Shown: one piece after another, positions 1 to 64,000 of the stretch
Numbering within the stretch: position 1 is the stretch's first letter
Layout: the number at the start of each line of letters is the position of its first letter
DNA from: Pseudanabaena mucicola str. Chao 1806
GTDB lineage: Bacteria > Cyanobacteriota > Cyanobacteriia > Pseudanabaenales > Pseudanabaenaceae
NCBI RefSeq assembly: GCF_030323025.1
Contig: NZ_CP097329.1
Location: 1,085,001 to 1,149,000 of the forward strand
Length of the DNA: 64,000 nt
Direction of reading: 5' to 3'
Notes under the pieces: generated by a model
The model's database searches: none
What the model saw: the letters and a program-made list of their open reading frames with translations, nothing else
Told to the model about the DNA's origin: nothing
Position numbers and translations under genes: made by a program

Positions 1-124
1 TACCATGCACGACCAAAAACTTACCGACGCGCATATCTTCGACTGAAATTTCACCATTCAGCCTTACTTCCAAACCGTCGCTTAAGGAACCCTGAACAAC
101 AATGCCTAATGGTTGCAAATCCAT
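1..124 (-). CDS. N-terminus of a HerA/DUF87-type ATPase (partial)
   Basis: Only the first 41 residues are in the window; the gene runs off the left edge. The ATG at 122-124 opens a frame beginning MDLQPLGIVVQGSLSDGLEV and continuing through SVEDMRVGKFLVVHG. This looks like the beta-barrel head (HAS-barrel) that precedes the ATPase core in cyanobacterial DUF87/HerA-like ATP-binding proteins, as remembered from family members. No Walker motif is visible because the rest is outside the window, so the call rests on N-terminal resemblance only. Confidence 0.5.
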   Translation of the reverse strand, partial: MDLQPLGIVVQGSLSDGLEVRLNGEISVEDMRVGKFLVVHG

Positions 125-249
125 GCTAAGCCTGCGTTAAACGTCATACTTTTGCTTAGCATAGCAAAATAGAGGTAGAAGCTAAGCTTTTACCTCTATT
201 TTGAAGAAATAAATATTACTGATTTTTGACAGTATTTATTTTTTTAAAT

Positions 250-573
250 TTAGTAACGACCGCCGCTAGACTTACCATAGCCGCCACGACCGCCGCCGCC
301 TCTGTTACCACCGCTAAACGAGTCATTATTCTCACGAGGCTTAGCTTTGTTAACTTTGAGGACGCGACCCATCCACTCAGCACCGTCCAACGCTGTGATT
401 GCAGCATCTTCTTCGGTGTCTTGGCTCATTTCAACAAAAGCAAAGCCGCGAGCACGACCAGTTTCACGATCAGTAGGGAAATGAACACGTGTAACCTTAC
501 CGTAGTCTTCAAACACTGGCTTTAGATGGTCTTGAGTAACTTCATAGGACAAGTTACCAACGTAAATAGACAT
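250..573 (-). CDS. RRM-type glycine-rich RNA-binding protein
   Basis: A 107-residue protein with one RNA-recognition motif and a short glycine tail, the architecture of cyanobacterial Rbp proteins. RNP2 (IYVGNL) is at residues 3-8 and RNP1 (RGFAFVEM) at 42-49. Residues 86-107 are Gly/Arg/Ser/Tyr-rich. The family binds single-stranded RNA in the cytoplasm and is often cold- or stress-induced. The ATG has a GGAGAAAG ribosome-binding site just upstream. The gene is isolated, with a long leader region on its 5' side (574 onward), as expected for a gene with 5'-UTR control; that regulation is inferred. Confidence 0.93.
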   Translation of the reverse strand: MSIYVGNLSYEVTQDHLKPVFEDYGKVTRVHFPTDRETGRARGFAFVEMSQDTEEDAAITALDGAEWMGRVLKVNKAKPRENNDSFSGGNRGGGGRGGYGKSSGGRY

Positions 574-1309
574 TATGCTTTCTCCAAGAATTCAATGAGT
601 ATGTAGAGTTAGAGATGTCGGAGAGAAGCTTGTCACGATGAAACAGAAAAAACTGCCAGTACAGAAAACAATTGCTACAACCGATAAATACTTTTACCTT
701 TACAAATGCTAGTCTAACCCATATAGATTAAGTTTGGGGATATTGTTACATTTTATTTCTTTTTTCAGCGCCTTATCCTGATAACCACAATGGTTTGCCT
801 CTTCGACTTAAGGATTTGTTGCCTAAATTTACAGAAATCGCTAGAGCCTAGTAAAGCCGTTATTTGTCTTTATTTGTCTGTAGATAACGGTAAGATAATA
901 CCTAAAGAAAATACAAGCACTCAGTCTAGATAATTACTAAAAAATAATAAGCCTAACTGCTGAGGAAATACTCTTTAAATTCCCTTGTTTTGAATTATTG
1001 TTTAAAGGAATTAGAATTGATGATTAACTTCCTAGCGTAGGATTTTAGCAAGTATTTTAAAAATTCTCTTTCCACTTTCTGCTTATGCAGATAATATAGC
1101 TGCAAAACATTATAAGAGAGAGTTTTATATTTCTCGCTTACAGCCTATTGAGGCTTTGAGTAGTAAAGAAATATTTTTAAAAGTGACGTTTCGAGCCACT
1201 TTTAGAAATATTTCTGGGTTTTAAGTAAGCCTAAAGCGCTTTATCAATAATCTTTTCTATGCTTGAGCTATTTGTGCAAACTGCTGCACAAATAGCTCAA
1301 ACTCACTAG
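574..1309. other. Intergenic region of about 740 bp
   Basis: No convincing gene. The first 150 bp upstream of the RRM gene should hold its promoter and leader. On the + strand a short open stretch around 790-851 reads as a plausible C-terminus (HNGLPLRLKDLLPKF then a stop) but has no start and cannot be identified; it may be a gene remnant. A copy of dispersed palindromic repeat A lies at 1140-1240. The rest is AT-rich. Confidence 0.5.
1140..1240 (+). repeat. Dispersed palindromic repeat, family A (copy 1)
   Basis: About 100 bp with the frame AGCCTATTGAGGCTTTGAGTA, then AGAAATATTTTTAAAAGTG, a short loop, the inverted complement, TTTCTGGGTTTTAAGTAAGC and AAAGCGCT. The same layout recurs at 17641, 18735, 35731 (inverted), 36932 (inverted), 46600 and, diverged, at 34940. 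It forms a long hairpin and is never inside a gene here. No transposase gene goes with it, so it behaves like a MITE or REP-type element. Confidence 0.8.
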
Positions 1310-1939
1310 CTAATCCATCCAGCCAATATTCCGATTATTGATCCTTTGCAATTGCTCATTAGAACCTGTCGGACGATGGTAAGGATTGCGATCGCGATGG
1401 GGGTACGGTTGTTCAACGGGTTGCTTACGAGGTGTTGCCCGATGCCCATGGGGATTTTGCGAAACTAGTTGCGAAGACTGAGGAGCATCAATTACTGGTT
1501 GGCTAGCTGCTTCTAAAATTTTTATTTGTTCTGAAAGTTGAATATTGGCTTCTGCAAGACGGAAATTATCGCGTTTTACGTCCACCAATTGCTGATCTAG
1601 TTCATCTTTGAGTTGCTCGATCGCCGCCAATGATTTCTGTAAAATCTCCGCATTAGTCTGGCTAAATTGCAAATCTTTTTGTAAATGAGTGATCGTTTGC
1701 GAGAGTTCCGTTTCCCGTTTTTGGGACTGTGCCAAAGCTGATTCTAAAGCCGAGATTCTTGCCTTTGATTCATCATCAACATTCTGAGATTTCTCAGCAT
1801 TTAGCGCAGGAGGACTGGCAACTTTACTAACGGAATCAGTAACAGTTTCTGCTTGCACTTCAATTACTGCTGAATCTGTTACTTTTTGAACTTCATCACG
1901 CAATAAATCTCCAATTCCGACTTTCTTTTTAGTTGACAT
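1310..1939 (-). CDS. Coiled-coil ParA-partner protein (possible McdB-like)
   Basis: A 209-residue protein encoded 72 bp downstream of parA on the same strand, so probably co-transcribed and the adaptor of that ATPase. The N-terminus is basic (MSTKKKVGIGDLLRDE). Residues 58-143 form a heptad-like coiled coil rich in Leu, Gln and Glu. Residues 145-200 are disordered and rich in Pro, Gln, Arg and His. The protein ends IGWMD, with a lone Trp three residues from the end. McdB proteins, which position carboxysomes with the ParA-type McdA, are reported to combine disordered ends, a coiled coil and an invariant C-terminal Trp, so this may be an McdB. A plasmid-type ParB or an unrelated adaptor remains possible. 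Confidence 0.6.
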   Translation of the reverse strand: MSTKKKVGIGDLLRDEVQKVTDSAVIEVQAETVTDSVSKVASPPALNAEKSQNVDDESKARISALESALAQSQKRETELSQTITHLQKDLQFSQTNAEILQKSLAAIEQLKDELDQQLVDVKRDNFRLAEANIQLSEQIKILEAASQPVIDAPQSSQLVSQNPHGHRATPRKQPVEQPYPHRDRNPYHRPTGSNEQLQRINNRNIGWMD

Positions 1940-2011
1940 ATTATTTAGTAATTATTTGGCAATTATTTATAAAGATTTACTGTACTTTGTGTAGCGAATC
2001 TCTATATAGAA

Positions 2012-2665
2012 TTATTTCAGGATATCGCGGCGCAACTCATCAACCACTCGTCTATAATCAGCCTCAGCTTCTCTCGCATTTTTCCCTTTCCATTCTGTGA
2101 CCAGTTTCCCTTCAAGCGCCGCTCTCTCATGGGCTTTGTATGCTCTTACAAAGGCATGAAATACAGGTACTCCCACTTCTAATAAGGTGTTTTGCGCCTC
2201 TAGAGCCTCATTTAGACAACGCGGATCAACGCGGGTGAGTAGAACTCGATGGGGGACTTGAGCAGGTCTTACAGTACTTTTTACAGTTTCAATGAGGGCG
2301 GTTAAGTCCATCGGTGCGGGAGGAGTGGGCAAGACTAAGTAGTCAGCGATTGCTACAACTGTAGCTAGAGCATTAGAATGTAATGCAGGCGGTGTATCTA
2401 TCAATACTAGATCGTAACTGCTGAGTTTCGGTAATTTTTTTAAATGTGTAGGATCAACTTCCTTAGCGATATCAAAACCCATGTTTTGATCACTGCGCCC
2501 TACCCACCAAGACAAGCTTCCCTGCACATCAGCGTCCACAATTAGTACCTTAGTGTCCTGTGCCAAAATTCCTGCTAAGGCGATCGCGGTTGTCGTTTTG
2601 CCAACACCTCCTTTGCCATTAGTCACAACTACAATCTTGGGGGAATTTTTCAGGGAAGTTGCCAT
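2012..2665 (-). CDS. ParA-family ATPase (possible McdA-like)
   Basis: A 217-residue ParA/MinD-type P-loop ATPase. The deviant Walker A box GKGGVGKTT is at residues 17-25 with the signature lysine K18, followed by the A' segment VLIVDADVQGS and Walker B VLIDTPPAL. These ATPases form nucleotide-dependent dimers on DNA and move or space cargo through a partner protein. The partner is probably the coiled-coil protein encoded just downstream. There is no rep gene or centromere-like iteron set nearby, so chromosomal cargo positioning is more likely than plasmid partition. The role is inferred; the fold is clear. Confidence 0.9.
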   Translation of the reverse strand: MATSLKNSPKIVVVTNGKGGVGKTTTAIALAGILAQDTKVLIVDADVQGSLSWWVGRSDQNMGFDIAKEVDPTHLKKLPKLSSYDLVLIDTPPALHSNALATVVAIADYLVLPTPPAPMDLTALIETVKSTVRPAQVPHRVLLTRVDPRCLNEALEAQNTLLEVGVPVFHAFVRAYKAHERAALEGKLVTEWKGKNAREAEADYRRVVDELRRDILK

Positions 2666-2749
2666 CTTAATTTAATTGTAAATATTCTTGTGTTCTTTAC
2701 TCTTAAGTAGGTATGTTGCCTAAAGCTTTACCTACATAACTTTTAGATT

Positions 2750-3238
2750 CTAAAGCTTAGGCTTTTTGCGTACAGGCTTATTGGTAAATAAAACAGCGAT
2801 CACTAAACAGGCAAGCCCAACATTGATCGAAATATCAGCAATATTAAAAATGGCAAAGCGGATAATTCTGATATCAATAAAGTCCACTACATAACCAGCT
2901 ACAAAGCGATCGATCCCATTACCTGCGGCTCCTGCCAAAATGAACCCATAGCCAGCTTGTTCCCATCGATTCAAGTTTTTGGCAAATACGCCGAAGGTAA
3001 CTAGCCCCAAGCTCACTAGCATCGACACCCATTTGAGCCAATCGATTTGACCACTAAAGAGGCTAAATGCTGCTCCTGTATTGGTGGCATAGGTTAAGTG
3101 AAAAACACCATCGATAATAGGAAATGATTGCACTCTTTTGAGATAATGCACAACTAGATATTTAGAGGCTTGATCGAGAACTAATCCCAAAATTGCCGCA
3201 AACCAGTATATTGAGTTCTCGATTTTGCCAGATGCCAT
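2750..3238 (-). CDS. lspA: Lipoprotein signal peptidase (signal peptidase II)
   Basis: A 162-residue membrane aspartyl protease that removes the signal peptide from diacylglyceryl prolipoproteins in the inner membrane. It has four hydrophobic segments. The two catalytic-aspartate motifs are intact: GNGIDRF with D110 and FNIADISIN with D135. Length is normal for the family (about 160). It is transcribed towards parA, 84 bp from the parA stop. Lipoproteins in this window (for example that at 30156) would be substrates. Confidence 0.95.
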   Translation of the reverse strand: MASGKIENSIYWFAAILGLVLDQASKYLVVHYLKRVQSFPIIDGVFHLTYATNTGAAFSLFSGQIDWLKWVSMLVSLGLVTFGVFAKNLNRWEQAGYGFILAGAAGNGIDRFVAGYVVDFIDIRIIRFAIFNIADISINVGLACLVIAVLFTNKPVRKKPKL

Positions 3239-3312
3239 AGATAAGTAATAGGAAAAAACTTCTTAAGTTGCTTAGGGCTAGGCTTATTCGCGTTGTGAAT
3301 AAGCCTAACTAG

Positions 3313-3486
3313 TTAGCCAATATCAATGAGCCCGAGCCATGCCAACAAACCTTTACCAGTGACAAACTCGATCGCTACAGCAAGAATGAAACCAACCATC
3401 GCAGCACGACCATTTAAGCGTTCTGCATAGGTGTTAAATCCCATTTTAGGATCGGTTGCCTGTGGAACTTGAGTTGGTTCAGTCAT
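3313..3486 (-). CDS. High-light-inducible protein (Hli/SCP)
   Basis: A 57-residue one-helix chlorophyll-a/b-binding-like protein. It begins MTEPTQVPQATD. Residues 22-33 read ERLNGRAAMVGF, the family motif ExxNGRxAMxG, followed by a single membrane helix (ILAVAIEFVTGKGLLAWLGL). Hli proteins bind chlorophyll and carotenoid in thylakoids and protect photosystem assembly under stress. The gene is divergent from rpaB, whose product is a known regulator of hli genes in other cyanobacteria, so the shared 262-bp interval is a likely control region. Confidence 0.93.
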   Translation of the reverse strand: MTEPTQVPQATDPKMGFNTYAERLNGRAAMVGFILAVAIEFVTGKGLLAWLGLIDIG

Positions 3487-3748
3487 GATCACAAAAATCC
3501 TTTATTTCACATAAAACTTTATATAATTCTAACCCATAGCGTCGAGACGATGACTCTCAATATTCATACATTCTAATGCTTTGATCGCGATCGCCCAGTC
3601 TCAAAATCTAGATTAAGTTTATTCTGAAACTTTAAGTTTTGTTTTCGGATTGTAACGACCGATTTCTTGTAAACTTAGCTAAATAAATATGTAAAAGAAT
3701 AAAATTTTACTGAATTGCAGCTAGCAACATAATGGAGTGTAAACTGGC
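3487..3748. promoter_or_regulatory. Divergent control region between hli and rpaB
   Basis: A 262-bp interval carrying the promoters of both genes. TTTACA/GTTACA-like elements occur on the minus strand around 3645-3690, but I could not place a clean HLR1 pair (two TTACA half-sites at the standard spacing). GGAG at 3734-3737 is the ribosome-binding site for the rpaB TTG start at 3749. Confidence 0.4.
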
Positions 3749-4486
3749 TTGGAAAACCACAAGGAAAAAATTCTAGTTGTAGACGACGAAGCAAGTATTC
3801 GTCGGATTCTGGAGACTCGTCTTTCAATGATCGGTTACGAGGTCGTTACGGCCGCAGATGGCGAAGAGGCGATCGAAGTTTTTCATAAAGAAAACCCTGA
3901 TTTGGTGGTTCTTGATGTCATGATGCCAAAGCTCGACGGCTACGGGGTATGTCAAGAGCTACGCAAAGAATCTGATATTCCGATCATTATGTTGACAGCA
4001 CTGGGTGATGTTGCCGACCGTATCACAGGGCTTGAATTAGGCGCAGATGACTACGTTGTCAAGCCATTTTCGCCTAAGGAGCTAGAGGCTCGCATTCGCT
4101 CAGTCCTTCGCCGCTTTGATCGCAACGGTACATCAGGTATCCCCAGTTCTGGTGTAATTCATATTAATACGATTAGAATCGATACTAATAAGCGTCAAGT
4201 CTATAAGTCCGATGAGCGAATTCGTTTAACTGGTATGGAGTTTAGTTTATTAGAACTTTTAGTCGGGCGATCGGGTGAGGCTTTCTCACGCGCCGAAATC
4301 TTGCAAGAGGTTTGGGGATATACACCTGAGCGTCATGTAGATACTCGCGTTGTCGATGTGCACATTTCCCGTCTAAGGGCAAAACTCGAAGAAGATCCCA
4401 GCAATCCTGAACTGATATTGACAGCAAGGGGGACGGGTTATCTGTTCCAGCGTATCATCGATGGTTCGGAAGCAAAACAAACATAG
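3749..4486 (+). CDS. rpaB: OmpR-family response regulator RpaB
   Basis: A 245-residue two-domain regulator with a receiver domain (about 6-120) and a C-terminal winged helix (about 135-240). Phosphoacceptor D56 is in LVVLDVMMPK, with acidic-pocket DDE at 12-14 and K105 in VKPFSPK. The sequence closely matches RpaB/Ycf27, the essential cyanobacterial regulator of high-light and photosystem genes. The start is TTG: the frame is closed by a stop at 3740-3742 and has no ATG or GTG before ENHKEK, while GGAG sits 11 bp upstream. A strong terminator follows, so the gene is monocistronic. Confidence 0.95.
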   Translation: MENHKEKILVVDDEASIRRILETRLSMIGYEVVTAADGEEAIEVFHKENPDLVVLDVMMPKLDGYGVCQELRKESDIPIIMLTALGDVADRITGLELGADDYVVKPFSPKELEARIRSVLRRFDRNGTSGIPSSGVIHINTIRIDTNKRQVYKSDERIRLTGMEFSLLELLVGRSGEAFSRAEILQEVWGYTPERHVDTRVVDVHISRLRAKLEEDPSNPELILTARGTGYLFQRIIDGSEAKQT

Positions 4487-4500
4487 AAAAGTATAAAAAA

Positions 4501-4526
4501 AGACCCCATGCACGGGGTCTTTTTTT
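4501..4526 (+). terminator. Rho-independent terminator of rpaB
   Basis: The stem GACCCC-atgca-CGGGGTC is followed by a run of seven T, 15 bp after the rpaB stop codon. The A tract on the other side would let it work on the opposite strand as well. Confidence 0.93.
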
Positions 4527-4838
4527 GAATAGTCTTTTTAAACTAAATTACGACCATTAGCAACAAACATTACGATTATCGAGATCAAAATTTGCAAAGA
4601 AAGTCCTTTGTGGGGCAGGATCTAACATTAACAAATTTTAGTGTTACAGATTGATAGTTTGTTCTTGTGTTGGTTTAGAGGAATTTACAGAAAGATTCGT
4701 GTTATTTTATAGATTATTTTTCTACTTCTGTTGTGTTTCTTCCAAAATGACATTTTCCAATAATTTCTCGCTTTTTAGAAAATGCGAGCCTCGCCATTAT
4801 CTTCATACTTAGGCAACGTGTAAAAATGACTTGATCAA
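4527..4838. other. Intergenic region of about 310 bp
   Basis: No gene or RNA recognised. It is AT-rich and lies between the rpaB terminator and the ISAzo13 remnant. It may contain the lost end of that element, but I see no terminal inverted repeat. Confidence 0.4.
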
Positions 4839-5222
4839 CTAAGTACTTTTTCTGGGTTTAATTTGATAGTTCCAATCACCGTGAAAGCGTCTCTTCTTTA
4901 AAGTAATAGAATTGATATCAGCATTAGACGCTTTAATACCCGTATCATAAGTGTTCTCATCTAGCATAGCCCAAATCTTTAGCCCTTTGTTGGTAGTGGT
5001 GTGACTAATCAGATTGACCACGACCTGACGACTGGTTAATGCTCTACCACGCTAGTTTTGGGTGATATGGCAAAACATTTGATGCTCAATCTTATTCCAC
5101 TTACTCGTGCCATGAGGAAGATGGCAAACATCAATAGTAAACCGAATGTATCCACTAGAATATGTCGTTAGAGACCAATGACTAAATTTGCCACCATCAA
5201 GACCAACTTCTTCATGTGACGC
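4839..5222 (-). pseudogene. ISAzo13-type transposase, C-terminal remnant with internal stop
   Basis: The minus strand reads as the C-terminal third of an ISAzo13-family transposase: CHLPHGTSKWNKIEHQMF, then ITQN, an in-frame TAG at about 5048 where the family has Trp, then RGRALTSRQVVVNLISHTTT and on to HGDWNYQI near the end. The N-terminal two thirds are missing. The 5' end runs into repeat C, which supplies the first few codons of the apparent frame. The gene is clearly inactive. Confidence 0.8.
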
Positions 5223-5325
5223 TAAGTAGATGAGCATATTAAAACCTAAAACCAGAAATTGTTCCGCCCGCTACGCGGGCGGAACAATCTTTTCGGTTTT
5301 TATTTTATTTATGCCTAGCTACTTA
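5223..5325 (+). repeat. Palindromic repeat family C (copy 1)
   Basis: A 103-bp element starting TAAGTAG and ending CTAGCTACTTA, with a central GC-rich hairpin (TGTTCCGCCCG-cta-CGCGGGCGGAACA). Closely related 104-bp copies lie at 21511-21614 and, inverted, at 23004-23107, with a diverged copy at 20771. It sits exactly between two dead transposase fragments. Mobile, non-autonomous behaviour is inferred from dispersal and defined ends. Confidence 0.85.
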
Positions 5326-5677
5326 ATCGACTAGCGATTTTAGCTGATTGACTGTCAATACTTCCTGCACAAGGCATAGCTTCTCTTCCTTCACTGACAC
5401 GATACCATTACTGCAATTTAGCGTTGATCTCTAGCCAAGTGTTGGTAATGCGCCAAAGTCGAAAGTAACTATAGACCGTCTGCCATACAGGCAAATCGTG
5501 CGGAAACATTCGCCATGCACATCCTGCGGCATTGATGTAGAAAATAGCATTGAGAATGGCTCAAATATCCACTGTCCTTCTGCGACCTCCTGTTCCTGCT
5601 GCGGGTATCAAGTCTTTTATCAGTTCCCACTGGTTATCGATTAAGTCTGTGGGGTAGGATTTTTTGGTTGCTTCCAT
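5326..5677 (-). pseudogene. IS5-family transposase, N-terminal remnant
   Basis: From the ATG at 5675-5677 the frame reads [20 protein letters not shown], then GGRRRTVDI, a TGA where Arg is expected, AILNAIFYINAAGCAWRMFP and WQTVYSYFRLWR. After another stop it continues with REAMPCAGSIDSQSAKI. These are the hallmarks of the N-terminal half of an IS5 (IS1031-like) transposase up to the first catalytic Asp in SIDSQS. The rest is missing where repeat C begins, and two nonsense codons confirm decay. Confidence 0.82.
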
Positions 5678-5781
5678 AAGGCTGTCTCTGTTTTTTGTAT
5701 ATTGACAGGCTATACCTTTGGAAGCTTTTTTGATCTTTTTTATCCTTAATATCTTCTCAAATACGCTCTAAAATCTAACTG

Positions 5782-8034
5782 CTAACACCTAACCTTAAAC
5801 TTTTTCAATCGCAAAGCATTCGTCACCACTGAAACAGAACTCAATGCCATCGCACCGCCTGCAATCACTGGACTGAGTAACCAACCAAAGAAGGGGAAAA
5901 GAATTCCTGCGGCTATGGGAATACCGAGGATGTTGTAGATGAAGGCAAAGAAGAGATTTTGGCGGATATTTTGAATGGTGGCGCGAGATAGTTTAATCGC
6001 GGTGACGATGCCTTGCAAATCACCTGAAATGAGGGTGATGTCACTGGCGGCGATCGCCACATCCGTACCTGTACCGATCGCAATACCGACATCTGCTTGA
6101 GCGAGAGCAGGCGCATCGTTAATGCCATCGCCGACCATTGCCACAATCTTTCCTTCATTTTGTAAACGCTGAATTTGAGCAGACTTTTGGTCAGGACGCA
6201 CTTCTGCAAACACGCGATCAATCCCAACTTCGTGGGCAATTACTTCGGCAGTGCGACGATTGTCACCTGTGAGCATTACCACTTCTAACCCCATGCGTTG
6301 TAAAGTACGAATCACTTTTACTGAAGAAGGCTTAACAGCATCGGCAATGCCTATCACACCTTGGACTTTGCCATTGACAGCAATCCAGATTGCGGTATTA
6401 CCTTTTCTCTCTAGGATATCCCAAGATTGTTCTAAGGATTCTGTCGGAATTCTCAATTCCTGCATCCAGCGATAGGTTCCAATTAGCACTAAATGTTCGC
6501 CAATGTAGCCACGGACACCACTACCCGCGATCGCTTCAAAATCTTTAGCCTCGGTTAAGTCCACTTTGAGCGCCTTGGCATAACGCACGATCGCTTCGGC
6601 TAAGGGATGTTCAGAATAGCGCTCCACAGTTGCCACCATGCTTAATAGTTCTGAAACTTTATGATCGGGCATTCCTGCGATAGTTACGAAATGGGTGACA
6701 CTGGGCTTACCTTCGGTAATTGTACCTGTTTTATCCAACACAATCGTTTGCAAATTATGCGCCTGCTCCAAACTATCCGCACCCTTGATCAGAATTCCAT
6801 TTTCGGCTCCTTTGCCCGTTCCCACCATGATCGATGTGGGGGTGGCTAAGCCCAATGCACAGGGACAGGCGATAATCAGCACACCAACAGTGGTAATCAC
6901 CGCAAGGGTAACGTTACCCATGAAGTTATACCAGATGATAAAAGTGGAAATAGCGATCGCAATGACGATGGGTACAAAGAAACCTGTAACGCGATCAGCA
7001 ATGCGCTGAATCGGAGCCTTAGAACCTTGGGCTTGCTGCACCAATTTCACAATTTGTGCTAAGAACGTATCCTTGCCAATGCGGGTAGCGCGAAACTTGA
7101 AACTACCAGTTTTATTGATGGTTACGCCGATCACCTCATCACCGACTTGCTTCTTCACAGCGACACTTTCGCCTGTGACCATCGCTTCGTCAATGGTGGA
7201 ACTTCCTTCGATAATCTCGCCATCAACGGGAATTTTTTCCCCCGGACGCACCAAGATCACATCATCGAGTTGTACTTCGGCGATCGCAATATCTATTTCT
7301 CGACCATCGCGAATGACTCGCGCTGTTTTCGCTTGCAAGCCCATTAATTTGCGGATTGCCTCAGAGGTGCTTCCCTTAGCGCGATTCTCAAAGAGTTTGC
7401 CGAGCAAGATCAAAGTAATAATCACCGAGGATGCTTCAAAATAAACATCGGCGGTTAAACCCTGCGAAGTAAAAAAGGCTGGATTAATCGTGGCAAAAAT
7501 GGAATATCCGTAGGCGGCTCCCGTGCCAGTGGCGACCAAGGTATCCATCGTGGCGGCGTGACGTTTGAAGGCTTTGCCAGCATTAATATAGAAACTTGCA
7601 CCACACCAAAACTGCACTGGAATAGTCAAAAACAGTTGCAACCAAGAATTATGCATCCAAGCAGGAATGAAGGGCAAGCTCAGCCCTGTCATCATCGGTA
7701 ATCCGCCAATTACCAGAAATAGACTAATCGCACCACCAATGATTACCTTGCGATTGAGATCCTGTTCTTCTTTGCGTCGGGATGCTTGCTCCTCGTCATC
7801 AGTAACTAAGGGATTTTCTTCTTTTAAAACTTGCGAAGAATAGCCTGCATCGGCGAGCGCTTGTTGAATTTTGTTAACGTCAACGGCTCTAGAGTTGTAG
7901 GTGACAGTGGCTTGCTCTGCGCCAAAGTTGACATTACATTGCTCCACACCTGAGAGATTGCTCACCACTCTTTCGATGCTACTGGCACAGGAAGCACAAC
8001 TCATTCCTCTTAATTTCAGTGTAGTCGTTTCCAT
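5782..8034 (-). CDS. copA: Copper-translocating P1B-type ATPase
   Basis: A 750-residue heavy-metal P-type ATPase. One N-terminal metal-binding domain carries GMSCASC (C13, C16). It has the usual eight membrane segments, the transport motif CPC in IIACPCALG, the phosphorylation site DKTGTITEG, the TGD motif of the actuator/P-domain region and the hinge [14 protein letters not shown] and the single CxxC domain point to Cu(I) export to the periplasm or thylakoid lumen. It lies downstream of a DUF305 gene on the same strand, with a second DUF305 gene beyond. The length is complete and no frameshift is seen. Confidence 0.95.
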
Positions 8035-8060
8035 GTTTACCTCTTGAAACTTCTTATACC

Positions 8061-8095
8061 AAATAAAAAAAATGGCATAGCCATTTTTTTTATTT
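8061..8095. terminator. Hairpin between the DUF305 gene and copA
   Basis: AAAAAATGGC-atag-CCATTTTTTT with flanking A/T tracts, about 30 bp upstream of the copA start. It could terminate readthrough from the upstream gene. Confidence 0.6.
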
Positions 8096-8122
8096 AAAAA
8101 TCCTTGCTGGGTTAAATTTTTG

Positions 8123-8154
8123 AATCACGAAAGTGTAATTACACTTTCGTGATT
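8123..8154. repeat. Perfect 32-bp palindrome
   Basis: AATCACGAAAGTGTAA is followed directly by its exact complement with no loop. It lies between copA and the DUF305 gene. A loop-less palindrome of this length could be a cruciform or an operator; no family relation was seen. Confidence 0.85.
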
Positions 8155-8216
8155 TAGCATTAATTGGACTGGATATATCATGCATTCTCTAGTGAGATGG
8201 GGCATCAAGTGGTAAG

Positions 8217-8258
8217 CAAAAATTCTGCCAATGTCACAATGCAGTATTGGCAAAATTT
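8217..8258 (-). terminator. Terminator of the DUF305 gene
   Basis: The stem AATTCTGCCAAT / ATTGGCAAAATT overlaps the stop codon region of the DUF305 gene. On the minus strand a T-rich tract follows. Confidence 0.65.
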
Positions 8259-9025
8259 TAGCGCAGACTGTTGTACCAGCCGTGCATCTGGTCAATTTCT
8301 TGGCTTTGCGATCGCAAAATATTTTGAGCAAGCTTACGCATTTCAGGGCGATCGCTATCGACGATCATATTGCTCATCATCAATGCCATCTTGTGTTGGG
8401 GAATCATCTCCGCTAAAAATTCCTTATCAAAATCACGATCATTAGCGGTTTCGAGCGTTTTGAGATCTGTAGCCATCATATTCATACCCATCATGTTGCC
8501 CATACGCATTTTGCCGTGATTCATGCCCATCATGGAATTAGAGGATTTCAGTGGACGGCTAGGCATATCGGGGACATCAGCTTTGTACCAATCCTTATAC
8601 CAAGCTCGCATTTGGGCAATTTCAAGGGTTTGATCGCGTTTGATTGCTGCCGCTAATTTCAGAACATCAGCATTTTTCGATCGCTTCAGCGCCAGATCCG
8701 CCATCTTCACAGCTCCATCATGGTGCGGGATCATCATCTCAATGAAATGGCGATCGGCAAATTCACCACTCATCATCATGGGATTGGGCATCCATTGATT
8801 TGTCCTTATGGCAGCATTTGTGGCGTTAGGACAAGCAGCAGCATCAAGGGGCTTCTTGGGAGGATTTGTTGTTTGTGCTTGGACAAGGTTTGTCATTGCA
8901 CTTGTCACGGCGATCGCAACACCAGCAACAATACCAGTGATCGCTAAGATCCATAATCGATAGTGTTTGCGATCGCCTGCTGGTGGACGTTCTAGATTAG
9001 AGTCTCTAGGTTCTGTTGATTTCAT
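8258..9025 (-). CDS. DUF305 protein, membrane-anchored (copper-linked)
   Basis: A 255-residue protein with one N-terminal membrane segment (about 24-48, LWILAITGIVAGVAIAV) that may act as an uncleaved anchor or signal, then two DUF305 repeats. Each repeat has the His/Met signatures of the family: MMIPHHDGAVKMA in the first, and EMIPQHKMALMM with a Met-rich linker (MMGMNHGKMRMG) in the second. DUF305 proteins are extracytoplasmic four-helix His/Met proteins frequently found beside copper ATPases, so copper binding is inferred. It sits directly upstream of copA on the same strand, although hairpins between them suggest partly separate transcription. Confidence 0.88.
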   Translation of the reverse strand: MKSTEPRDSNLERPPAGDRKHYRLWILAITGIVAGVAIAVTSAMTNLVQAQTTNPPKKPLDAAACPNATNAAIRTNQWMPNPMMMSGEFADRHFIEMMIPHHDGAVKMADLALKRSKNADVLKLAAAIKRDQTLEIAQMRAWYKDWYKADVPDMPSRPLKSSNSMMGMNHGKMRMGNMMGMNMMATDLKTLETANDRDFDKEFLAEMIPQHKMALMMSNMIVDSDRPEMRKLAQNILRSQSQEIDQMHGWYNSLR

Positions 9026-9306
9026 AACTGTTCTCCTAAACTCATATCTCTAGCCTAGTTCAAAAAAATGAACTCGGAATGAAACTCCAGATCTAGCAAT
9101 CTTAATTCAATAAAACTTAATGCAATTCATGAATGACAAGCTTTTCGCAAAATGCCTTAAGTAGCTAACTCAAAGCCAATGGCTCTATTTTTTAATGATA
9201 AAGCTGTTCCTATGGAAGACCTATAGAGCTTGTGAAGAAAAGTATAATATTCTGTAAGTTTAAAATTAAAATTTAGCTTTTTTACTGTAAGTTGGCATCT
9301 TAAATA

Positions 9307-10038
9307 ATGAAGATTCTCAATTCCTTTGGGTTTGATCAGTTTCACAAGTCGCTAAAGCGATCGCTACTGGTAGCGATCACTATTGGTGGACTCAGCACTT
9401 CCTGTAGTAACCCTAATGACACTGCGACGAATTCTGCAAGTACTGAAGCTCCAAAAGCACAAGCTCAGCCCGCTAGTTCAACTAGTCTGACTACCACTAA
9501 ACCCACAAACCATAGTGGGATGAATCATGGGGAAATGAGTTTAGGGACAGCCGATTCTGATTATGATTTGCGTTTTATCGATGCGATGATTCCTCACCAT
9601 GAGGGGGCAGTGGTGATGGCAAAGGCAGTCTTGCAAAATTCTCAACGTCCAGAACTAAAAAAACTTGCCAACGAGATTATTCAGGCGCAAGAGAAAGAGA
9701 TTACAGAAATGAAGCAATGGCGTAAAGCATGGTATCCCAATGTCAGTGATACGCCAATGGCTTGGCATAAGGAAATGAATCACATGATGCCGATGACTGC
9801 CGAACAAAGAGCTACCATGCGAATGGATTTGGATTTGGGTAAGGCTGGTCAAGATTTTGACTTGAGATTTATCGAAGCTATGATTCCTCACCACGAGGGG
9901 GCAGTGGTGATGGCAGAGGATGCGATCGCTAAGTCGAAGCGAGCAGACATCACGAAATTAGCAAAGGGAATTATCGCTTCTCAACAAACTGAAATTGATC
10001 AAATGAAGAAATGGCGCAAGGATTGGTATAAACAATAA
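9307..10038 (+). CDS. Secreted DUF305 protein with tandem domains
   Basis: A 243-residue protein with an N-terminal signal (LLVAITIGGLSTSCS; the Cys may be lipidated, though the lipobox is imperfect), a low-complexity Ser/Thr/Ala linker and an NHSGMNHGEM segment. Two near-identical DUF305 repeats follow, each with FI(D/E)AMIPHHEGAVVMA. The duplicated PHHEG motif is well placed for metal binding. It is divergent from the other DUF305 gene, which lies upstream of copA, suggesting a copper-response cluster. Lipoprotein status is uncertain. Confidence 0.88.
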   Translation: MKILNSFGFDQFHKSLKRSLLVAITIGGLSTSCSNPNDTATNSASTEAPKAQAQPASSTSLTTTKPTNHSGMNHGEMSLGTADSDYDLRFIDAMIPHHEGAVVMAKAVLQNSQRPELKKLANEIIQAQEKEITEMKQWRKAWYPNVSDTPMAWHKEMNHMMPMTAEQRATMRMDLDLGKAGQDFDLRFIEAMIPHHEGAVVMAEDAIAKSKRADITKLAKGIIASQQTEIDQMKKWRKDWYKQ

Positions 10039-10139
10039 GAGTTTTAGATTTTGTGTTTGCAAATGAGGGCGTACTCATTTGCAAACCACGATGAGCTATA
10101 TAATACTTTCAGCACAATTACCTAGAATCATCTAAGCGC

Positions 10140-11348
10140 ATGGACAATACGCTCGATACACAAGCAATGCGGAGATCTTTGCAAAAGTCTCCCAACTATT
10201 TCCGTCAAGGCTTTGGGCATGGCGAAGCAGCCGAATCGACCATGCGATCGCAATATCATAGCAACCTGATCCAAACTATTCGTGAGCATGACTATATCTA
10301 CACGCAAGGCGATGTCACGATTTATTTAGCGAAATCATTTGGCTTTTGCTGGGGTGTCGAAAGAGCAGTCGCAATGGCTTATGAAACTCGTACCCAGTTC
10401 CCAACAGAAAAGGTCTGGATTACCAATGAGATTATTCACAATCCTTCTGTTAATGCCAGATTAAAGGAAATGGAAGTGCAATTTGTTCCTGTAAATAGTG
10501 ATGGAACCAAGGATTTTTCAGGCATTGAACAGGGTGATGTGGTGATTTTGCCTGCCTTTGGTGCGAGCATACAGGAAACCCAATTATTTGATCGCCTTGG
10601 CACAAAAATTGTTGATACCACTTGTCCTTGGGTCTCGAAGGTTTGGAATCGGGTGGAAAAGCATAAGAAATCAGATTTCACCTCGATTGTGCATGGCAAA
10701 TATAATCACGAAGAGACGATCGCCACAAGTTCCTACGCCAATCGTTATTTGGTAGTACTGAATATGAAGGAAGCCGAGTATGTGGCTAATTACATGCTCA
10801 ATGGTGGTGACAGAGAAGAATTTATCGCAAAGTTCAGCAAAGCCATGTCCGTTGGTTTTGACCCAGATCGTGATTTAGAAAGAGTTGGTGTCGCTAATCA
10901 AACCACGATGCTCAAGGGCGAAACGGAAGCGATCGGCAAATTGTTTGAACGCACAATGATGCAGAAGTACGGTGTCGAACATCTTAATGAGCATTTTCTC
11001 GCTTTTAATACTATTTGCGATGCCACTCAAGAGCGTCAGGATGCGATGTTTGAGATTGTCGAAGAGCCAATCGATTTGATGATCGTGATTGGTGGTTATA
11101 ACTCTTCTAACACCACCCATTTACAAGAAATTGCGATCGAGCGCAATCTTCCTTCCTATCATATTGATGATGTACATCGGATTATTTCGGCTGAGGTAAT
11201 TGAACATAAGCCATTAGGAAAAGCGATCGAGCAAGCTACCAATTGGCTGCCCACTGGCAAAATCAAAATTGGCGTAACTTCAGGCGCATCCACACCCGAT
11301 CGCGTCGTCGAAGATGTCATCAATCGCATTTTTGAACTCAAGAGTTAA
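10140..11348 (+). CDS. ispH: 4-hydroxy-3-methylbut-2-enyl diphosphate reductase
   Basis: A 402-residue IspH/LytB, the last enzyme of the MEP pathway, reducing HMBPP to IPP and DMAPP with a [4Fe-4S] cluster. The three cluster cysteines are visible in [19 protein letters not shown] and [11 protein letters not shown]. The C-terminal TSGASTPD substrate motif is intact. The N-terminal extension of about 55 residues is typical of cyanobacterial and plastid forms. A strong terminator follows. Confidence 0.96.
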
Positions 11349-11356
11349 TCCTCGTA

Positions 11357-11391
11357 TAGCAAGAATTGGTCGCTCAGTGACCAATTCTTGC
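11357..11391 (+). terminator. Terminator after ispH
   Basis: AGCAAGAATTGGTC-gctca-GACCAATTCTTGCT, a 14-bp perfect stem 9 bp after the ispH stop. The T tract is weak, so it may also act as a processing or stability hairpin. Confidence 0.7.
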
Positions 11392-11479
11392 TGACAGTTA
11401 TTAATTTTTTTAGTTAGTTTTGAGGATTACCTAACAACTGCGCTAGATTAGCAGCAGTTCTGAAAGTGGGGTTCCTCCC

Positions 11480-13516
11480 GTGAAAAAACTAATGAAGATT
11501 CAGGATATTCACCAAAACTTGATCAAAAAAATTAGCAAAAAGTTTTGGGCGCGATCGCTTGTTTCAGGTGCAGCGATCGCCATGCTTGGGACAGTGACAT
11601 GGTCTGTAGTAAATGGCAATGATCAAGCGATCGCTCAGCCAAATAATCAACTCATTGCTCAACAAAATCAATCGCAGCAGCGCTCAAACTCTTTTCAAGC
11701 ACCGCAAATGCAGTTAATGCAAGCAGGCGATTTTAACTTTCCCATTTGGGTATGGGTAATTGGTGGCGTGGTGTTGGTATTTGTATTTTTGCCACAGGTG
11801 GGATGGATTTTAGGCTTAATTGTAATTGGTGAGCGCGAAGTCGGCATCGTCGTTAAGAAATTCTCCTTCCGTGGTGACTTACCTCCCGGACAATTAGTCG
11901 CACTCAATGGCGAAGCAGGCTATCAAGCCGACACACTCGCCCCCGGTTGGTATTTTGGCTATTACCCTTGGCAATATGGAATTCGCAAAGAATCGGTAGT
12001 GGTAATTCCCCAAGGTGAAATTGGCTTAATTATTGCTAATGATGGTAAATCCATTCCTCCCGATCGCATTCTTGGTAAAACCGTTCCCTGTGACAACTTC
12101 CAAAATGCGAGACAGTTTCTCTTAGCTGGTGGTGAAAAGGGTAGACAGATTGGCATTTTAACCGCAGGAACCTATCGGATTAATACGGCTCTATTTACGA
12201 TTATTACTTCGGCAAATGCGGGTCAAAATGGTATGTCGCCGAATGATCTCAAACTCTATTCTGTGGAAACGGAAAAAGTAGGTATTGTCACTACCTTAGA
12301 TGGTATTCCCATTGAAGCAGGGGCGATCGCAGGGGCGATTATTCCTGAACATGACAACTTCCAAAATGCTCAGTTATTCATTGATGGCGGCGGTCGGCGC
12401 GGCTTACAGGAACAGGTGATTCTATCGGGTTCATGGAATCTCAATCCTTGGTTTGCCAAAGTGGAACAGGTGAAAATGACCGAGATTCCCATTGGTTATG
12501 TGGGCGTGGTAATTTCCTTTGTCGGTGGCGCTCAAGATGATGTCAGTGGCGCTCTATTTACCCATGGGCATTTAGTGAATGTCGGTGATAAAGGCGTATG
12601 GATTGAGCCGCTTTACCCCGGTAAACATCCTCTCAATACGCACATTATGAAAGTGGAACTCGTACCCACAACTAATATTGTGCTGAATTTTAGCGATCGT
12701 AACGAAGAGCATGGTTATGACTCTAAGCTCAAAGCCTTGAATGTGCGATCAATTGATGGCTTTGCGTTCAATTTGGAAGTTGCCCAGATTATTCATGTGG
12801 GAGCCTTAGATGCACCTAGAGTAATTTCGCGGGTTGGCTCCATGCAAAATCTCGTCGATCATGTACTGCGCCCTACCGTTGGCAATTACTTCCGCAATTC
12901 CGCACAGGCTTATACCGTGTTGGATTTTCTGATTGCTCGTAGCGATCGCCAAGCGGAAGCCGCTGATTTTATTCATACGGCTTTGCATTCCTATGATGTC
13001 CAAGCCGTTGATACGCTATTAGGGCAGATCGCACCACCAGAAACCCTAATGCAAACGCTGACCGATCGCAAGATTGCCGAAGAACAGCGTAAAACCTACG
13101 AAGTCCAGCGTATATCCCAAACTCAACGTCAAGAACTCGTGAGAGAAACATCGCTCGCTGATATTCAAAGGGAAATCGTCACGGCCGAGCAGGGTGTCCG
13201 CATTGCCGAACTGCAAGCTAATGCCAAAGTTAAAGAGGCAAGTGGTGAGGCGGAAGCAATCCGTGTTACAGGTGAAGCCAAAGCTGATGCCTATCGTGCT
13301 GGGGTTAATGCCCTCGGTGGTAATTCCTATGTGGCGTTACAAATGATGCAAGCGATCGGTGAAGGTAAAGTCCGAGTCGTGCCAGATGTCGCTGTTAATG
13401 GAGGCGATCGCGGCGGTGGTTTGCTGGATGGTGTATTAGGAATGATGCTTTGGAATCAAACGAAGGAATCAAACGAAACAAAAGTTGATAATTTCCCTAA
13501 CTTGTCTTCCCACTGA
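11480..13516 (+). CDS. SPFH/flotillin-like membrane protein
   Basis: A 678-residue protein. It has a cationic N-terminus with an initial hydrophobic segment, a Gln-rich linker (about 45-75) and a strong membrane segment around 85-120 (FPIWVWVIGGVVLVFVFLPQ). A long SPFH/band-7-like region follows, and the C-terminus is an Ala/Glu-rich coiled coil (SGEAEAIRVTGEAKADAYRA), as in flotillins. Such proteins oligomerise on membranes and organise microdomains. The first codon is GTG; an in-frame ATG lies four codons later and could be the real start. It stands alone between two terminators. Confidence 0.85.
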   Translation: MKKLMKIQDIHQNLIKKISKKFWARSLVSGAAIAMLGTVTWSVVNGNDQAIAQPNNQLIAQQNQSQQRSNSFQAPQMQLMQAGDFNFPIWVWVIGGVVLVFVFLPQVGWILGLIVIGEREVGIVVKKFSFRGDLPPGQLVALNGEAGYQADTLAPGWYFGYYPWQYGIRKESVVVIPQGEIGLIIANDGKSIPPDRILGKTVPCDNFQNARQFLLAGGEKGRQIGILTAGTYRINTALFTIITSANAGQNGMSPNDLKLYSVETEKVGIVTTLDGIPIEAGAIAGAIIPEHDNFQNAQLFIDGGGRRGLQEQVILSGSWNLNPWFAKVEQVKMTEIPIGYVGVVISFVGGAQDDVSGALFTHGHLVNVGDKGVWIEPLYPGKHPLNTHIMKVELVPTTNIVLNFSDRNEEHGYDSKLKALNVRSIDGFAFNLEVAQIIHVGALDAPRVISRVGSMQNLVDHVLRPTVGNYFRNSAQAYTVLDFLIARSDRQAEAADFIHTALHSYDVQAVDTLLGQIAPPETLMQTLTDRKIAEEQRKTYEVQRISQTQRQELVRETSLADIQREIVTAEQGVRIAELQANAKVKEASGEAEAIRVTGEAKADAYRAGVNALGGNSYVALQMMQAIGEGKVRVVPDVAVNGGDRGGGLLDGVLGMMLWNQTKESNETKVDNFPNLSSH

Positions 13517-13545
13517 TTAGCTGCGCGCAATTAAACATAAAACTT

Positions 13546-13587
13546 AAAAACCTGTGGCGCACACGCAGTGTGAACCACAGGTTTTTA
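13546..13587 (+). terminator. Terminator of the SPFH gene
   Basis: AAAAACCTGTGG ... CCACAGGTTTTT with a nested GCACAC/GTGTG stem, about 30 bp after the stop codon. It looks bidirectional. Confidence 0.8.
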
Positions 13588-13627
13588 CTATTTAGTCAAA
13601 CTTTGAAACGGGCAAAGCACGGCTCAA

Positions 13628-13666
13628 ATTAAAGAGTGGCGACGCATTTCGCCACCACTCTTTAAT
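13628..13666 (-). terminator. Terminator of the small Cys-motif gene
   Basis: ATTAAAGAGTGGCGA-cgcatt-TCGCCACCACTCTTTAAT ends 3 bp before the stop codon of the minus-strand gene at 13669, forming a strong stem with a terminal T tract on that strand. Confidence 0.75.
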
Positions 13667-13668
13667 TG

Positions 13669-13866
13669 CTATAACAAAACTAGATGAGGGGTGATATTAC
13701 TAGCTACTACGATAGGAGAAGACTTTTCAGGAAAGCTCGCTAGATATAAGCGGCAAGACTCCCATTTACCTTGAACTGGAACTGACAACAAACTGCAATA
13801 TCCGCCGTTTCGCCCTTGTGGAGCATAATTTTTACAGAATCGACAGTTCATAAAAACCTCATACAT
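13669..13866 (-). CDS. Small conserved cysteine-motif protein
   Basis: Up to 65 residues. The core begins MNCRFCKNYAPQGRNGGYCS, and a fourth Cys lies in WESCRLYL, making four well-spaced cysteines that could bind a metal or Fe-S cluster. I recall short cyanobacterial hypothetical proteins with this NCRFCKNYAP start; no function is known to me. The start may be the ATG six codons in (13851), directly before the Cys motif. It has its own terminator and no operon partner. Confidence 0.75.
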   Translation of the reverse strand: MYEVFMNCRFCKNYAPQGRNGGYCSLLSVPVQGKWESCRLYLASFPEKSSPIVVASNITPHLVLL

Positions 13867-13927
13867 CCAGGTTCAATCGATATCATTGTTGCTCTTGTTG
13901 TCTTCCTAGCTTGTGATTAATCACTAA

Positions 13928-13957
13928 ATTGATAGTGATCTTGATCACTATCAATTA
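13928..13957. repeat. Perfect palindrome near the family F repeat
   Basis: AATTGATAGTGATC-tt-GATCACTATCAATT, a perfect 14-bp stem immediately left of the 152-bp element. It may be a terminator or a regulator site. Confidence 0.7.
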
Positions 13958-14108
13958 CTGATGTTACGTGGAACAAATATCACCCTCACCCCCCTGCCCC
14001 CTCTCCCATCAAGGGAGAGGGGGAGCTAGACAATTTTCTTGTTCCCCTCTCCCCTAATGGGAGAGGGGCTAGGGGTGAGGGTCTTAGAAACTTCCACGTA
14101 ACATCAGT
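13957..14108. repeat. 152-bp element with perfect 16-bp terminal inverted repeats (family F)
   Basis: It starts ACTGATGTTACGTGGA and ends with the exact complement. Inside are two opposed copies of a G-rich/C-rich segment (CCCCCTCTCCC ... GGGAGAGGGG) that pair over a long distance. No coding capacity. Defined ends and the absence of a gene suggest a MITE. It is the only copy in the window. Confidence 0.75.
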
Positions 14109-14137
14109 CAATTAGTTGATTAATCATTGATAGGAAC

Positions 14138-15550
14138 CTAACTGTATGTGCGGGGCGTATATACTCTGATGCGATCGCCTAGTTCTAAAACCTTAGTCTT
14201 GCTCGAACCCACAATAATCACCGTTTGCATATCGGCAAGTTCAGGCTCTAATTCCGCAAGCGTAATGACCTTCACATTCTCGCCTTTACGTCCCATTTTA
14301 TGACCGAGCACTACTGGTGTATTAGGCGATCGCCACTTTAATAAAGACTCTTTGGCGGATTGGAGTTGCCACTTGCGCTGCGTGGAAATGGGATTATAAA
14401 TCGCAATCACAAAATCAGCTTGGGCGGCGGCGGATAACCTCTGCTCGATTACTTCCCAAGGTTTAAGAATATCTGATAGAGAAATAGTGCAGAAATCATG
14501 TCCAATGGGTGCGCCAATAGCGGCGGCGGCAGATTGAGCGGCGGATATTCCAGGCGCAACATGAATATCGATCTGGTTCCATTTGGGGCGATCTTGATCC
14601 ACAACTTCAAATACAGCCGAGGCCATACCATAGATTCCCGCATCTCCAGATGAAACAATAGCCACAGATTTTCCTTCGGTAGCTAATTCAAGGGCATGGC
14701 GAGCGCGATCTAGCTCAACACGATTATCAGAAGCATGGATCATTTTTCCTTTGGTAAATTCTTTAACTAGATTCACATAGGTTTTATAACCAACAAAATC
14801 TGTAGCCGCTTCCAAAATTGCCTTGACTTCATGCGACATCCATTTCGCTGCCCCCGGACCTGTGCCAATGATCGATACTTTGCCGATGCTGATGGGATTT
14901 GGAGAGGATTCGGTTTGATATACCAAGTACTGAGAACTTAGTTTGGAAGCGATCGCCTCTAATTTCACTTCCTCAGAAATTACTTCTATTTGATGTGTGG
15001 CATCATCAGCAAAGGGAAGATTGCTATCGCTAAGCCAATCTGCCTTACCGATGAGTTTAACCCTTGCCCCTGCTAATAAATCTGCTAGAAAGGTCTTTGT
15101 ATCTTCATCGGAATTTAACAACCGATAATTAGGAGGAGGAGCTAACAATGAAGTTTGAAAGCGTAAATCGCCTGTGGTTGTGATGGCTGGTTGGACTTGG
15201 AGTGATTTGGCGATCGCTCTTGCAAGGTCATTAGCACCATTTAATCCACCCAATAGAGGTACAACTGCACTGCCATCTTCAGCGATCGCAATTACGGGTG
15301 GTTCAGCGCGTTTATCTGAGAGGATGGGGGCTAGCGATCGGATGAGGATACCTGCGGCACAAATGCCAATAATTGCGTGTCCTTGACTAAATAGTTCTCT
15401 GACAGTTTCACTAAATTTGTCATAGGTATAATCGGCTGTTTGGGTACGTGAGCTAAGTCCATAAATTTTGGCGTTAGGAATGACAGTTTGCAATTGCTTT
15501 GCAATTGCAATACTCTTTTCTCCTAAAACAGTGATTACAGTTGATTTCAC
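14138..15550 (-). CDS. cobJ: Cobalamin biosynthesis fusion CbiG-CobJ
   Basis: A 470-residue bifunctional protein of the cobalamin (corrin) pathway. Residues 1 to about 215 match CbiG (cobalt-precorrin 5A hydrolase): IIGICAAGILIRSLAP and VPLLGGLNGANDLA. Residues from about 222 match CobJ/CbiH, precorrin-3B C17-methyltransferase: VSIIGTGPGAAKWM, IVSSGDAGIYGMAS and FVIAIYNPIS, all SAM-methylase signatures. CbiG-CobJ fusions are common in cyanobacteria, though often longer than this one. The gene is monocistronic here; cobA lies separately at 41605. Confidence 0.92.
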   Translation of the reverse strand: MKSTVITVLGEKSIAIAKQLQTVIPNAKIYGLSSRTQTADYTYDKFSETVRELFSQGHAIIGICAAGILIRSLAPILSDKRAEPPVIAIAEDGSAVVPLLGGLNGANDLARAIAKSLQVQPAITTTGDLRFQTSLLAPPPNYRLLNSDEDTKTFLADLLAGARVKLIGKADWLSDSNLPFADDATHQIEVISEEVKLEAIASKLSSQYLVYQTESSPNPISIGKVSIIGTGPGAAKWMSHEVKAILEAATDFVGYKTYVNLVKEFTKGKMIHASDNRVELDRARHALELATEGKSVAIVSSGDAGIYGMASAVFEVVDQDRPKWNQIDIHVAPGISAAQSAAAAIGAPIGHDFCTISLSDILKPWEVIEQRLSAAAQADFVIAIYNPISTQRKWQLQSAKESLLKWRSPNTPVVLGHKMGRKGENVKVITLAELEPELADMQTVIIVGSSKTKVLELGDRIRVYTPRTYS

Positions 15551-15627
15551 TTATTTTTACTATTTACTACTTAATAGTTTTTTTACTGTTAACTTTGTTA
15601 ATTAATCTCTAGATAAAATTTCTCAAC

Positions 15628-15718
15628 TATAGCAGTCCTAAATGGTTTGTGGAAGCGCACCCTGAATGGGTGCGCTTCCACAAACGCAAAAATATACAAA
15701 TAATTTAGGACTACTATA
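15628..15718. repeat. Palindromic repeat family D (copy 1)
   Basis: A 91-bp element bounded by TATAGCAGTCCTAAAT and ATTTAGGACTACTATA-type ends, with the internal hairpin TTTGTGGAAGCGCACC / GGTGCGCTTCCACAAA. A diverged copy occurs at 62790-62868. It is intergenic and has no open frame. Confidence 0.8.
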
Positions 15719-15730
15719 GGCGTAATTAAA

Positions 15731-15777
15731 TATAAAAAACTTATGGCACAATTACAGCCTAAACCATAAGTTTTATA
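15731..15777 (-). terminator. Terminator of the beta-helix gene
   Basis: TATAAAAAACTTATGG ... CCATAAGTTTTATA, just downstream of the minus-strand stop at 15781, with a T-rich minus-strand tail. Confidence 0.7.
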
Positions 15778-15780
15778 TGG

Positions 15781-17454
15781 TCATGGTTTAATTGCTTCAA
15801 TTCTTGCAGATAGACCTTGCTTTGCTAAGCGCGATACCTGTACTTCGGCAATGCTGCGCTCGCTGTAGGCTCCAATCTGGACGACTAAATAACCATTGAG
15901 TCTAGACGCAAAAGAGTTGGGTACAATTTGACGGACTTGAGCCACGCCACTGTTAGAAGAAACAGGAACAACTACGCGATACTTGGGAGGACTTTGGGGA
16001 GTGAAACTTGTTTTGGAAAGAGGAGCTATCTGAATTGGCTGATTGACAGGTTCACCACTAGGGGGAGAATCTACTACTGGTGGTAAGCTTGATGTAATTT
16101 CTGTATTAGAATAAGCGGGTGTATTCACTCCCCTAGGCGTAATTCTAATAATCACTGAGTTTACAGGTTCGTACCAAAAAGAATTATTAGCTTTAGCGGA
16201 TGATGTATTTCTCACTAATGCTGGCGGAGTATCAAGGTTAGGTGTAAAATTCATCGGTTGACTGCTAGCAATCTGTTGTTCAAGTTTTTGATTGATATTA
16301 GTGAAGCGATCGCTTTTAGGTAAAGCGATACTTGGTGCTGTTAAATTTGATATTGGATTGCTAGCAATAGGCTTGGTCACCACACTATTGGCAAATAGGT
16401 TAGATGACTGACGCACATTCGCTAGTTGTAAGTTTCCTTTCACTCTCTTAATATCTACTTGATTACCTTTAAGAGCAACCGCATTACGGCTGACATTTTG
16501 GATATCAAATGTGTTATTTCCCTGAAAAATATTATTGCCATCATCATTCTCTTTCCCAAAGTCAGGTATTGCATTATCGGAAATCGTAATTCCGTAATTG
16601 CGATTGTTGATGATCGCATTACCGCGCAAAACGGGTTTAGCATTAGCTTGGATTAAGAGACCATTTTGGTTTTGAGTAAAGGTATTTTCAGTAATTTGAG
16701 GAGCCGCATTTTGGCGAATACTCATCCCAAAAGTGGTTTGCTGAAATAGATTTCCCCGAACATCTGGACTTGATTCCCCCTCGATCGCTAAGCCACTAGT
16801 TCCATTCCGAAAAAATTGATTTGTGGAAATAATGGCGGTTGACTTGCCTGTAATTAATGCGCCATCTTGCTGATTATCGATAAAGGTATTATTTGCGATC
16901 ACAGGGCTAACATTCTCAATCAGAAGTCCGTAGCCTCTAGGGTTCGGATTGGTGACGGTTACGCCGCGTAGTTCGGCTCGATCAGCGATAGTAATCGACA
17001 CATTTTGTGGAAATCCTGACCCCGTAAATAGTGTTCCACCACCGACAACCGTTATCCCTTTTCCCTTCTCACCTTCATTTCCGCGCAAAGTTACATTTGG
17101 ACTTACCCGAATTGGGAACCTTTCACCCGTCGCATTACTATAGGTTCCATAGGCTAGTTGGATAATTTGCCCAGCCTGAGAGCGACTGATAGCATAGGTA
17201 ATTGTTTTGAAGGGGGCAATATTGCTGCCATGATCTGGGCGATCGCTTCCTGTCTGCGGATTTACATAGATGATCTTTTGGGTAACTTGAGGACTATTTT
17301 GCAAACTTGGGGATATTTGAGATTGAGCCAAGACTGGTGTGGCGATCGCTAAGCTCGGTAACAGGAGCACGATAGGGAGCAAATAAATACCTTGAAAACT
17401 AAAGCCTAGAAATGTCTTACGGATGCTAATTTTCATGTACGGATTGCTTTCCAT
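15781..17454 (-). CDS. Secreted parallel beta-helix protein with C-terminal SPOR domain
   Basis: A 557-residue protein. A signal peptide covers about residues 7-44 (LLPIVLLLPSLAIATPVLAQ), and the ATG at codon 7 may be the true start. Residues 60-340 are a DUF1565/pectate-lyase-like right-handed beta-helix: YVNPQTGSDRPDHGSN, then repeated N/G-rich rungs such as NTFIDNQQDGALITG. Residues 340-470 are low complexity. The last 50 residues look like a SPOR peptidoglycan-binding domain (YLVVQIGAYSERSIAE). It is probably an envelope protein; substrate and role are unknown. Confidence 0.85.
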   Translation of the reverse strand: MESNPYMKISIRKTFLGFSFQGIYLLPIVLLLPSLAIATPVLAQSQISPSLQNSPQVTQKIIYVNPQTGSDRPDHGSNIAPFKTITYAISRSQAGQIIQLAYGTYSNATGERFPIRVSPNVTLRGNEGEKGKGITVVGGGTLFTGSGFPQNVSITIADRAELRGVTVTNPNPRGYGLLIENVSPVIANNTFIDNQQDGALITGKSTAIISTNQFFRNGTSGLAIEGESSPDVRGNLFQQTTFGMSIRQNAAPQITENTFTQNQNGLLIQANAKPVLRGNAIINNRNYGITISDNAIPDFGKENDDGNNIFQGNNTFDIQNVSRNAVALKGNQVDIKRVKGNLQLANVRQSSNLFANSVVTKPIASNPISNLTAPSIALPKSDRFTNINQKLEQQIASSQPMNFTPNLDTPPALVRNTSSAKANNSFWYEPVNSVIIRITPRGVNTPAYSNTEITSSLPPVVDSPPSGEPVNQPIQIAPLSKTSFTPQSPPKYRVVVPVSSNSGVAQVRQIVPNSFASRLNGYLVVQIGAYSERSIAEVQVSRLAKQGLSARIEAIKP

Positions 17455-17640
17455 AAATTTACTGAAGTTGTTGAACAGGTTAGTAGTCGAGATAATTAAA
17501 AATATTAAATCTAAATTAAATTTAAAAGATGAGCCTTAAGAATCATAAACTACCCTAAGTTCAAAATTGTGGCAAGTCCAAAACTTAAAAGGGCTAAAAC
17601 TTCAATTCGCTCCTTTTATAGCTATAGCCAAGTAATTTAA

Positions 17641-17740
17641 AGCCTATTGAAGCTTTGAGTAGTCCAGAAATATTTTTGAAAGTTGCACTTTACGACGCAT
17701 TCAAAAGTATTTCTGGGTTTGAAGTAAGCGCAAAGCGCTG
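17641..17740 (+). repeat. Dispersed palindromic repeat, family A (copy 2)
   Basis: AGCCTATTGAAGCTTTGAGTA ... TTTCTGGGTTTGAAGTAAGC ... AAAGCGCTG, with a central imperfect hairpin. It has the same orientation as copies 1 and 3. Confidence 0.8.
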
Positions 17741-17754
17741 AAAGACATAACCTA

Positions 17755-17855
17755 TAGCGGTTTTCATTTTGCCTACGGCAAAATGAAAACTCAAAACTCT
17801 TACTGGGACTGATTTTTTGTTTTCAAATGAGTGTGTACTCATTTGAAAACCGCTA
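17755..17855 (+). repeat. 101-bp MITE-like element, family B (copy 1)
   Basis: It begins TAGCGGTTTTCATTTTGCC and ends CATTTGAAAACCGCTA, flanked on both sides by TA (17753-54, 17856-57). Two internal hairpins are visible: TTTTGCC-tac-GGCAAAA and CAAATGAGTGTGTACTCATTTG. Copies of exactly the same length lie at 23138-23238 (inverted) and 27736-27836. TA flanks and terminal inverted repeats are typical of MITEs moved by IS630/Tc1-type transposases; none is present in the window. Confidence 0.88.
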
Positions 17856-17870
17856 TAGCTACTACTATAT

Positions 17871-18731
17871 TTAGCCTTTAACACCAATACTTGCCTCGGT
17901 CGGGATGATGTAGCGTTGGAGAAACACAAATACAATAAATACTGGCAACATTGAAATGGCGGAACCTGCGGCAATTAAGCGCCAATCCTCGGAAAAGGCA
18001 CTGGCGAGACTGGCAATTCCCCTTGGCAATGTATAAAGCTCAGCCTTATCAACTATCACCAACGGCCAGAGAAAATCACCCCACATCGCCACAAAGGTGA
18101 AAACTGCAAGTGTCATCAAGGCAGGTCGTGCCGCAGGTAGCATCACGTGCCACCAAATTCCCATACTAGAGCAACCATCCATTCGTGCCGCTTCTTCCAT
18201 TTCTTTAGGGACACTTTGGAAGGCTTGACGTAATAGAAATATGCCGAAAGCAGATATCACATAGGGAAAAATCAAGCCAGCATAAGTGTTTTTGAGATTG
18301 AGCTGTACAGCAAGAATATATAGAGGAATCATCGTAATTTGAAATGGAATCATCGTTGTGCCAATGATCGCCCAAAAGATAGGATCACGTCCTTTAAATT
18401 CCAATCTTGCGAGGGGAAAAGCCGCTAGGGAACAGAACAGTAAATTTAAAATAACGGTGATGCTAGCAACTAAAAAACTATTCCAGAGATAAAGATCAAA
18501 ACGGGAATTTTTCCAAACCTTGAGAAAATTGTCTAAGGTAGGTTGTGATGGTAATAGCTGTGGTACAGATTGAAAAATATTTTCGGTGGGGGACTTAAAG
18601 GCTGTACTTATGAGCCAGACTAGAGGAAATACAGTTAAAGCAGCGATCGCAATTAAGAGAATGAATTGAGGAATATTATTAAATTTATTTGCGGATGATT
18701 TTATTTGTTTTGGTTTCATAATCAGATTCAA
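17871..18731 (-). CDS. ABC sugar-transporter permease, MalG/UgpE type
   Basis: A 286-residue inner-membrane permease with six predicted helices and the cytoplasmic EAA loop (EEAARMDGCSSMGIWW ... LPAARPAL) that contacts the ATPase. It is the second of two permeases of one CUT1-type importer; the partner is at 19734. The substrate-binding protein and ATPase are not in the window. The beta-lactamase gene and a family A repeat lie between the two permease genes. Confidence 0.92.
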   Translation of the reverse strand: MNLIMKPKQIKSSANKFNNIPQFILLIAIAALTVFPLVWLISTAFKSPTENIFQSVPQLLPSQPTLDNFLKVWKNSRFDLYLWNSFLVASITVILNLLFCSLAAFPLARLEFKGRDPIFWAIIGTTMIPFQITMIPLYILAVQLNLKNTYAGLIFPYVISAFGIFLLRQAFQSVPKEMEEAARMDGCSSMGIWWHVMLPAARPALMTLAVFTFVAMWGDFLWPLVIVDKAELYTLPRGIASLASAFSEDWRLIAAGSAISMLPVFIVFVFLQRYIIPTEASIGVKG

Positions 18732-18734
18732 TCC

Positions 18735-18838
18735 TATAGGCTATCGAGACTTTGAATAGTCCAGAAATATTTTTGAGTAAGCGTAAAGCGACACTTTCAA
18801 AAATATTTCTGGGTTTTGAGTAAGCGTAAAGCGCTGTA
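18735..18838 (+). repeat. Dispersed palindromic repeat, family A (copy 3)
   Basis: ATAGGCTATCGAGACTTTGA ... CAGAAATATTTTTGAG ... CTTTCAAAAATATTTCTGGG ... GTAAAGCGCT. It sits between the MalG-type permease and the beta-lactamase gene. An internal AGTAAGCGTAAAGCG segment is duplicated. Confidence 0.78.
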
Positions 18839-18857
18839 TTGTTTTGGTTATTAATCA

Positions 18858-19730
18858 TTAATCAATGAGTTGTAAATCCTTTAAAGCATCAAATAAAATT
18901 TTCTTACGAGTAGAAATCATCGAAAAATTGGAATCTTGATTAACGATATTCAGAGTATAAAAATAAACATTGTGATCTCTCTCTAAATAACCAACATACC
19001 AACCAATATTTTTCATTCCATCAACATCTCTACCCCAACCAGTCTTACCTCTGAGGGTGTAATGCTCCTGACGATCAATTACCATAATATCCTTCACGGT
19101 TTGCATCACGGCAGGTGCAAAGGGCAAATTCTCTTTATATAGCATCACTAAAAATTTAATTTGCTCCTCTGGCGAAATTCTTAGTTTACCTTTCAGCCAA
19201 AAAGTATCAACTTTGTCACCAATATCTTGATTACCATAACCAGACGCTTGAATATACTTCCTCATTCTTTCATTGCCCACCCGTCTAGCTAACTCTTGAT
19301 AAAACCAGACCACTGATCGCTTAAAAGCTGTTCGCATGGTCTGATCTTGATTCCATTCCAGAAATTCATTATTAACTACACCATCCCAAGGAATTACGAT
19401 ATTTTCATTAGCGATCGCTTTAGTTTCAAGTGCTACCAGAGAGTTAAAAATCTTAAATGTTGATGCGGGAATAAAGCGCTTTTGGCAATGATCAGGGTTG
19501 TAGCGAATATAGCGATCGCGCTTTAAGTCATACACAATAAAACAACCATCAGATTTTGCTTCTTGGAGATTTCGAGATAGATTTCGCGAAAATTGTGATT
19601 GAAACATGAAATGAGATTTAGAAGATGGTCTTGAAGATAGAGACTCGGCATAAATAGGTTGGGTATTCGCAAAATTAACACTATTAACAATAGCTAAAGT
19701 CTGCAAAATTATAATCATGGATAATTTCAT
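18858..19730 (-). CDS. Class D (OXA-type) beta-lactamase
   Basis: A 290-residue serine beta-lactamase of class D with every active-site motif: S90-T-F-K93 (nucleophile and the Lys that is carbamylated in the family), S139-V-V141, Y165-G-N167 and K229-T-G231. FIPASTFKIFNS and LRGKTGWGRDV are diagnostic. The N-terminal hydrophobic segment (about 4-27) is a signal for export to the periplasm. The start lies 3 bp after the stop of the upstream permease, so the genes are co-transcribed. Intrinsic chromosomal class D enzymes occur in several environmental bacteria. Hydrolytic spectrum cannot be read from sequence, and a penicillin-binding or sensor role is possible. Confidence 0.93.
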   Translation of the reverse strand: MKLSMIIILQTLAIVNSVNFANTQPIYAESLSSRPSSKSHFMFQSQFSRNLSRNLQEAKSDGCFIVYDLKRDRYIRYNPDHCQKRFIPASTFKIFNSLVALETKAIANENIVIPWDGVVNNEFLEWNQDQTMRTAFKRSVVWFYQELARRVGNERMRKYIQASGYGNQDIGDKVDTFWLKGKLRISPEEQIKFLVMLYKENLPFAPAVMQTVKDIMVIDRQEHYTLRGKTGWGRDVDGMKNIGWYVGYLERDHNVYFYTLNIVNQDSNFSMISTRKKILFDALKDLQLID

Positions 19731-19733
19731 TAA

Positions 19734-20660
19734 CTAATTACTTTCACTAATAGTTTTAGTCGGATTAATAAATTTAAAAGTCAAGATAGAAATAATAAAA
19801 ATAATTAGAAATAGAAATACACCAATTGCTGAAGCATAGCCCATTTCTAAGCTAGTAAAACCCTTGTCATACAAGTAGTAAACTACAGTTTTTGTACTAT
19901 TAGCAGGACCTCCTTGAGACATGATATAAACTTCTTCAAATATCTTCATTGCTCCAATTGAAGAAATTACTGCTACGAGAATAATATATGGCTTCATCAA
20001 TGGGATTGTAATATCTAAATGCTTTTGCCAACCATCAGAACCATCGATCGCAGCCGCTTCATATAAATCTGTAGGGATCGCCTGTAGACCAGCCAGATAA
20101 ATGACCATGTAGTAACCAATTCCACGCCAAATTACTACGGTAATAATTGCAAAAATAGCAGTTTTCGGATCAGTTAACCAAGGAATTTTAATGTCTTGAA
20201 AGGAGATCGTTGATAGAAAATAATTTAAAATACCATTTTGAGCATAAACCCATTTCCAAGCAATCCCAGCAACGACAACAGAGACGATTACAGGAAAATA
20301 GTAAATAGCTCGAAAAAACTTGATGCTGCGTAATTTTTGATTGACTAAGATTGCTAAAGCTAAGGGCAAAATTATGAGACTAGGAACTGCAAATATTAAA
20401 TAGATTAAGGTATTACTTAGAGTTTTCCAAAAAGTTTGATCATTCCAAAGAGTTAGATAGTTTTTCCAACCAGTAAAAGCAGGACTACCGACAAAATCAT
20501 AATTTGTAAAACTTAAATATATGGCTTGAAATACGGGTAAGAATGATGTCAAAAACAGAAAGGCGATCGCTGGCAGTAGGAATAAATAAGGAGTCCAAGA
20601 AAATTTTTTACCTGATTTTTGCTGTTTTAGTTTTACATTGGGCTGCATAGAAGATCTCAA
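19734..20660 (-). CDS. ABC sugar-transporter permease, MalF/UgpA type
   Basis: A 308-residue permease with a basic N-terminus, six helices and the EAA loop (YEAAAIDGSDGWQKHLD ... IPLMKPY). It is first in the unit permease / beta-lactamase / permease. It would pair with the MalG-type protein at 17871 as the channel of a CUT1 sugar or glycerol-phosphate importer. AT-rich sequence precedes the gene, with no other transporter gene upstream. Confidence 0.92.
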   Translation of the reverse strand: MRSSMQPNVKLKQQKSGKKFSWTPYLFLLPAIAFLFLTSFLPVFQAIYLSFTNYDFVGSPAFTGWKNYLTLWNDQTFWKTLSNTLIYLIFAVPSLIILPLALAILVNQKLRSIKFFRAIYYFPVIVSVVVAGIAWKWVYAQNGILNYFLSTISFQDIKIPWLTDPKTAIFAIITVVIWRGIGYYMVIYLAGLQAIPTDLYEAAAIDGSDGWQKHLDITIPLMKPYIILVAVISSIGAMKIFEEVYIMSQGGPANSTKTVVYYLYDKGFTSLEMGYASAIGVFLFLIIFIISILTFKFINPTKTISESN

Positions 20661-20770
20661 AGCTTAACAATAATCAAATTTAATTTGACTCAATGGAGAA
20701 CATCTCACTTGGAATTTAATTATACTTAAATATGAAACCACATAAAATTTTCTTTTTCTAATAGCAGAAT

Positions 20771-20859
20771 ATAAGTAAACTAAAAATCGAGATTTATGCC
20801 ACCTGCTACGTGAGAGACCTATACTCTAGTTTTAGATTTTAATTAAGTTGAGCTAAATA
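20771..20859 (-). repeat. Diverged repeat, family C (copy 4)
   Basis: ATAAGTAAACTAAAAATCGAG ... CTAGTTTTAGATTTTAATTAAGTTGAGC matches the flanks of the family C element in the same orientation as the 23004 copy, but the central GC-rich hairpin has decayed (CACCTGCTACGTGAG). Confidence 0.65.
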
Positions 20860-20885
20860 AAAACTTAAGTTACAACAAGAAAATT

Positions 20886-21410
20886 ATGCATAAAAAGATT
20901 AAAAAGTTTAAGAAAATTACATTTTTAACAAGTTTAGCGATCGCACAAACAGCAATTCTCAACTTTGCCAATACAGCCCTTGCTGGTTCTGTGACCCTGA
21001 AGGTATATCCCCTCAATCCTAAAGGTGCATTCCCAATTTGTCCCACAGAAATTAACCTCACTGAACAGACGAGACCCTATTACGAAGGTGGATATACTAT
21101 TGATGGCAAAGTACAAATGGGCTGGCTAACCAAACCATTTAAAGTAGATTCCACTGATCAATTTAGTGTCACTTGGGTAGCCCAACTCCAGCTAAAGTAT
21201 AAAAATTGTGAAGCCTCCGCTGGTATTGTCACCGTAAACAAGGAACCATATCAAGGTCATTCCTATCTGCGAATGCGCTTTACGAAAGGTAATGCTTATC
21301 TGATTTTAGACATGACAGGGATGTATGATGTCAATGGAATGACACCTGTTATTCTCAAAAAAGATGTAAACAATGGAAATCCTCGCTGGACATGGGCGGG
21401 GACAGATTAG
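20886..21410 (+). CDS. Secreted protein of unknown function
   Basis: A 174-residue protein with a very basic N-terminus (MHKKIKKFKKI), a hydrophobic core and a likely signal-peptidase site after NTALAG. The mature part is beta-rich, with two cysteines (ICPTEIN and KNCEAS) that could form a disulfide and a C-terminal MTGMYDVNGMTPVIL segment. No family is recognised. It is transcribed away from the ABC operon and stands alone. Confidence 0.7.
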   Translation: MHKKIKKFKKITFLTSLAIAQTAILNFANTALAGSVTLKVYPLNPKGAFPICPTEINLTEQTRPYYEGGYTIDGKVQMGWLTKPFKVDSTDQFSVTWVAQLQLKYKNCEASAGIVTVNKEPYQGHSYLRMRFTKGNAYLILDMTGMYDVNGMTPVILKKDVNNGNPRWTWAGTD

Positions 21411-21510
21411 AAAGTATTGCAATTTTCAAATCTGTCAAGACTCGTTTGAAAACTGCAATACAATCACAATAATGGTTTTGGGTTTTCATTTAGCCGTAGA
21501 CAATGAAAAC

Positions 21511-21614
21511 TAAGTAGCTCGACTTAATTAAAACCTAAAACCAGAGTTTGTTCCGCCCGCTACGCGGGCGGAACAAACTTTTCGGTTTTTAGTTTACTTA
21601 TGTCTAGCTACTTA
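21511..21614 (+). repeat. 104-bp palindromic repeat, family C (copy 2)
   Basis: It begins TAAGTAGCTCGACTTAATTA and ends CTTATGTCTAGCTACTTA, with the central hairpin TTTGTTCCGCCCG-cta-CGCGGGCGGAACAAA. It ends 27 bp before the methyltransferase start codon; an inverted copy of the same length follows that gene. Confidence 0.88.
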
Positions 21615-21641
21615 CAATAATTCAAATACTTAGGACAGACA

Positions 21642-23006
21642 ATGCTGCAACAAGGACAAAAAATTACGCTAACCATCAGTGATCTTGCTGATAGTGGTGC
21701 TGGGGTGGGGCGTTATGAAAATATTGCTGTATTTGTGCCGAATACTGTCCCTAGCGATCGCATTGTTGCCAAAATCGAATTTGTTAAGAAAAATTTAGCT
21801 ATTGCCAGCATTGACCAAATCCTAACACCATCAAGAGATCGTGTCCGCCCAAGTTGTATTGTTGCCGATAAATGCGGTGGCTGTCAGTGGCAAGCCGTCA
21901 GTTATCCCGCCCAACTGCGAACTAAGCAAAACCTAGTTCTTCAGGCAATGCAAAGAATCGGCGGCTTTAATGCTGACCTTTTAGAAGAATTAATTACTCC
22001 CATCGTTGGCGCAAAAGAGAGTCTACACTACCGCAACAAAGTTACCTATCCCCTCGCCACTGGTCATGATGGCAACCTCAAGGCAGGCTATTACCAAAAG
22101 GGAAGTCATAAAATTGTCAATCTCAATCAATGCCCAGCCCAAGATGAACGTCTCGATCCGATGCTTGCCGAAATCAAAATGGATATTCATAACCAATGTT
22201 GGGAAATCTATGATGAGAAAACCCACATAGGTTTGCTGCGCCATTTGGGACTTCGCATTGGTAGACATACAGGTGAGATTTTGATTACGCTCGTTACTCG
22301 TGATTGGGATGTACCGAATTTGGGCGCATTTGCTCAGACATGGCTAGAGCGCTACGACAAGGTGGTGGGTGTAATTCTTAATTGCAATCCTGATAAAACC
22401 AATGCCATTTTTGGACGCGATAGCCGTTGCATTGCGGGTCAAGACTATCTCTTAGAAAAATTTGCAGGTTTAACTTTCCGTTTGCGCGGTGATACTTTCT
22501 TTCAGGTCTATACTGAGCAAGCTGAGAAAATGCTCCATATTATCGAATCGGAATTGCAACTAGTAGGAACAGAAGTTCTCTTAGATGCCTATGCTGGCAT
22601 TGGCACGATCGCTTTACCATTAGCCGAACAGGTCAAACAGGCGATCGCAATTGAAATCCAGCCGCAGGCAACAGCCCAAGGCAAACTCAACGCTGATCTC
22701 AATGGCATTGATAATGTGGAATTTCACACGGGCAAAGTCGAAGAGCTAATCAGCACGCTCAATCTCAATCCTGATATTGTCATCCTCGACCCTCCCCGCA
22801 AAGGTTGTGAACCCTCAGTAATTAACTTTTTGCGCGAAAGTCATCCCACGCGCCTTGTCTATGTAAGTTGCAATCCTGCTACTCAAGCCAGAGATTTAAA
22901 ACTATTATGCGAAGGCGATCTTTATCAACTCACCCGCATTCAACCGATCGACTTTTTTCCACAAACCTCACATGTCGAGGCGATCGCCTTTCTTACAAAG
23001 TCGTAA
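21642..23006 (+). CDS. rlmD: TrmA/RlmD-family RNA uracil-C5 methyltransferase
   Basis: A 454-residue SAM-dependent RNA m5U methyltransferase. The N-terminal TRAM domain (about 1-60) is followed by Fe-S cysteines (CIVADKCGGCQWQ), the SAM site LLDAYAGIGTIALPLA, the catalytic region DPPRKGC and the nucleophile Cys in LVYVSCNPATQARD. The TRAM domain plus cluster favours RlmD/RlmCD (23S rRNA U1939 or U747) over tRNA-specific TrmA; the exact target is inferred. Its stop codon TAA forms the first three bases of the downstream family C repeat. Confidence 0.92.
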   Translation: MLQQGQKITLTISDLADSGAGVGRYENIAVFVPNTVPSDRIVAKIEFVKKNLAIASIDQILTPSRDRVRPSCIVADKCGGCQWQAVSYPAQLRTKQNLVLQAMQRIGGFNADLLEELITPIVGAKESLHYRNKVTYPLATGHDGNLKAGYYQKGSHKIVNLNQCPAQDERLDPMLAEIKMDIHNQCWEIYDEKTHIGLLRHLGLRIGRHTGEILITLVTRDWDVPNLGAFAQTWLERYDKVVGVILNCNPDKTNAIFGRDSRCIAGQDYLLEKFAGLTFRLRGDTFFQVYTEQAEKMLHIIESELQLVGTEVLLDAYAGIGTIALPLAEQVKQAIAIEIQPQATAQGKLNADLNGIDNVEFHTGKVEELISTLNLNPDIVILDPPRKGCEPSVINFLRESHPTRLVYVSCNPATQARDLKLLCEGDLYQLTRIQPIDFFPQTSHVEAIAFLTKS

Positions 23007-23107
23007 GTAGCTAGACATAAGTAAACTAAAAACCGAGAAGTTTGCTCCGCCCGCGTAGCGGGCGGAGCAAACTCTGGTTTTAGGTTTTAATTAAGTCGAG
23101 CTACTTA
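23004..23107 (-). repeat. 104-bp palindromic repeat, family C (copy 3, inverted)
   Basis: The exact inverse of the 21511 copy at its ends (TAAGTAGCTAGACATAAG ... TTAAGTCGAGCTACTTA). Its first bases supply the stop codon of the methyltransferase gene. The hairpin arms are GTTTGCTCCGCCCG / CGGGCGGAGCAAAC. Confidence 0.88.
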
Positions 23108-23137
23108 AATCAAAAAAAGTCTTGCTGCGTTAAAATA

Positions 23138-23238
23138 TAGCGGTTTTCAAATGAGTGTGTACTCATTTGAAAACAAAAAATCAGTCCCATTAAGAGTTTT
23201 GAGTTTTCATTTTGCCGTAGGCAAAATGAAAATCGCTA
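23138..23238 (-). repeat. 101-bp MITE-like element, family B (copy 2, inverted)
   Basis: It starts TAGCGGTTTTCAAATGAG and ends GCAAAATGAAAATCGCTA, flanked by TA at 23136-37 and 23239-40. Same length as the other full copies. Confidence 0.87.
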
Positions 23239-23259
23239 TAAGCCCATAACCACTAGGGT

Positions 23260-23638
23260 AGTGATCAAGAGGGAATGATAAGAATCTTAGATTGGATGAG
23301 AGTATTGTAGTGATGAACAAAAAGCCAAATCATGGCAATGTGATTATCCAATTTTTTAGAGAAAAATAAAGTTTTTCTAACCAAACGAGCAACCCGTTGA
23401 CGCAAAGTGCAATTAAACCTTTCCATGTGATTAGTTTGTTTTGTTGCTTCAGGTATGGGTTGATTTTGAGGATTACTTACAAATTGGCGGTGGCAATTCT
23501 TGCATTTGTGATTTTGTTTTCCATGACGGGTTGTGCCATTTTTGATAACTCTCTTAGATTTGCAGTAAGGACATTCTTGTTCCATCGTTTTTTCCTGTTC
23601 AATTGCTTCCTTTTTTATACCATTCCCTCTTGATTACT
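23260..23638 (-). mobile_element. Internally deleted IS1-family element
   Basis: The 379-bp element is bounded by 18-bp inverted repeats, AGTGATCAAGAGGGAATG on the left and its one-mismatch complement ending at 23638 on the right. It carries a single 106-residue frame (23265-23585) that fuses the InsA-like zinc-ribbon N-terminus (CPYCKSKRVIKNG, CKNCHRQF) to the extreme C-terminus of the IS1 transposase (RFNCTLRQRVARLVRK). The catalytic DDE core is deleted. It could move only in trans. An IS256 fragment follows directly. Confidence 0.85.
23265..23585 (-). pseudogene. IS1 transposase with catalytic core deleted
   Basis: The 106-residue frame keeps four zinc-ligand cysteines and the C-terminal basic helix with WLFVHHYN, but about half of the usual length, including the acidic residues, is gone. 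The join lies near TKQTNHMERFN. The product may still bind the element ends. Confidence 0.85.
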
Positions 23639-23642
23639 AACC

Positions 23643-23795
23643 GAGATTCGTAGGGCGATTTATACTACTAATGCGATTGAGTCGATGAATAGCAGTTTGC
23701 GGAAAGTGATTAAATCTCAACAGATTTTTCCTTCCGATGAGGCTGCTTTCAAATTAGTTTACTTGGCCTTGCGGAATATCTCTACGTTGATCTAA
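23643..23795 (+). pseudogene. IS256 transposase C-terminal fragment
   Basis: The + strand reads [20 protein letters not shown], then [20 protein letters not shown] and LALRNIS before a stop. This is almost the same as the corresponding part of the intact IS256 transposase at 46975-48249 in this window. The remaining C-terminus and the whole N-terminus are missing. Confidence 0.88.
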
Positions 23796-23823
23796 GAAGG
23801 GCGCATAGCGTCCCTTCTTAGTT

Positions 23824-24159
23824 TTAAAAACTGCCTACACTTAAAGGAACCCAATCGCCATTGGTGGTTAAGCCTAACAACATCGATTCTTGTGATCGGA
23901 TCGATTTACCAGTGAGGGCACAAGATTCATCTTGCTGAGCTGTTGCGGTGACACTGGCGCGAATTTGTTCTAGGGAAATCCGCTTTTGTATCGGTGAGAG
24001 TTGCCTATTTTCAATGTAATCCCAGAGAACACCACGGATTAGAGCCTGATAGCCTTGCCCACCCGCCAATTCTTTGAGCTTTTCCTTTAGTTCCCGCTCT
24101 AGGCGAATGCTGGTAACTTCCATATCTGTGGTCGCAGGACTTTGGTGTAGTGTCTGCAT
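23824..24159 (-). CDS. Ribbon-helix-helix-like DNA-binding regulator
   Basis: A 111-residue protein starting MQTLHQSPATTDMEVTSIRL. The ATG at 24159 is preferred because GGAGAAAAATT precedes it; a longer frame exists upstream. Residues 13-60 look like a ribbon-helix-helix fold: a beta strand VTSIRLERELKEKLKELA, then helices GYQALIRGVLWDYIENRQ. The C-terminal half (SCALTGKSIRSQESMLLGL) is unassigned. The promoter contains the palindrome ATACTACA-AG-TGTAGTAT, and the same two 8-mers flank the tRNA-array promoter at 25805-25833, so autoregulation and control of the array are plausible. Confidence 0.72.
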   Translation of the reverse strand: MQTLHQSPATTDMEVTSIRLERELKEKLKELAGGQGYQALIRGVLWDYIENRQLSPIQKRISLEQIRASVTATAQQDESCALTGKSIRSQESMLLGLTTNGDWVPLSVGSF

Positions 24160-24202
24160 AATTTTTCTCCTAGTTAGTTTACAAAGTTCGATATCTATGT
24201 TT

Positions 24203-24220
24203 ATACTACAAGTGTAGTAT
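24203..24220. promoter_or_regulatory. Probable operator of the RHH gene
   Basis: ATACTACA-AG-TGTAGTAT, perfect 8-bp half-sites with a 2-bp centre, 44 bp upstream of the RHH start. Both half-sites recur at 25805-25812 and 25826-25833. Confidence 0.65.
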
Positions 24221-24250
24221 GACTGTCTAAGAAATTCCAAGTACATTCCT

Positions 24251-24550
24251 ATGAAATTCTATTTGTCCATTGGTCAGTATCAGATTCCCCAAGATTGGCA
24301 GCAAACCTATTTCTTGGCTATATCTGACTTAGTGATGACCATTTTGGACAGAGATGGGATTGGGATTTTTGGCGATATTTATGGAGATCGCGGAAACCTA
24401 GAATCCCTAAACCATTCAACCAAACCAGATTCGTGGAGAGATGTTCTCACCGTCGTTAGCGAATTTACCAGCGTTAGCAGATTTATTAGTGCAATTAATC
24501 CAGAGACATACCCAAGCGGGGGGTATCGGCAGGTCGCCGTACCCATATAA
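24251..24550 (+). CDS. Small hypothetical protein
   Basis: A 99-residue frame starting ATG at 24251, divergent from the RHH gene across the operator region, and followed 22 bp later by a strong terminator, which supports it as a real transcription unit. No domain recognised; the N-terminus reads MKFYLSIGQYQIPQDWQQTY. Its closeness to the operator suggests co-regulation with the RHH gene. Confidence 0.5.
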   Translation: MKFYLSIGQYQIPQDWQQTYFLAISDLVMTILDRDGIGIFGDIYGDRGNLESLNHSTKPDSWRDVLTVVSEFTSVSRFISAINPETYPSGGYRQVAVPI

Positions 24551-24572
24551 AGATTAGACAATCAAGTCTTTC

Positions 24573-24612
24573 GCCCCCGCTTTCAACCCTAAGAAAGCGG
24601 GGGCATTTTTTT
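24573..24612 (+). terminator. Rho-independent terminator
   Basis: GCCCCCGCTTTC-aacccta-GAAAGCGGGGGC followed by a T-rich tail, 22 bp after the stop of the small gene at 24251. Confidence 0.92.
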
Positions 24613-24613
24613 A

Positions 24614-24660
24614 TAGCGGTTTTCCAATGAGTATGTACTCATTGGAAACTCAAAAATCAT
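24614..24660 (+). repeat. Truncated family B element
   Basis: It begins TAGCGGTTTTCCAATGAG with the GTATGTACTCATTGGAAA hairpin and then departs from the family B consensus. It directly follows the terminator. Only one end is present. Confidence 0.7.
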
Positions 24661-24725
24661 AAGGATTCTAAGGTTGCAGGTTGCCTTAAGAAAAATGAAA
24701 TCAGCAATATCGTGAGGAGTAGCCA

Positions 24726-25259
24726 ATGCAGCTTATTAATCAGTATGAACCAGATGTATTGAGGCAATCAGTAATTGTGTTTTCGCAAAACTATCTGCCC
24801 GTGAGCCGTATCAATATTAAACGAGCTATCGCTTTGCTAGTCACAGGTCGCGCCGAACCATTGGAACTAATGAGCCAACAAACCTGGCAAGTTGTTTCCC
24901 CCAGACTCGTCCTGCAAGTGCCAGAACATATCCGTCTGACGCTGACGAAATCAGAACGATTTTGGCGAGTTCCACCCGTCGTCCGTAGAGAAATTTTGCG
25001 TCGTGACAATCACACTTGCCAATATTGCGGCAACACTAAAAAACTGACGATCGATCATGTCATTCCTCGTTCTAAGGGTGGTCTGAATACTTGGGAAAAC
25101 GTTGTCATTGCTTGCGAATCCTGCAATCAACGCAAGGGCAATCGCACTCCTCTCGAAGCAAATATGACTTTGAGGACTAAGCCGAAAGCACCCGTTCATC
25201 CCACCGTTGCTTTTGCGGAACAATTCTGGCGATCGCAACAAGAAATAAACAGTGGATAG
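24726..25259 (+). CDS. HNH endonuclease
   Basis: A 177-residue protein of the cyanobacterial HNH family. The C-terminal domain (about 95-150) has CQYCG ... LTIDHVIPRSKGG ... CESCNQRKGN: two CxxC zinc knuckles and the DHVIPRS/N/H catalytic signature. The N-terminal half (VFSQNYLPVSRINIKRAI) is the typical leader of this family. Free-standing HNH nucleases often travel with mobile modules. Here it lies between the RHH gene and the tRNA array, a context that suggests membership of the same accessory unit. Confidence 0.92.
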   Translation: MQLINQYEPDVLRQSVIVFSQNYLPVSRINIKRAIALLVTGRAEPLELMSQQTWQVVSPRLVLQVPEHIRLTLTKSERFWRVPPVVRREILRRDNHTCQYCGNTKKLTIDHVIPRSKGGLNTWENVVIACESCNQRKGNRTPLEANMTLRTKPKAPVHPTVAFAEQFWRSQQEINSG

Positions 25260-25348
25260 CGATCGATCCTCGCGATTTTCAAGTTATCTACGACAACTTG
25301 AAAATCGCTCCCCTAATTAGATTGATATATTCTGGAGCATCAATCACC

Positions 25349-25738
25349 ATGTTGAAACTCACTTATACCGAAGCTGGATTGCATTTGGAGAAATTAGATA
25401 TCTCCCTAGAGGAATTCGTCACCAATCGGATGTTGCTCAGTTTGCGTTCTGGCTCATCGATCCATATCGAATCCAGTCGCGCTGCTTTTCTCTTGACTGC
25501 GGATGTCGTTGATTTGTTATTACTGAAGTCTGTTATGTCCGATCAGATCGCGAGCAAGCTGAGTGTGGATAAGGTTGACGATCGCTATGTTGAGGTTTGC
25601 TTTAGTGGTACTTGGATCGCTAACGATCTCTGTGCTGAAGAAGGGACTCTCGTTACCGCTTTAGGCGATCGCGTCGAGTTCTATTTGCATAAGCTCTGGA
25701 AACTCAGCGAGTCCGCTTTAACATTCGCGAACTTCTAG
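25349..25738 (+). CDS. Conserved cyanobacterial protein of unknown function
   Basis: A 129-residue protein starting MLKLTYTEAGLHLEKLDISL. This ATG has GGAG 11 bp upstream and is preferred over an earlier in-frame start at 25298. The sequence is acidic with alternating helix and strand character (EEFVTNRMLLSLRSGSSIHI); no catalytic motif is visible. I recall similar cyanobacterial hypothetical proteins without known function. It is followed by a strong hairpin and then the tRNA-array promoter. Confidence 0.7.
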   Translation: MLKLTYTEAGLHLEKLDISLEEFVTNRMLLSLRSGSSIHIESSRAAFLLTADVVDLLLLKSVMSDQIASKLSVDKVDDRYVEVCFSGTWIANDLCAEEGTLVTALGDRVEFYLHKLWKLSESALTFANF

Positions 25739-25768
25739 AAAGGAATTGCTTGGCGCTTCCTTTCTAGA
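25734..25768 (+). terminator. Hairpin terminator before the tRNA array
   Basis: TCTAGAAAGGA-attgcttggcgct-TCCTTTCTAGA overlaps the stop codon of the preceding gene. No T run follows, so it may be a processing hairpin. Confidence 0.6.
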
Positions 25769-25794
25769 GAATTAACAACATTTTGAGAAATCTC

Positions 25795-25833
25795 TTGACA
25801 ATTATGTAGTATGTATAATACAAATATACTACA
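25795..25833 (+). promoter_or_regulatory. Promoter/operator of the tRNA array
   Basis: TTGACA at 25795-25800 and TATAAT at 25814-25819 (spacing 13, shorter than ideal; TATACT at 25825 is an alternative). The half-sites TGTAGTAT (25805-25812) and ATACTACA (25826-25833) are identical to those upstream of the RHH gene and overlap these promoter boxes. Repression of the tRNA array by the RHH protein is inferred. Confidence 0.55.
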
Positions 25834-25953
25834 AAGCAATTACAAAAGCTTCTGCACCTTGAAAACTGAATATTTGCAACTGAATATTTGCATTAGATAA
25901 ATCCCGCAGCAAGTTTGATTTTGTCAAAGATAAATTGAACCTTGCTCAACCTT

Positions 25954-26027
25954 CCCTTGGTAGCTCAGTTGGTAGTAGCGCCTGTCTGAAGAACAGGAGG
26001 TCGTCAGTTCAATTCTGACCTGAGGGG
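25954..26027 (+). tRNA. tRNA-Phe (GAA), divergent
   Basis: The acceptor stem CCCTTGG pairs with CTGAGGG (two G-T pairs). The anticodon stem CCTGT/ACAGG holds the loop CTGAAGA with anticodon GAA at 25988-25990. The T arm is GTCAG-TTCAATT-CTGAC. The D arm reads GGTAGTAGCG instead of the usual GGTAGAGCG, one base too long, and the discriminator is G rather than A. No CCA is encoded. It looks like an array-type, possibly poorly charged tRNA rather than the housekeeping copy. Confidence 0.82.
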
Positions 26028-26030
26028 CTT

Positions 26031-26069
26031 TAGTTCAAAAAAATTTGCTTAGCAAATTTTTTTGAACTA
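26031..26069. repeat. Spacer palindrome in the tRNA array (Phe/Asn)
   Basis: TAGTTCAAAAAAATTTGCT-TAGCAAATTTTTTTGAACTA type hairpin filling the gap between two tRNA genes; probably a processing or termination hairpin. Confidence 0.8.
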
Positions 26070-26077
26070 TTCAGTGT

Positions 26078-26150
26078 TGCCTTGTAGCTCAGTGGTAGTA
26101 GCGATCGCCTGTTAAGCGAGAGGTCGTAGGTTCAACCCCTACCAAGGCAG
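26078..26150 (+). tRNA. tRNA-Asn (GTT)
   Basis: The acceptor TGCCTTG/CAAGGCA is perfect, with discriminator G. The anticodon loop CTGTTAA has GTT at 26111-26113 on a four-pair stem plus mismatch. The T arm is GTAGG-TTCAACC-CCTAC. It has the same GGTAGTAGCG D-arm insertion as the neighbouring tRNA-Phe. No encoded CCA. Confidence 0.87.
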
Positions 26151-26151
26151 T

Positions 26152-26190
26152 TGCCACATAATATTTACAGCAGCTTAGGGATATGTGGCA
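26152..26190. repeat. Spacer palindrome in the tRNA array (Asn/Pro)
   Basis: TGCCACATA ... TATGTGGCA arms around a 21-nt loop between the Asn and Pro tRNA genes. Confidence 0.65.
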
Positions 26191-26195
26191 TTTAA

Positions 26196-26267
26196 CCGAG
26201 TGTGGCGCAGAGGTAGCGCGGCTGCTTTGGGAGCAGAAGGTCATAGGTTCAATCCCTATCACTTGGA
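26196..26267 (+). tRNA. tRNA-Pro (TGG)
   Basis: The acceptor CCGAGTG/CACTTGG has discriminator A. The D arm is GCGC-AGAGGTA-GCGC. The anticodon stem GCTGC/GCAGA carries the loop TTTGGGA with TGG at 26228-26230. The T arm is ATAGG-TTCAATC-CCTAT. It folds normally and encodes no CCA. Confidence 0.9.
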
Positions 26268-26311
26268 TACAGCGCTAAGCGCTGAGAACGATTCAAGAAA
26301 AAATTGCTTTG

Positions 26312-27567
26312 CTGAGATCTTGCACCATTCCCAAAAGCTTTAAGTAGGAATGGGTTTGAGAACAATTTTAAAACCATAACGAGCAGCAATATCAGCATTA
26401 ATTCGGATGTATCGGAGGAGTTTTAACCAAAGGACAGAAGGGAATAAAACAGAAAGTGTCAAATCAGATGCAGCCTTCCAGTCCAAGACAGGAGGTGGCG
26501 ACCATTGAGTACTCCAGTGAGCCAAAAGATAAGCAATCAGAGATAGAATTAGCCAACGAAAAACTCCAAGTTTTGTAGACTGCCCAAAACAATGTAAACC
26601 AAAGCGATGTTTAATGGTTTTGAAAAATCCCTCAATCGCCCAACGCTTACGACCCAACATCACCAGATAAGCACCCGAATAAGGATGAGAAGAAATCACA
26701 AAGCGTAACTCTCGTTTGCTATCAGCTCTTTTGAGCCAGAACCAAGAGATGGTAAATGTGGTACTTAGCCCTTCGAGTAAAACTTGTTGCCCCCGTTTGC
26801 CATGACGATAAAGTTGTTTGACCGAACGCCCATCTTGAAGCTTACGATTGCAGCGTATGCCCACAACAACTCGCCAAGCCTTTGCTCGGACTGTATTTAA
26901 AAACTTGACTGTGCAAAACTCAGTATCAGCAAGAACAATTACTTTCCTGCCTTGGGTTAATCGCTTTGGCACTGTTCCCAACAATTTACAAGCTAAGTCT
27001 GATGGACTCGCATATCCCTTGCCGCGCCACACTCTAAAACTCCATGGTATTCGCCACTCACCGTAGACTAGATAAAGTAAGACTAGATGAAGTCCTCGCT
27101 TACCGTTGAGCATCCTTACCCATGGGGCTGAGCCGTCAGCCGTCGAGGTATTTAGATGCAAAAACTTGCCGCATTTTGTCAATGTGGTCAAGTCAATCAA
27201 GATCTTCAATGGACTCCCTTTGTATGGTCGATGCTGAGCGATTTGCTCTAAGATGATCTGACGGGTTATCCGAATCACTGACCGCGTAGACCAGTTATAG
27301 TGATTTTGAAACCGACTTAACGAACTGGCTGATTTTACTTGCGTATGTTGAGGTAAAGGATGTCCCTGCGCTTCGAGAAATAGTCCCAATATCGCATTCA
27401 GACTGGCTTTTTGATACACACTAGGCATAAAGCTCAGAAGGCTATAAACTAACCTTTGGGCGTGCTTAACGATGCTTTCCATATCGTTATTTAAATTAGT
27501 ACTACGCCCTTTTTTTCACATCTCTCGTCTTTTTGCAACCCCTTTTTAGAATGGTGCAAGATCTCAG
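26312..27567 (-). mobile_element. Complete IS4-family-like insertion sequence inside the tRNA array
   Basis: A 1256-bp element with perfect 19-bp terminal inverted repeats (CTGAGATCTTGCACCATTC) and a probable 4-bp target duplication TTTG on both sides. It encodes one full-length transposase (26340-27482, minus). The flanking bases form the two arms of a hairpin (ATTCAAGAAAAAATTGC / GCAAATTTTTCTTGAATT), so it landed in the loop of a tRNA-spacer palindrome. It appears recent and intact. Confidence 0.9.
26340..27482 (-). CDS. IS4-family-like DDE transposase
   Basis: A 380-residue transposase with the DDE residues of IS4 relatives: first Asp in LKILIDLTTLTKCG, second in KVIVLADTEFCTVKF, and the Glu in a YREK-like helix (RKRWAIEGFFKTIKHRFGL). 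The basic N-terminal region (VIRITRQIILEQIAQHRPY) probably binds the ends. The frame is uninterrupted and lies between intact inverted repeats, so the element should be able to move by itself. The subgroup cannot be fixed without a search. Confidence 0.92.
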   Translation of the reverse strand: MESIVKHAQRLVYSLLSFMPSVYQKASLNAILGLFLEAQGHPLPQHTQVKSASSLSRFQNHYNWSTRSVIRITRQIILEQIAQHRPYKGSPLKILIDLTTLTKCGKFLHLNTSTADGSAPWVRMLNGKRGLHLVLLYLVYGEWRIPWSFRVWRGKGYASPSDLACKLLGTVPKRLTQGRKVIVLADTEFCTVKFLNTVRAKAWRVVVGIRCNRKLQDGRSVKQLYRHGKRGQQVLLEGLSTTFTISWFWLKRADSKRELRFVISSHPYSGAYLVMLGRKRWAIEGFFKTIKHRFGLHCFGQSTKLGVFRWLILSLIAYLLAHWSTQWSPPPVLDWKAASDLTLSVLFPSVLWLKLLRYIRINADIAARYGFKIVLKPIPT

Positions 27568-27598
27568 TTTGCAAATTTTTCTTGAATTGAAAAAGCTA

Positions 27599-27675
27599 TG
27601 CAGGGATGGAGCAAGGGAGGCTCTTGAGACTCATAACCTCAAAATCGGCAGGTTCAACTCCTGCCTCTGCAACCA
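27599..27675 (+). tRNA. tRNA-Met (CAT), with encoded CCA
   Basis: The acceptor TGCAGGG/CTCTGCA has discriminator A followed by CCA in the DNA (27673-27675). The D arm is GAGC-AAGGGAG-GCTC. The anticodon loop CTCATAA has CAT at 27632-27634; the stem TGAGA/CCTCA has one A-C mismatch. The T arm is GCAGG-TTCAACT-CCTGC. CAT could also be a lysidine-type Ile tRNA. It is the first tRNA after the inserted IS. Confidence 0.83.
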
Positions 27676-27684
27676 AATATCACT

Positions 27685-27715
27685 TAGATTCATCGTGCTT
27701 TGCACAATGAATCTA
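27685..27715. repeat. Spacer palindrome in the tRNA array (Met/Thr)
   Basis: TAGATTCAT-C-GTGCTTTGCAC-AATGAATCTA, centred on the GCTTTGC turn. Confidence 0.78.
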
Positions 27716-27726
27716 AAAATACTTTT

Positions 27727-27902
27727 GCTGGTGTATAGTGGTTTTCATTTTGCCTACGGCAAAATGAAAACTCAAAACCTTTAATGGGAATGATTTTTTG
27801 TTTTCAAATGAGTACACACTCATTTGAAAACCGCTATAGCTCAACTGGCAGAGCATCTGTCTTGTAAACAGAATATTACAGGTTCAATTCCTGTCATCAG
27901 CT
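27727..27902 (+). tRNA. tRNA-Thr (TGT) split by a 101-bp repeat element
   Basis: The 5' acceptor strand GCTGGTG plus TA is at 27727-27735; the rest of the molecule resumes at 27837 with TAGCTCAACTGGCAGAGC. Joined, they give a clean tRNA: acceptor GCTGGTG/CATCAGC, D arm GCTC/GAGC, anticodon stem TCTGT/ACAGA around CTTGTAA (anticodon TGT), T arm ACAGG-TTCAATT-CCTGT, discriminator T. The gap is exactly one family B element with TA duplicated. Unless the element is removed from RNA or tolerated as a hairpin, the gene is inactive. Confidence 0.85.
27736..27836 (+). repeat. 101-bp MITE-like element, family B (copy 3), inside tRNA-Thr
   Basis: TAGTGGTTTTCATTTTGCC ... CATTTGAAAACCGCTA, flanked by TA at 27734-35 and 27837-38. 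Same length and orientation as the 17755 copy. It separates the 5' acceptor strand of tRNA-Thr from the rest. Confidence 0.9.
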
Positions 27903-27910
27903 TGAAACCT

Positions 27911-27943
27911 GTAATGGAAGTTTCCTATGGCAACTTCCATTAC
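27911..27943. repeat. Spacer palindrome after tRNA-Thr
   Basis: GTAATGGAAGTT-tcctatggc-AACTTCCATTAC, a 12-bp perfect stem. Confidence 0.8.
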
Positions 27944-28053
27944 TTAACTAATTTAAGGAGAACGATCATGTTGCATTTTTACTCGCCAGATTTCTTGCAA
28001 TTTTTTTACTTCATTATCAGCTTTCAGAATTCCGTTATTAGATATTTGAGATT

Positions 28054-28524
28054 ATGAGCGAACATCGCCTAGAAGAAATTGTGATCGAACGTCCGCGTGG
28101 TGGCATGAGACAAAGCTCTCGCAGATTAAAAGGTGAGCGCAAGAAACTCGATCGCTTAACCCTTGAAGCTAGCGAAGATGGGTTACTCAGTCCCTACTTA
28201 ATCAAAGTGAGACAGAAAACCAAATACTTCTCCGATCATCTGGCTCCATTACGGCGATTTTTACGATCGCATGTTGGTCAACATTGGGATCTGGTGTATA
28301 GCAAACTATGCGATCGCCTAGACCCAAGAACCGTAACTGGACAGCATGTGGTTACGCATCTCTGGCATTATGTGGAACGCTATGTCGAAATTGTCGATGG
28401 CAAGCCCTGTCGTAAGCCATATCAGCCTCGCTACCTTGGTGACGGCTGTTTTGGCAAAAGACATGACGAATTTTATGTTCATCCTGAAACAGGACTGCTA
28501 TGCGAAGCAAAGCGCTTGCTTTAA
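28054..28524 (+). CDS. Conserved protein of unknown function in the tRNA array
   Basis: A 156-residue basic protein lying between the Thr and Arg tRNA genes. The N-terminus is Arg/Lys-rich (RGGMRQSSRRLKGERKKLDR). The middle reads KYFSDHLAPLRRFLRSHVGQ then WDLVYSKLCDRLD, and the end has DEFYVHPETGLLCEAKRLL. I recall hypothetical proteins of cyanobacteria and planctomycetes with the same DHL-P-L-R-x-L ... VG-x-WD-x-VY ... G-L-L order, so this is a real family, but no function is known to me. The charge suggests nucleic acid binding. A strong hairpin follows the stop codon. Confidence 0.75.
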   Translation: MSEHRLEEIVIERPRGGMRQSSRRLKGERKKLDRLTLEASEDGLLSPYLIKVRQKTKYFSDHLAPLRRFLRSHVGQHWDLVYSKLCDRLDPRTVTGQHVVTHLWHYVERYVEIVDGKPCRKPYQPRYLGDGCFGKRHDEFYVHPETGLLCEAKRLL

Positions 28525-28559
28525 AAATAGAGAGTGGGCAAAGCCCACTCTCTATTTTT
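28523..28559. terminator. Hairpin after the array protein gene
   Basis: AAAAATAGAGAGTGG-gcaaagc-CCACTCTCTATTTTT, starting at the stop codon. A perfect stem with A and T flanks acts as a bidirectional terminator in form. Confidence 0.85.
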
Positions 28560-28563
28560 ATTT

Positions 28564-28635
28564 GGGAATGTCGCCTAATGGAGGGGCATCGATCTTCTAA
28601 ATCGATCTGTGTAGGTTCGAGTCCTACCATTCCTG
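28564..28635 (+). tRNA. tRNA-Arg (TCT)
   Basis: The acceptor GGGAATG/CATTCCT has a G-T first pair and discriminator G. The anticodon stem TCGAT/ATCGA has the loop CTTCTAA and TCT at 28596-28598. The T arm is GTAGG-TTCGAGT-CCTAC. No encoded CCA. It is the last tRNA of the array. Confidence 0.9.
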
Positions 28636-28649
28636 TTTTGCGATTTAAT

Positions 28650-28700
28650 AAGGAACTGAATTTTTAGCGTGGCAAAGCCACGCTAAAAATTCAGTTCCTT
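28650..28700. terminator. Large hairpin closing the tRNA array
   Basis: AAGGAACTGAATTTTTAGCG followed by TGGCAAAGCCA and the exact complement: a stem of over 20 bp with a 3-nt loop. Confidence 0.85.
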
Positions 28701-28792
28701 GTATATGATTATTTGATGAAAGTTTGATTGGTGATAGCGATCGCATTATGATATTTGCACTGTAAATAGTATGCGTACTGAGAGCGAGGTTA

Positions 28793-30013
28793 ATGACTGC
28801 CCAAACAACACATCACAAGTCTGAGCATGAGCCAAGTAGCCCAAAGGACTGGTCGTGGAAATTTTGGCAGGTCGTGCCGCTTTATCCCTATGGTCAGAGA
28901 CGCACTATTCGCAAAGAAATTGTCAAGGATGCGATCTGGACTTTCGAGCAGATTCAGGGGATTTTTTATGTAGTTGTACCTATCAGAATGACAGTAGTGA
29001 AGTTGTCGGCTGGGGGACTGCTGGTATATGCGCCCGTTGCTCCGACTCCCGAATGTATCCGCCTCGTAAATGAACTGGTTGCCGAGCATGGTGAGGTCAA
29101 ATACATCATTTTGCCCACGGTGTCAGGAATTGAGCATAAGGTTTTTGTGGGGCCCTTTGCAAGGCAGTTTCCCAAGGCTCATGTTTATGTCTCACCACAC
29201 CAATGGAGCTTCCCATTCAATTTGCCGCTTAGTTGGTTAGGTTTACCTTGGGGACGCACATCGCTGTTGCCTGAAGATAGCTCAAAGGTTCCCTTTGCCG
29301 ATCAGTTTGACTATGCGGTTCTAGGTTCGATTGAACTAGGCTTAGGAAAATTTGCGGAAGTAGCACTATTTGATAAGCGATCGCAGACTCTTTTAGTTAC
29401 TGATACGATCATGTCTGTTCCCGAAAAGCCGCCAGAAATCTTACAAATAGATCCCTATCCCTTGCTATTCCACTCTAGAGATGGTGCGGATGAACCAATT
29501 GTCGATACAGAAGTGAATCGGATTCGCGGTTGGCAAAGAACGGCTTTATTTCTGTTCTATTTTCGTCCCCAAGTTTTGGGAACTGTTTCCTTTTTTCAAG
29601 CTTTACTAGATATTGCCAAAGCTCCAGAGCGATCGCGCAAAGCCTTGTTCGGTCTGTACCCTTTTCGCTGGAAATATAACTGGTATCAATCCTTTGAATC
29701 TCTACGCGGCAATGGACGCATTTTCGTTGCGCCAATCTTGCAGACTCTCATTCTCAATCGTGATCCGCAAACAGTAATTGCATGGGCAGATAAAGTTGCT
29801 AGTTGGAATTTTGTGCGGATTGTTCCTTGCCATTTTGACAATGCGATCGCCGCAACGCCCGCTGAGTTTCGTCAAGCCTTTAGCTTTTTAGAAAAGAATC
29901 CGCAACCTTCAGCTACTAAGAACCTACCTGAAGAAGATTTTGAAGTTCTCAATCAAATCAATAATATTTTACAGGGCAATCGCATTATAAGAGAAGCAAA
30001 AGATAAAATCTAA
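28793..30013 (+). CDS. DUF4336 protein (metallo-hydrolase-like)
   Basis: A 406-residue cyanobacterial/plastid DUF4336 protein. The N-terminal half carries GGLLVYAPVAPTPECIRLV, YIILPTVSGIEHKVFVGPFA and HVYVSPHQWSFP, which resemble a degenerate metallo-beta-lactamase fold lacking the canonical HxHxDH. The C-terminal half (FYFRPQVLGTVSFFQ, FRWKYNWYQSF, GNGRIFVAPIL) is the conserved family tail. The function is unknown. Part of the tail is present again as a remnant at 30829-31020. A long hairpin follows the gene. Confidence 0.88.
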   Translation: MTAQTTHHKSEHEPSSPKDWSWKFWQVVPLYPYGQRRTIRKEIVKDAIWTFEQIQGIFYVVVPIRMTVVKLSAGGLLVYAPVAPTPECIRLVNELVAEHGEVKYIILPTVSGIEHKVFVGPFARQFPKAHVYVSPHQWSFPFNLPLSWLGLPWGRTSLLPEDSSKVPFADQFDYAVLGSIELGLGKFAEVALFDKRSQTLLVTDTIMSVPEKPPEILQIDPYPLLFHSRDGADEPIVDTEVNRIRGWQRTALFLFYFRPQVLGTVSFFQALLDIAKAPERSRKALFGLYPFRWKYNWYQSFESLRGNGRIFVAPILQTLILNRDPQTVIAWADKVASWNFVRIVPCHFDNAIAATPAEFRQAFSFLEKNPQPSATKNLPEEDFEVLNQINNILQGNRIIREAKDKI

Positions 30014-30041
30014 TATCTTCTGTTATACCAAAACACAGTAA

Positions 30042-30086
30042 GACATAACCCCCAAGCGTTGCAAAGCAACGCTTGGGGGTTATGTC
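30042..30086. terminator. Terminator after the DUF4336 gene
   Basis: A 21-bp perfect stem GACATAACCCCCAAGCGTTGC with an AAA loop (turn GCAAAGC), about 30 bp after the stop. There is no long T run, but it is the only terminator candidate. Confidence 0.78.
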
Positions 30087-30155
30087 CTAGCGATCTCTTT
30101 TACTGCTGTATAACTAGTAAGAGTTTTAAATCTCCTCATAGGAAGATTAAGTGTT

Positions 30156-30686
30156 TTATTTCAAGTTAATCGCAGGGGTCTTACAAACATCAATTGGATC
30201 TAGCTCGGCAAATGTTCCATCATCATATTCAGCTCTAATATCGAAAATACAGCCAGCATCATCACCTTTATAATCTGAACGTTTCCACTCAAAATCAGCT
30301 TTTTCGCGATCCTTAATAGGGCTGGTAAGCTCATTCTGTCCCCATTCTTCTTTTTTTGGTGCAGACATATAGACAGACTTCAAAGTTTTTCCGCTGTTGT
30401 TCACAACTGCAATCCTTATTGTATCAGCAGGCTTTTCAGCACTAGGAGACTCTGTTGCATTAGGTTTAGCAGTTGCAGTTGCAGTAGGTGAAGGAGAAGG
30501 AGAAGGAGAAGGTGTTGAGGCAACAGTAGGTGAAGCTGCGGTGGTTGGGCTAGAAGTTGCGGCGGTTGGGCTAGAAGTTGCGGCGGATTTAGTGTTGTTT
30601 GGGGATGGGGAGCTAGGAGTACATGAAACTGCTGCAACCGACAAACTAGCTGCGATCGCTAGATTCCTCAAAAAATTTTTTTTCAT
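30156..30686 (-). CDS. Putative lipoprotein with Ser/Thr/Pro-rich linker
   Basis: A 176-residue protein with a lipoprotein signal (SLSVAAVSC, Cys at about 22). A low-complexity S/P/T/A linker follows (about 24-85), including a direct DNA repeat encoding AATSSPT twice and an SPSP run. The globular C-terminal domain of about 90 residues begins IRIAVVNNSGKTLKSVYMSA, and its EEWGQNEL motif resembles small cyanobacterial secreted proteins with a W-G-x-x-x-L signature. Two cysteines (GCIFD and DVCKT) may pair. The function is unknown; it should be processed by LspA. Confidence 0.78.
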   Translation of the reverse strand: MKKNFLRNLAIAASLSVAAVSCTPSSPSPNNTKSAATSSPTAATSSPTTAASPTVASTPSPSPSPSPTATATAKPNATESPSAEKPADTIRIAVVNNSGKTLKSVYMSAPKKEEWGQNELTSPIKDREKADFEWKRSDYKGDDAGCIFDIRAEYDDGTFAELDPIDVCKTPAINLK

Positions 30687-30828
30687 TAAATTGTCTTAAA
30701 TACCTGACTTAATATGAATAATGAGAAACTATAAATTGAAAGTTGCTTTTTAGCAATTAGCTATTTGGCTAAATCCCAAAAGAAAAGGACAGTGACGCTT
30801 TGCATCGCCATCGCTTTCTTTTGGGATT

Positions 30829-31065
30829 TATTTCTATTTTCGTCCCCAAGTCTTGGGAACTGTTTCCTTTTTTCAATCTTCACTAGATATTACCAAAGCC
30901 CCAGAGCGATCGCGCAGAGCCTTTTTGGGTATATTCCCATTTCGATGGAAATATAACTGGTATCAATCCTTTGAAGTTCTCCGTGGCAATGGACGGATTT
31001 TCGTCGCGCCAATTTTGCATAGGACTTACGCAAGAGTGATAGGGATAGAAGGATGTTTGAGTTGA
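30829..31065 (+). pseudogene. Remnant of a second DUF4336 gene
   Basis: The + strand reads FYFRPQVLGTVSFFQSSLD, then KAPERSRRAFLGIFPFRWKY and GNGRIFVAPILH, nearly identical to residues 255-320 of the DUF4336 protein ending at 30013. Similarity stops at both ends; after 31020 the frame runs into a TAGGACTTACGCA-type repeat end and stops at 31065. It is a partial duplication about 1.3 kb downstream of its source. Confidence 0.85.
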
Positions 31066-31231
31066 GTCCGCAAATAATCAGATAAAAGATAGGACTTACG
31101 CAAAATGACCAAGAACTTGGCTGAAAGCTAAAGTCAGCTAAAGCAGACTAAGGAAACCCTATAATCAATCCGTTGAAACAGGTTTAAGCTTTCAGCCCGT
31201 AATTTATTACAGGGCTACTGCATAAGTCCTA
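31018..31231. repeat. Region with TAGGACTTACGCA-type element ends (family E)
   Basis: A TAGGACTTACGCA end occurs at 31019 and again at 31090, and a complementary TGCATAAGTCCTA end closes at 31231, giving a 142-bp unit (31090-31231) and an extra half end. Between them lies AAAGCTAAAGTCAGCTAAAGCA and no gene. Clean 93-bp relatives are at 33421 and 35196. Confidence 0.7.
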
Positions 31232-31295
31232 ACTAAATTGAACCATCGCCAAGTCATAGGGGTAATTAATGTACTTAGGAATAATTTTAAGCGTA

Positions 31296-31332
31296 AAGAG
31301 AGAGATGATACGAAGCATCATCTCTCTCTTTT
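31296..31332 (-). terminator. Terminator of the LD-carboxypeptidase gene
   Basis: AAAGAGAGAGATGAT-acgaag-catcatctctctcttt, overlapping the minus-strand stop codon at 31318. Confidence 0.75.
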
Positions 31333-32223
31333 ATAGCGAAGAGTTCCATTATCGCTATCTATTTCAGCAAAGCAACCAACTGGTAAAGGAGCATTCTCAC
31401 CATCATGCCCAAAGGGTAAATTACTGACAATGGGAATACCTAAATCAGATAGGCGATCGCGCCATACATCCTCCATAGAGAAACTAGGTGTTGATACTTC
31501 CGCTTGGCTAAACCGACCAATCGCAATGCCTTTGAGCTTTTGTAAATGTCCCGACCAGCGCCAATGGGTTAACATCCGATCAACCCGATAGGGTGCTTCC
31601 CCCACATCCTCGATCGCTAAAATCACATTCTCTAGATCGGGACAAATCGCAGTACCGATGATATGTGTCGCGAGCGTTAAATTTGCTGGTAAAAGCACAC
31701 CTGTCGCTTTGCCATTATTCCAACCTTTACCAGATAGGGTAATTGCATTGACCTTGCCCTCTAGCCAATCAAATAATTGCTGTTGTGATCGTGCTGGTTC
31801 ATTGCCTAAAGTGGTTAGCACAGGTGCATGTAAGCCGCCAATACCCTTATGTTGAGCAAATCCCCAAAGTAGAGCCGTGATATCCGAGAAACCAATTAAC
31901 CATTTCGGGCGATTGCTCAGTTGCTGCCAATCTAATTTTTCCATGAGGCGCATCGAGCCGTAGCCGCCTCTTGCACAGACAATTGCTACAGATTCAGGAT
32001 CATTCCATGCGGTGATTAACTGCTGACAGCGTTGCTCATCGGTTCCTGCAAGATAGCCCCAAGGTTGACTTAGGTCTTCAGGAATCAACAATTCATAACC
32101 GCGATCGCGCCAAATCTTGACACCCTGCTCAAATCGCTCCCATTCTCGTAAGGCTCCACTAGGGGCGATGACTGTCACCTTTTGCGAAGGATGGATACTT
32201 GATGGAAGTTGGGATATTTGCAT
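31318..32223 (-). CDS. LD-carboxypeptidase (peptidase family S66)
   Basis: A 301-residue cytoplasmic serine peptidase of the LdcA/MccF family, which removes the terminal D-Ala from muropeptides during recycling. The nucleophile Ser lies in CARGGYGSMRLME, and the substrate-site segments KWLIGFSDITALLWG and VILAIEDVGEAPYRVDRML (Glu of the triad) are present; the C-terminal LPFGHDGEN supplies the His. The next gene upstream on this strand is ddl, which makes D-Ala-D-Ala, so both act on peptidoglycan D-alanine. Confidence 0.92.
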   Translation of the reverse strand: MQISQLPSSIHPSQKVTVIAPSGALREWERFEQGVKIWRDRGYELLIPEDLSQPWGYLAGTDEQRCQQLITAWNDPESVAIVCARGGYGSMRLMEKLDWQQLSNRPKWLIGFSDITALLWGFAQHKGIGGLHAPVLTTLGNEPARSQQQLFDWLEGKVNAITLSGKGWNNGKATGVLLPANLTLATHIIGTAICPDLENVILAIEDVGEAPYRVDRMLTHWRWSGHLQKLKGIAIGRFSQAEVSTPSFSMEDVWRDRLSDLGIPIVSNLPFGHDGENAPLPVGCFAEIDSDNGTLRYKRER

Positions 32224-32245
32224 CCTGAATCACCTTCTATTTAGG

Positions 32246-33313
32246 TTAGTAATATCTCTCAAACGCCAAATCTATCAAGCGATCGCATAGTTCTGTGAAG
32301 GGAACACCTGAATATTCCCATAGCTTGGGATACATACTCAGCGAAGTAAATCCAGGGAAAGTATTAATCTCATTAATTAAAACTGTTCCCGTTGCTTCAA
32401 CATAGAAGAAATCGACTCTGGCTAGCCCCGAACCTGCGACGGTTTGGAAAGCTTTTACTGCCATGGACTGCACCGCTTGGGTCACATTGTCGGGCAATTG
32501 ACTGGGGATAATGAGATCAGCTTTTCCTGCGGTGTACTTGGTTTCATAATCGTAGAAGTCGCTATTAAAGGTGATTTCACCAATTGCCGATGCTTGAGGC
32601 TGCTCATTACCAAGCACCGCACATTCAATTTCACGGGCAGTGACACCTTGCTCAATGATGATCCTTGGATCGTAGTTCGTGGCTCTGGCGATCGCTTCCT
32701 TTAACTGTTGGCGATCACGCACCTTAGAAATCCCCACCGATGAGCCAAGATTAGAAGGCTTGACAAAACAGGGATAACCAAGAGTTGCTTCAATATGCTC
32801 ACTCCAAGCAAGTTCATCCTGTTGCCATTGCCAGCGATTAATAGCCACATATTTGACCTGAGGTAAACCAGCATTCGCGAAAATTGCCTTCATTGCAATT
32901 TTATCCATACCGACCGATGAGGCAAGCACACCATTCCCAACATAAGGCTTATGCATTAACTGTAAAAGCCCCTGCACCGTACCATCTTCGCCATTGGGAC
33001 CGTGAAGCACAGGGAACCAAAGATCGACTTGCTGAACTTCCGTCGGTAAGAAAAAAGCCGCATTAGTTAATATTTCTGAACCCTCTAAAGCTTTACCCAA
33101 ATCTAAAACTTGTTGTGATACATCAGGACTGCGCCAAGTGCCATCGCGTTGAATATAAAAAGGCTGGAGTTTGTAACGAGAGTTTTGATTGAGGGCTGAG
33201 GCGATCGCTCTTGCCGATGTGATTGAGACATCATGTTCTCCTGACTGTCCACCAAATAACAAACCGACATAAAGAGGAGATTTTGCCTTCAAATCGATCG
33301 ATACAGCCGTCAT
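32246..33313 (-). CDS. ddl: D-alanine--D-alanine ligase
   Basis: A 355-residue ATP-grasp ligase that joins two D-Ala for peptidoglycan precursors. Signatures: LLFGGQSGEHDVSITSA at the N-terminus, VLHGPNGEDGTVQGLL, CFVKPSNLGSSVGISKV (ATP-grasp) and VLINEINTFPGFTSLSMYP near the end. Length is normal. The stop is 22 bp from the start of the LD-carboxypeptidase gene, so the two probably form an operon. Confidence 0.95.
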   Translation of the reverse strand: MTAVSIDLKAKSPLYVGLLFGGQSGEHDVSITSARAIASALNQNSRYKLQPFYIQRDGTWRSPDVSQQVLDLGKALEGSEILTNAAFFLPTEVQQVDLWFPVLHGPNGEDGTVQGLLQLMHKPYVGNGVLASSVGMDKIAMKAIFANAGLPQVKYVAINRWQWQQDELAWSEHIEATLGYPCFVKPSNLGSSVGISKVRDRQQLKEAIARATNYDPRIIIEQGVTAREIECAVLGNEQPQASAIGEITFNSDFYDYETKYTAGKADLIIPSQLPDNVTQAVQSMAVKAFQTVAGSGLARVDFFYVEATGTVLINEINTFPGFTSLSMYPKLWEYSGVPFTELCDRLIDLAFERYY

Positions 33314-33420
33314 TAGTAAACACCCTCGCCAATCTGACGTTAACTTTTAAGTATTGACTACTTTACCTTAAAGTCACCTTTGAATGTGATAAAGCAGTTT
33401 TCAAATGATTGTGTACTCAT

Positions 33421-33513
33421 TAGGACTTACGCATTCGGTAGATGTGGTGCGGGCGAAGCCCGCACCACATCTACCTCAATCCTAAGAAATTCGTTCGGTT
33501 TGCGTAAGTCCTA
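33421..33513. repeat. 93-bp MITE-like element, family E, inserted in a family B fragment
   Basis: TAGGACTTACGCATTCGG ... TTTGCGTAAGTCCTA with a central hairpin GTGCGG-gcgaagc-CCGCAC. A 5-bp direct duplication CTCAT flanks it (33416-33420, 33514-33518). The surrounding bases (GTTTTCAAATGATTGTGTA / TTTGAAAATC) are a family B fragment, so this is a nested insertion. Confidence 0.88.
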
Positions 33514-33603
33514 CTCATTTGAAAATCAAAAATATTTACTATTAGGGACTTGCGATTAATTAAAGTAACTACAGCTTCGACTTTGCTCAGAAGTAGAACC
33601 TTG

Positions 33604-34308
33604 CTAAATACCCATTTGTGTAACTGCAATTTTGCCAGAGAAACAGACATCAACATCGGTTTCGGGAGCGCGATCGCGCAGATTGTAACGACCTGTATAA
33701 GTTACGCGATCGCCATCGACTTTAAAACCCAATGGCAAAGGCTGACTCGACTTTTCGCAAAATACAATCTCAGGAATAGTATCAAGATCTGTCGTCTCTA
33801 AATGGGGCAAGTTCACATTCCAATATGACTGCGGTGGCAGGTGAATCTCTAACAGTTGCTTAATTACCCTAGCGGAAGTTTCAGCAGCCCAAGTCCAGTT
33901 AAACTCTCTGCACCGATCTCGATAATGGGAAATTGAGATCGCAGGAATATTATGAAAAGCTGCCTCGCGTACTGCCGCCACAGTCCCTGACATATAGACA
34001 TCCACGCCCATATTGCCACCATGATTAATGCCTGATAGTACTAATTTCACATCACTATATAAATGTGCGATCGCCACCCGCACACAGTCTGCAGGCGATC
34101 CATCAATGGCATAGGTATCTTCGCCCAGTTCTAATCTTTGTTTAATAGCGATCGGGGCATGGGTGGTGACTTGATGCCCACAGCCCGAATATTGACGTAT
34201 CGGCGCTGCGATCGCCCCCTTAGTTCCAAATACTAACTCTGTAGCTTTTTGTAAAGACCAAATCCCCTCTGCATCAATGCCATCATCATTAGTCAAAATA
34301 ATAGTCAT
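33604..34308 (-). CDS. surE: 5'/3'-nucleotidase SurE
   Basis: A 234-residue SurE phosphatase, which hydrolyses nucleoside monophosphates. The metal-binding N-terminus IILTNDDGIDAEGI is intact, followed by YSGCGHQVT, IDGSPADCVRVA and VLSGINHGGNMGVDVYMSGT. It is in the normal length range and monocistronic. Confidence 0.95.
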   Translation of the reverse strand: MTIILTNDDGIDAEGIWSLQKATELVFGTKGAIAAPIRQYSGCGHQVTTHAPIAIKQRLELGEDTYAIDGSPADCVRVAIAHLYSDVKLVLSGINHGGNMGVDVYMSGTVAAVREAAFHNIPAISISHYRDRCREFNWTWAAETSARVIKQLLEIHLPPQSYWNVNLPHLETTDLDTIPEIVFCEKSSQPLPLGFKVDGDRVTYTGRYNLRDRAPETDVDVCFSGKIAVTQMGI

Positions 34309-34373
34309 GAATTTATGAATATCTATAAATTATTTAGAATTATTTAGAATTATTTAGTGATAAAGACAACAAA

Positions 34374-34406
34374 GCTTTAATTCTCACTGAAGCTGAGAAT
34401 TAAAGC
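34374..34406. terminator. Hairpin between surE and ndhO
   Basis: GCTTTAATTCTCA-ctgaagc-TGAGAATTAAAGC, a 13-bp stem. Confidence 0.6.
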
Positions 34407-34420
34407 TCCGACGCATATTG

Positions 34421-34447
34421 AAAAGCTCATCCCAAGGATGAGCTTTT
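34421..34447 (-). terminator. Terminator of ndhO
   Basis: AAAAGCTCATCC-caa-GGATGAGCTTTTT, 7 bp beyond the minus-strand ndhO stop. Confidence 0.85.
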
Positions 34448-34453
34448 TGTAAA

Positions 34454-34672
34454 CTAGGCGGCTTGCTCTTCTAACTGATCCTTGTGGAGCCAAATTACAG
34501 GGGTTGGCACTTTACTAAACTTGACTTGGACATAATCACCACGAAACTCTAATACTTCGCCCCATGTCTCAAAAATGTAGGATGACCAGCGAGTATCATT
34601 AGCCGTTGCTTCAGTGCTATTTTCGAGCTTTTCCCGAATTGCGCGAACTAGAGTGCCTTTCTTTAGTGCCAT
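34454..34672 (-). CDS. ndhO: NAD(P)H dehydrogenase-like complex subunit O
   Basis: A 72-residue NdhO, a peripheral subunit of the photosynthetic NDH-1 complex on the thylakoid membrane, which carries cyclic electron flow and respiration in cyanobacteria. The sequence [19 protein letters not shown] ... [20 protein letters not shown] ... [11 protein letters not shown] fits the family throughout at normal length. Confidence 0.95.
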
Positions 34673-34791
34673 AGTATTTAATGCAACAAATTATTAAGAA
34701 ATTAAAACTGTTAGTAGGTATTGTATAGCAATCCGATGTGAGAGGTACATAGCATGGTTTAAACCTCTTCTAGCCCTTTGTGTCCACACCT

Positions 34792-34850
34792 AACCCAAGC
34801 AAAATTTTAAAAGCGTTGCGAGGCAACGCTTTTAAAATTTTGCTTGGGTT
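34792..34850. terminator. Very long perfect hairpin
   Basis: AACCCAAGCAAAATTTTAAA continuing to AGCGTTGC, loop GAG, then the exact complement: a 28-bp stem followed by TTTTTT. It lies about 120 bp upstream of ndhO without a gene on its left, so it may be a mobile hairpin as much as a terminator. A smaller hairpin (AATGCTAAAA / TTTTAGCATT) follows at about 34865-34892. Confidence 0.75.
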
Positions 34851-34939
34851 TTTTGAAGAAAAAAATGCTAAAACAAGCTCTTTTAGCATTTTATAGTTAT
34901 GAAATCAATTAAAAATTTTCAATATCTCATATGTTTCTA

Positions 34940-35045
34940 CTACAGCGCTTTGCGCTCAAATCCAAACCAAGATATTTCCTAAAAAGCTTGCGAATCAAGC
35001 TTTTTAGGAAATATCTTGTGGTTCGTTTGATCGAAAACTGCTGTA
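34940..35045 (-). repeat. Diverged family A repeat
   Basis: TACAGCGCTTTGCGCTC ... AGATATTTCCTAAAAAGCTT-gcgaatc-AAGCTTTTTAGGAAATATCT ... CTGCTGTA. The outer frame matches family A in inverse orientation; the inner stem differs in sequence but keeps the design. Confidence 0.65.
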
Positions 35046-35068
35046 AGTATCTCAGCATAGTAAAATTC

Positions 35069-35120
35069 AAAATCAGAAGGTAGGTTGCACACTTAGCGGG
35101 CAACCTACCTTCTGATTTTA
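35069..35120. repeat. Perfect 20-bp-stem hairpin
   Basis: AAAATCAGAAGGTAGGTTGC with a 12-nt loop and the exact complement. Intergenic, no copy elsewhere in the window. Confidence 0.75.
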
Positions 35121-35195
35121 GGTTATGCATACTACTTAGCTAAGAATAGATTTAAAGTTTTGCTTTATAAGGTTTTGAATCTATTCTCATACTCT

Positions 35196-35288
35196 TAGGA
35201 CTTACACAAACCGAATGAATTTATTACGCATTGGGTAGATATGTTGCGGGCGAAGCCTGCAACATATCTACCCAATGCGTAAGTCCTA
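35196..35288. repeat. 93-bp MITE-like element, family E (copy 2)
   Basis: TAGGACTTACACAAACCGAA ... CCAATGCGTAAGTCCTA with a central hairpin TGCGG-gcgaagc-CTGCA. A 5-bp target duplication ACTCT lies on both sides (35191-35195, 35289-35293). Same length as the 33421 copy, opposite internal orientation. Confidence 0.88.
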
Positions 35289-35380
35289 ACTCTATAACTC
35301 TCTATAACTACTTATAGGCTTTCAGTAAACATCTCAAGGAATTTTTGTTAGGATAGCCCCATGAATTAGGTATAACTGCC

Positions 35381-35632
35381 ATGTGTATCTGCGTTAATTG
35401 CACCTATGTCGATCGCTGCATCACCTATCACTCCGTCGAAGCTTTACACCTTCAACCCCATCTCACAGAGCATCCAGACTTTGAGGCAATTTCTCCCACA
35501 ATTAACGTTAATATCCGCACTAAATCGAATGACAATATTCAAATGGAATGGGATGTTGTCGGTTGTGAGAGCTTTGTATCTGAAATGGGAAAATGGATCA
35601 AATTGCGACCTGGTGAACTTGTTCCCACTTAG
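35381..35632 (+). CDS. ycf34: Ycf34 family Fe-S protein
   Basis: An 83-residue Ycf34 protein of cyanobacteria and red-lineage plastids. The N-terminus MCICVNCTYVDRCITYHSVE carries the C-x-C-x2-C-x5-C ligands reported to bind an Fe-S cluster. The middle (PTINVNIRTKSN) and C-terminal EWDVVGCESFVSEMGKW are conserved. It is needed for photosynthetic function in Synechocystis; the exact role is unclear. A hairpin GAGATTATTGCC / GGCAATAATCTC follows. Confidence 0.93.
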   Translation: MCICVNCTYVDRCITYHSVEALHLQPHLTEHPDFEAISPTINVNIRTKSNDNIQMEWDVVGCESFVSEMGKWIKLRPGELVPT

Positions 35633-35730
35633 GCATTACAGAGATTATTGCCGACTGCTATGCGGGTGGCAATAATCTCATACTGAGAGATGTATTTGTT
35701 TTTCGATCATTTTAGTCGCCATGTGTTAAA

Positions 35731-35832
35731 CAGCACTTTGCAATTATCTAAAACACAGAAATATTTTTGAAAGTGTTACTTGGCAGCACTTTCAAAAATA
35801 TTTCTGTACTATTCAAAGTCTCAATAGATTGT
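35731..35832 (-). repeat. Dispersed palindromic repeat, family A (copy 4, inverted)
   Basis: AGCACTTTGCAATTATCTAA ... CAGAAATATTTTTGAAAGTG-ttacttggca-GCACTTTCAAAAATATTTCTG ... CAAAGTCTCAATAGATTGTA. Confidence 0.78.
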
Positions 35833-35865
35833 ATTTAAAACACCTCTGCAACAAGTTAGAAATTC

Positions 35866-36852
35866 ATGACCAAAGTTGTCAAACCATTTTTGCTCAGTAC
35901 TTTATTAGGTCTATCTTTTAGCGATTACTTCCTTCCCAATTCTCATAATATTGATCAAAAAGATCATATTGTTGTCATAGCAAAAAGTACACAGACTGAG
36001 CATACAAATGTATCTTCTAACTTTGGCTCAGGTACATCTACAGAATCTGCAAGCAACATAATAGAATATCAGCGATTAATGCAGTTGTTTAGTGATCGTC
36101 AAGTATCCAAATCATCATTTAGTGAAGTCCTTAAGTCTGTTGCTAATCAGTTTATTGGTAAAAGTTATCGTGAGAGATTATTAGATCAGGGGGAAACAGA
36201 AAAACTATTTATTTCATTTACAGAATTTGATTGTGTGCTATTTGTGGAAACAGTTTTAGCTTTCTCACGCAATTTATTTTCAGTGAATCCCTCCTATGAG
36301 AAATTCGTCCAGAATATTCAAGAAGTGCGTTATATAGATGGTAAGTTAGATGGTTATTGCAGCCGTTTACATTACTTTTCAGACTGGATACGTGATCATC
36401 AGAAGCGAGGGATTGTCAGAGATCACACTGAGGAACTAGGTGGTATTCCGCTTAACAAGACCCTCAACTTTATGAGTAGTCATCGGCAAAAATATCCTCG
36501 TCTCAAGCATAGCGAAGCCAATTATCAATGTATTTTGGCAATGGAAAAGAGAATCGAACTAGAAACGAAATCTCAGCCATTGCGATATATTCCCTCTCAT
36601 AAAATCCACTCGATCTATCCCTCATTAAAATCTGGCGACATTATTGCTGTAGTGACAGACATTAAAGGGCTAGACACCACTCATACAGGATTAGTTTATC
36701 TCAAGCCCAAAAACACCAGTTTCATTCATGCTTCCCCATCAGGCAAGGTCAAAATTGCTCCTGATTTACAGCATTATGTCGAGCGCGTCGATCATGCGAT
36801 CGGCATTATGGTTGCCCGTCCCAATTTAATACCCCAAAAGGAAAGCATATAG
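35866..36852 (+). CDS. DUF1460 protein (N-acetylmuramoyl-L-alanine amidase-like)
   Basis: A 328-residue secreted protein with a short hydrophobic N-terminus (FLLSTLLGLSFSDYF) and a Ser/Thr-rich linker to about residue 65. The DUF1460 domain follows. Its NlpC/P60-like core shows FTEFDCVLFVETVLAFSRNL, with the catalytic Cys followed by the family's VE motif, and later THTGLVYLK supplies the His. Members cleave or are predicted to cleave cell-wall peptides. The C-terminus reads FIHASPSGKVKIAPDL, typical of the family. Monocistronic. Confidence 0.88.
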   Translation: MTKVVKPFLLSTLLGLSFSDYFLPNSHNIDQKDHIVVIAKSTQTEHTNVSSNFGSGTSTESASNIIEYQRLMQLFSDRQVSKSSFSEVLKSVANQFIGKSYRERLLDQGETEKLFISFTEFDCVLFVETVLAFSRNLFSVNPSYEKFVQNIQEVRYIDGKLDGYCSRLHYFSDWIRDHQKRGIVRDHTEELGGIPLNKTLNFMSSHRQKYPRLKHSEANYQCILAMEKRIELETKSQPLRYIPSHKIHSIYPSLKSGDIIAVVTDIKGLDTTHTGLVYLKPKNTSFIHASPSGKVKIAPDLQHYVERVDHAIGIMVARPNLIPQKESI

Positions 36853-36931
36853 CGTTTACTAGTCTGGAGAAGTATAGGTTTGCTCAGCTAACCATAAACT
36901 GATCGCTGAGCGAAGCCGAGGCTAATGATGT

Positions 36932-37038
36932 TACAGCGCTTTGCGGTTGCTTAATGCCCAGAAATATTTTTAAAAGTGGCGCATAGCACCACTTTTAAAA
37001 ATATTTCTGTAGTAATCAAAGCCTCAATAGGCTGTAAC
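36932..37038 (-). repeat. Dispersed palindromic repeat, family A (copy 5, inverted)
   Basis: TACAGCGCTTTGCGGTTGC ... CAGAAATATTTTTAAAAGTGG-cgcatagca-CCACTTTTAAAAATATTTCTG ... AAAGCCTCAATAGGCTGTA. Confidence 0.8.
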
Positions 37039-37068
37039 AACTGATTTAATCCCGAGCGCATTCATTTC

Positions 37069-37992
37069 TTAATATTCAGATCGCCTAATTGTTAGACAAG
37101 CCCATTCCTGACGCTTCCAGAAAGTAGCTATCAACCACTTATGGGCATCTAAGACTTCTGCAACCTTGGGGACTTGCTCGATCAAAATGCCGCTCAAAAT
37201 TCCCCAGCCATTCTCATCCACTAGTTGATCGAAGTAGGGAACCATATCCATAATGATATCGGCAAGAATATTGCAGGTAAATCCATTAGCAGGAGCAGGC
37301 ATATTCGCAATTAAATCTTGAATGCTCCCTTCCTGTACCCAGATTTTTTCCTCAGCAATATTATTCAGTTGGCGATTATGATTAGTTGCCTTGATCGCCA
37401 AAATATCATTATCGATCGCATAGGCTTGGCTTGCACCAATTAGCAACGCCCCAATACTGAGAATTCCTGAGCCGCACCCGACATCCGCTACGACAATATT
37501 GTCTTCTGGCTTTACGCCCCAAAGACGCATTTCTAGAGCTTCTAAACATAACTGTGTCGTTGCATGAGCACCCGTACCAAAGGCACTACCAGGGTCAAGT
37601 CGCAAAATCTGACGATCGCTATCGGTGGGTGGATCAATCCAAGCAGGATAAATCATCAACATATCGCCAATTTTCTGTGGACTCCAATGTTGCTTCCAAC
37701 TTGACGACCAGTCCTCATCACTGATGATCGTCCACTGCGTAATCGGAGCTTCGTAATTGCAGGCGATCGCATCTTGTTTGAGCAATAGTGCCAGAGCTGC
37801 TAAATCTAGAACCTGTCCTTTCTCAATAGGTAGATAGCTATTAACGCGAATTTGTCGATCTTTTTGGTGAGTCACCATACCTTGACAACCAAAACTTTGT
37901 AATCTCCAAAAAATTTGTTCTTCCAATGCTTGATCCGCAACAACTTGGATTTCCCACCAATTATTGATTGAGGTGATACTCGAAAGTGACAT
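37069..37992 (-). CDS. prmA: Ribosomal protein L11 methyltransferase
   Basis: A 307-residue PrmA, the SAM-dependent enzyme that trimethylates L11. The N-terminal substrate-recognition domain (WWEIQVVADQALEEQIFWRL) is followed by the methylase core: LRLDPGSAFGTGAHATTQLC, VADVGCGSGILSIGALLIG, YAIDNDILA and CNILADIIMDM. Length is normal. Separate transcription unit. Confidence 0.94.
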   Translation of the reverse strand: MSLSSITSINNWWEIQVVADQALEEQIFWRLQSFGCQGMVTHQKDRQIRVNSYLPIEKGQVLDLAALALLLKQDAIACNYEAPITQWTIISDEDWSSSWKQHWSPQKIGDMLMIYPAWIDPPTDSDRQILRLDPGSAFGTGAHATTQLCLEALEMRLWGVKPEDNIVVADVGCGSGILSIGALLIGASQAYAIDNDILAIKATNHNRQLNNIAEEKIWVQEGSIQDLIANMPAPANGFTCNILADIIMDMVPYFDQLVDENGWGILSGILIEQVPKVAEVLDAHKWLIATFWKRQEWACLTIRRSEY

Positions 37993-38099
37993 CTGGCGCT
38001 AATGACTAAATGTAATGATTATTCTAGAACTATATTTTGCGGGTAATGATTCCCTGTAGCAAGCATATTTCATCGTAATATTTTAGGATTCTTCAGGAT

Positions 38100-38501
38100 T
38101 TAGTCTTGGATATATTCTTGCTGCTGTAATAAAGCTAATTCTGCGCGTTGTGCTTCTCGCCCCAAATATGCAGCATGATCGAGAAGCGTAACAGGACAAG
38201 GTTGAGTTTTTTCAAAGATTTCTACACAGAGTTCCTTAGCAGAGCGACCTGTAAATAATTGCATCGCTTGGCGCTCCACTTTACCTTTAGCGGGAATAGG
38301 CTTCCCAGTTTCAGGATCAACTGCTAAGCCCTGTTCATTAATAAAATTGCTATAGTGTTTTGCACAAATTAAATTTTGCTGCCGATCAATATAAATTATA
38401 AAGTAGCCACTCGGATCAAGAGCCAGTGATCGCTTGGACAGTTCATCGTCAATTTGCTGGATTTTTTTGGGAAGTACATCCGTTTCTACGATCAGATTCA
38501 T
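38100..38501 (-). CDS. DUF4346 protein
   Basis: A 133-residue cyanobacterial DUF4346 protein. The recognisable core is LDPSGYFIIYIDRQQNLICA, then KHYSNFINEQGLAVDPETGK and LFTGRSAKELCVEIF. In other organisms this domain can be attached to a dihydropteroate-synthase-like protein; here it is free-standing. The function is unknown. Confidence 0.82.
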   Translation of the reverse strand: MNLIVETDVLPKKIQQIDDELSKRSLALDPSGYFIIYIDRQQNLICAKHYSNFINEQGLAVDPETGKPIPAKGKVERQAMQLFTGRSAKELCVEIFEKTQPCPVTLLDHAAYLGREAQRAELALLQQQEYIQD

Positions 38502-38613
38502 TCACTTTAGGGCTTGAAAGTATTTTGTCTAGATCCCATGATACGACTTAATATAGCTATTTATTGAGATGACATCATAATATCCTTAGCTTATAACTCA
38601 AGAGACGATCACC

Positions 38614-40326
38614 ATGCCAGCCAAAATACTTGATGGACGTTATAAATTAATTAAAAAAATTGGAGCTGGAGGTTTTGGGCAGACCTTCATTTCTAGGGAT
38701 ATGCGTCGTCCAGGTTCACCGCCCTGTGTTGTCAAACAACTCAAGCCTGCTAGTGATGATCCTAACTTTATTCGTGAAGCAAGGCGATTATTTAATACTG
38801 AAGCCGAAACTCTCGAAAAACTAGGTAAACATGATCAAATTCCCCAGTTGCTTGCCTATTTTGAGGAAGATAAACAATTTTTCCTAGTTCAGGAATTTAT
38901 CGAAGGGCAATCGCTATATGATGAATTAAAAGCGACTCTCCCTGAAGTGTCCGACCTCGATCATCAAACTCAAGAACAGATTTTGGCAGAACTCCAAAAT
39001 ATTGATGCTCCTCCTAAAGATAAGCAGCTTGGTGAAGTTGAAGTCCTCAATATCTTAAGAGATGTTCTGGAAGTTTTAGAGTTTGTCCATTCTGAAGGCG
39101 TAATTCATCGTGATATTAAGCCAGATAATTTAATTCGCCGCAAGAAAGATCAAAAAATAGTCCTCATTGACTTTGGCGCAGTTAGAGCTATGCAGGACGC
39201 AAATACGAAATTGACACCCGATGAAAAAGGTGAGTCTCGTTTCACGGTTACGATTGGGACACCTGGCTATATGCCTAGTGAGCAATGTGCAGGTCGCCCA
39301 AATTACAGTAGTGATATCTACGCATTAGGCATGGTGGCGATTAAAGCGCTCACAGGCTATGCCCCCACGGACTTACCCACCGATCCTGCTACAGGTGAAT
39401 TAGTATGGCGGGACAAAGCGAAGGTGAGCAATGGTTTAGCTATGGTTTTAACAAGAATGGTGCGCTATCACTACACCCAGCGCTATCAGTCGGTGCGTGA
39501 AGTCAATCAAGGTATCACTACCTTTGCGACGATGAGTGAAGTTGAACGTCAAGCTACTACCAGTAAGATTGTCAGATCAACTATTGTTAATAATTCAATT
39601 CGCCTAGCCAATTCTAATAACAGTTCCAAGTCTATTAGCGATCACTCATCAACACGCCGCACACTATCATCATCTCCATCATCTAGTTCTAACTCTGGAG
39701 TCCTATTTTTATTTGGAGGACTTTTAGCTTTTGTTGCTGTCATCTCTGTATTTGCGCTACCAGCAATGATGCGGAACAATCAAAAATCGGTAATTGTCAA
39801 TAATGCACCTCCTATACCTAAGCCAATTTCCACTGAAGTAGCAAATCCTATTGCTACTACCCCCAACCCAGAAGCAGTGAATCAGTTACTTGCAGTGGAG
39901 GCAAATAAGGAGTCGTTATTGATTCCAAACAAAATATCGGGGAATGCTGTTCATGCCTACAAAGTTACGGCGAAGTCTGGACAATTGCTGAGTGTTTCAG
40001 TTATCGGGAACGGGGTGTTATTAAGTATTTTGAATGAGCAGGGAGTGGGGATACCTGGCACGGTCAATTTACCAAGTACGGAATTAGATATCCAAGCAGA
40101 TGGTACATACTTGCTACAGTTACGAGCTATTGCAGGTGCACCTGAAACTCTATATCAGTTAAAAGTCGCGCTAAAGGATAAGGCGATCGCCTCACCTCCT
40201 ACTATGCCACCATCAGGTGTACCCACTCCACCTACAGGTGTAACTACTCCACCTACATCACCTTCACCATCGGCAACGCCATCACAAGCACCAGCACAAA
40301 TAGAAATTAAAGTTAGGAATAGATAG
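38614..40326 (+). CDS. Membrane-anchored Hanks-type Ser/Thr protein kinase
   Basis: A 570-residue kinase. The catalytic domain (about 8-300) has the Gly-loop IGAGGFGQTF, VVKQLKP (ATP Lys), VIHRDIKPDNLIRR, VLIDFGAVRAM (a DFG loop) and GTPGYMPSEQCAGRP (activation segment). A Ser/Thr-rich juxtamembrane region and one membrane helix (about 365-388, GVLFLFGGLLAFVAVIS) lead to an extracytoplasmic beta domain of PPC type (about 425-520) and a Pro/Thr/Ser tail (PPTMPPSGVPTPPTGV). Such kinases relay envelope or stress signals; the substrate is unknown. Confidence 0.93.
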   Translation: MPAKILDGRYKLIKKIGAGGFGQTFISRDMRRPGSPPCVVKQLKPASDDPNFIREARRLFNTEAETLEKLGKHDQIPQLLAYFEEDKQFFLVQEFIEGQSLYDELKATLPEVSDLDHQTQEQILAELQNIDAPPKDKQLGEVEVLNILRDVLEVLEFVHSEGVIHRDIKPDNLIRRKKDQKIVLIDFGAVRAMQDANTKLTPDEKGESRFTVTIGTPGYMPSEQCAGRPNYSSDIYALGMVAIKALTGYAPTDLPTDPATGELVWRDKAKVSNGLAMVLTRMVRYHYTQRYQSVREVNQGITTFATMSEVERQATTSKIVRSTIVNNSIRLANSNNSSKSISDHSSTRRTLSSSPSSSSNSGVLFLFGGLLAFVAVISVFALPAMMRNNQKSVIVNNAPPIPKPISTEVANPIATTPNPEAVNQLLAVEANKESLLIPNKISGNAVHAYKVTAKSGQLLSVSVIGNGVLLSILNEQGVGIPGTVNLPSTELDIQADGTYLLQLRAIAGAPETLYQLKVALKDKAIASPPTMPPSGVPTPPTGVTTPPTSPSPSATPSQAPAQIEIKVRNR

Positions 40327-40387
40327 AACATCCACCAGTACAGAGAAAATACTGAAAGCTTCATAAGACTTGATGATTGTTATATAA

Positions 40388-41200
40388 ATGAAAATATATG
40401 GAATTGATTTTACAAGCGCTCCAAGCAAAACCAAAAGGATTGTCTGTGCAGAGGCTTACCTCGATGACACAGGTTTGCATATTGAGAGGTTTGAGCGCTT
40501 TACCAACTTTCCTGATTGGATAGAATTTTTACAGCGCTCACCATCTTGGATTGCAGGTGTTGACTTCCCCCTTGGTCAACCACGCAAATTGGTCGAAAAT
40601 CTACGATGGGGGACAACTTGGATCGAATATGTCAAGTTGGTAGGGCAGATGTCTAAATCAGAATTTGTAGAAACTCTAAATAAATATCGTCTAGGTCGCG
40701 CCAATGGTGATCGCGAACATTTGCGTCAAACTGACCGCATCGTAGGTGCAATTAGTCCAATGAAGGTCTATGGTGTGCCTGTAGGCAAGATGTTTTTTGA
40801 AGGTGCACCTCGAATGTTGGCAGCAGGCTTTAGTATTTTGCCTTGCCATCCCACGGATGATCCACGGATCGTGATTGAGATTTATCCTGCGCTGATGGCA
40901 AGAGCGATTATTGGCAAACAAAGTTATAAATCCGATGACAGGCGCAAACAAACTAGAGAAATGCAATTAGGTCGTCAGGCTGTCATAGAGTATTGGCGAT
41001 CGCCAAACTTTGCAGCAACCTATGGCTTGAGTATAGATATTAACGTTCAGCTTGCCGAAGAATGCGATCGCGATGCATCTGGTGATACGTTAGACGCTGT
41101 ACTCGCCGCAGTGCAAACTGCATGGTCAGCTAAACAACCTAACTATGGCATTCCGACAACTTGCGATCCCCTTGAGGGATGGATTTGCGGAAAGTTATAA
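40388..41200 (+). CDS. DUF429 protein
   Basis: A 270-residue DUF429 protein, a family with an RNase H-like fold. Recognisable segments: KIYGIDFTSAPSKTKRIVCA at the N-terminus, SWIAGVDFPLGQPRKLVENL, MKVYGVPVGKMFFEGAPRML and GDTLDAVLAAVQTAW, with acidic residues in GIDF, VDFP and GDTLDA that would form the active site. The substrate is unknown. The 3' end overlaps by 6 bp the convergent gene at 41195. Confidence 0.87.
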   Translation: MKIYGIDFTSAPSKTKRIVCAEAYLDDTGLHIERFERFTNFPDWIEFLQRSPSWIAGVDFPLGQPRKLVENLRWGTTWIEYVKLVGQMSKSEFVETLNKYRLGRANGDREHLRQTDRIVGAISPMKVYGVPVGKMFFEGAPRMLAAGFSILPCHPTDDPRIVIEIYPALMARAIIGKQSYKSDDRRKQTREMQLGRQAVIEYWRSPNFAATYGLSIDINVQLAEECDRDASGDTLDAVLAAVQTAWSAKQPNYGIPTTCDPLEGWICGKL

Positions 41201-41572
41201 ATTGGCGATCGCCTTTTTCATCTGTTCTTTGATAAAAGGGACATCTTGCTGTGCTAAATTCCACAAAGTATTCAAGTCAACTTCTAAGTAGCTAAACATC
41301 AAGTTATCACCAATACTCGTTAAGCTACGCCAATTAATTTCGGGATATTGATCAATAAAACTAATTGGTAAACGCTTTGCTGTAGCTCCGATGATGCTAA
41401 TGGCTCGTTCTACGGCAAAAATTGTCTTTTGATCGCAACTAAAATCTAGAAAATCAATTCCAGCTACAAATGACTCAGTGGCTGTCAAGGCCTCTAAGAT
41501 GTCTTGTATTTGCACTTCAAGACGATGGTTGATATTTATCTCAGCAGGAATAATCACTTTTCTGGTTCCCAT
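41195..41572 (-). CDS. HepT/DUF86-like protein (degenerate)
   Basis: A 125-residue all-helical protein resembling HepT/DUF86 HEPN toxins: IQDILEALTATESFVAGIDF, TIFAVERAISIIGATAKRLP and WRSLTSIGDNLMFSYLEVD. The catalytic Rx4HxY motif normally found in the last segment is replaced by GDNLMFSY, so RNase activity is doubtful. There is no MNT-type antitoxin beside it, making it an orphan. Convergent with the DUF429 gene. Confidence 0.7.
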   Translation of the reverse strand: MGTRKVIIPAEININHRLEVQIQDILEALTATESFVAGIDFLDFSCDQKTIFAVERAISIIGATAKRLPISFIDQYPEINWRSLTSIGDNLMFSYLEVDLNTLWNLAQQDVPFIKEQMKKAIANL

Positions 41573-41604
41573 TAGTTTTTTTATTTAAAAAACTAGTTTA
41601 ACAT

Positions 41605-42414
41605 TCAGCAGTAATTCCTAAAATTGACAATATTGCCGATAACGGCGATCGCAGGTGGCGCAAATTTTGCCACTTGTACCAGTTCGACAATATTACCCAG
41701 GCAGCCGATCAATTCCGACTGATCATGGCGAGTCCCCTGACGAATTAAAGCTACAGGTGTTGAATCAGGTAAGCCAGCCAAGTTTAATTTGGTCACAATT
41801 TCCGCCAAATTATGTAGTCCCATATAGACCACAATCGTCTCCGCAGCCTGTGCGATCGCTGTCCATTGCACCTGTGGACGATATTTCCCTACAGACTCAT
41901 GCCCCGTCACAAAAATTACCGACGAGCTAAAATCACGATGGGTGAGAGGAATCCCTGCATAGGCGGGAGCTGCAATCCCTGAGGTAATTCCTGGGACTAT
42001 CTCCACTTCAATCCCTGCGGCACGCAAATCTGCCAACTCTTCCCCACCACGCCCAAAAATAAACGGATCGCCCCCCTTCAGACGTACAACAATCGCATAA
42101 TTTTGTGCCTTATCGATCAGTAGCTGCGTGGTTTCCTCCTGCAATAGCGAATGATTACCGCGTCGCTTACCTGCATGGATTTTTTCAGCGATCGGATTAA
42201 TCATGGCAAGAATTTCATCACTGACTAAAGCATCGTATAGCACCACATCACAGGTTTCTAGCAGGGCTTTCCCCTTTAGCGTCATCAAGCCCGCATCTCC
42301 AGGTCCCGCTCCTACCAAATAGACCTTACCCAAAGCAGGCGACTGTAATTCTTTTGCCAAAGATTGATCCGTATTTATGTCTGTATTTGTGTCTGTATCT
42401 ACCGTCATGAGCAT
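41605..42414 (-). CDS. cobA: Uroporphyrinogen-III C-methyltransferase
   Basis: A 269-residue SAM methylase making precorrin-2, the branch to sirohaem and cobalamin. Signatures: VYLVGAGPGDAGLMTLKG, VVLYDALVSDEIL, VRLKGGDPFIFGRGGEE, VEIVPGITSGIAAPAYAGIP and ETIVVYMGLHNL. The C-terminal uroporphyrinogen-III synthase domain of fused forms is absent, so this is the single-domain enzyme. An N-terminal tail (DTDTNTDINTDQ) comes from a short DNA repeat. Confidence 0.94.
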   Translation of the reverse strand: MLMTVDTDTNTDINTDQSLAKELQSPALGKVYLVGAGPGDAGLMTLKGKALLETCDVVLYDALVSDEILAMINPIAEKIHAGKRRGNHSLLQEETTQLLIDKAQNYAIVVRLKGGDPFIFGRGGEELADLRAAGIEVEIVPGITSGIAAPAYAGIPLTHRDFSSSVIFVTGHESVGKYRPQVQWTAIAQAAETIVVYMGLHNLAEIVTKLNLAGLPDSTPVALIRQGTRHDQSELIGCLGNIVELVQVAKFAPPAIAVIGNIVNFRNYC

Positions 42415-42697
42415 TTTACATATAGCGAGGTGATCTTACCTAGCCAACCCTAGAGATGTGATTCTCAAGAATGCGGGATATCTAAGCCAAATATTGCAAG
42501 GCGATCTCATCACCATTTTCCTCATGTATTCTAATTGTATTAGGTTGAGACGTAGCCATCTTGTCAAGTCAGATCAAGCAGAAGAAACTATTTCAGGGAG
42601 CCTGATAGAACTTCTGATCAATCTTGTCACGAAATATTTATATGCTTAAAACCCTTCTTGAAATGTAACGAGTACAACGAATCAAAATGAGGCAGGC

Positions 42698-43900
42698 GTG
42701 AATCTTACCGACTTTACCAAAGCAAATCTTACCAAATCTAGCCTAGAAGGAATCAACCTCAAGGGGGCGGATCTGAAGCGTGTGAATCTCAGCAATGCCA
42801 AACTTGCAAAGGCGATGCTTGCCAAAGCGAATCTGACAGGTGCATTTCTGCATGGAGTTGATCTCAATAACGCGCATCTGGGCGAAGCGAACCTGACCGA
42901 AGCAAATCTGACCTCGGCCTTGTTAATTAAGGCAGATCTACAACGAGCTTGTCTCAATGATGCATATTTAGTCGCAGCCAATCTCAATGGCGCAAATCTC
43001 ACCAGCGCATCTTTAGTGAATGCTGATCTAAGTCTTGGTACTCTCACAGGAGCCTGCCTCAATGGTGCAAATTTAAGTCAAGCGAAACTGAACGGTACTT
43101 TTTTTATCGAAGCGAATCTTTTGGGAGCAGATCTCAGTAGTTCCGACTTTACGGGCGCATTGATGATCAAGGCAAATCTTAGTGGTGCAAATCTCAGTCA
43201 AGCTTGTTTGATGAATGTCGATCTCACTGAAGCTAATCTTACAGGTGCAGAGTTGCATGATGTTGATCTATGCGGTGTAATTCTCAACGAAGCTAACCTT
43301 AATGCGGTCGATCTTGTCCATGCGAATTTGAGTGGCGGCTCTCTTAGTCGCGCCAACTTAAGTTGGGCAAATTTACAAGGTGCAAACTTAGAAAAAGCAA
43401 ATCTCATCGGATCTGATCTGAGTTGGGCAAATCTAAATGAGGCAAATCTCACTGATGCAGACTTGAGTTGGACAAATCTTACGGGGGCATTTTTAATGAA
43501 AGCTAACCTCAGTGGGGCAAATCTCAATGGGGTTAATCTGTCTAATGCCAACCTCAGTGGTGCTAACTTGAGCGGTGCTAACTTGATGGGGGCGAGCTTA
43601 AGTGGTGCAGATTTGAGCAATGTCGATCTGAGAGGTGCTTATTTAATTCGGACAAATTTACATAATGCGATTTTAAATGAGGCAAATCTTACTGGTGCAA
43701 ATCTTGATGAAGCTGTACTCAACGGAGCAAGTTTAAATCGTGCTAACCTGAATCGTGCTAATCTCACCAGAGCTAGCTTGACAGGGGCAAATCTAAAAGG
43801 AGCATTTATGCTCTGGACAAATTTGAAAGGAGCTTTCATGTTGTGGACAAATTTGGATGGAGCAAATATGACTGGTGCGATTTTACCGACGGATAAGTAA
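42698..43900 (+). CDS. Pentapeptide-repeat protein (long)
   Basis: A 400-residue protein made almost wholly of A(D/N)LXX pentapeptide repeats (for example SGANLSGANLMGASLSGADL) from residue 3 to about 395, predicting one continuous right-handed quadrilateral beta-helix. The start is GTG at 42698 with AGG upstream; no other domain is present. Such proteins can mimic DNA or act as scaffolds; the role here is unknown. The stop is 5 bp before a second pentapeptide gene, so the two form an operon and probably arose by duplication. Confidence 0.9.
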   Translation: MNLTDFTKANLTKSSLEGINLKGADLKRVNLSNAKLAKAMLAKANLTGAFLHGVDLNNAHLGEANLTEANLTSALLIKADLQRACLNDAYLVAANLNGANLTSASLVNADLSLGTLTGACLNGANLSQAKLNGTFFIEANLLGADLSSSDFTGALMIKANLSGANLSQACLMNVDLTEANLTGAELHDVDLCGVILNEANLNAVDLVHANLSGGSLSRANLSWANLQGANLEKANLIGSDLSWANLNEANLTDADLSWTNLTGAFLMKANLSGANLNGVNLSNANLSGANLSGANLMGASLSGADLSNVDLRGAYLIRTNLHNAILNEANLTGANLDEAVLNGASLNRANLNRANLTRASLTGANLKGAFMLWTNLKGAFMLWTNLDGANMTGAILPTDK

Positions 43901-43905
43901 CAAAC

Positions 43906-44802
43906 ATGAAAGCTAGAGAACTAGTCGATCGCTACAATAAGGGGTTTCGAGATTTTAGTGAAATCGATCTTAGTGGCGAAAATCTCAGTGGTGCAGGTTT
44001 AACTGCGATCGACCTCAATAATGCAGATCTGAGTGACACAAACCTATCGGCAAGCACTTTAAATGAAGCCAATTTGTATGGCGCAAAACTGCATACAGCC
44101 GTACTATATCGAGCGAGTTTGAGTGATGCAAATCTCAGTGAGGCGGATCTAAATGGTGCTAGTCTGATTAAGGCTGATTTGCATGGTGCTAGTTTGGAAA
44201 GGACAAATCTAAAATATGCTGATTTAACTGGTGCTAATCTCAATGCTGCAAGTCTAGTAAATTCTGACTTAACGGGAGCAAATTTGAGTTGTGTGTCTCT
44301 TGTTGGAGCCAATCTAGAAGGGGCAAATCTTACCGAAGCATTTTTGAAAGGAGCGAACTTAGATGGAGCAAAATTAAATGGTGTGAATCTTAAAGGCGCT
44401 AATCTAAGTGGGGCAAGTTTTAGTGAAACGAATCTTAGTCATGCAAATCTATCTGAATCCGATCTTTCCCATGCAAATTTGTATGCAGCGAATCTCAGTG
44501 ATGCTTTGTTGTCAAAAGCGGATCTAAGTGGTGCAAATCTAAGTGGTGCGAATCTGAATGATGCGAATCTTCAGGATGCTGATCTAAATGGAGCATTTCT
44601 GATCGATACTCAGTTAGGTAGAGCAAATCTTGAAGGCTCAAACCTTAGTAAATCTAATTGCTATAAAGCTAATTTTAAAGGTGCTTTTTTACTAAGAACT
44701 CATTTCAATGGTACTAATTTAAATGGCACTGATTTTGCCAATGCTACCCTGCAAGTCATTGAAGATGATACTGGTCATCATCCCGAATATGCAGCAGATT
44801 AA
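43906..44802 (+). CDS. Pentapeptide-repeat protein (short)
   Basis: A 298-residue pentapeptide-repeat protein. The N-terminal cap is non-repetitive (MKARELVDRYNKGFRDFSEI), followed by about 50 A(D/N)LXX units to residue 285 and the acidic tail VIEDDTGHHPEYAAD. It starts 6 bp after the stop of the upstream pentapeptide gene. Confidence 0.9.
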   Translation: MKARELVDRYNKGFRDFSEIDLSGENLSGAGLTAIDLNNADLSDTNLSASTLNEANLYGAKLHTAVLYRASLSDANLSEADLNGASLIKADLHGASLERTNLKYADLTGANLNAASLVNSDLTGANLSCVSLVGANLEGANLTEAFLKGANLDGAKLNGVNLKGANLSGASFSETNLSHANLSESDLSHANLYAANLSDALLSKADLSGANLSGANLNDANLQDADLNGAFLIDTQLGRANLEGSNLSKSNCYKANFKGAFLLRTHFNGTNLNGTDFANATLQVIEDDTGHHPEYAAD

Positions 44803-44954
44803 GCAAGTTATATAAATTTTAAGTTATGCCATTTGCTGTAGAAACCGCAAAGGTATGTAGATCCGACGGCATCTAGTAGAAAGCAAACTATCAAAATCGA
44901 TCGCTCATAAAGAAGACTCAGAAGGCTGATCAAATCAATGATTAGGAATGAAAC

Positions 44955-45716
44955 ATGAACTCAATAAGTAATAAACAGCAAGAAGTGCCAAAATACAAAC
45001 GCATTTTATTAAAACTCAGTGGCGAAGCGCTGATGGGTGATCGCAGTTTTGGGATTGATCCTGAGGTTGTTCAAGACATTGCTTTACAGGTTGCAGAAAT
45101 TGTCCGTGATGGTATCGAGGTAGCGATCGTTGTCGGTGGTGGTAATATCTTTCGGGGTATTAACGGAGCAGATAAGGGAATGGATCGAGCTACGGCTGAC
45201 TATATTGGTATGATTGCCACTGTGATGAATGCCCTAACCTTACAGGATGCCTTTGAGCATTTAGACGTTCCAATTCCCACCAGAGTGATGTCGGCGATCG
45301 CCATGCAAGAGATTGCCGAACCCTATATTCGCCGCCGCGCTATTCGCCACCTTGAAAATAATCGGGTGGTTATTTTTGGTGCAGGCTCTGGTAATCCCTA
45401 TTTTACTACAGACACTACCGCCGCTTTACGTGGAGCAGAAATTAATGCTGATGTCATCTTAAAGGCTACTAAGGTCGATGGTATTTATGATAGCGACCCT
45501 AAGAAAAACTCTAATGCAAAACGTTTTCATTCTGTGAGTTTTGACCATGCGCTGATCAATGATTTACGGGTCATGGATGCGACAGCTTTTGCCCTATGCA
45601 AAGAAAATGGCATTCCAATTATTGTGTTTGATCTGGGTGTAGTAGGTAACATTCGTCGCGTCGTCATGGGAGAATCGATTGGTACTTATGTTGGAGGTTC
45701 CTGTGAAATTAACTGA
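44955..45716 (+). CDS. pyrH: UMP kinase
   Basis: A 253-residue PyrH that phosphorylates UMP with ATP. Signatures: [87 protein letters not shown] and [18 protein letters not shown]. First gene of the conserved pyrH-frr operon. Confidence 0.96.
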
Positions 45717-46251
45717 TGTTGAGGCGCGAATGCAGAAAGCTGTAGAAGCGACCCAGCACAATTTCAATACTGTGCGAACGGGGCGTGCAAATGCTTCGCT
45801 GTTGGATCGGATTACGGTGGAATACTATGGTGCTGAGACACATCTCAAGGCGTTGGCTAGTATCTCTTCGCCTGATGCAAGTACCCTACAAATTCAGCCC
45901 TTTGATCGTTCGACGATGCGGGCGATCGAAAAGGCAATTTCTGAGTCTGATATTGGGCTAACTCCAAATAATGACGGCACAAGCATTCGCCTAAATATTC
46001 CGCCTTTAACTACTGATCGCCGTAAAGAGTTGGTCAAGATGGTTGCCAAGCTCGCCGAAGAAGGCAAAGTGGCGATTCGGAATGTGCGCCGTGATGCGAT
46101 CGACTCAATTCGCAAGCTAGAAAAGGCAAAAGAAATTTCTGAAGATGATTCCAAAAGCCAACAAGAGCAAGTGGATAAGTTAACAGAAAAGTTCGTTAAG
46201 ACTATCGATAAAGTAACTGCCGAAAAAGAAAAAGAAATTACCACAATCTAA
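45703..46251 (+). CDS. frr: Ribosome recycling factor
   Basis: A 182-residue RRF that splits post-termination ribosomes with EF-G. The GTG at 45703 is preferred because GGAGG lies 5 bp upstream and the resulting protein ([20 protein letters not shown]) has normal length; upstream in-frame codons lie inside pyrH. It overlaps pyrH by 14 bp, so translation is coupled. [13 protein letters not shown] and RVEYYG-type positions ([15 protein letters not shown]) and the C-terminal KFVKTIDKV are present. Confidence 0.94.
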
Positions 46252-46252
46252 A

Positions 46253-46290
46253 AATTAAAGGAGGTGCTTTGCATCTCCTTTAATTTTTAG
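46253..46290 (+). terminator. Terminator of pyrH-frr
   Basis: AAATTAAAGGAGGTG-ctttg-CATCTCCTTTAATTTT immediately after the frr stop codon. Confidence 0.88.
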
Positions 46291-46765
46291 ATTGCCTATA
46301 AGCCGAAATTGTTGCAGATGAGATCGCGTTGGGACTAGGTAGCTATCTCGCGGCATGAACGGAAGCGGAATATATTGCTCTCTAAAACAGGCGATCGCGA
46401 ACGTCACTTAATGAATCTAATGAATCACCGAGGGTAGTGCTGCAAAGTAATTTTTTTAGTAATTGTGTTGCGGGCGCTTTGCGCCTTCAACACAATTACA
46501 TTGCATGACTACCTAATTTAGCTGTTTAGCTTTTGTTGCGATCAAATCTATTGAGCGCTCCAATGTTGAAAAATTTGACAGTGATCCACGTACAGAATAC
46601 AGCTATTGAGGCTTTGAGTAGTACAGAAATATTTTTAAAAGTGACGCGAAGCGTCACTTTTAAAAATATTTCTGGGTTTTGAGTAAGCGCAAAGCGCTGT
46701 AATATCAATTTCAAGGCATTGTTGAAACAATGGCAACGAGTATTTGAATTAAGGGGATAGAAGAA
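46291..46765. other. Intergenic region with hairpin and repeat
   Basis: No gene. It contains the hairpin GTAATTGTGTTG...GGCGCTTTGCGCC...CAACACAATTAC (about 46459-46500) and a family A repeat (46600-46701). Confidence 0.7.
46600..46701 (+). repeat. Dispersed palindromic repeat, family A (copy 6)
   Basis: CAGCTATTGAGGCTTTGAGTA ... CAGAAATATTTTTAAAAGTGA-cgcgaagcg-TCACTTTTAAAAATATTTCTG ... GTAAGCGCAAAGCGCTGTA. The best conserved copy. Confidence 0.85.
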
Positions 46766-46942
46766 ATGATTCTAGACAACGAAAACCAGAATCTAAAAGT
46801 CCATGAGTGGATTAAGCAATATACAGAAGAATGCTCAATTGATATCGTTACAGGCTATTTCACGGTTGGCGCTTTAGCTTACCTTTCGCAGCAAGTTAAT
46901 CAAAAAATTACCATGTTTCGGCTAGTACTGGGAGATATCGGG
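46766..46942 (+). pseudogene. 5' fragment of a PLD-domain protein cut by IS256
   Basis: Starts ATG with a good ribosome-binding region (AAGGGGATAGAAGAA) and reads DNENQNLKVHEWIKQYT, CSIDIVTGYFTVGALAYLS and MFRLVLGDIG. This is like the beginning of phospholipase-D-type nuclease domains attached to helicases. After residue 58 the frame enters the IS256 terminal repeat and soon stops. The rest of the gene is not found on the other side of the element, so the insertion was accompanied by rearrangement. Confidence 0.65.
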
Positions 46943-48264
46943 GACTGTCAAGTAAAATGTGTAAAGTCTAGAAGCTAGAGATGGAGCCGATCCTCGAAGA
47001 GGATCGCAAAGCGATTGAGAGCAGGTTTCCAATCGCGAATGGGCATAGTCCATTTCTTAGAAATATTCCGCATAGCCAAGTAAACCAGCTTGAAAGCAGC
47101 CTCATCGGTCGGAAAAATCTGCTGAGACTTAATCACCTTCCGCAAACTGCTATTCATCGACTCAATCGCATTAGTCGTATAAATTGCTTTGCGAATCTCA
47201 AGAGGAAACGCAAAGAAGGGGATAATGTTCGCCCAATGACTGCGCCAAGATTTGGAGATCGAGGGATATAGTTTGTCCCATTTTTCAGCAAAGAGTTCAA
47301 GGTTAAACTCCGCCTCCGATTCCGTCGTCGCCGCATAAATCGCCTTGAGGTCGGCACAAACCTGCTTACGCTGTTGCCAAGGTACAAAAGCAACCGAGTT
47401 TCTGACCATGTGGACAATGCACAACTGCACCTGCGTTTTAGGAAATACCGTTTCGATAGCATTGGGAAAACCAGTCAAACCGTCAACGCAAGCAATCAAA
47501 ATATCTTTGACCCCACGGTTACGAATTTCGGTGAGTACCGATAACCAGAATTTTGCACCCTCATTCGGTGAAATCCACATACCCAATAATTCCTTGTATC
47601 CGTCCATATTCACCGCCAAGGCAAAGTACAGGGACTTGTTAATCACCCTGCCATTGTCTCGCACTTTGATGACTAGACAGTCCAGAAATACAATTGGATA
47701 AACCGCATCAAGGGGACGGTTTTGCCATTGTTTCACCTCATCAATTACGGCATCAGTGACATTGGAAATGAGGGCTGGTGATACCTCGACACCATACATT
47801 TCTTGCAACTGGGACTGGATATCCCTGACACTCATCCCTCTGGCATATAGGGCAATGATCTTCTCGTCTAGTCCTGACAAGCGGCTTTGCCCTTTCTTTA
47901 CCATCTGTGGTTCAAACTCTCCGTTGCGATCGCGTGGTATTGCAATTTCGGCTATGCCAAAGTCGCCTTGGACTTTTTTCTGGCTATAGCCGTTGCGACT
48001 GTTGCTTTGTCCTTCTGGTCTGGATTCGTGCTTCTTGTACCCTAGATGCGTTGATAATTCTGCTTCTAATGCTCGTTCCACCAGTGCGGTGGTTAGTTGT
48101 TTCAGGATTCCTCCTTCTCCGAATAGGTCGGGTGGTGTTTTACATTCTTGCAGCAATTCGTCTAGCAATTCTTTGCGGATATTCATCGGTTTTATTGTTG
48201 GTAATTGTGTGTCTTGATCATCTCTATATATATCCCAGACTTTACACACTTTAATTTACACTCT
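46943..48264 (-). mobile_element. IS256-family insertion sequence
   Basis: About 1.32 kb between imperfect inverted repeats (AGACTTTACACATTTTA-CTTGACAGTC on the left read inward-out, AGACTTTACACACTTTAATTTACACTC on the right). It encodes one transposase. The flanks are unrelated (PLD gene fragment on the left, IS66 fragment on the right) and show no 8-bp target duplication, indicating deletion or recombination after insertion. Confidence 0.85.
46975..48249 (-). CDS. IS256-family transposase
   Basis: Up to 424 residues; the natural start is probably the ATG at 48186 ([18 protein letters not shown], 403 residues), since the first 21 codons overlap the terminal repeat region. The DDE-type Mutator/IS256 core is complete: [54 protein letters not shown] and [20 protein letters not shown] with the final Glu. 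The frame is intact. A fragment of a close relative lies at 23643. Confidence 0.93.
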
Positions 48265-48658
48265 CGCGACGTTATCAGGAACTAATTGACCAAGGACTTA
48301 AAGCTAATCCGCCGCCTCCCATAGATCCAGATATCCCATCCCACCAAGGAAAGGTCGTCTTAAACAAAGTCCAGCCAAGAACTTACTCGACCGTCTTCAA
48401 AAAAATCAATCGGCTGTTTTAGCTTTTATGTATGATTTTCGTGTTCCTTTTGATAACAATCAGGCGGAACGTGATTTACGTATGATGAAACTCAAACAGA
48501 AAGTATCTGGCACTTTTCGCTCTCTTGAGGGCGCTCAAATGTTCTGTCGCATTCGTTCCTATATTTCGACTCTCAGAAAGCAAGGTGTTAATGTTCTGGA
48601 GTCTCTCAAACAAGTGTTTCTTGGAAACCATTTCTTCCCAAATCTCCAGCCTGAGTAG
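48265..48658 (+). pseudogene. IS66-family transposase C-terminal remnant
   Basis: The first part reads [20 protein letters not shown] in one frame. After a frameshift near 48360 the match continues as [60 protein letters not shown] and [20 protein letters not shown]. These are the hallmark C-terminal motifs of IS66 transposases (DNNxAER). The N-terminal two thirds are missing at the IS256 junction. Confidence 0.88.
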
Positions 48659-48674
48659 TTACGCTAAAAAGGTA

Positions 48675-49133
48675 TTACTTGCGACTTTTCCACCAATTCC
48701 ATAAAAATTGTGCAAACAGGGCAATCAAACCCCCTATTCCGAATAAGTATAACCCCGCCCCTATTTCGTCATTGGTATGTTGCAATGATTCTGCTGGAGA
48801 CTCAGGATTATAGTACACCCTCGTTTTGTCACCTGTTTCTATTTCCTCGAGGTTGCAGGTTCTGAAGGATTGTCGGTGTTGAGTCAAATAGGACTTACCT
48901 GTTTTATCTGTATATTTTACTGCATACTCATACATGGCTACACATCCGTCTACAGTAGAATTTTTTGTAGCATAGGTGGCTTTCACATCCATCACCACCG
49001 CCTCGGTTTTTACATAGCCCCAGAAAGGTTTTTGTTTATAAACTGCTATGGTCAGACATCCCAACACAATCACTACCTGCCACCAGGCAGGCAAATGTCG
49101 CGTCCAAGAAGTTTGACTTTTTTCTTCTGCCAT
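48675..49133 (-). CDS. DUF3592-type membrane protein
   Basis: A 152-residue protein with membrane helices near both ends (WWQVVIVLGCLTIAVY, about 17-32; GAGLYLFGIGGLIALFAQFL, about 124-144) enclosing an extracytoplasmic beta domain: VVMDVKATYATKNSTVDGC, YEYAVKYTDKTGKSY, GDKTRVYYNPESPAES. The last segment (VYYNPxxP) is the DUF3592 signature. The function is unknown. Confidence 0.82.
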   Translation of the reverse strand: MAEEKSQTSWTRHLPAWWQVVIVLGCLTIAVYKQKPFWGYVKTEAVVMDVKATYATKNSTVDGCVAMYEYAVKYTDKTGKSYLTQHRQSFRTCNLEEIETGDKTRVYYNPESPAESLQHTNDEIGAGLYLFGIGGLIALFAQFLWNWWKSRK

Positions 49134-49336
49134 AGTCTTCTTACTTTATTTTTACAAGGCTGTATTTTTGCCCTTCGGAGTGTTGTTTTGTACATTAAGT
49201 ACAAAACAACACCGCCCCACCAGCAATCTCTATTTTCGCTAGCAACATAAAGTTTGATCTGAACCGCATTAGCTATGCTAAGCGGTTAACTAGAAAATCT
49301 GCCACGTTTCATGGCTTTATCATATACTGTCAAGTT

Positions 49337-50266
49337 CTATTTAAGCGGCGATCGCGAATGAAAATAGAGCATTACTCCCAAGGCGATCGCAATTCTGCGA
49401 TCAAGAGAATGTTGCTGGTCAGCACTCATGTCTAGCATCATACCTGACAAATAGGCGTTCGCAATTCTGCGATCAAGATCAGCAATCAGGTCTGGGTCTG
49501 GCAATCCAGAATCGTAATGATTGAACTCTCCAATAACCCTGTCACTATTACCTTGAAAAATCAGGTCTGGTTCTAGCGTCAGGTCTGGTTCTAGCAATCC
49601 AGAATCGTAATGATTGAACTCTCCAATAACCCTGTCACTATTACCTTGAAAAATGATGAAGTTGAGATAGTATCTTCGGAACCGTTCTTCTGGAGAGAAT
49701 AAGACCCTCCGTAGCAAATCTAGAGTAATTGAGTCTTCTTGGATCCCTTTTGCAACACAGAGCAGAAAGCCATCAGGAGATTCGCAGTACCAATTTTTAC
49801 GGACAATATCATATAAATAATTCTTACGGAATTTTGCCAACACACCATTAGTATCTCTTAGAGTAAAGGTTGCTGTCATAAATTCAACCTTCTTATCTTG
49901 TAAAATTCTAAGCAGTGGCTCTTGCTTGCTTTTGTCGCGATAAATTGTGACATGTCGTTTTTTGTGAAGCAAAGTGCTGACAGTAAATGTCACCACAAAC
50001 CAACTAAGCAGAGCAAATAAGAATAGAAAGCCTTTTAGTGATTCAGATGCGACACCAACAAGCATAAAAAGCAAGATAGCAACTGTAATTCCAGCAATTA
50101 CTCCTACCAACGCAGCTCCTAAGTTCCTTAGAAAATAAGCAGGGCGCTCGATATAAAGAATAGGATTTCCGTGCTCATCAAAGACATCATACTCAGAAAT
50201 AGTCAAAACTTCGCGACTGAGTAGGAACTTATCTCGGTTAAATACCGATGGGCTATTGGTTGACAT
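49337..50266 (-). CDS. Membrane protein with in-frame tandem duplication (LURP/scramblase-like fold suspected)
   Basis: A 309-residue protein. Residues 10-40 (FLLSREVLTISEYDVFDEHG, NPILYIERP) and 105-175 (HVTIYRDKSKQEPLLRILQD ... YDIVRKNWYCESPDG) resemble the beta-barrel of LURP-one/scramblase-related proteins; two membrane helices (about 45-95) are inserted between them. Near the C-terminus IFQGNSDRVIGEFNHYDSGL occurs twice, the product of a 93-bp tandem DNA duplication whose 60-bp core is identical (49501-49560 and 49594-49653). A shorter repeat (DRRIA) lies beyond. The family call is tentative. Confidence 0.68.
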   Translation of the reverse strand: MSTNSPSVFNRDKFLLSREVLTISEYDVFDEHGNPILYIERPAYFLRNLGAALVGVIAGITVAILLFMLVGVASESLKGFLFLFALLSWFVVTFTVSTLLHKKRHVTIYRDKSKQEPLLRILQDKKVEFMTATFTLRDTNGVLAKFRKNYLYDIVRKNWYCESPDGFLLCVAKGIQEDSITLDLLRRVLFSPEERFRRYYLNFIIFQGNSDRVIGEFNHYDSGLLEPDLTLEPDLIFQGNSDRVIGEFNHYDSGLPDPDLIADLDRRIANAYLSGMMLDMSADQQHSLDRRIAIALGVMLYFHSRSPLK

Positions 50267-50307
50267 CTTCTTATTTTTGAATGCAAACTGCTTTTAGCCT
50301 AGCACAG

Positions 50308-50925
50308 TCACAGCAGGGCGATCAGGGGTTTGGTGGCGTTGATGTAGAGGAAGCGATCGCCTGTTTTCTCGCTAATAATGGTAAATCTTGAGTTACGGAT
50401 CGTATCTATTAGTTCCTGTTTTTTGTCTGTCCATCGGCTCATGGTTTCCGCGATTAATAAACTACCGCCATCTTTGAGGGTGCGATAAGCTTCCTTGAGA
50501 TAGTCTGCGTAGTTCAGCCCCATGAGAGATAGGGAAAATACAGCGACATCGAGGGTTTCATCTTTGAGTGGTGTGTGAGCAATGTCACAGGCAATCACTT
50601 TTTCATTAATCGCAATATGATCGTAGGAATGAACAATATTTGGCAGTAGTTCGGCTAGTTTGGCTTCTCCACAACCAAAGTCACCAATGACCCAATCGGG
50701 TTTCTTTTGCAATATCTCAGCGATTTTTTCATAGGGGATTTCCTGCCATGTTTCACGGGCGGCGCGATAGAGGTGGTGGTATTGATACCATTCTTCGGGA
50801 TTAGCTTTGAGGCGATCGCCTGTGGTTTGGCTATAGGAATTATTGAAGCGGTTGTTCATTGCCGAGAAGTCACCAAATCGGCGTTGTAGGATTTTGGCGA
50901 TCGCATCGGGTAAGGGAACGCGCAA
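50308..50925 (-). CDS. RRP8-like SAM-dependent methyltransferase, probably 5'-truncated
   Basis: Residues 50-205 match the RRP8 (Methyltransf_8) type: WVIGDFGCGEAKLAELLPNI, VIACDIAHTPLKDETLDVAV, FSLSLMGLNYADYLKEAYRT and GGSLLIAETMSRW. The only available start is TTG at 50925; the same frame stays open upstream to about 51097 (KTSPLADTAIDGVIPKGELA, SEKVVLQKAGEALQTWIDRV) with no usable start, so the gene is likely the C-terminal part of a longer protein. Related domains can sit at the end of helicase proteins. Whether it is still expressed is unclear. Confidence 0.75.
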   Translation of the reverse strand: MRVPLPDAIAKILQRRFGDFSAMNNRFNNSYSQTTGDRLKANPEEWYQYHHLYRAARETWQEIPYEKIAEILQKKPDWVIGDFGCGEAKLAELLPNIVHSYDHIAINEKVIACDIAHTPLKDETLDVAVFSLSLMGLNYADYLKEAYRTLKDGGSLLIAETMSRWTDKKQELIDTIRNSRFTIISEKTGDRFLYINATKPLIALL

Positions 50926-51120
50926 CTCTTCACGGTTGATTTCATAGATGTCGCCACTTTCGACGCGATCGATCCACGTTTGTAGGGCTTCTCCTGCTTT
51001 TTGGAGGACGACTTTTTCGGATGCGAGTTCGCCTTTAGGAATTACGCCATCGATCGCGGTGTCAGCGAGGGGGCTGGTTTTGATGGCGGCGATGGTGAGG
51101 AATTAGAGCTATATAGTCAT

Positions 51121-51477
51121 TTAGGTTTGCACTCGCTCACAAACACCATTTGGATGACAGTAAAACGTCCAATCTTTAGAGTTTTGCTCTGACTGCTCAT
51201 GATGAGAGGAATAATTTTTATTCTGATGGGTAGAGTTTTCATGAGCGTGGTGAGCGTGTTCCTTGGCATGGTGAGCGTGTTCCTTGGCATGGTGATAGCC
51301 ATGGCTAATAGCATGTAACGCATCATGGTATTTATGCTGAAATTTACACCAGTCAACGTATAGGATTTTGAAATCAGCACAATCAACCCTACCATCTCCA
51401 GTTCTATCTAATAGATTAACCAATGGCTTGACTGCTTGAGAAAATTGCTGAAAACCTTGAAAAATATTACCGATCAT
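51121..51477 (-). CDS. EF-hand and His-rich repeat protein
   Basis: A 118-residue protein. Residues 23-36 (LLDRTGDGRVDCADF) form an EF-hand-type loop with acidic ligands. The middle (about 55-90) is a His/Ala/Glu repeat (HHAKEHAHHAKEHAHHAHEN) from a 21-bp DNA direct repeat, well suited to bind Ni, Zn or Cu. The C-terminus has two Cys (YCHPNGVCE). It has no signal peptide and no partner gene. A possible metal-storage or sensing protein; the function is inferred from composition only. Confidence 0.72.
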   Translation of the reverse strand: MIGNIFQGFQQFSQAVKPLVNLLDRTGDGRVDCADFKILYVDWCKFQHKYHDALHAISHGYHHAKEHAHHAKEHAHHAHENSTHQNKNYSSHHEQSEQNSKDWTFYCHPNGVCERVQT

Positions 51478-51809
51478 GTTAGATCTCCTTATACCTTATA
51501 ATTATTGTATGTTAGTAAAGCATCAGCAAAACAGCTAACGTTGCTCACCGCCTCGTTGCTACCAACTAATTTGATTAAAGCATTTAGTGCTTAATACGGT
51601 GAAAAATAGCCGATATCGCCGTACTCTGTGTGAGATATCGCCAACTAGATGTAAATCCAACTTTAGTAAGGCTATAAATTCAGCATTTATGCAAAACACT
51701 AAATTCACTAGAAACTAGCCGATATCTCCATATTATTCTGGAGACATCGCTAACTGGCTATAAATCGAATTCTAACTAAACAAGTAAATTCCTTAAGCTA
51801 AGATTTGCT
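51478..51809. promoter_or_regulatory. Upstream region of the NACHT gene with paired repeats
   Basis: 330 bp without a gene. Two related 65-bp segments, 51601-51665 and 51711-51775, share TAGCCGATATC(G/T)CC ... GA(T/C)ATCGC(C/T)AACT ... TAAATC and lie 110 bp apart. The second contains the hairpin TCTCCA-tattattc-TGGAGA. They may be operators or a short RNA leader for the NACHT gene. Confidence 0.5.
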
Positions 51810-53831
51810 ATGGCAAAAAAAAAATATAAGTTCTTTTTCACAAAAGAGGGAAATGACAAATTTGTAGCATATTTAACAGCAGTGCAAAACGCTATAGAGA
51901 ATAAAACTCTACCTGTAGAAAATTATACAGAAAAGCAATTAAAGGGGTTAGTTGATTTAGATGTAGATGATTATGCGCCTGAAGCCACCAAAACTCAGCG
52001 TTTAATGAAGCTTTTTGCTGATTATGCAAAAGGTAAAGACATCAATGATCTCAGAGATATATGGCAAGGAGCTAAGGAAATATATCATTTAGATCGTGGT
52101 GCAATCCGAAAGTTGGGAGATGCGTACAACATAATAAAGGCTGTCACAAATGGAGAAGAAAAAGAAATAGCTAGTGGTGACCTGAATTATAGTCAAAAGC
52201 AATCACTGCAAAAAAATAATGTAGACACAAAAGTTGTGGACAAATTATTAGAGATATTTGGAGCGAATAAAGAACAAAATTCAATATACTTTCAAGAATT
52301 TGAGTGGGAACCAATAGGTCTAGAGAAAACAAGTCAAACTCAAGAGGAAACAAGTCAAACTCAATTTGAACAAAATACTGCACAAGAGAAAGCAAAAGAG
52401 TTCATTGAGAAAACTTGTAGAAAGCATCGACATTTTCCAGTGATGATAATCGATATCTATGTAGACTTTCAAGAACAGAATCTTAAAATTCCTAACGGCA
52501 TAAAAAATAAAATAAAAGAAAATTCTCTCCATCTCATCATTACGGGTAGTCTAGGCATTGGTAAGACTACTTACCTAAAGAAGATTGCGCTGAATATATT
52601 AGAGATAAGAGGTTCCAAAAAAGACAATGTAGCTCCTGAGCAAGTTCCTCTGTTTATCAATTTAAGAGAATACGTTGATCAACTTAAAGAGAATAAAGTA
52701 GGTTTACTTCGCTTTATTGCTAAGCATTATCAAATCCCCGATCAGACTCTAAAAGAACTTTTGCAAGGGAAGGATAAATGCATTCTGTTACTTGACAGCT
52801 TAGATCAGGTTTCCGACTCAGAAAGCAATCAATTAATAGACGAAATTATAGAGTTTGATAGAGAATACCCTAATAATGACTATATCCTTACCAGTAGAGA
52901 TATCGTACAAATTCATAAACTGGAAAATTTTGAAGTAATACAACTTAAAGGAATAGAAACTGAATGCCTTGACATAACACCAGATCTAAATAGTAAAGCA
53001 ATAGTAAATAATGAAGAGATAGAAAAATTTATTAACGAATTTATTGACGAATGGCATTCAAATCCCAGAGATGAAAGGATAAATCAATTTATTGATAACT
53101 GGATTGAAGCAGGTCTTAAAAAAGAAACGAAAAATACTGAGACTGATCAGAGAAGAGAGTTACTGCAACTTCAGAAGCGAGAAATCAAGTCTAGAATATT
53201 ACGTAAATTAATAACCAATAAAGAGCTAAGGAATCTCGCATCAAAACCACTGATGCTTAGCCTCATTTGTATAGAACATGTAAATGATGAGAAATATAAT
53301 TGTTCTGACAAGATAACGGAATGGCATATTGTCCATAGAGCTGTAAAATCTTGGCTAGAAAATTCAAATGAAGATTACTGGGATGAACAAGAGAAATTTA
53401 GTGGGAACTATACTTCACTTTCAATAAACTTTGTATATGACTTACTAGAGTTTATTGCTTATAAAACAATAGATATAAGAATTTTAAACATTTCTAGAAA
53501 TAAACTGAGCCAACATATAAATAGTTTCGTAAAAGATTACTATGGATGGGATGACAAACAAAAGACAAGCAGTTTTACTGATAGAACTTTGAGATTTCTA
53601 GAAAATACCTATGGGTTTACTTTAATTAAGGATGATAATATTTATTCTTTTCCTCATGTAATATTTAGGAATTATTTTGCTATAAGATACATTTATAATA
53701 AATATGAAAATATAGCTACATTTGAAAAAGAGGTAACAGGTAAAGTTCAATGGGATAAAATCATCGATAGAGCAAGAAATTTCCCAACAGAATTGATTTT
53801 TGGTCTTCCAGATGATGTTGATAATTCATAA
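51810..53831 (+). CDS. NACHT-domain NTPase (bacterial NLR-like)
   Basis: A 673-residue STAND ATPase. The NACHT domain has Walker A GSLGIGKTT (246-254), Walker B CILLLDSLDQV (324-334, with the NACHT DxxD/Q pattern) and a sensor ILTSRD (359-364). The N-terminal 1-200 is helical and basic, unassigned, and ends in a small duplicated linker (TSQTQEE/TSQTQFE). Residues 430-673 form a winged-helix/helical arm (LASKPLMLSLICIEH, IVHRAVKSWLEN), with no long repeat sensor. Bacterial NACHT proteins of this size act in anti-phage defence by abortive responses. The gene is AT-rich compared with its neighbours and borders the toxin-antitoxin island, as expected for acquired defence genes. The role is inferred. 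Confidence 0.88.
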   Translation: MAKKKYKFFFTKEGNDKFVAYLTAVQNAIENKTLPVENYTEKQLKGLVDLDVDDYAPEATKTQRLMKLFADYAKGKDINDLRDIWQGAKEIYHLDRGAIRKLGDAYNIIKAVTNGEEKEIASGDLNYSQKQSLQKNNVDTKVVDKLLEIFGANKEQNSIYFQEFEWEPIGLEKTSQTQEETSQTQFEQNTAQEKAKEFIEKTCRKHRHFPVMIIDIYVDFQEQNLKIPNGIKNKIKENSLHLIITGSLGIGKTTYLKKIALNILEIRGSKKDNVAPEQVPLFINLREYVDQLKENKVGLLRFIAKHYQIPDQTLKELLQGKDKCILLLDSLDQVSDSESNQLIDEIIEFDREYPNNDYILTSRDIVQIHKLENFEVIQLKGIETECLDITPDLNSKAIVNNEEIEKFINEFIDEWHSNPRDERINQFIDNWIEAGLKKETKNTETDQRRELLQLQKREIKSRILRKLITNKELRNLASKPLMLSLICIEHVNDEKYNCSDKITEWHIVHRAVKSWLENSNEDYWDEQEKFSGNYTSLSINFVYDLLEFIAYKTIDIRILNISRNKLSQHINSFVKDYYGWDDKQKTSSFTDRTLRFLENTYGFTLIKDDNIYSFPHVIFRNYFAIRYIYNKYENIATFEKEVTGKVQWDKIIDRARNFPTELIFGLPDDVDNS

Positions 53832-53884
53832 TAGCGTCGAGAAATCGTACTCAAATTAAGTTTTAGTAGTTATCGCTGTTTGAT

Positions 53885-54040
53885 GCGAGGGAATAGGCGA
53901 TCGGGTGTTGGGTGGTGTTGGTGCGATCGCTGTTTGATGGGGAATAGGCGATCTGGTTTTGGGTGATGTGAGGGGCGATCGCTGGTTGATTTGCAGAGAA
54001 TAGGCGATCGGATTTGTGGGTGTTGAGAGTGCGATCAGGT
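53885..54040. repeat. HIP1-rich ~50-bp tandem repeats, block 1
   Basis: About three units of GCGATCGCTGTTTGAT...GGAATAGGCGATC-GG-TTTTGGGTG-TGAGG. It lies between the NACHT gene and the first PemK/MazF cassette. Confidence 0.85.
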
Positions 54041-54045
54041 TGTAA

Positions 54046-54375
54046 TCATAAACCTAGCCAACCTCTTAAAGATTGATCAAGTCTATCAATATCAACATCA
54101 GCTAACTTCCCAACAGTCTTAATAACTAAACTTCTATTTACAGTATAGATACCACGCTTAACTGCTGTAACAACATTAAGTCCTGCTGCCGCCCAGTCAG
54201 AAAGGACAAACTCTCCATCAAGCAAAGAACCTGTTTTGCTGGTTAATGGCACAATTAGAATATCTTGAGAACTATGTGGCGCATTCACAATTACAGCAGG
54301 ACGAACCTTCGCATTAGACAAATCTGAAAAAGGATACCGAACTAAAACGATGATATCTTTAGAGTAATTCGGCAT
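54046..54375 (-). CDS. PemK/MazF-family toxin (copy 1)
   Basis: A 109-residue mRNA interferase of the MazF/PemK family: YSKDIIVLVRYPFSDLSNAK, KVRPAVIVNAPHSSQDILIV and PLTSKTGSLLDGEFVL. The start MPNYSK at 54375 is chosen because it lies inside the last codons of the antitoxin gene (17-bp overlap), giving translational coupling; ATG codons further upstream are also in frame. It differs at only about ten residues from the second copy at 58791. Confidence 0.9.
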   Translation of the reverse strand: MPNYSKDIIVLVRYPFSDLSNAKVRPAVIVNAPHSSQDILIVPLTSKTGSLLDGEFVLSDWAAAGLNVVTAVKRGIYTVNRSLVIKTVGKLADVDIDRLDQSLRGWLGL

Positions 54376-54559
54376 AGATATCATCCTCAGTATTATCCCA
54401 AACTGCATCAAGTGATGTCTGACTCGCACGAAGCCAAAAATCAGACTCATAGTCATCAGAAAGTACAGTCACTAATACCTTTGCACCTTCTGCCAGTTCT
54501 GAAGACTCTAATAACTCAATTTTTCCTTTTTGAACAGTAGCCCAAAGAGTTTTTAGCAT
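54359..54559 (-). CDS. Antitoxin of the PemK/MazF pair (copy 1)
   Basis: A 66-residue protein preceding and overlapping the toxin gene. The N-terminus MLKTLWATVQKGKIELLESS resembles a small beta-type (AbrB-like) DNA-binding head; the acidic C-terminus (DAVWDNTEDDIYAELL) would wrap the toxin. Nearly identical to the gene at 59104. Confidence 0.85.
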   Translation of the reverse strand: MLKTLWATVQKGKIELLESSELAEGAKVLVTVLSDDYESDFWLRASQTSLDAVWDNTEDDIYAELL

Positions 54560-54634
54560 ATTCGTTATTTGAATGTTACTAATCTAGTTGTATTCCTTAG
54601 TATATAAGTTTTGCGATCTAGATTGAGTTTCTGG

Positions 54635-54855
54635 TTAAGCGATCGCTGTTTGATTGGGAAATAGGCGATCGGGTTTTGGGTGATGAGGGGCGATCGCTGG
54701 TTGATTTGGGAAATAAGCGATCGGGTTTGTGGGTTGTTGGGGCGATCGTTGTTTGATGTGGGAAATGTGTGATCGGGTGTTGGGTTGTGGGGGCGATCGC
54801 TGTTTGATGTGGGGAAAAGGCGATCGGGTTTTGGGTGATGAGTGGCGATCATACT
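54635..54855. repeat. HIP1-rich ~50-bp tandem repeats, block 2
   Basis: Four and a half units, the clearest block: GCGATCGCTGTTTGATTGGG, AAATAGGCGATCGGGTTTTG, GGTGATGAGG, repeated with small changes. Between the MazF antitoxin and the BrnA gene. Confidence 0.88.
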
Positions 54856-54868
54856 TTGATTTAATAGT

Positions 54869-55126
54869 TTATTGCAAAACTTTTCCCGATTCTTCCTGCT
54901 CCTTCGCTTGGCGTAAAATTTCATTAATCAGATTTTGATAGCCAACTTCTCCCGCCTTCAATTTGAAATACTCAATAAGATTAGCATCTAAAGAAATAGT
55001 AATACTTTGCTTGCGTGGCATAGGTTTAAGTGCAATACGAAACTTTGCCCGATCTAAATCTGATTGTGTTACTTCGGAATATTCATCACGATCATTAGAG
55101 GTTTCTGAAGAAGAGAAGTTGTTCAT
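54869..55126 (-). CDS. brnA: BrnA-type antitoxin
   Basis: An 85-residue antitoxin (start MNNFSSSETSNDR at 55126, favoured over an in-frame ATG 15 bp upstream). The conserved BrnA core is RIALKPMPRKQSITISLDAN, then LIEYFKLKAGEVGYQNLINE and ILRQ, a ribbon-helix-helix domain that represses the operon. Lies downstream of and overlaps brnT. Confidence 0.9.
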   Translation of the reverse strand: MNNFSSSETSNDRDEYSEVTQSDLDRAKFRIALKPMPRKQSITISLDANLIEYFKLKAGEVGYQNLINEILRQAKEQEESGKVLQ

Positions 55127-55364
55127 TTTTGTTTGCCTCACGCATAGAAATAATACGGATTTCGTCTTCGGTTTCAGTATGTACGATCACAACAACTTTC
55201 ATGCCTAAGAGTCCAAGCGTTACCCAACGCTGTTCTCCATAGTTTTCACGGTTATCTTCAAACGTGAATGTCGAGCCTGTAAAGACTTTTTCAGCATTCA
55301 CAAAATCAATAGCGTGCTTTTTTAGGTTGCTTTGCCTTTTAACTTCATTCCATATGAATTTCAT
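55095..55364 (-). CDS. brnT: BrnT-type RNase toxin
   Basis: An 89-residue toxin of the RelE superfamily: FIWNEVKRQSNLKKHAIDFV, FEDNRENYGEQRWVTLGLLG and DEIRIISMREANKNEQLLFF, the full BrnT pattern with conserved catalytic-type Lys/Arg/His positions. The toxin precedes the antitoxin, as is usual for brnTA. Confidence 0.92.
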   Translation of the reverse strand: MKFIWNEVKRQSNLKKHAIDFVNAEKVFTGSTFTFEDNRENYGEQRWVTLGLLGMKVVVIVHTETEDEIRIISMREANKNEQLLFFRNL

Positions 55365-55429
55365 ATATAACTTTTATTATACATACCTTAAATCACTCGC
55401 CTCTTGAGAATAAAGTTTAGCATTTAGAA

Positions 55430-55578
55430 TATAGCGATCGCTGTTTGATTTTGAGATTTAGGCGATCGGGTTTGTGGGTGGTGAGGGGCGATCGCTGTTT
55501 GATGTGGGAAATAGGCGATTGTTTTTGTGGGTGGTGAGGGGCGATCGCTGTTTGATTTGAGATTTAGGCGATCGCTAA
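55430..55578. repeat. HIP1-rich ~50-bp tandem repeats, block 3
   Basis: Three units GCGATCGCTGTTTGAT ... TAGGCGATCGGGTTTGTGGG ... TGGTGAGG, between brnT and the HEPN gene. The last unit runs to within 3 bp of the HEPN stop codon. Confidence 0.86.
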
Positions 55579-55580
55579 TT

Positions 55581-55952
55581 CTAAGAAAGTAGCATTTTAA
55601 CTTCAGAAATAAAAGTTTGAGCGTTAGCGATCGCATTTTTCGCCATTTCCTCATCCTCAGTCATATCAGATTCGTAATCACAAGTTTGTCTGGCATCGTA
55701 AGCTTCCCTCAGCAAATCTGCAACGCTTGGAGTTATTTTCCCTGTTTTCACAAAATGTAGACTAAGCATCTTGAGAACTCCTTTGTGAGTAGAAGTATCT
55801 AATCCTTCAGAGAGAAGTAAATATTGAGTCATATAAAACATGGCATAGTAAGCACGCGATATAGCAGAACGTTAACGTCCACAATCACAGAGCAATTGAG
55901 CAGTTTCCAGATCTTCATTGGACAATAGCAAGAACTTTGCTAATTCATTCAT
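55581..55952 (-). pseudogene. HEPN-domain toxin gene with premature stop
   Basis: From ATG at 55952 the frame reads NELAKFLLLSNEDLETAQLL, CDCGR, then TAA (at about 55870) and RSAISRAYYAMFYMTQYLLL to the end (EGLDTSTHKGVLKMLSLHFV, ARQTCDYESDMTEDEEMAK). The family normally has Tyr or another residue at the stop. The HEPN fold, including RSAISRAYYAMF, is otherwise intact. The start overlaps the stop of the MNT gene by ATGA. Either inactive or a sequencing/read-through case; internal ATGs after the stop could give a shorter product. Confidence 0.82.
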
Positions 55953-56284
55953 ATCTCAATACCTTCACGCCTAACCACTCTCAGAAAAGAGATTTCACCT
56001 GCTAAAAACCGAGATTTTGATATTGGGATAATTGAGATTAGTTCATCATATTCCCTCAAGAAGTACCAAAAAAGACTAGACATTCTTGATCTCTCCTCAA
56101 CTGCATCAACAGGATCAGCCAAAACCACCATCACATCAATATCTGATTCAGAAGTAGCCTCTCCTCTTGCATGAGAACCAAAAAGAATCACCGAAAACAA
56201 TCTGTCTCCATAGAGTTCTACCAGACTAGACTTTAGCTCGTTCAACAAAACAAATAATTGCTTGTTCTTAATAGTTGTAATCAT
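55949..56284 (-). CDS. MNT-type nucleotidyltransferase (antitoxin of HEPN)
   Basis: A 111-residue minimal nucleotidyltransferase. Motif LFSVILFGSHARGEATSESD with IDVMVV carries the GS-x(n)-DxD signature. MNT partners neutralise HEPN toxins by adenylylating or AMPylating them. It is immediately upstream of the HEPN gene with an ATGA overlap, the normal order for MNT-HEPN pairs. Confidence 0.9.
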   Translation of the reverse strand: MITTIKNKQLFVLLNELKSSLVELYGDRLFSVILFGSHARGEATSESDIDVMVVLADPVDAVEERSRMSSLFWYFLREYDELISIIPISKSRFLAGEISFLRVVRREGIEI

Positions 56285-56339
56285 AGATTTAAGGCTAAAG
56301 CAAGCATTATTAACACCATTTTAATCTAGGATCACTAAC

Positions 56340-56530
56340 ATGAATAGGCGATCGCTGTTTGATTTGAGGAAATAGGCGATCGGGTTTTGGGTGTTGAGGG
56401 GCGATCGCTGTTTGATGTGGGGAAATAGGCGATCGGGTTTGTGGGGATGAGGGGCGATCGCTGTTTGGTTTGAAGGGATAGGCGATCGGGTTTTGTGAGT
56501 GGTGAGAGGCGATCAATGTTTTGAGTGGCT
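56340..56530. repeat. HIP1-rich ~50-bp tandem repeats, block 4
   Basis: About four units (GGCGATCGCTGTTTGATTTG, AGGAAATAGGCGATCGGGTT, TTGGGTGTTGAGGG). Between the MNT gene and hicB. Confidence 0.87.
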
Positions 56531-56631
56531 TGAGGATCTTAGCGATCGCCATTGGCTTGTTAACCTATAGTAAACTAGGGAAATAACCTTAAAGCAACTT
56601 AGGCAAATTAAGATAAGCGAGTTAGTCAAAA

Positions 56632-56847
56632 ATGATTAGAGAATTTAACGTAGTCATCGAAAAAGACTCTGATGGGTATTTTGTCGCCTCAATCCCCAAC
56701 TTAAGAGGTTGCCATACCCAAGCAAAATCCCTTGATATTCTTATGGAACGCATTCAAGAAGCAGCAGAACTATGCTTAGAATTCGAGAACCAAGACAGTC
56801 CATTTACAGAATTTGTAGGCATCCAGAAAATTTTAGTAACAGTATGA
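56632..56847 (+). CDS. hicB: HicB-type antitoxin
   Basis: A 71-residue HicB with the partial RNase H-like fold: FNVVIEKDSDGYFVASIPNL, RGCHTQAKSLDILMERIQEA and AELCLEFEN. Its stop overlaps the hicA start by ATGA. The order here is antitoxin then toxin. Confidence 0.92.
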   Translation: MIREFNVVIEKDSDGYFVASIPNLRGCHTQAKSLDILMERIQEAAELCLEFENQDSPFTEFVGIQKILVTV

Positions 56848-57068
56848 GCAAGCTACCAAGTTTGACAGGCAACCAACTAATCAAAGCTCTACAGAAAATA
56901 GGCTTTGATATAGCGCGGGTAAAAGGTAGTCACCATATTCTTATTCATGAGGATGGTAGGCGCACAGTAGTTCCAGTTCATTCAGGTGAAGATATTGGAA
57001 CTGGACTACTTTCACAAATTCTCAGAGATTGTCAGATCACAAGAGATGAGCTTAGAGACTTGCTGTAG
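56844..57068 (+). CDS. hicA: HicA-type mRNA interferase toxin
   Basis: A 74-residue dsRBD-like toxin starting MSKLPSLTGNQLIKALQKIG at 56844 and containing FDIARVKGSHHILIHEDGRR with the catalytic His and TVVPVHSGEDIGTGLLSQIL. Complete. The truncated RelE gene from the other strand ends inside its last codons. Confidence 0.93.
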   Translation: MSKLPSLTGNQLIKALQKIGFDIARVKGSHHILIHEDGRRTVVPVHSGEDIGTGLLSQILRDCQITRDELRDLL

Positions 57069-57147
57069 CTATCCGTATTTGATTAGTGCGGTCAATTTTC
57101 GCTAGATCCGCGATCGCCTCAGAAGTAAAATCAATACTATAACTCAT
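57052..57147 (-). pseudogene. Truncated RelE/ParE-type toxin
   Basis: Reads MSYSIDFTSEAIADLAKIDR, then TNQIRI and a stop after 31 residues. The beginning of a RelE/ParE toxin is recognisable (about a third of the normal length). The sequence switches to the 3' end of hicA at about 57068, so the toxin was cut by joining of two cassettes. It overlaps the 3' end of the upstream antitoxin gene by 11 bp, the standard arrangement. Confidence 0.78.
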
Positions 57148-57346
57148 CCCAATTAAGCCCCAATGATTGCATAGCTTGAGCCGCAGGAATAACAGTTGGT
57201 TGCTGTTGTTGTCGTAATAAACGTTCCACAACTGCTGTTTTTAACTTCTTACCTTCATCTAGATCAATATATTCTTCTAGGACTTCAATTACAACTTCAC
57301 GAACCAGTAAACGAAACTGTTCGGTAGTGAGTTCTTTTATTTGCAT
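57137..57346 (-). CDS. Antitoxin partner of the truncated RelE toxin
   Basis: A 69-residue protein, MQIKELTTEQFRLLVREVVI ... LLRQQQQPTVIPAAQAMQSL, of the size and helical acidic/basic pattern common in antitoxins that precede RelE genes. The toxin is deleted, so this is a leftover antitoxin. Confidence 0.7.
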   Translation of the reverse strand: MQIKELTTEQFRLLVREVVIEVLEEYIDLDEGKKLKTAVVERLLRQQQQPTVIPAAQAMQSLGLNWDEL

Positions 57347-57350
57347 AACA

Positions 57351-57626
57351 TTACAGCTCTACTACTTGTGCCGCAGCAAGCTCATATTGCAAAGTAAGAA
57401 ATTCATTAGCCTTCAAATAGGCGATCGCAAACTCACATCCATCAGAATCCGCAAACTCCACCAAATAATCAGCCCCCTGATTATCCTGATGAATATCCAC
57501 AATCGTACCAACTAAACCCACTGGCAAAGCTGAATTAAAATCATATTCTGCTTCCATCAGAGAAAGTCTATCTATAGAAATTGGTTTTAAAATAGCGATC
57601 GTATCGAGTAACTGTGGAGTTTTCAT
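57351..57626 (-). CDS. DUF4926 protein (copy 1)
   Basis: A 91-residue DUF4926 protein: LPVGLVGTIVDIHQDNQGAD, YLVEFADSDGCEFAIAYLKA, an SH3-like small beta barrel. It follows and overlaps by one base the DUF6883 gene; the pair recurs at 58158-58690 in the opposite direction. Such two-gene units occur in toxin-antitoxin-rich regions, and activity has not been established to my knowledge. Confidence 0.8.
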   Translation of the reverse strand: MKTPQLLDTIAILKPISIDRLSLMEAEYDFNSALPVGLVGTIVDIHQDNQGADYLVEFADSDGCEFAIAYLKANEFLTLQYELAAAQVVEL

Positions 57627-57964
57627 TATTTCTCTCTCTTTAAAAAAGCACTAATCAATCGTGGATAACCAGATTCTATACTAACTTCCCAAATAGTTCT
57701 TAGTTCAGCACCTCCTGTATTAGGAATTTCCCAATCCACCTTGTATTCTTTACCAAATCTTGTATTACTCTCCTGCACAACTTCACCTTCAACTGCCGCA
57801 ACTTGAATTAATTCAACCAAACGATCAGCATTTTGAATTGTAATACCCAGTCTGGATTCAAACACTCTTGCCTTATCTTTACCCTTATCATGGTTGATGT
57901 TTAAGCAATATCCTAAAATCTTTTGCATAGAAATTTCAGGACGATCGCCATTCGGTAATTTCAT
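57626..57964 (-). CDS. DUF6883 protein (full length)
   Basis: A 112-residue protein: KLPNGDRPEISMQKILGYCL, NINHDKGKDKARVFESRLGI, TIQNADRLVELIQVAAVEGE, ending ELRTIWEVSIESGYPRLISA. The family is a small toxin-like domain (conserved His/Lys in NHDKGKDKA) often next to DUF4926. Confidence 0.8.
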   Translation of the reverse strand: MKLPNGDRPEISMQKILGYCLNINHDKGKDKARVFESRLGITIQNADRLVELIQVAAVEGEVVQESNTRFGKEYKVDWEIPNTGGAELRTIWEVSIESGYPRLISAFLKREK

Positions 57965-58007
57965 AGGCAGAAGTCAATACTAAATTAATCTTAGTATACC
58001 CAACTAT

Positions 58008-58155
58008 GAAGCGATCGCTGTTTGATTTGAAGGAATAGGAGATCGGGTTTTGTTGTGGTGAGGGGCGATCGCTGTTTGATGAGGGGAATAGGCGATCGGG
58101 TTTGTGGATGTTGAGAAGGCGATCGCTTTTTGATATTGAGATTTAGGCAATCGGG
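58008..58155. repeat. HIP1-rich ~50-bp tandem repeats, block 5
   Basis: Three units between the two DUF6883 genes. The last unit ends (CAATCGGGTTTTG) exactly where the truncated DUF6883 frame begins. Confidence 0.86.
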
Positions 58156-58157
58156 TT

Positions 58158-58439
58158 TTGTGTCTGAACTATGAACACCAGAAAGGTAAACATAAAGCCC
58201 TACTTTTTGAAAAGCGTCTTGGGATTACCATCGCCAACAAAGAAATTTTAGAACAAGCTCTACAAGAAGCAGTGATCGAAGGTGAAGCCGAACTTTTTAA
58301 AATCGATCAATATGGTACTCATTACGATCTTGCATTTTCACTTTGCACAGATGTTGGCGAATCCCTAGTTCTAAGTTGTTGGATTATTAAAATTACAGAA
58401 GACTTTCCACTCCTAACTAATACTTACCCTATTGATTAA
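58158..58439 (+). pseudogene. DUF6883 protein lacking its N-terminus
   Basis: A 93-residue frame from a TTG inside the repeat: CLNYEHQKGKHKALLFEKRL, GITIANKEILEQALQEAVIE, DLAFSLCTDVGESLVLSCWI. It aligns with residue 19 onward of the copy at 57626 (YCLNINHDKGKDKA); the first 18 residues (KLPNGDRPEIS...) are replaced by repeat sequence. It might still be translated from TTG, but no ribosome-binding site is evident. Confidence 0.75.
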
Positions 58440-58447
58440 AAAGCACT

Positions 58448-58690
58448 ATGAACGAAATTCAAGAATACGATCTTGTGGCTCTAACTGAAGATTTGATCGC
58501 CACTCACAAAGTTACCCATCAGAAAATATTACTCCGCCGAGGACAAATGGGAACGGTCTTAATGTCATTTGATCATAAAGCTTTTCTAATCGACTTTACC
58601 GATCAACAAGGCAAAACCTTCGCAATGGAAACAATCGAACTAGTAAAATTATTACGGCTTATTACCGAACCAGAATTAGTTCTTTCTTAA
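58448..58690 (+). CDS. DUF4926 protein (copy 2)
   Basis: An 80-residue protein: NEIQEYDLVALTEDLIATHK, LLRRGQMGTVLMSFDHKAFL, IDFTDQQGKTFAMETIELVK. Same fold class as the gene at 57351 but only distantly similar, so the two pairs are not a recent duplication. Follows the truncated DUF6883 gene by 8 bp. Confidence 0.8.
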   Translation: MNEIQEYDLVALTEDLIATHKVTHQKILLRRGQMGTVLMSFDHKAFLIDFTDQQGKTFAMETIELVKLLRLITEPELVLS

Positions 58691-58709
58691 ACTTAGGCTC
58701 AGTTTGATG

Positions 58710-58788
58710 TTGGGTAATTGGCGATCGGGTTTATGGGTGTTGAGGGGGCGATCGCTGTTTGATTTGAGGAAATAGGCGATCGGGTTGT
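58710..58788. repeat. HIP1-rich ~50-bp repeats, block 6
   Basis: One and a half units (GGCGATCGGGTTTATGGGTG, TTGAGGGGGCGATCGCTGTT, TGATTTGAGGAAATAGGCGA), between DUF4926 and the second PemK/MazF toxin. Confidence 0.83.
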
Positions 58789-58790
58789 AA

Positions 58791-59120
58791 TTATAAACCT
58801 AGCCAAATTCTCAAAGCTTGCTCAAGCCTCTCAATATCAACATCAGCCAACTTCCCAACAGTCTTAATAACTAAACTTCTATTTACAGTATAGATACCAC
58901 GCTTAACAGTTGTAACAACATTAAGTCCTACCGCCGCCCAATCAGAAAGGACAAACTCTCCATCAAGCAAAGAGCCTGTTTTGCTGGTTAATGGCACAAT
59001 TAGAATATCTTGAGAGCTATGTGGTGTATTGACAATAACCGCAGGACGAACCTTCGCATTAGACAGATCTGAAAATGGATATCTAACTAAAATAACGATA
59101 TTTTTAGAGTAATTCGGCAT
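58791..59120 (-). CDS. PemK/MazF-family toxin (copy 2)
   Basis: 109 residues; differs at ten positions from copy 1 (for example NIVILV for DIIVLV; the C-terminus is LEQALRIWLGL). The start at 59120 overlaps the antitoxin as in copy 1. All family motifs are kept (KVRPAVIVNTPHSSQ, PLTSKTGSLL), so it is probably functional. Confidence 0.9.
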   Translation of the reverse strand: MPNYSKNIVILVRYPFSDLSNAKVRPAVIVNTPHSSQDILIVPLTSKTGSLLDGEFVLSDWAAVGLNVVTTVKRGIYTVNRSLVIKTVGKLADVDIERLEQALRIWLGL

Positions 59121-59304
59121 AGATATCATCCTCAGTATTATCCCAAACTGCATCAAGTGATGTCTGACTCGCCTGAAGCCAAAACTCAGACTCATAGTCA
59201 TCAGAAAGCACAGTCACTAATACCTTTGCACCTTCTACTAAGTTTGAAGCCTCCAATAACTCAATTTTTCCTTTTTGAACAGTAGCCCAAAGAGTTTTTA
59301 GCAT
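59104..59304 (-). CDS. Antitoxin of the PemK/MazF pair (copy 2)
   Basis: 66 residues, five substitutions from copy 1 (LLEASNLVEGAKV against LLESSELAEGAKV, and others). The DNA of both cassettes, including the promoter end (GTATATGG-type AT-rich leader), is nearly identical. Confidence 0.85.
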   Translation of the reverse strand: MLKTLWATVQKGKIELLEASNLVEGAKVLVTVLSDDYESEFWLQASQTSLDAVWDNTEDDIYAELL

Positions 59305-59780
59305 ATTCGATATTTGAATGTTACTGATCTAGTTGTATTTCCCAGTATATGGTTTTTGCGATCTCGATTGAGTTTTATTAGTATGCGATCGCTGGTTGAT
59401 TTTGAGATTTAGGCGATCGGGTTTGTGGGTGTGAGGGGCGATCTCAGTTTTGGTCGAGGAAATAGGCGATCGGGTGTTGTGGATGATGAGGGGCGATCGC
59501 TGTTTGATGATGGAAATGGGCGATCACATTTATGAGTGGTGAGGGGCGATCGCTTTTTGATTTGAGGAATAGGCGATCAGGTTTGTGGGTGTTGAGTTAG
59601 GCGTTAGCAATAAATTTGGTATGTCGTTTTGTAACTGATTATCCACAGGTGTTTCGGCTGAGCATAACAATTCTTCAGCAGTTGGAAGAGTGCTCGTTTC
59701 GATATGATCGAGATTAACCTTGGCTTGTTCAAGCGAGGCGCTAATTTATCAATAATTTTAGCAGATGGTAATAGTGAAGT
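59305..59780. other. Intergenic region with repeat block 7 and a small remnant
   Basis: The HIP1-rich repeats (59385-59600, about four units) close the island. On the minus strand an open piece at about 59620-59740 reads EQAKVNLDHIETSTLPTAEE then LLCSAETPVDNQ without a start; it looks coding but cannot be identified. Confidence 0.6.
59385..59600. repeat. HIP1-rich ~50-bp tandem repeats, block 7
   Basis: Units such as GCGATCGCTGGTTGATTTTG, AGATTTAGGCGATCGGGTTT, GTGGGTGTGAGG. The last block at the right edge of the toxin-antitoxin island. Confidence 0.86.
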
Positions 59781-60197
59781 TTAACGCTTTAGTGCTAGCC
59801 ATTGTTGCAGGATTAGGGCGGCGGCTTTGCGATCAATCATTTCTTTGTTATGTCTTATGGAAATACCTTGCGATCGCATCATCTCTTCAGCCTCATAGGA
59901 AGTAAGACGTTCATCGACAAATTCCACGGTTGTACCTAAATGTCTCGCTGCGCCATTGGCAAATTTTTGGACTTGCTTGGCTTGATAACCTAACGATCCA
60001 TCCATGTTATAAGGTAAACCAATTACGAGGGTGTCAATATTGCGCTCAAGAATCAGCGATCGCAATTCTGCCATATCGTCTTCCCATGACTTACGGATAA
60101 TCGTGGTAATGCCATGAACAGATATCCCAAGGCGATCACATCCAGCTACGCCAATGCGTTTTCGACCTACATCTAGTCCTAGTGCTGCGTATTGCAT
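59781..60197 (-). CDS. ruvX: Holliday-junction resolvase-like RuvX (YqgF)
   Basis: A 138-residue RNase H-fold protein: YAALGLDVGRKRIGVAGCDR, VIGLPYNMDGSLGYQAKQVQ, VEFVDERLTSYEAEEMMRSQ and DRKAAALILQQWL. In other bacteria YqgF is essential in 16S rRNA 5'-end maturation or resolves junctions. Last gene of glgC-eda-ruvX. Confidence 0.94.
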   Translation of the reverse strand: MQYAALGLDVGRKRIGVAGCDRLGISVHGITTIIRKSWEDDMAELRSLILERNIDTLVIGLPYNMDGSLGYQAKQVQKFANGAARHLGTTVEFVDERLTSYEAEEMMRSQGISIRHNKEMIDRKAAALILQQWLALKR

Positions 60198-60248
60198 GAC
60201 CTTAATCGTCTTATTTTTTAGTTGTGGATATGCTTTGTGATTTCCCCA

Positions 60249-60929
60249 TTATTGGTTTTGAAAGGGTTGAACCTTTTGAATTAAAGTCTGCGATCGCGCA
60301 ATAATTGTTGTCCAGTCATCTTCAGCAATTACTTCTGGTGAAAATAAATGACTAGATATGCCCACAGCGATCGCCCCAGCCGCTAGAAATTTATCAGCGT
60401 TTTGCATACTTACCCCACCCGTAGGAATGAGAGGAATATCTCGAAGTACTGGCTGTAAACATTGGAGATATTCCACACCACCCAGAACTTTAATTGGAAA
60501 AACCTTGACTGCGGCGGCTCCCGCTTGCCATGCCGTAATAATTTCTGTCGGCGTTAATGCACCTGCGATTACAGGAATACTATTTTCTAAACCCTTAGCA
60601 ATGAGTTCAGGATTAGTATGGGGTGTAAATAAAAAGCTACATCCACAGGCGATCGCTCGTTCTGCACTGTCTGTATCTAAAACCGTACCCGTACCAATCT
60701 TGCAATCAGGTAATTCCTGTTGCAGTTTGGGGATTAGTGATTCAGCGCGATCGGTATTCCATGCAATTTCAATCAGCTTAATCCCCCCTGCTGCTGCTGC
60801 AAGTGCCATTTCTCTAGCAAGACTAACATTATCTGCCCGAATAACGGCAATAATGCGATGCTGCTGCAACAAACTTAGCCAAGGATTCACAGGATTTTGT
60901 AAAAAAGTACGATCCAAATTAGTTGCCAC
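60249..60929 (-). CDS. eda: KDPG/KHG aldolase
   Basis: A 226-residue class I aldolase of the Entner-Doudoroff pathway, splitting 2-keto-3-deoxy-6-phosphogluconate. Motifs: HRIIAVIRADNVSLAREMAL, GGIKLIEIAWNT, IGTGTVLDTDSAERAIACGC, AAAVKVFPIKVLGG (Schiff-base Lys) and IPLIPTGGVSMQNADKFLAA. The gene is 51 bp upstream of ruvX on the same strand. Confidence 0.93.
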   Translation of the reverse strand: MATNLDRTFLQNPVNPWLSLLQQHRIIAVIRADNVSLAREMALAAAAGGIKLIEIAWNTDRAESLIPKLQQELPDCKIGTGTVLDTDSAERAIACGCSFLFTPHTNPELIAKGLENSIPVIAGALTPTEIITAWQAGAAAVKVFPIKVLGGVEYLQCLQPVLRDIPLIPTGGVSMQNADKFLAAGAIAVGISSHLFSPEVIAEDDWTTIIARSQTLIQKVQPFQNQ

Positions 60930-60951
60930 AGATCATTGCATAAGGGCATGA

Positions 60952-60990
60952 TTTTTGAAAGTGCTGCTTTGGCAGCACTTTCAAAAATTG
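60952..60990 (-). terminator. Hairpin between glgC and eda
   Basis: TTTTTGAAAGTGCTGC-tttg-GCAGCACTTTCAAAAA, a strong stem 8 bp after the glgC stop on the minus strand. Its sequence resembles the core of family A repeats. Confidence 0.8.
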
Positions 60991-60997
60991 ACTTGAT

Positions 60998-62287
60998 CTA
61001 GATAATCGTGTTATCAGGGATCACTGCATTTTTAACAACGACAACGATGCCATTGCAAATGCAATAGCCTTGCTCTTCACGATTGACATCTTGGACTCGA
61101 TCCTTATTGATGATCTGCACATTTTTACCAATTCGTGCATTTTTATCGATAATTGCACGGCGGATGATTGTATTTTCGCCAATTGCCATGGGTACTTTGT
61201 TATTAGCAAGATCGGATTCCCGTTCTTCATGTGGCTGATAAAAATCACAACCCATCAGCAGAGTATCTTCAATCGTACAATTTGCTTCGATATGCATTCT
61301 GATGCCAACTACCGAATTAGTAATGGTTGCTTGGTTGAGGATACAGCCTTCACCAATGACTGAATCTTTAACTTTACAATCGTGAACTTTGCTAGGAGGC
61401 AAATAACGAGCGCGAGTATAGATTGGCTTTTTGACTTCGTAAAAGTTAAAGGCAGTAGCAGGATGACGAGTTAAGTCAAGGTTAGCTTGGTAGAAGGATT
61501 CAATAGTTCCAATATCTTCCCAGTAACCTGAATAGAGATAGGCTTGTACATTCAAGTTTTGAATCGCCGCAGGGATAATTTCCTTACCAAAATCTGTATA
61601 TTCAGGATTATCACTGAGCAATTTCATCATTACCTGTTTGTTGAAGACATAGATACCCATTGATGCAATAAATGGATTAGCGATCGCTTCAGTAGCATCT
61701 AAGCCAAGTTTGGTAGTATCTACCCGCATCCCCTCTAGAGCCTCACCCTTAGGCTTCTCAAGGAATTTAATAACCTTACCTTCGCTATCAGTTTTCAGTA
61801 GACCAAAAGCGGAGGCTTTTTTCTGATCGACTGGCAATACTGAAAGTGTAATATCTGCACCAGTTTGACGATGATGCTCGACAAACTTTTGGTAATCCAT
61901 GTTATATAGATGATCACCAGATAGAATCAAGTACTCACTTACATTCCACGATTCTAAAAGCCAAGCATAACGACGTACTGCGTCGGCTGTACCTTGAAAC
62001 CAGTCTGGGCTATCAGGGGTTTGCTGAGCTGCGAGAATTTCTACAAATCCGTCAGAATAGGACGCTGGACGATAGGCTTGATTGACATGACGATTAAGAG
62101 ATGCAGAGTTAAACTGGGTCAGGATATAAATTTTTTCAATACCCGAGTTGATACAGTTGCTCACAGGAATGTCGATCAGTCGATATTTTCCTGCTACGGG
62201 GACTGCGGGTTTAGCCCGTGTTTTAGTGAGGGGATATAGTCGGCTTCCCTGTCCACCGCCCAGAATGATAGCCAGTACATTTTTCAT
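60998..62287 (-). CDS. glgC: Glucose-1-phosphate adenylyltransferase
   Basis: A 429-residue ADP-glucose pyrophosphorylase, the first committed step of glycogen synthesis. N-terminal nucleotide site [20 protein letters not shown], then [20 protein letters not shown] and [17 protein letters not shown]; the glucose-1-phosphate site is [10 protein letters not shown]. The C-terminal left-handed beta-helix repeats are complete ([20 protein letters not shown]). It is the cyanobacterial allosteric type, activated by 3-phosphoglycerate. Confidence 0.96.
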
Positions 62288-62410
62288 AAATTATTCGGAT
62301 TATCTTGGCTTGTTTATATGCTTACTTTTCTGAATGCAAATATTGTCTATCTTTGCGGGGATCGTGGCAAGTGATATAGCCTACTTGTCCCAATACTTAC
62401 TGTAAACTAG

Positions 62411-62643
62411 ACATTAATTAAGCTGAAATCTTTGTTTTTTTTAGAAAATATTTAGCATTTACAAACCTGCTGATAAAAAACTAAAGTCAAAACCTGTTAC
62501 ACAGCCTCTTTATCAGATGGGTAAAATTCAGTATTTTTACGATCTAATGCTGAAATAACTAATTGGTTGACATCAATCTTTTGTTCAGCCAAACATACCT
62601 CACCATACTAATCGCAGACAAAAAGCAGGATTTACCGTCTTTA
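62411..62643. repeat. Long direct repeat, copy 1
   Basis: 233 bp nearly identical to 63769-64000 (differences are one T in a T run and a few bases). It begins ACATTAATTAAGCTGAAATC. On the minus strand a small frame starts with TTG at 62592 behind GGTGAGG: AEQKIDVNQLVISALDRKN then TEFYPSDKEAV and stop at 62497. It is present in both copies and may be a short or decayed gene. Confidence 0.88.
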
Positions 62644-62789
62644 TTAAAAACAGCATACGCCTCTTTTCTACTCAAATTTAATCTTTGTATACTTTCTCGC
62701 TACTTCTCTTCCTGCTTTTGTCAATTTATCAGATAGCTGACTGTAAAAAAAAGCTAAGATAATCATTACATCGCTATGCAAAGCACTCA

Positions 62790-62868
62790 CCTAAATGGTT
62801 TGTGGAAGCGCACGAATTCGGGGTGCACTTCCACAAACCCAAAAATCTACAAATGATTTAGGACTGCA
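62790..62868. repeat. Palindromic repeat family D (copy 2)
   Basis: CCTAAATGGTTTGTGGAAGC ... GCACTTCCACAAACCCAAAAA ... GATTTAGGACTGCAATA; a diverged relative of the element at 15628. Confidence 0.78.
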
Positions 62869-63015
62869 ATATTTAATTTTGATCGATTTAGCTACAGAGC
62901 AACTCTAGCCCTTTTTCAAAAATCTCACTGATCGCCAACATCTCACCGTCAGTGGTCATAAAATTTATGATTCTTAGTGGCTTTAAGGCGATCGCTCTTT
63001 TCTAACTCATATGCG

Positions 63016-63426
63016 CTATAAGCTCAAATAATCTGATACAGAAATAATCTCAATATCTTGAAATGGATTTAGAACAAGCAAATCTTGATCGCCAGTAATA
63101 ATGTAATTTGCTTTCCCGTTAACAGCTAGTTCTAAGAACTTATCATCTTTGCGATCGCGACAAGCTGCAATTTTCTCAACGATTTGCACATTTTCTACAA
63201 TTGCTAAAAAGGCATTGAGAAATTCATTACGCAATTGTTTTGATGAATACCTATCGAACTTAGGACGATTAAAAATGTCTGTAAGTTCTTCAATAATTTC
63301 ATTTGACATGAGAATTTGTCCAGTAATAGATGCTTTGTCAAGGGCTTGTCTTGGAGTAGATCCCTTAAACAGAGCAGCGCTTAAAATTACGTTGGAGTCA
63401 AGGACTATCCTGATTTTACTCATCAA
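63016..63426 (-). CDS. PIN-domain toxin (VapC-like)
   Basis: A 136-residue PIN-family toxin. The acidic RNase residues are in RIVLDSNVILSAAL (first Asp), IIEELTDIFNRP (Glu), CRDRKDDKFLELAVNGKA (Asp pair) and YIITGDQDLLVL (Asp). It overlaps the upstream antitoxin gene by 11 bp. Confidence 0.92.
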   Translation of the reverse strand: MMSKIRIVLDSNVILSAALFKGSTPRQALDKASITGQILMSNEIIEELTDIFNRPKFDRYSSKQLRNEFLNAFLAIVENVQIVEKIAACRDRKDDKFLELAVNGKANYIITGDQDLLVLNPFQDIEIISVSDYLSL

Positions 63427-63631
63427 TGATTGCCTGTAAAATTTCTGGCGTTAATCCATTAGCCACAGCTTCATCACTCAGTCTATCCATTGTGTTTTGT
63501 AATTTACTGATTTTTAAGGCTTGTCTCATCCACTGATTGAGCCATGCTTGAATCTGTTGTTGTTGCTCTGGTTGTGAAGATTGAAATGCTTGGGCAATAT
63601 CTTCATCTATTTGAATAGCAATCATTTTCAT
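63416..63631 (-). CDS. Antitoxin of the PIN pair
   Basis: A 71-residue protein, MKMIAIQIDEDIAQAFQSSQ ... LSDEAVANGLTPEILQAIID, the usual small acidic antitoxin preceding PIN-family toxins. A tandem 19-bp repeat lies 11 bp upstream and may be the operator. Confidence 0.85.
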   Translation of the reverse strand: MKMIAIQIDEDIAQAFQSSQPEQQQQIQAWLNQWMRQALKISKLQNTMDRLSDEAVANGLTPEILQAIIDE

Positions 63632-63641
63632 AATATATATT

Positions 63642-63679
63642 ACGGATATGTTTACTTTTTACGGATATGTTTACTTTTT
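63642..63679. promoter_or_regulatory. Tandem 19-bp repeat upstream of the PIN antitoxin
   Basis: ACGGATATGTTTACTTTTT occurs twice without a gap, 63642-63660 and 63661-63679, at the expected operator/promoter position for the antitoxin gene (start 63631). Confidence 0.65.
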
Positions 63680-63772
63680 ATACTGTTGGTAAAGCTTTGG
63701 TAGTTCACTATATTTTCTCTTTGCAAATTCTATAGCTTCTCTAGTTTCTACTATAGACAAGTCAACCAACAT
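63671..63772 (-). CDS. Short open frame, possibly a gene remnant
   Basis: 33 residues from ATG: MLVDLSIVETREAIEFAKRK, then YSELPKLYQQYKK and stop. The composition looks coding. It starts at the edge of the second long direct repeat and overlaps the tandem 19-bp repeat. It could be the tail of a gene cut by the repeat or a small independent protein. No family known. Confidence 0.35.
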   Translation of the reverse strand: MLVDLSIVETREAIEFAKRKYSELPKLYQQYKK

Positions 63773-64000
63773 TAATTAAGCTGAAATCTTTGTTTTTTTA
63801 GAAAATATTGAGCATTTACAAACCTGCTGATAAAAAACTAAAGTCAAAACCTGTTACACAGCCTCTTTATCAGATGGGTAAAATTCAGTATTTTTACGAT
63901 CTAATGCTGAAATAACTAATTGGTTGACATCAATCTTTTGTTCAGCCAAACATACCTCACCATACTAATCGCAGACAAAAAGCAGGATTTACCGTCTTTA
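63769..64000. repeat. Long direct repeat, copy 2 (runs to the window edge)
   Basis: The same sequence and orientation as 62411-62643. The true right end is not visible. Together the copies flank the PIN toxin-antitoxin module. Confidence 0.88.

What the first reader, a model, noticed from the sequence alone, without database searches (positions are those of the whole stretch)
27727..27902. A 101-bp TA-flanked element is inserted inside a tRNA-Thr gene
The 5' acceptor strand GCTGGTG lies left of the element and its perfect partner CATCAGC ends the tRNA right of it; with the element and one TA removed the cloverleaf is complete (anticodon TGT). The element matches two other intergenic copies of exactly 101 bp, also between TA dinucleotides. 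The tRNA is therefore either dead or carries a large hairpin insertion at position 8/9. An RNA-level removal of such an element would be new.
Basis: partly seen in the sequence, partly recalled or inferred. Interest (0 to 1): 0.8.

Follow-up and report, generated by a model that had tools for sequence, protein, structure and literature searches.

The report
Transposon fragment inside spare tRNA gene
A common 101-bp piece of "jumping DNA" has landed in a spare copy of a threonine tRNA gene in the cyanobacterium Pseudanabaena; the cell keeps an intact copy elsewhere, so this is an ordinary broken spare and there is no sign that the insert is removed from the RNA.

Summary
At 27727-27902 a tRNA-Thr(UGU) gene is split after nucleotide 7 by a 101-bp element with a TA on each side. 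Seven other Pseudanabaena genomes have the same tRNA uninterrupted, with one TA, so this is a real insertion with TA duplication. The element is a high-copy MITE (67 forward and 65 reverse exact end motifs in the genome). Its ends match a 1,022-bp IS630-family insertion sequence in a congener, the likely parent.

The tRNA belongs to a small accessory tRNA cluster (Phe-Asn-Pro-Met-Thr-Arg). The genome has an intact tRNA-Thr(UGU) elsewhere. The same insertion occurs in a second genome of the species (about 99.3% identical flanks), with both tRNA halves unchanged. The interrupted copy carries G46A relative to all intact orthologues. The RNA is predicted to keep the cloverleaf arms, but the insert's terminal helix absorbs connector nucleotides 8-9.

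Best explanation: a dispensable tRNA gene inactivated by an IS630-type MITE. RNA-level removal has no support, though RNA data would be needed to exclude it formally. Novelty is low.

The parts
27727..27733 (+). 5' acceptor strand (nt 1-7) of the interrupted tRNA-Thr(UGU)
   Evidence: Sequence; identical to intact orthologues
27734..27735 (+). Left copy of the duplicated TA target
   Evidence: Empty sites in 7 congeners have a single TA
27736..27836 (+). 101-bp IS630-type MITE: terminal inverted repeats TAGTGGTTTTC / GAAAACCGCTA
   Evidence: High copy number; four differences from the copy consensus
27741..27771 (+). Left hairpin of the MITE (GTTTTCATTTTGCC-TAC-GGCAAAATGAAAAC)
   Evidence: Fold
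27800..27831 (+). Right hairpin of the MITE; its outer half matches the end of the parent IS630
   Evidence: Fold; comparison with L168
27837..27838 (+). Right copy of the duplicated TA target
   Evidence: As for the left copy
27839..27902 (+). Remainder of tRNA-Thr(UGU), nt 10-73, carrying G46A relative to all 7 intact orthologues
17753..17857 (+). Second copy of the MITE in the window (TAs included)
23136..23240 (-). Third copy of the MITE in the window (TAs included)
25954..26028 (+). tRNA-Phe(GAA) of the accessory tRNA cluster
26077..26151 (+). tRNA-Asn(GTT) of the cluster
26196..26267 (+). tRNA-Pro(TGG) of the cluster
27599..27675 (+). tRNA-Met(CAT) of the cluster (weak Rfam tRNA score, 31.6 bits)
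28563..28636 (+). tRNA-Arg(TCT) of the cluster

Best explanation
A non-autonomous IS630/Tc1-mariner-type MITE, moved in trans by an IS630 transposase, inserted into the TA at nucleotides 8-9 of a redundant tRNA-Thr(UGU) gene in an accessory tRNA cluster of Pseudanabaena and duplicated the TA. The insert inactivates that copy: its terminal helix takes up the 8-9 connector that the tRNA core needs, and a 103-nt arm is added. The cell tolerates this because an intact tRNA-Thr(UGU) is encoded elsewhere. Shown: the insertion, the TA duplication, the parent family, the redundancy, and sharing by two strains. Inferred: loss of function, and transposition in trans.
For: Empty orthologous sites with one TA in 7 congeners, in the same Phe-Asn-(Leu)-Pro-Met-Thr-Arg order. 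The element is present in high copy; 9 of 24 aligned copies equal the consensus. A 1,022-bp IS in a congener has ends TATAGCGGTTTTCAAATGAGC that match the MITE right end over 20 nt, and encodes DDE_3 and HTH_Tnp_IS630 domains and an NCBIfam IS630 transposase. Transposase remnants in this genome carry the same ends. Intact tRNA-Thr(UGU) at C1:781790-781862, 70.5 bits, also in the sister strain. The cluster is itself variable: Leu missing here, Lys in place of Thr in three congeners, a 1.26-kb IS added in this strain, and no match to this Thr gene in about half of the congeners. G46A only in the interrupted copy.
Against: Both tRNA halves are otherwise undecayed and identical in the two strains, and the RNA alone is predicted to keep all four cloverleaf arms. 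Neither is strong: the strains differ by about 0.7%, so about 0.5 change is expected in 73 nt.
Confidence: 0.95

Rival explanations
1. The split tRNA is still made and works as a tRNA with a large fifth arm at position 8/9, without removal.
For: The MFE fold of the 177-nt RNA keeps acceptor, D, anticodon and T arms with the element as a closed side arm, -66.8 kcal/mol, z -8.5; most of that z must come from the MITE's own palindromes, which every copy has.
Against: TA/TA pairing extends the terminal helix so that nt 8-9 are paired and no connector remains for the U8-A14 contact; G46, used in the 13-22-46 triple, is changed; the gene is redundant; with 100 nt of flank on each side the predicted fold loses the D and T arms.
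Confidence: 0.03
2. The element is cut out of the transcript and the tRNA halves are joined, an intron-like removal at RNA level.
For: Exact TA repeats and a closed helix would bring the two junctions together; both halves are intact in two strains.
Against: None of 24 other copies tested lies in an ORF restored by removal. The element is fully explained by DNA transposition. No need for removal exists because of the second gene.
Confidence: 0.01
3. An assembly error or chance placing of two partial tRNA genes around a repeat.
For: Only the repetitive nature of the element.
Against: The same arrangement is in a separately assembled genome of the species, and 7 orthologous empty sites exist.
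Confidence: 0.01

Closest known systems
MITEs of the IS630/Tc1-mariner superfamily (ISY100 is the studied cyanobacterial IS, PMC2170065)
   Same: TA target with duplication, short terminal inverted repeats shared with an IS630 element, no coding capacity, high copy number, hairpin-forming
   Different: Two internal palindromes give it a three-way-junction fold; this copy lies in a tRNA gene
MITEs that disrupt genes in Anabaena sp. 90 (PMC3542288)
   Same: Cyanobacterial MITEs, mostly intergenic, some making pseudogenes
   Different: Those were called type II (no matching IS in the genome) and disrupted ORFs; here the matching IS630 was found and the target is a tRNA gene
Accessory tRNA operons of cyanobacteria (trn operon of Anabaena PCC 7120, PMC10272220)
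   Same: tRNA genes clustered apart from, and redundant with, the housekeeping set
   Different: Here 6-7 genes on the chromosome against 26 on a megaplasmid; kinship and regulation not tested

Membership tests
IS630-family MITE | Insertion at TA with duplication of TA | tested here: met
   Empty sites with one TA in 7 orthologues; all 25 full-length copies matched are flanked by TA
IS630-family MITE | Terminal inverted repeats shared with an IS630 element | tested here: met
   TATAGCGGTTTTCAAATGAG at both ends of the 1,022-bp IS in L168 and at the MITE right end; the MITE left end shares TATAGCGGTTTTCA
IS630-family MITE | The partner IS encodes an IS630 transposase | tested here: met
   DDE_3 and HTH_Tnp_IS630; NF033545 at 123.6 bits, cut-off 100, for the C-terminal ORF
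IS630-family MITE | Short, non-coding, multi-copy | tested here: met
   101 bp; 67 + 65 end motifs in the genome; matches in all 26 genomes of the genus searched
IS630-family MITE | Mobilised in trans by the IS transposase | not testable with these tools
   Needs a transposition assay
tRNA intron (self-splicing or enzyme-spliced) | Known intron structure (group I/II) or anticodon-loop position | tested here: not met
   No Rfam intron match in the window; the insert lies at 7-9/10, not in the anticodon loop
tRNA intron (self-splicing or enzyme-spliced) | Removed from the RNA with joining of the exons | not testable with these tools
   No RNA data
Accessory tRNA cluster of cyanobacteria | Genes redundant with housekeeping tRNAs | tested here: met
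   Phe, Asn, Pro, Met, Thr and Arg genes with the same anticodons found elsewhere in the genome
Accessory tRNA cluster of cyanobacteria | Co-transcription and induction by translational stress | not testable with these tools
   No expression data

The most novel reading that the evidence does not exclude
The 101-nt element is tolerated or removed at RNA level so that the split tRNA-Thr remains functional, making a transposon act like an intron in a bacterial tRNA.
Probability: 0.02. Interest if true: 0.85.

Novelty: new member of a known kind. Interest (0 to 1): 0.15.

Why it matters
It is a clean example of a MITE landing exactly in the 8-9 connector of a tRNA gene and of the erosion of an accessory tRNA cluster, and it ties a very abundant Pseudanabaena repeat to an IS630 parent. 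It needs no new mechanism. If RNA data did show a functional product, a transposon would be acting as a tRNA intron in a bacterium, which is why a cheap RNA check is still worth naming.

Tried and rejected
Only-copy hypothesis (essential tRNA, so the insert would have to be removed): rejected, an intact tRNA-Thr(UGU) exists in both strains. Decay test by strain comparison: uninformative, the only other carrier is about 99.3% identical. Search for copies inside ORFs that would imply RNA-level removal: none among 24 others tested; five more loci had diverged ends and were not tested. A first consensus of the copies was wrong because they lie on both strands; redone with orientation. The 2.1-kb and 1.4-kb spans between end motifs were examined as possible parents: one holds an unrelated gene, the other an unrelated transposase gene next to a MITE lacking its left end. 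A scan of viral contigs with the element end found nothing.

Full report
What is there. The window lies in a 4.53-Mb Pseudanabaena chromosome (the genus is named through records that hold the orthologous tRNA). At 27727-27902 the sequence reads GCTGGTG, TA, a 101-bp element, TA, and then GCTC...CATCAGC-T. Joined over one TA this is a complete tRNA-Thr with anticodon TGT. ARAGORN does not report it; Rfam reports only the 3' part at 50.4 bits, against 71.7 for an intact orthologue.

It is an insertion. Seven congeneric genomes carry the same tRNA without the element and with one TA at that place, 71 of 72 positions identical, in the same gene order. The one difference is in the variable loop: G46 in the intact genes, A46 in the interrupted one. 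A second genome of the same species has the identical insertion; its flanks are 99.3% identical over 1,767 bp, both tRNA halves are unchanged, and the element has two substitutions. The insertion is therefore older than the split of these two strains, and an assembly error is excluded.

What the element is. It is a MITE: 101 bp between TAs, with inverted terminal repeats and two internal palindromes. The end motif occurs 67 times forward and 65 times reverse in the genome, with none for the reversed control. Of 24 full-length copies aligned in one orientation, 9 equal the consensus, and the tRNA copy differs from it at four positions. In a congener (G039) seven near-identical transposase matches were found; the copy read in full lies in a 1,022-bp IS with ends TATAGCGGTTTTCAAATGAGC. 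Its two overlapping ORFs match HTH_Tnp_IS630, DDE_3 and the NCBIfam IS630 transposase. This fits the IS630 mechanism, insertion at TA with TA duplication, shown in vitro for ISY100 (PMC2170065). Two transposase remnants in the window's own genome carry the same ends.

What the tRNA is. It belongs to a cluster Phe-Asn-Pro-Met-Thr-Arg. In most relatives examined the cluster also holds Leu(TAG), and in three relatives the Thr place holds a tRNA-Lys(TTT). Genes with the same anticodons are encoded elsewhere in the genome, including an intact tRNA-Thr(UGU) at C1:781790-781862; the sister strain has it too. The cluster recalls the accessory, stress-induced tRNA operon of Anabaena (PMC10272220), but that kinship was not tested.

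What it most likely does. The 177-nt RNA alone is predicted to fold as the cloverleaf plus a large arm. However, TA pairs with TA, so nucleotides 8 and 9, which normally connect the acceptor and D stems and contact A14, are drawn into the arm's helix. Together with the loss of G46 this argues for a dead tRNA (inference from general knowledge of tRNA structure). With 100 nt of flank on each side the predicted fold loses the D and T arms. None of the 24 other copies tested sits in an ORF restored by its removal, so there is no sign that the cell removes the element from RNA.

Verdict. The part of the interpretation that would need new biology is not supported. It is a redundant tRNA gene broken by an IS630-type MITE.

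Noticed in passing
L113:101-221 (G000:C1:1554832-1554952): A 121-nt tRNA-like gene with good acceptor, D and T arms but extra sequence around the anticodon/variable region; Rfam tRNA 43 bits, no ARAGORN call; found at 90-97% identity in 15 other congeneric genomes and in no other genus searched.
   Followed up: partly
window 27921-27945 and 28650-28700: Hairpin loops are flipped between two strains of the species: GGAAGTTTCCTATGGCAACTTCC against GGAAGTTGCCATAGGAAACTTCC, and GTGGCAAAGCCACGC against GTGGCTTTGCCACAC. MITE copies show a similar TAC/GTA loop flip.
   Followed up: no
window 26307-27570: A roughly 1.26-kb insertion with a DDE_Tnp_1 transposase gene between tRNA-Pro and tRNA-Met, absent from the sister strain.
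   Followed up: partly
L099, L100, L101: In three congeners the Thr position of the tRNA cluster holds a tRNA-Lys(TTT) that is 86% identical to the tRNA-Thr, suggesting a change of tRNA identity.
   Followed up: no
L149, L151, L152: Single-hairpin versions of the element, about 46 bp between the same TATAGCGG ends, each containing only one of the two palindromes.
   Followed up: no
L158 around 1416: An IS630 remnant whose end is fused to most of the MITE, a possible clue to how the MITE arose.
   Followed up: no
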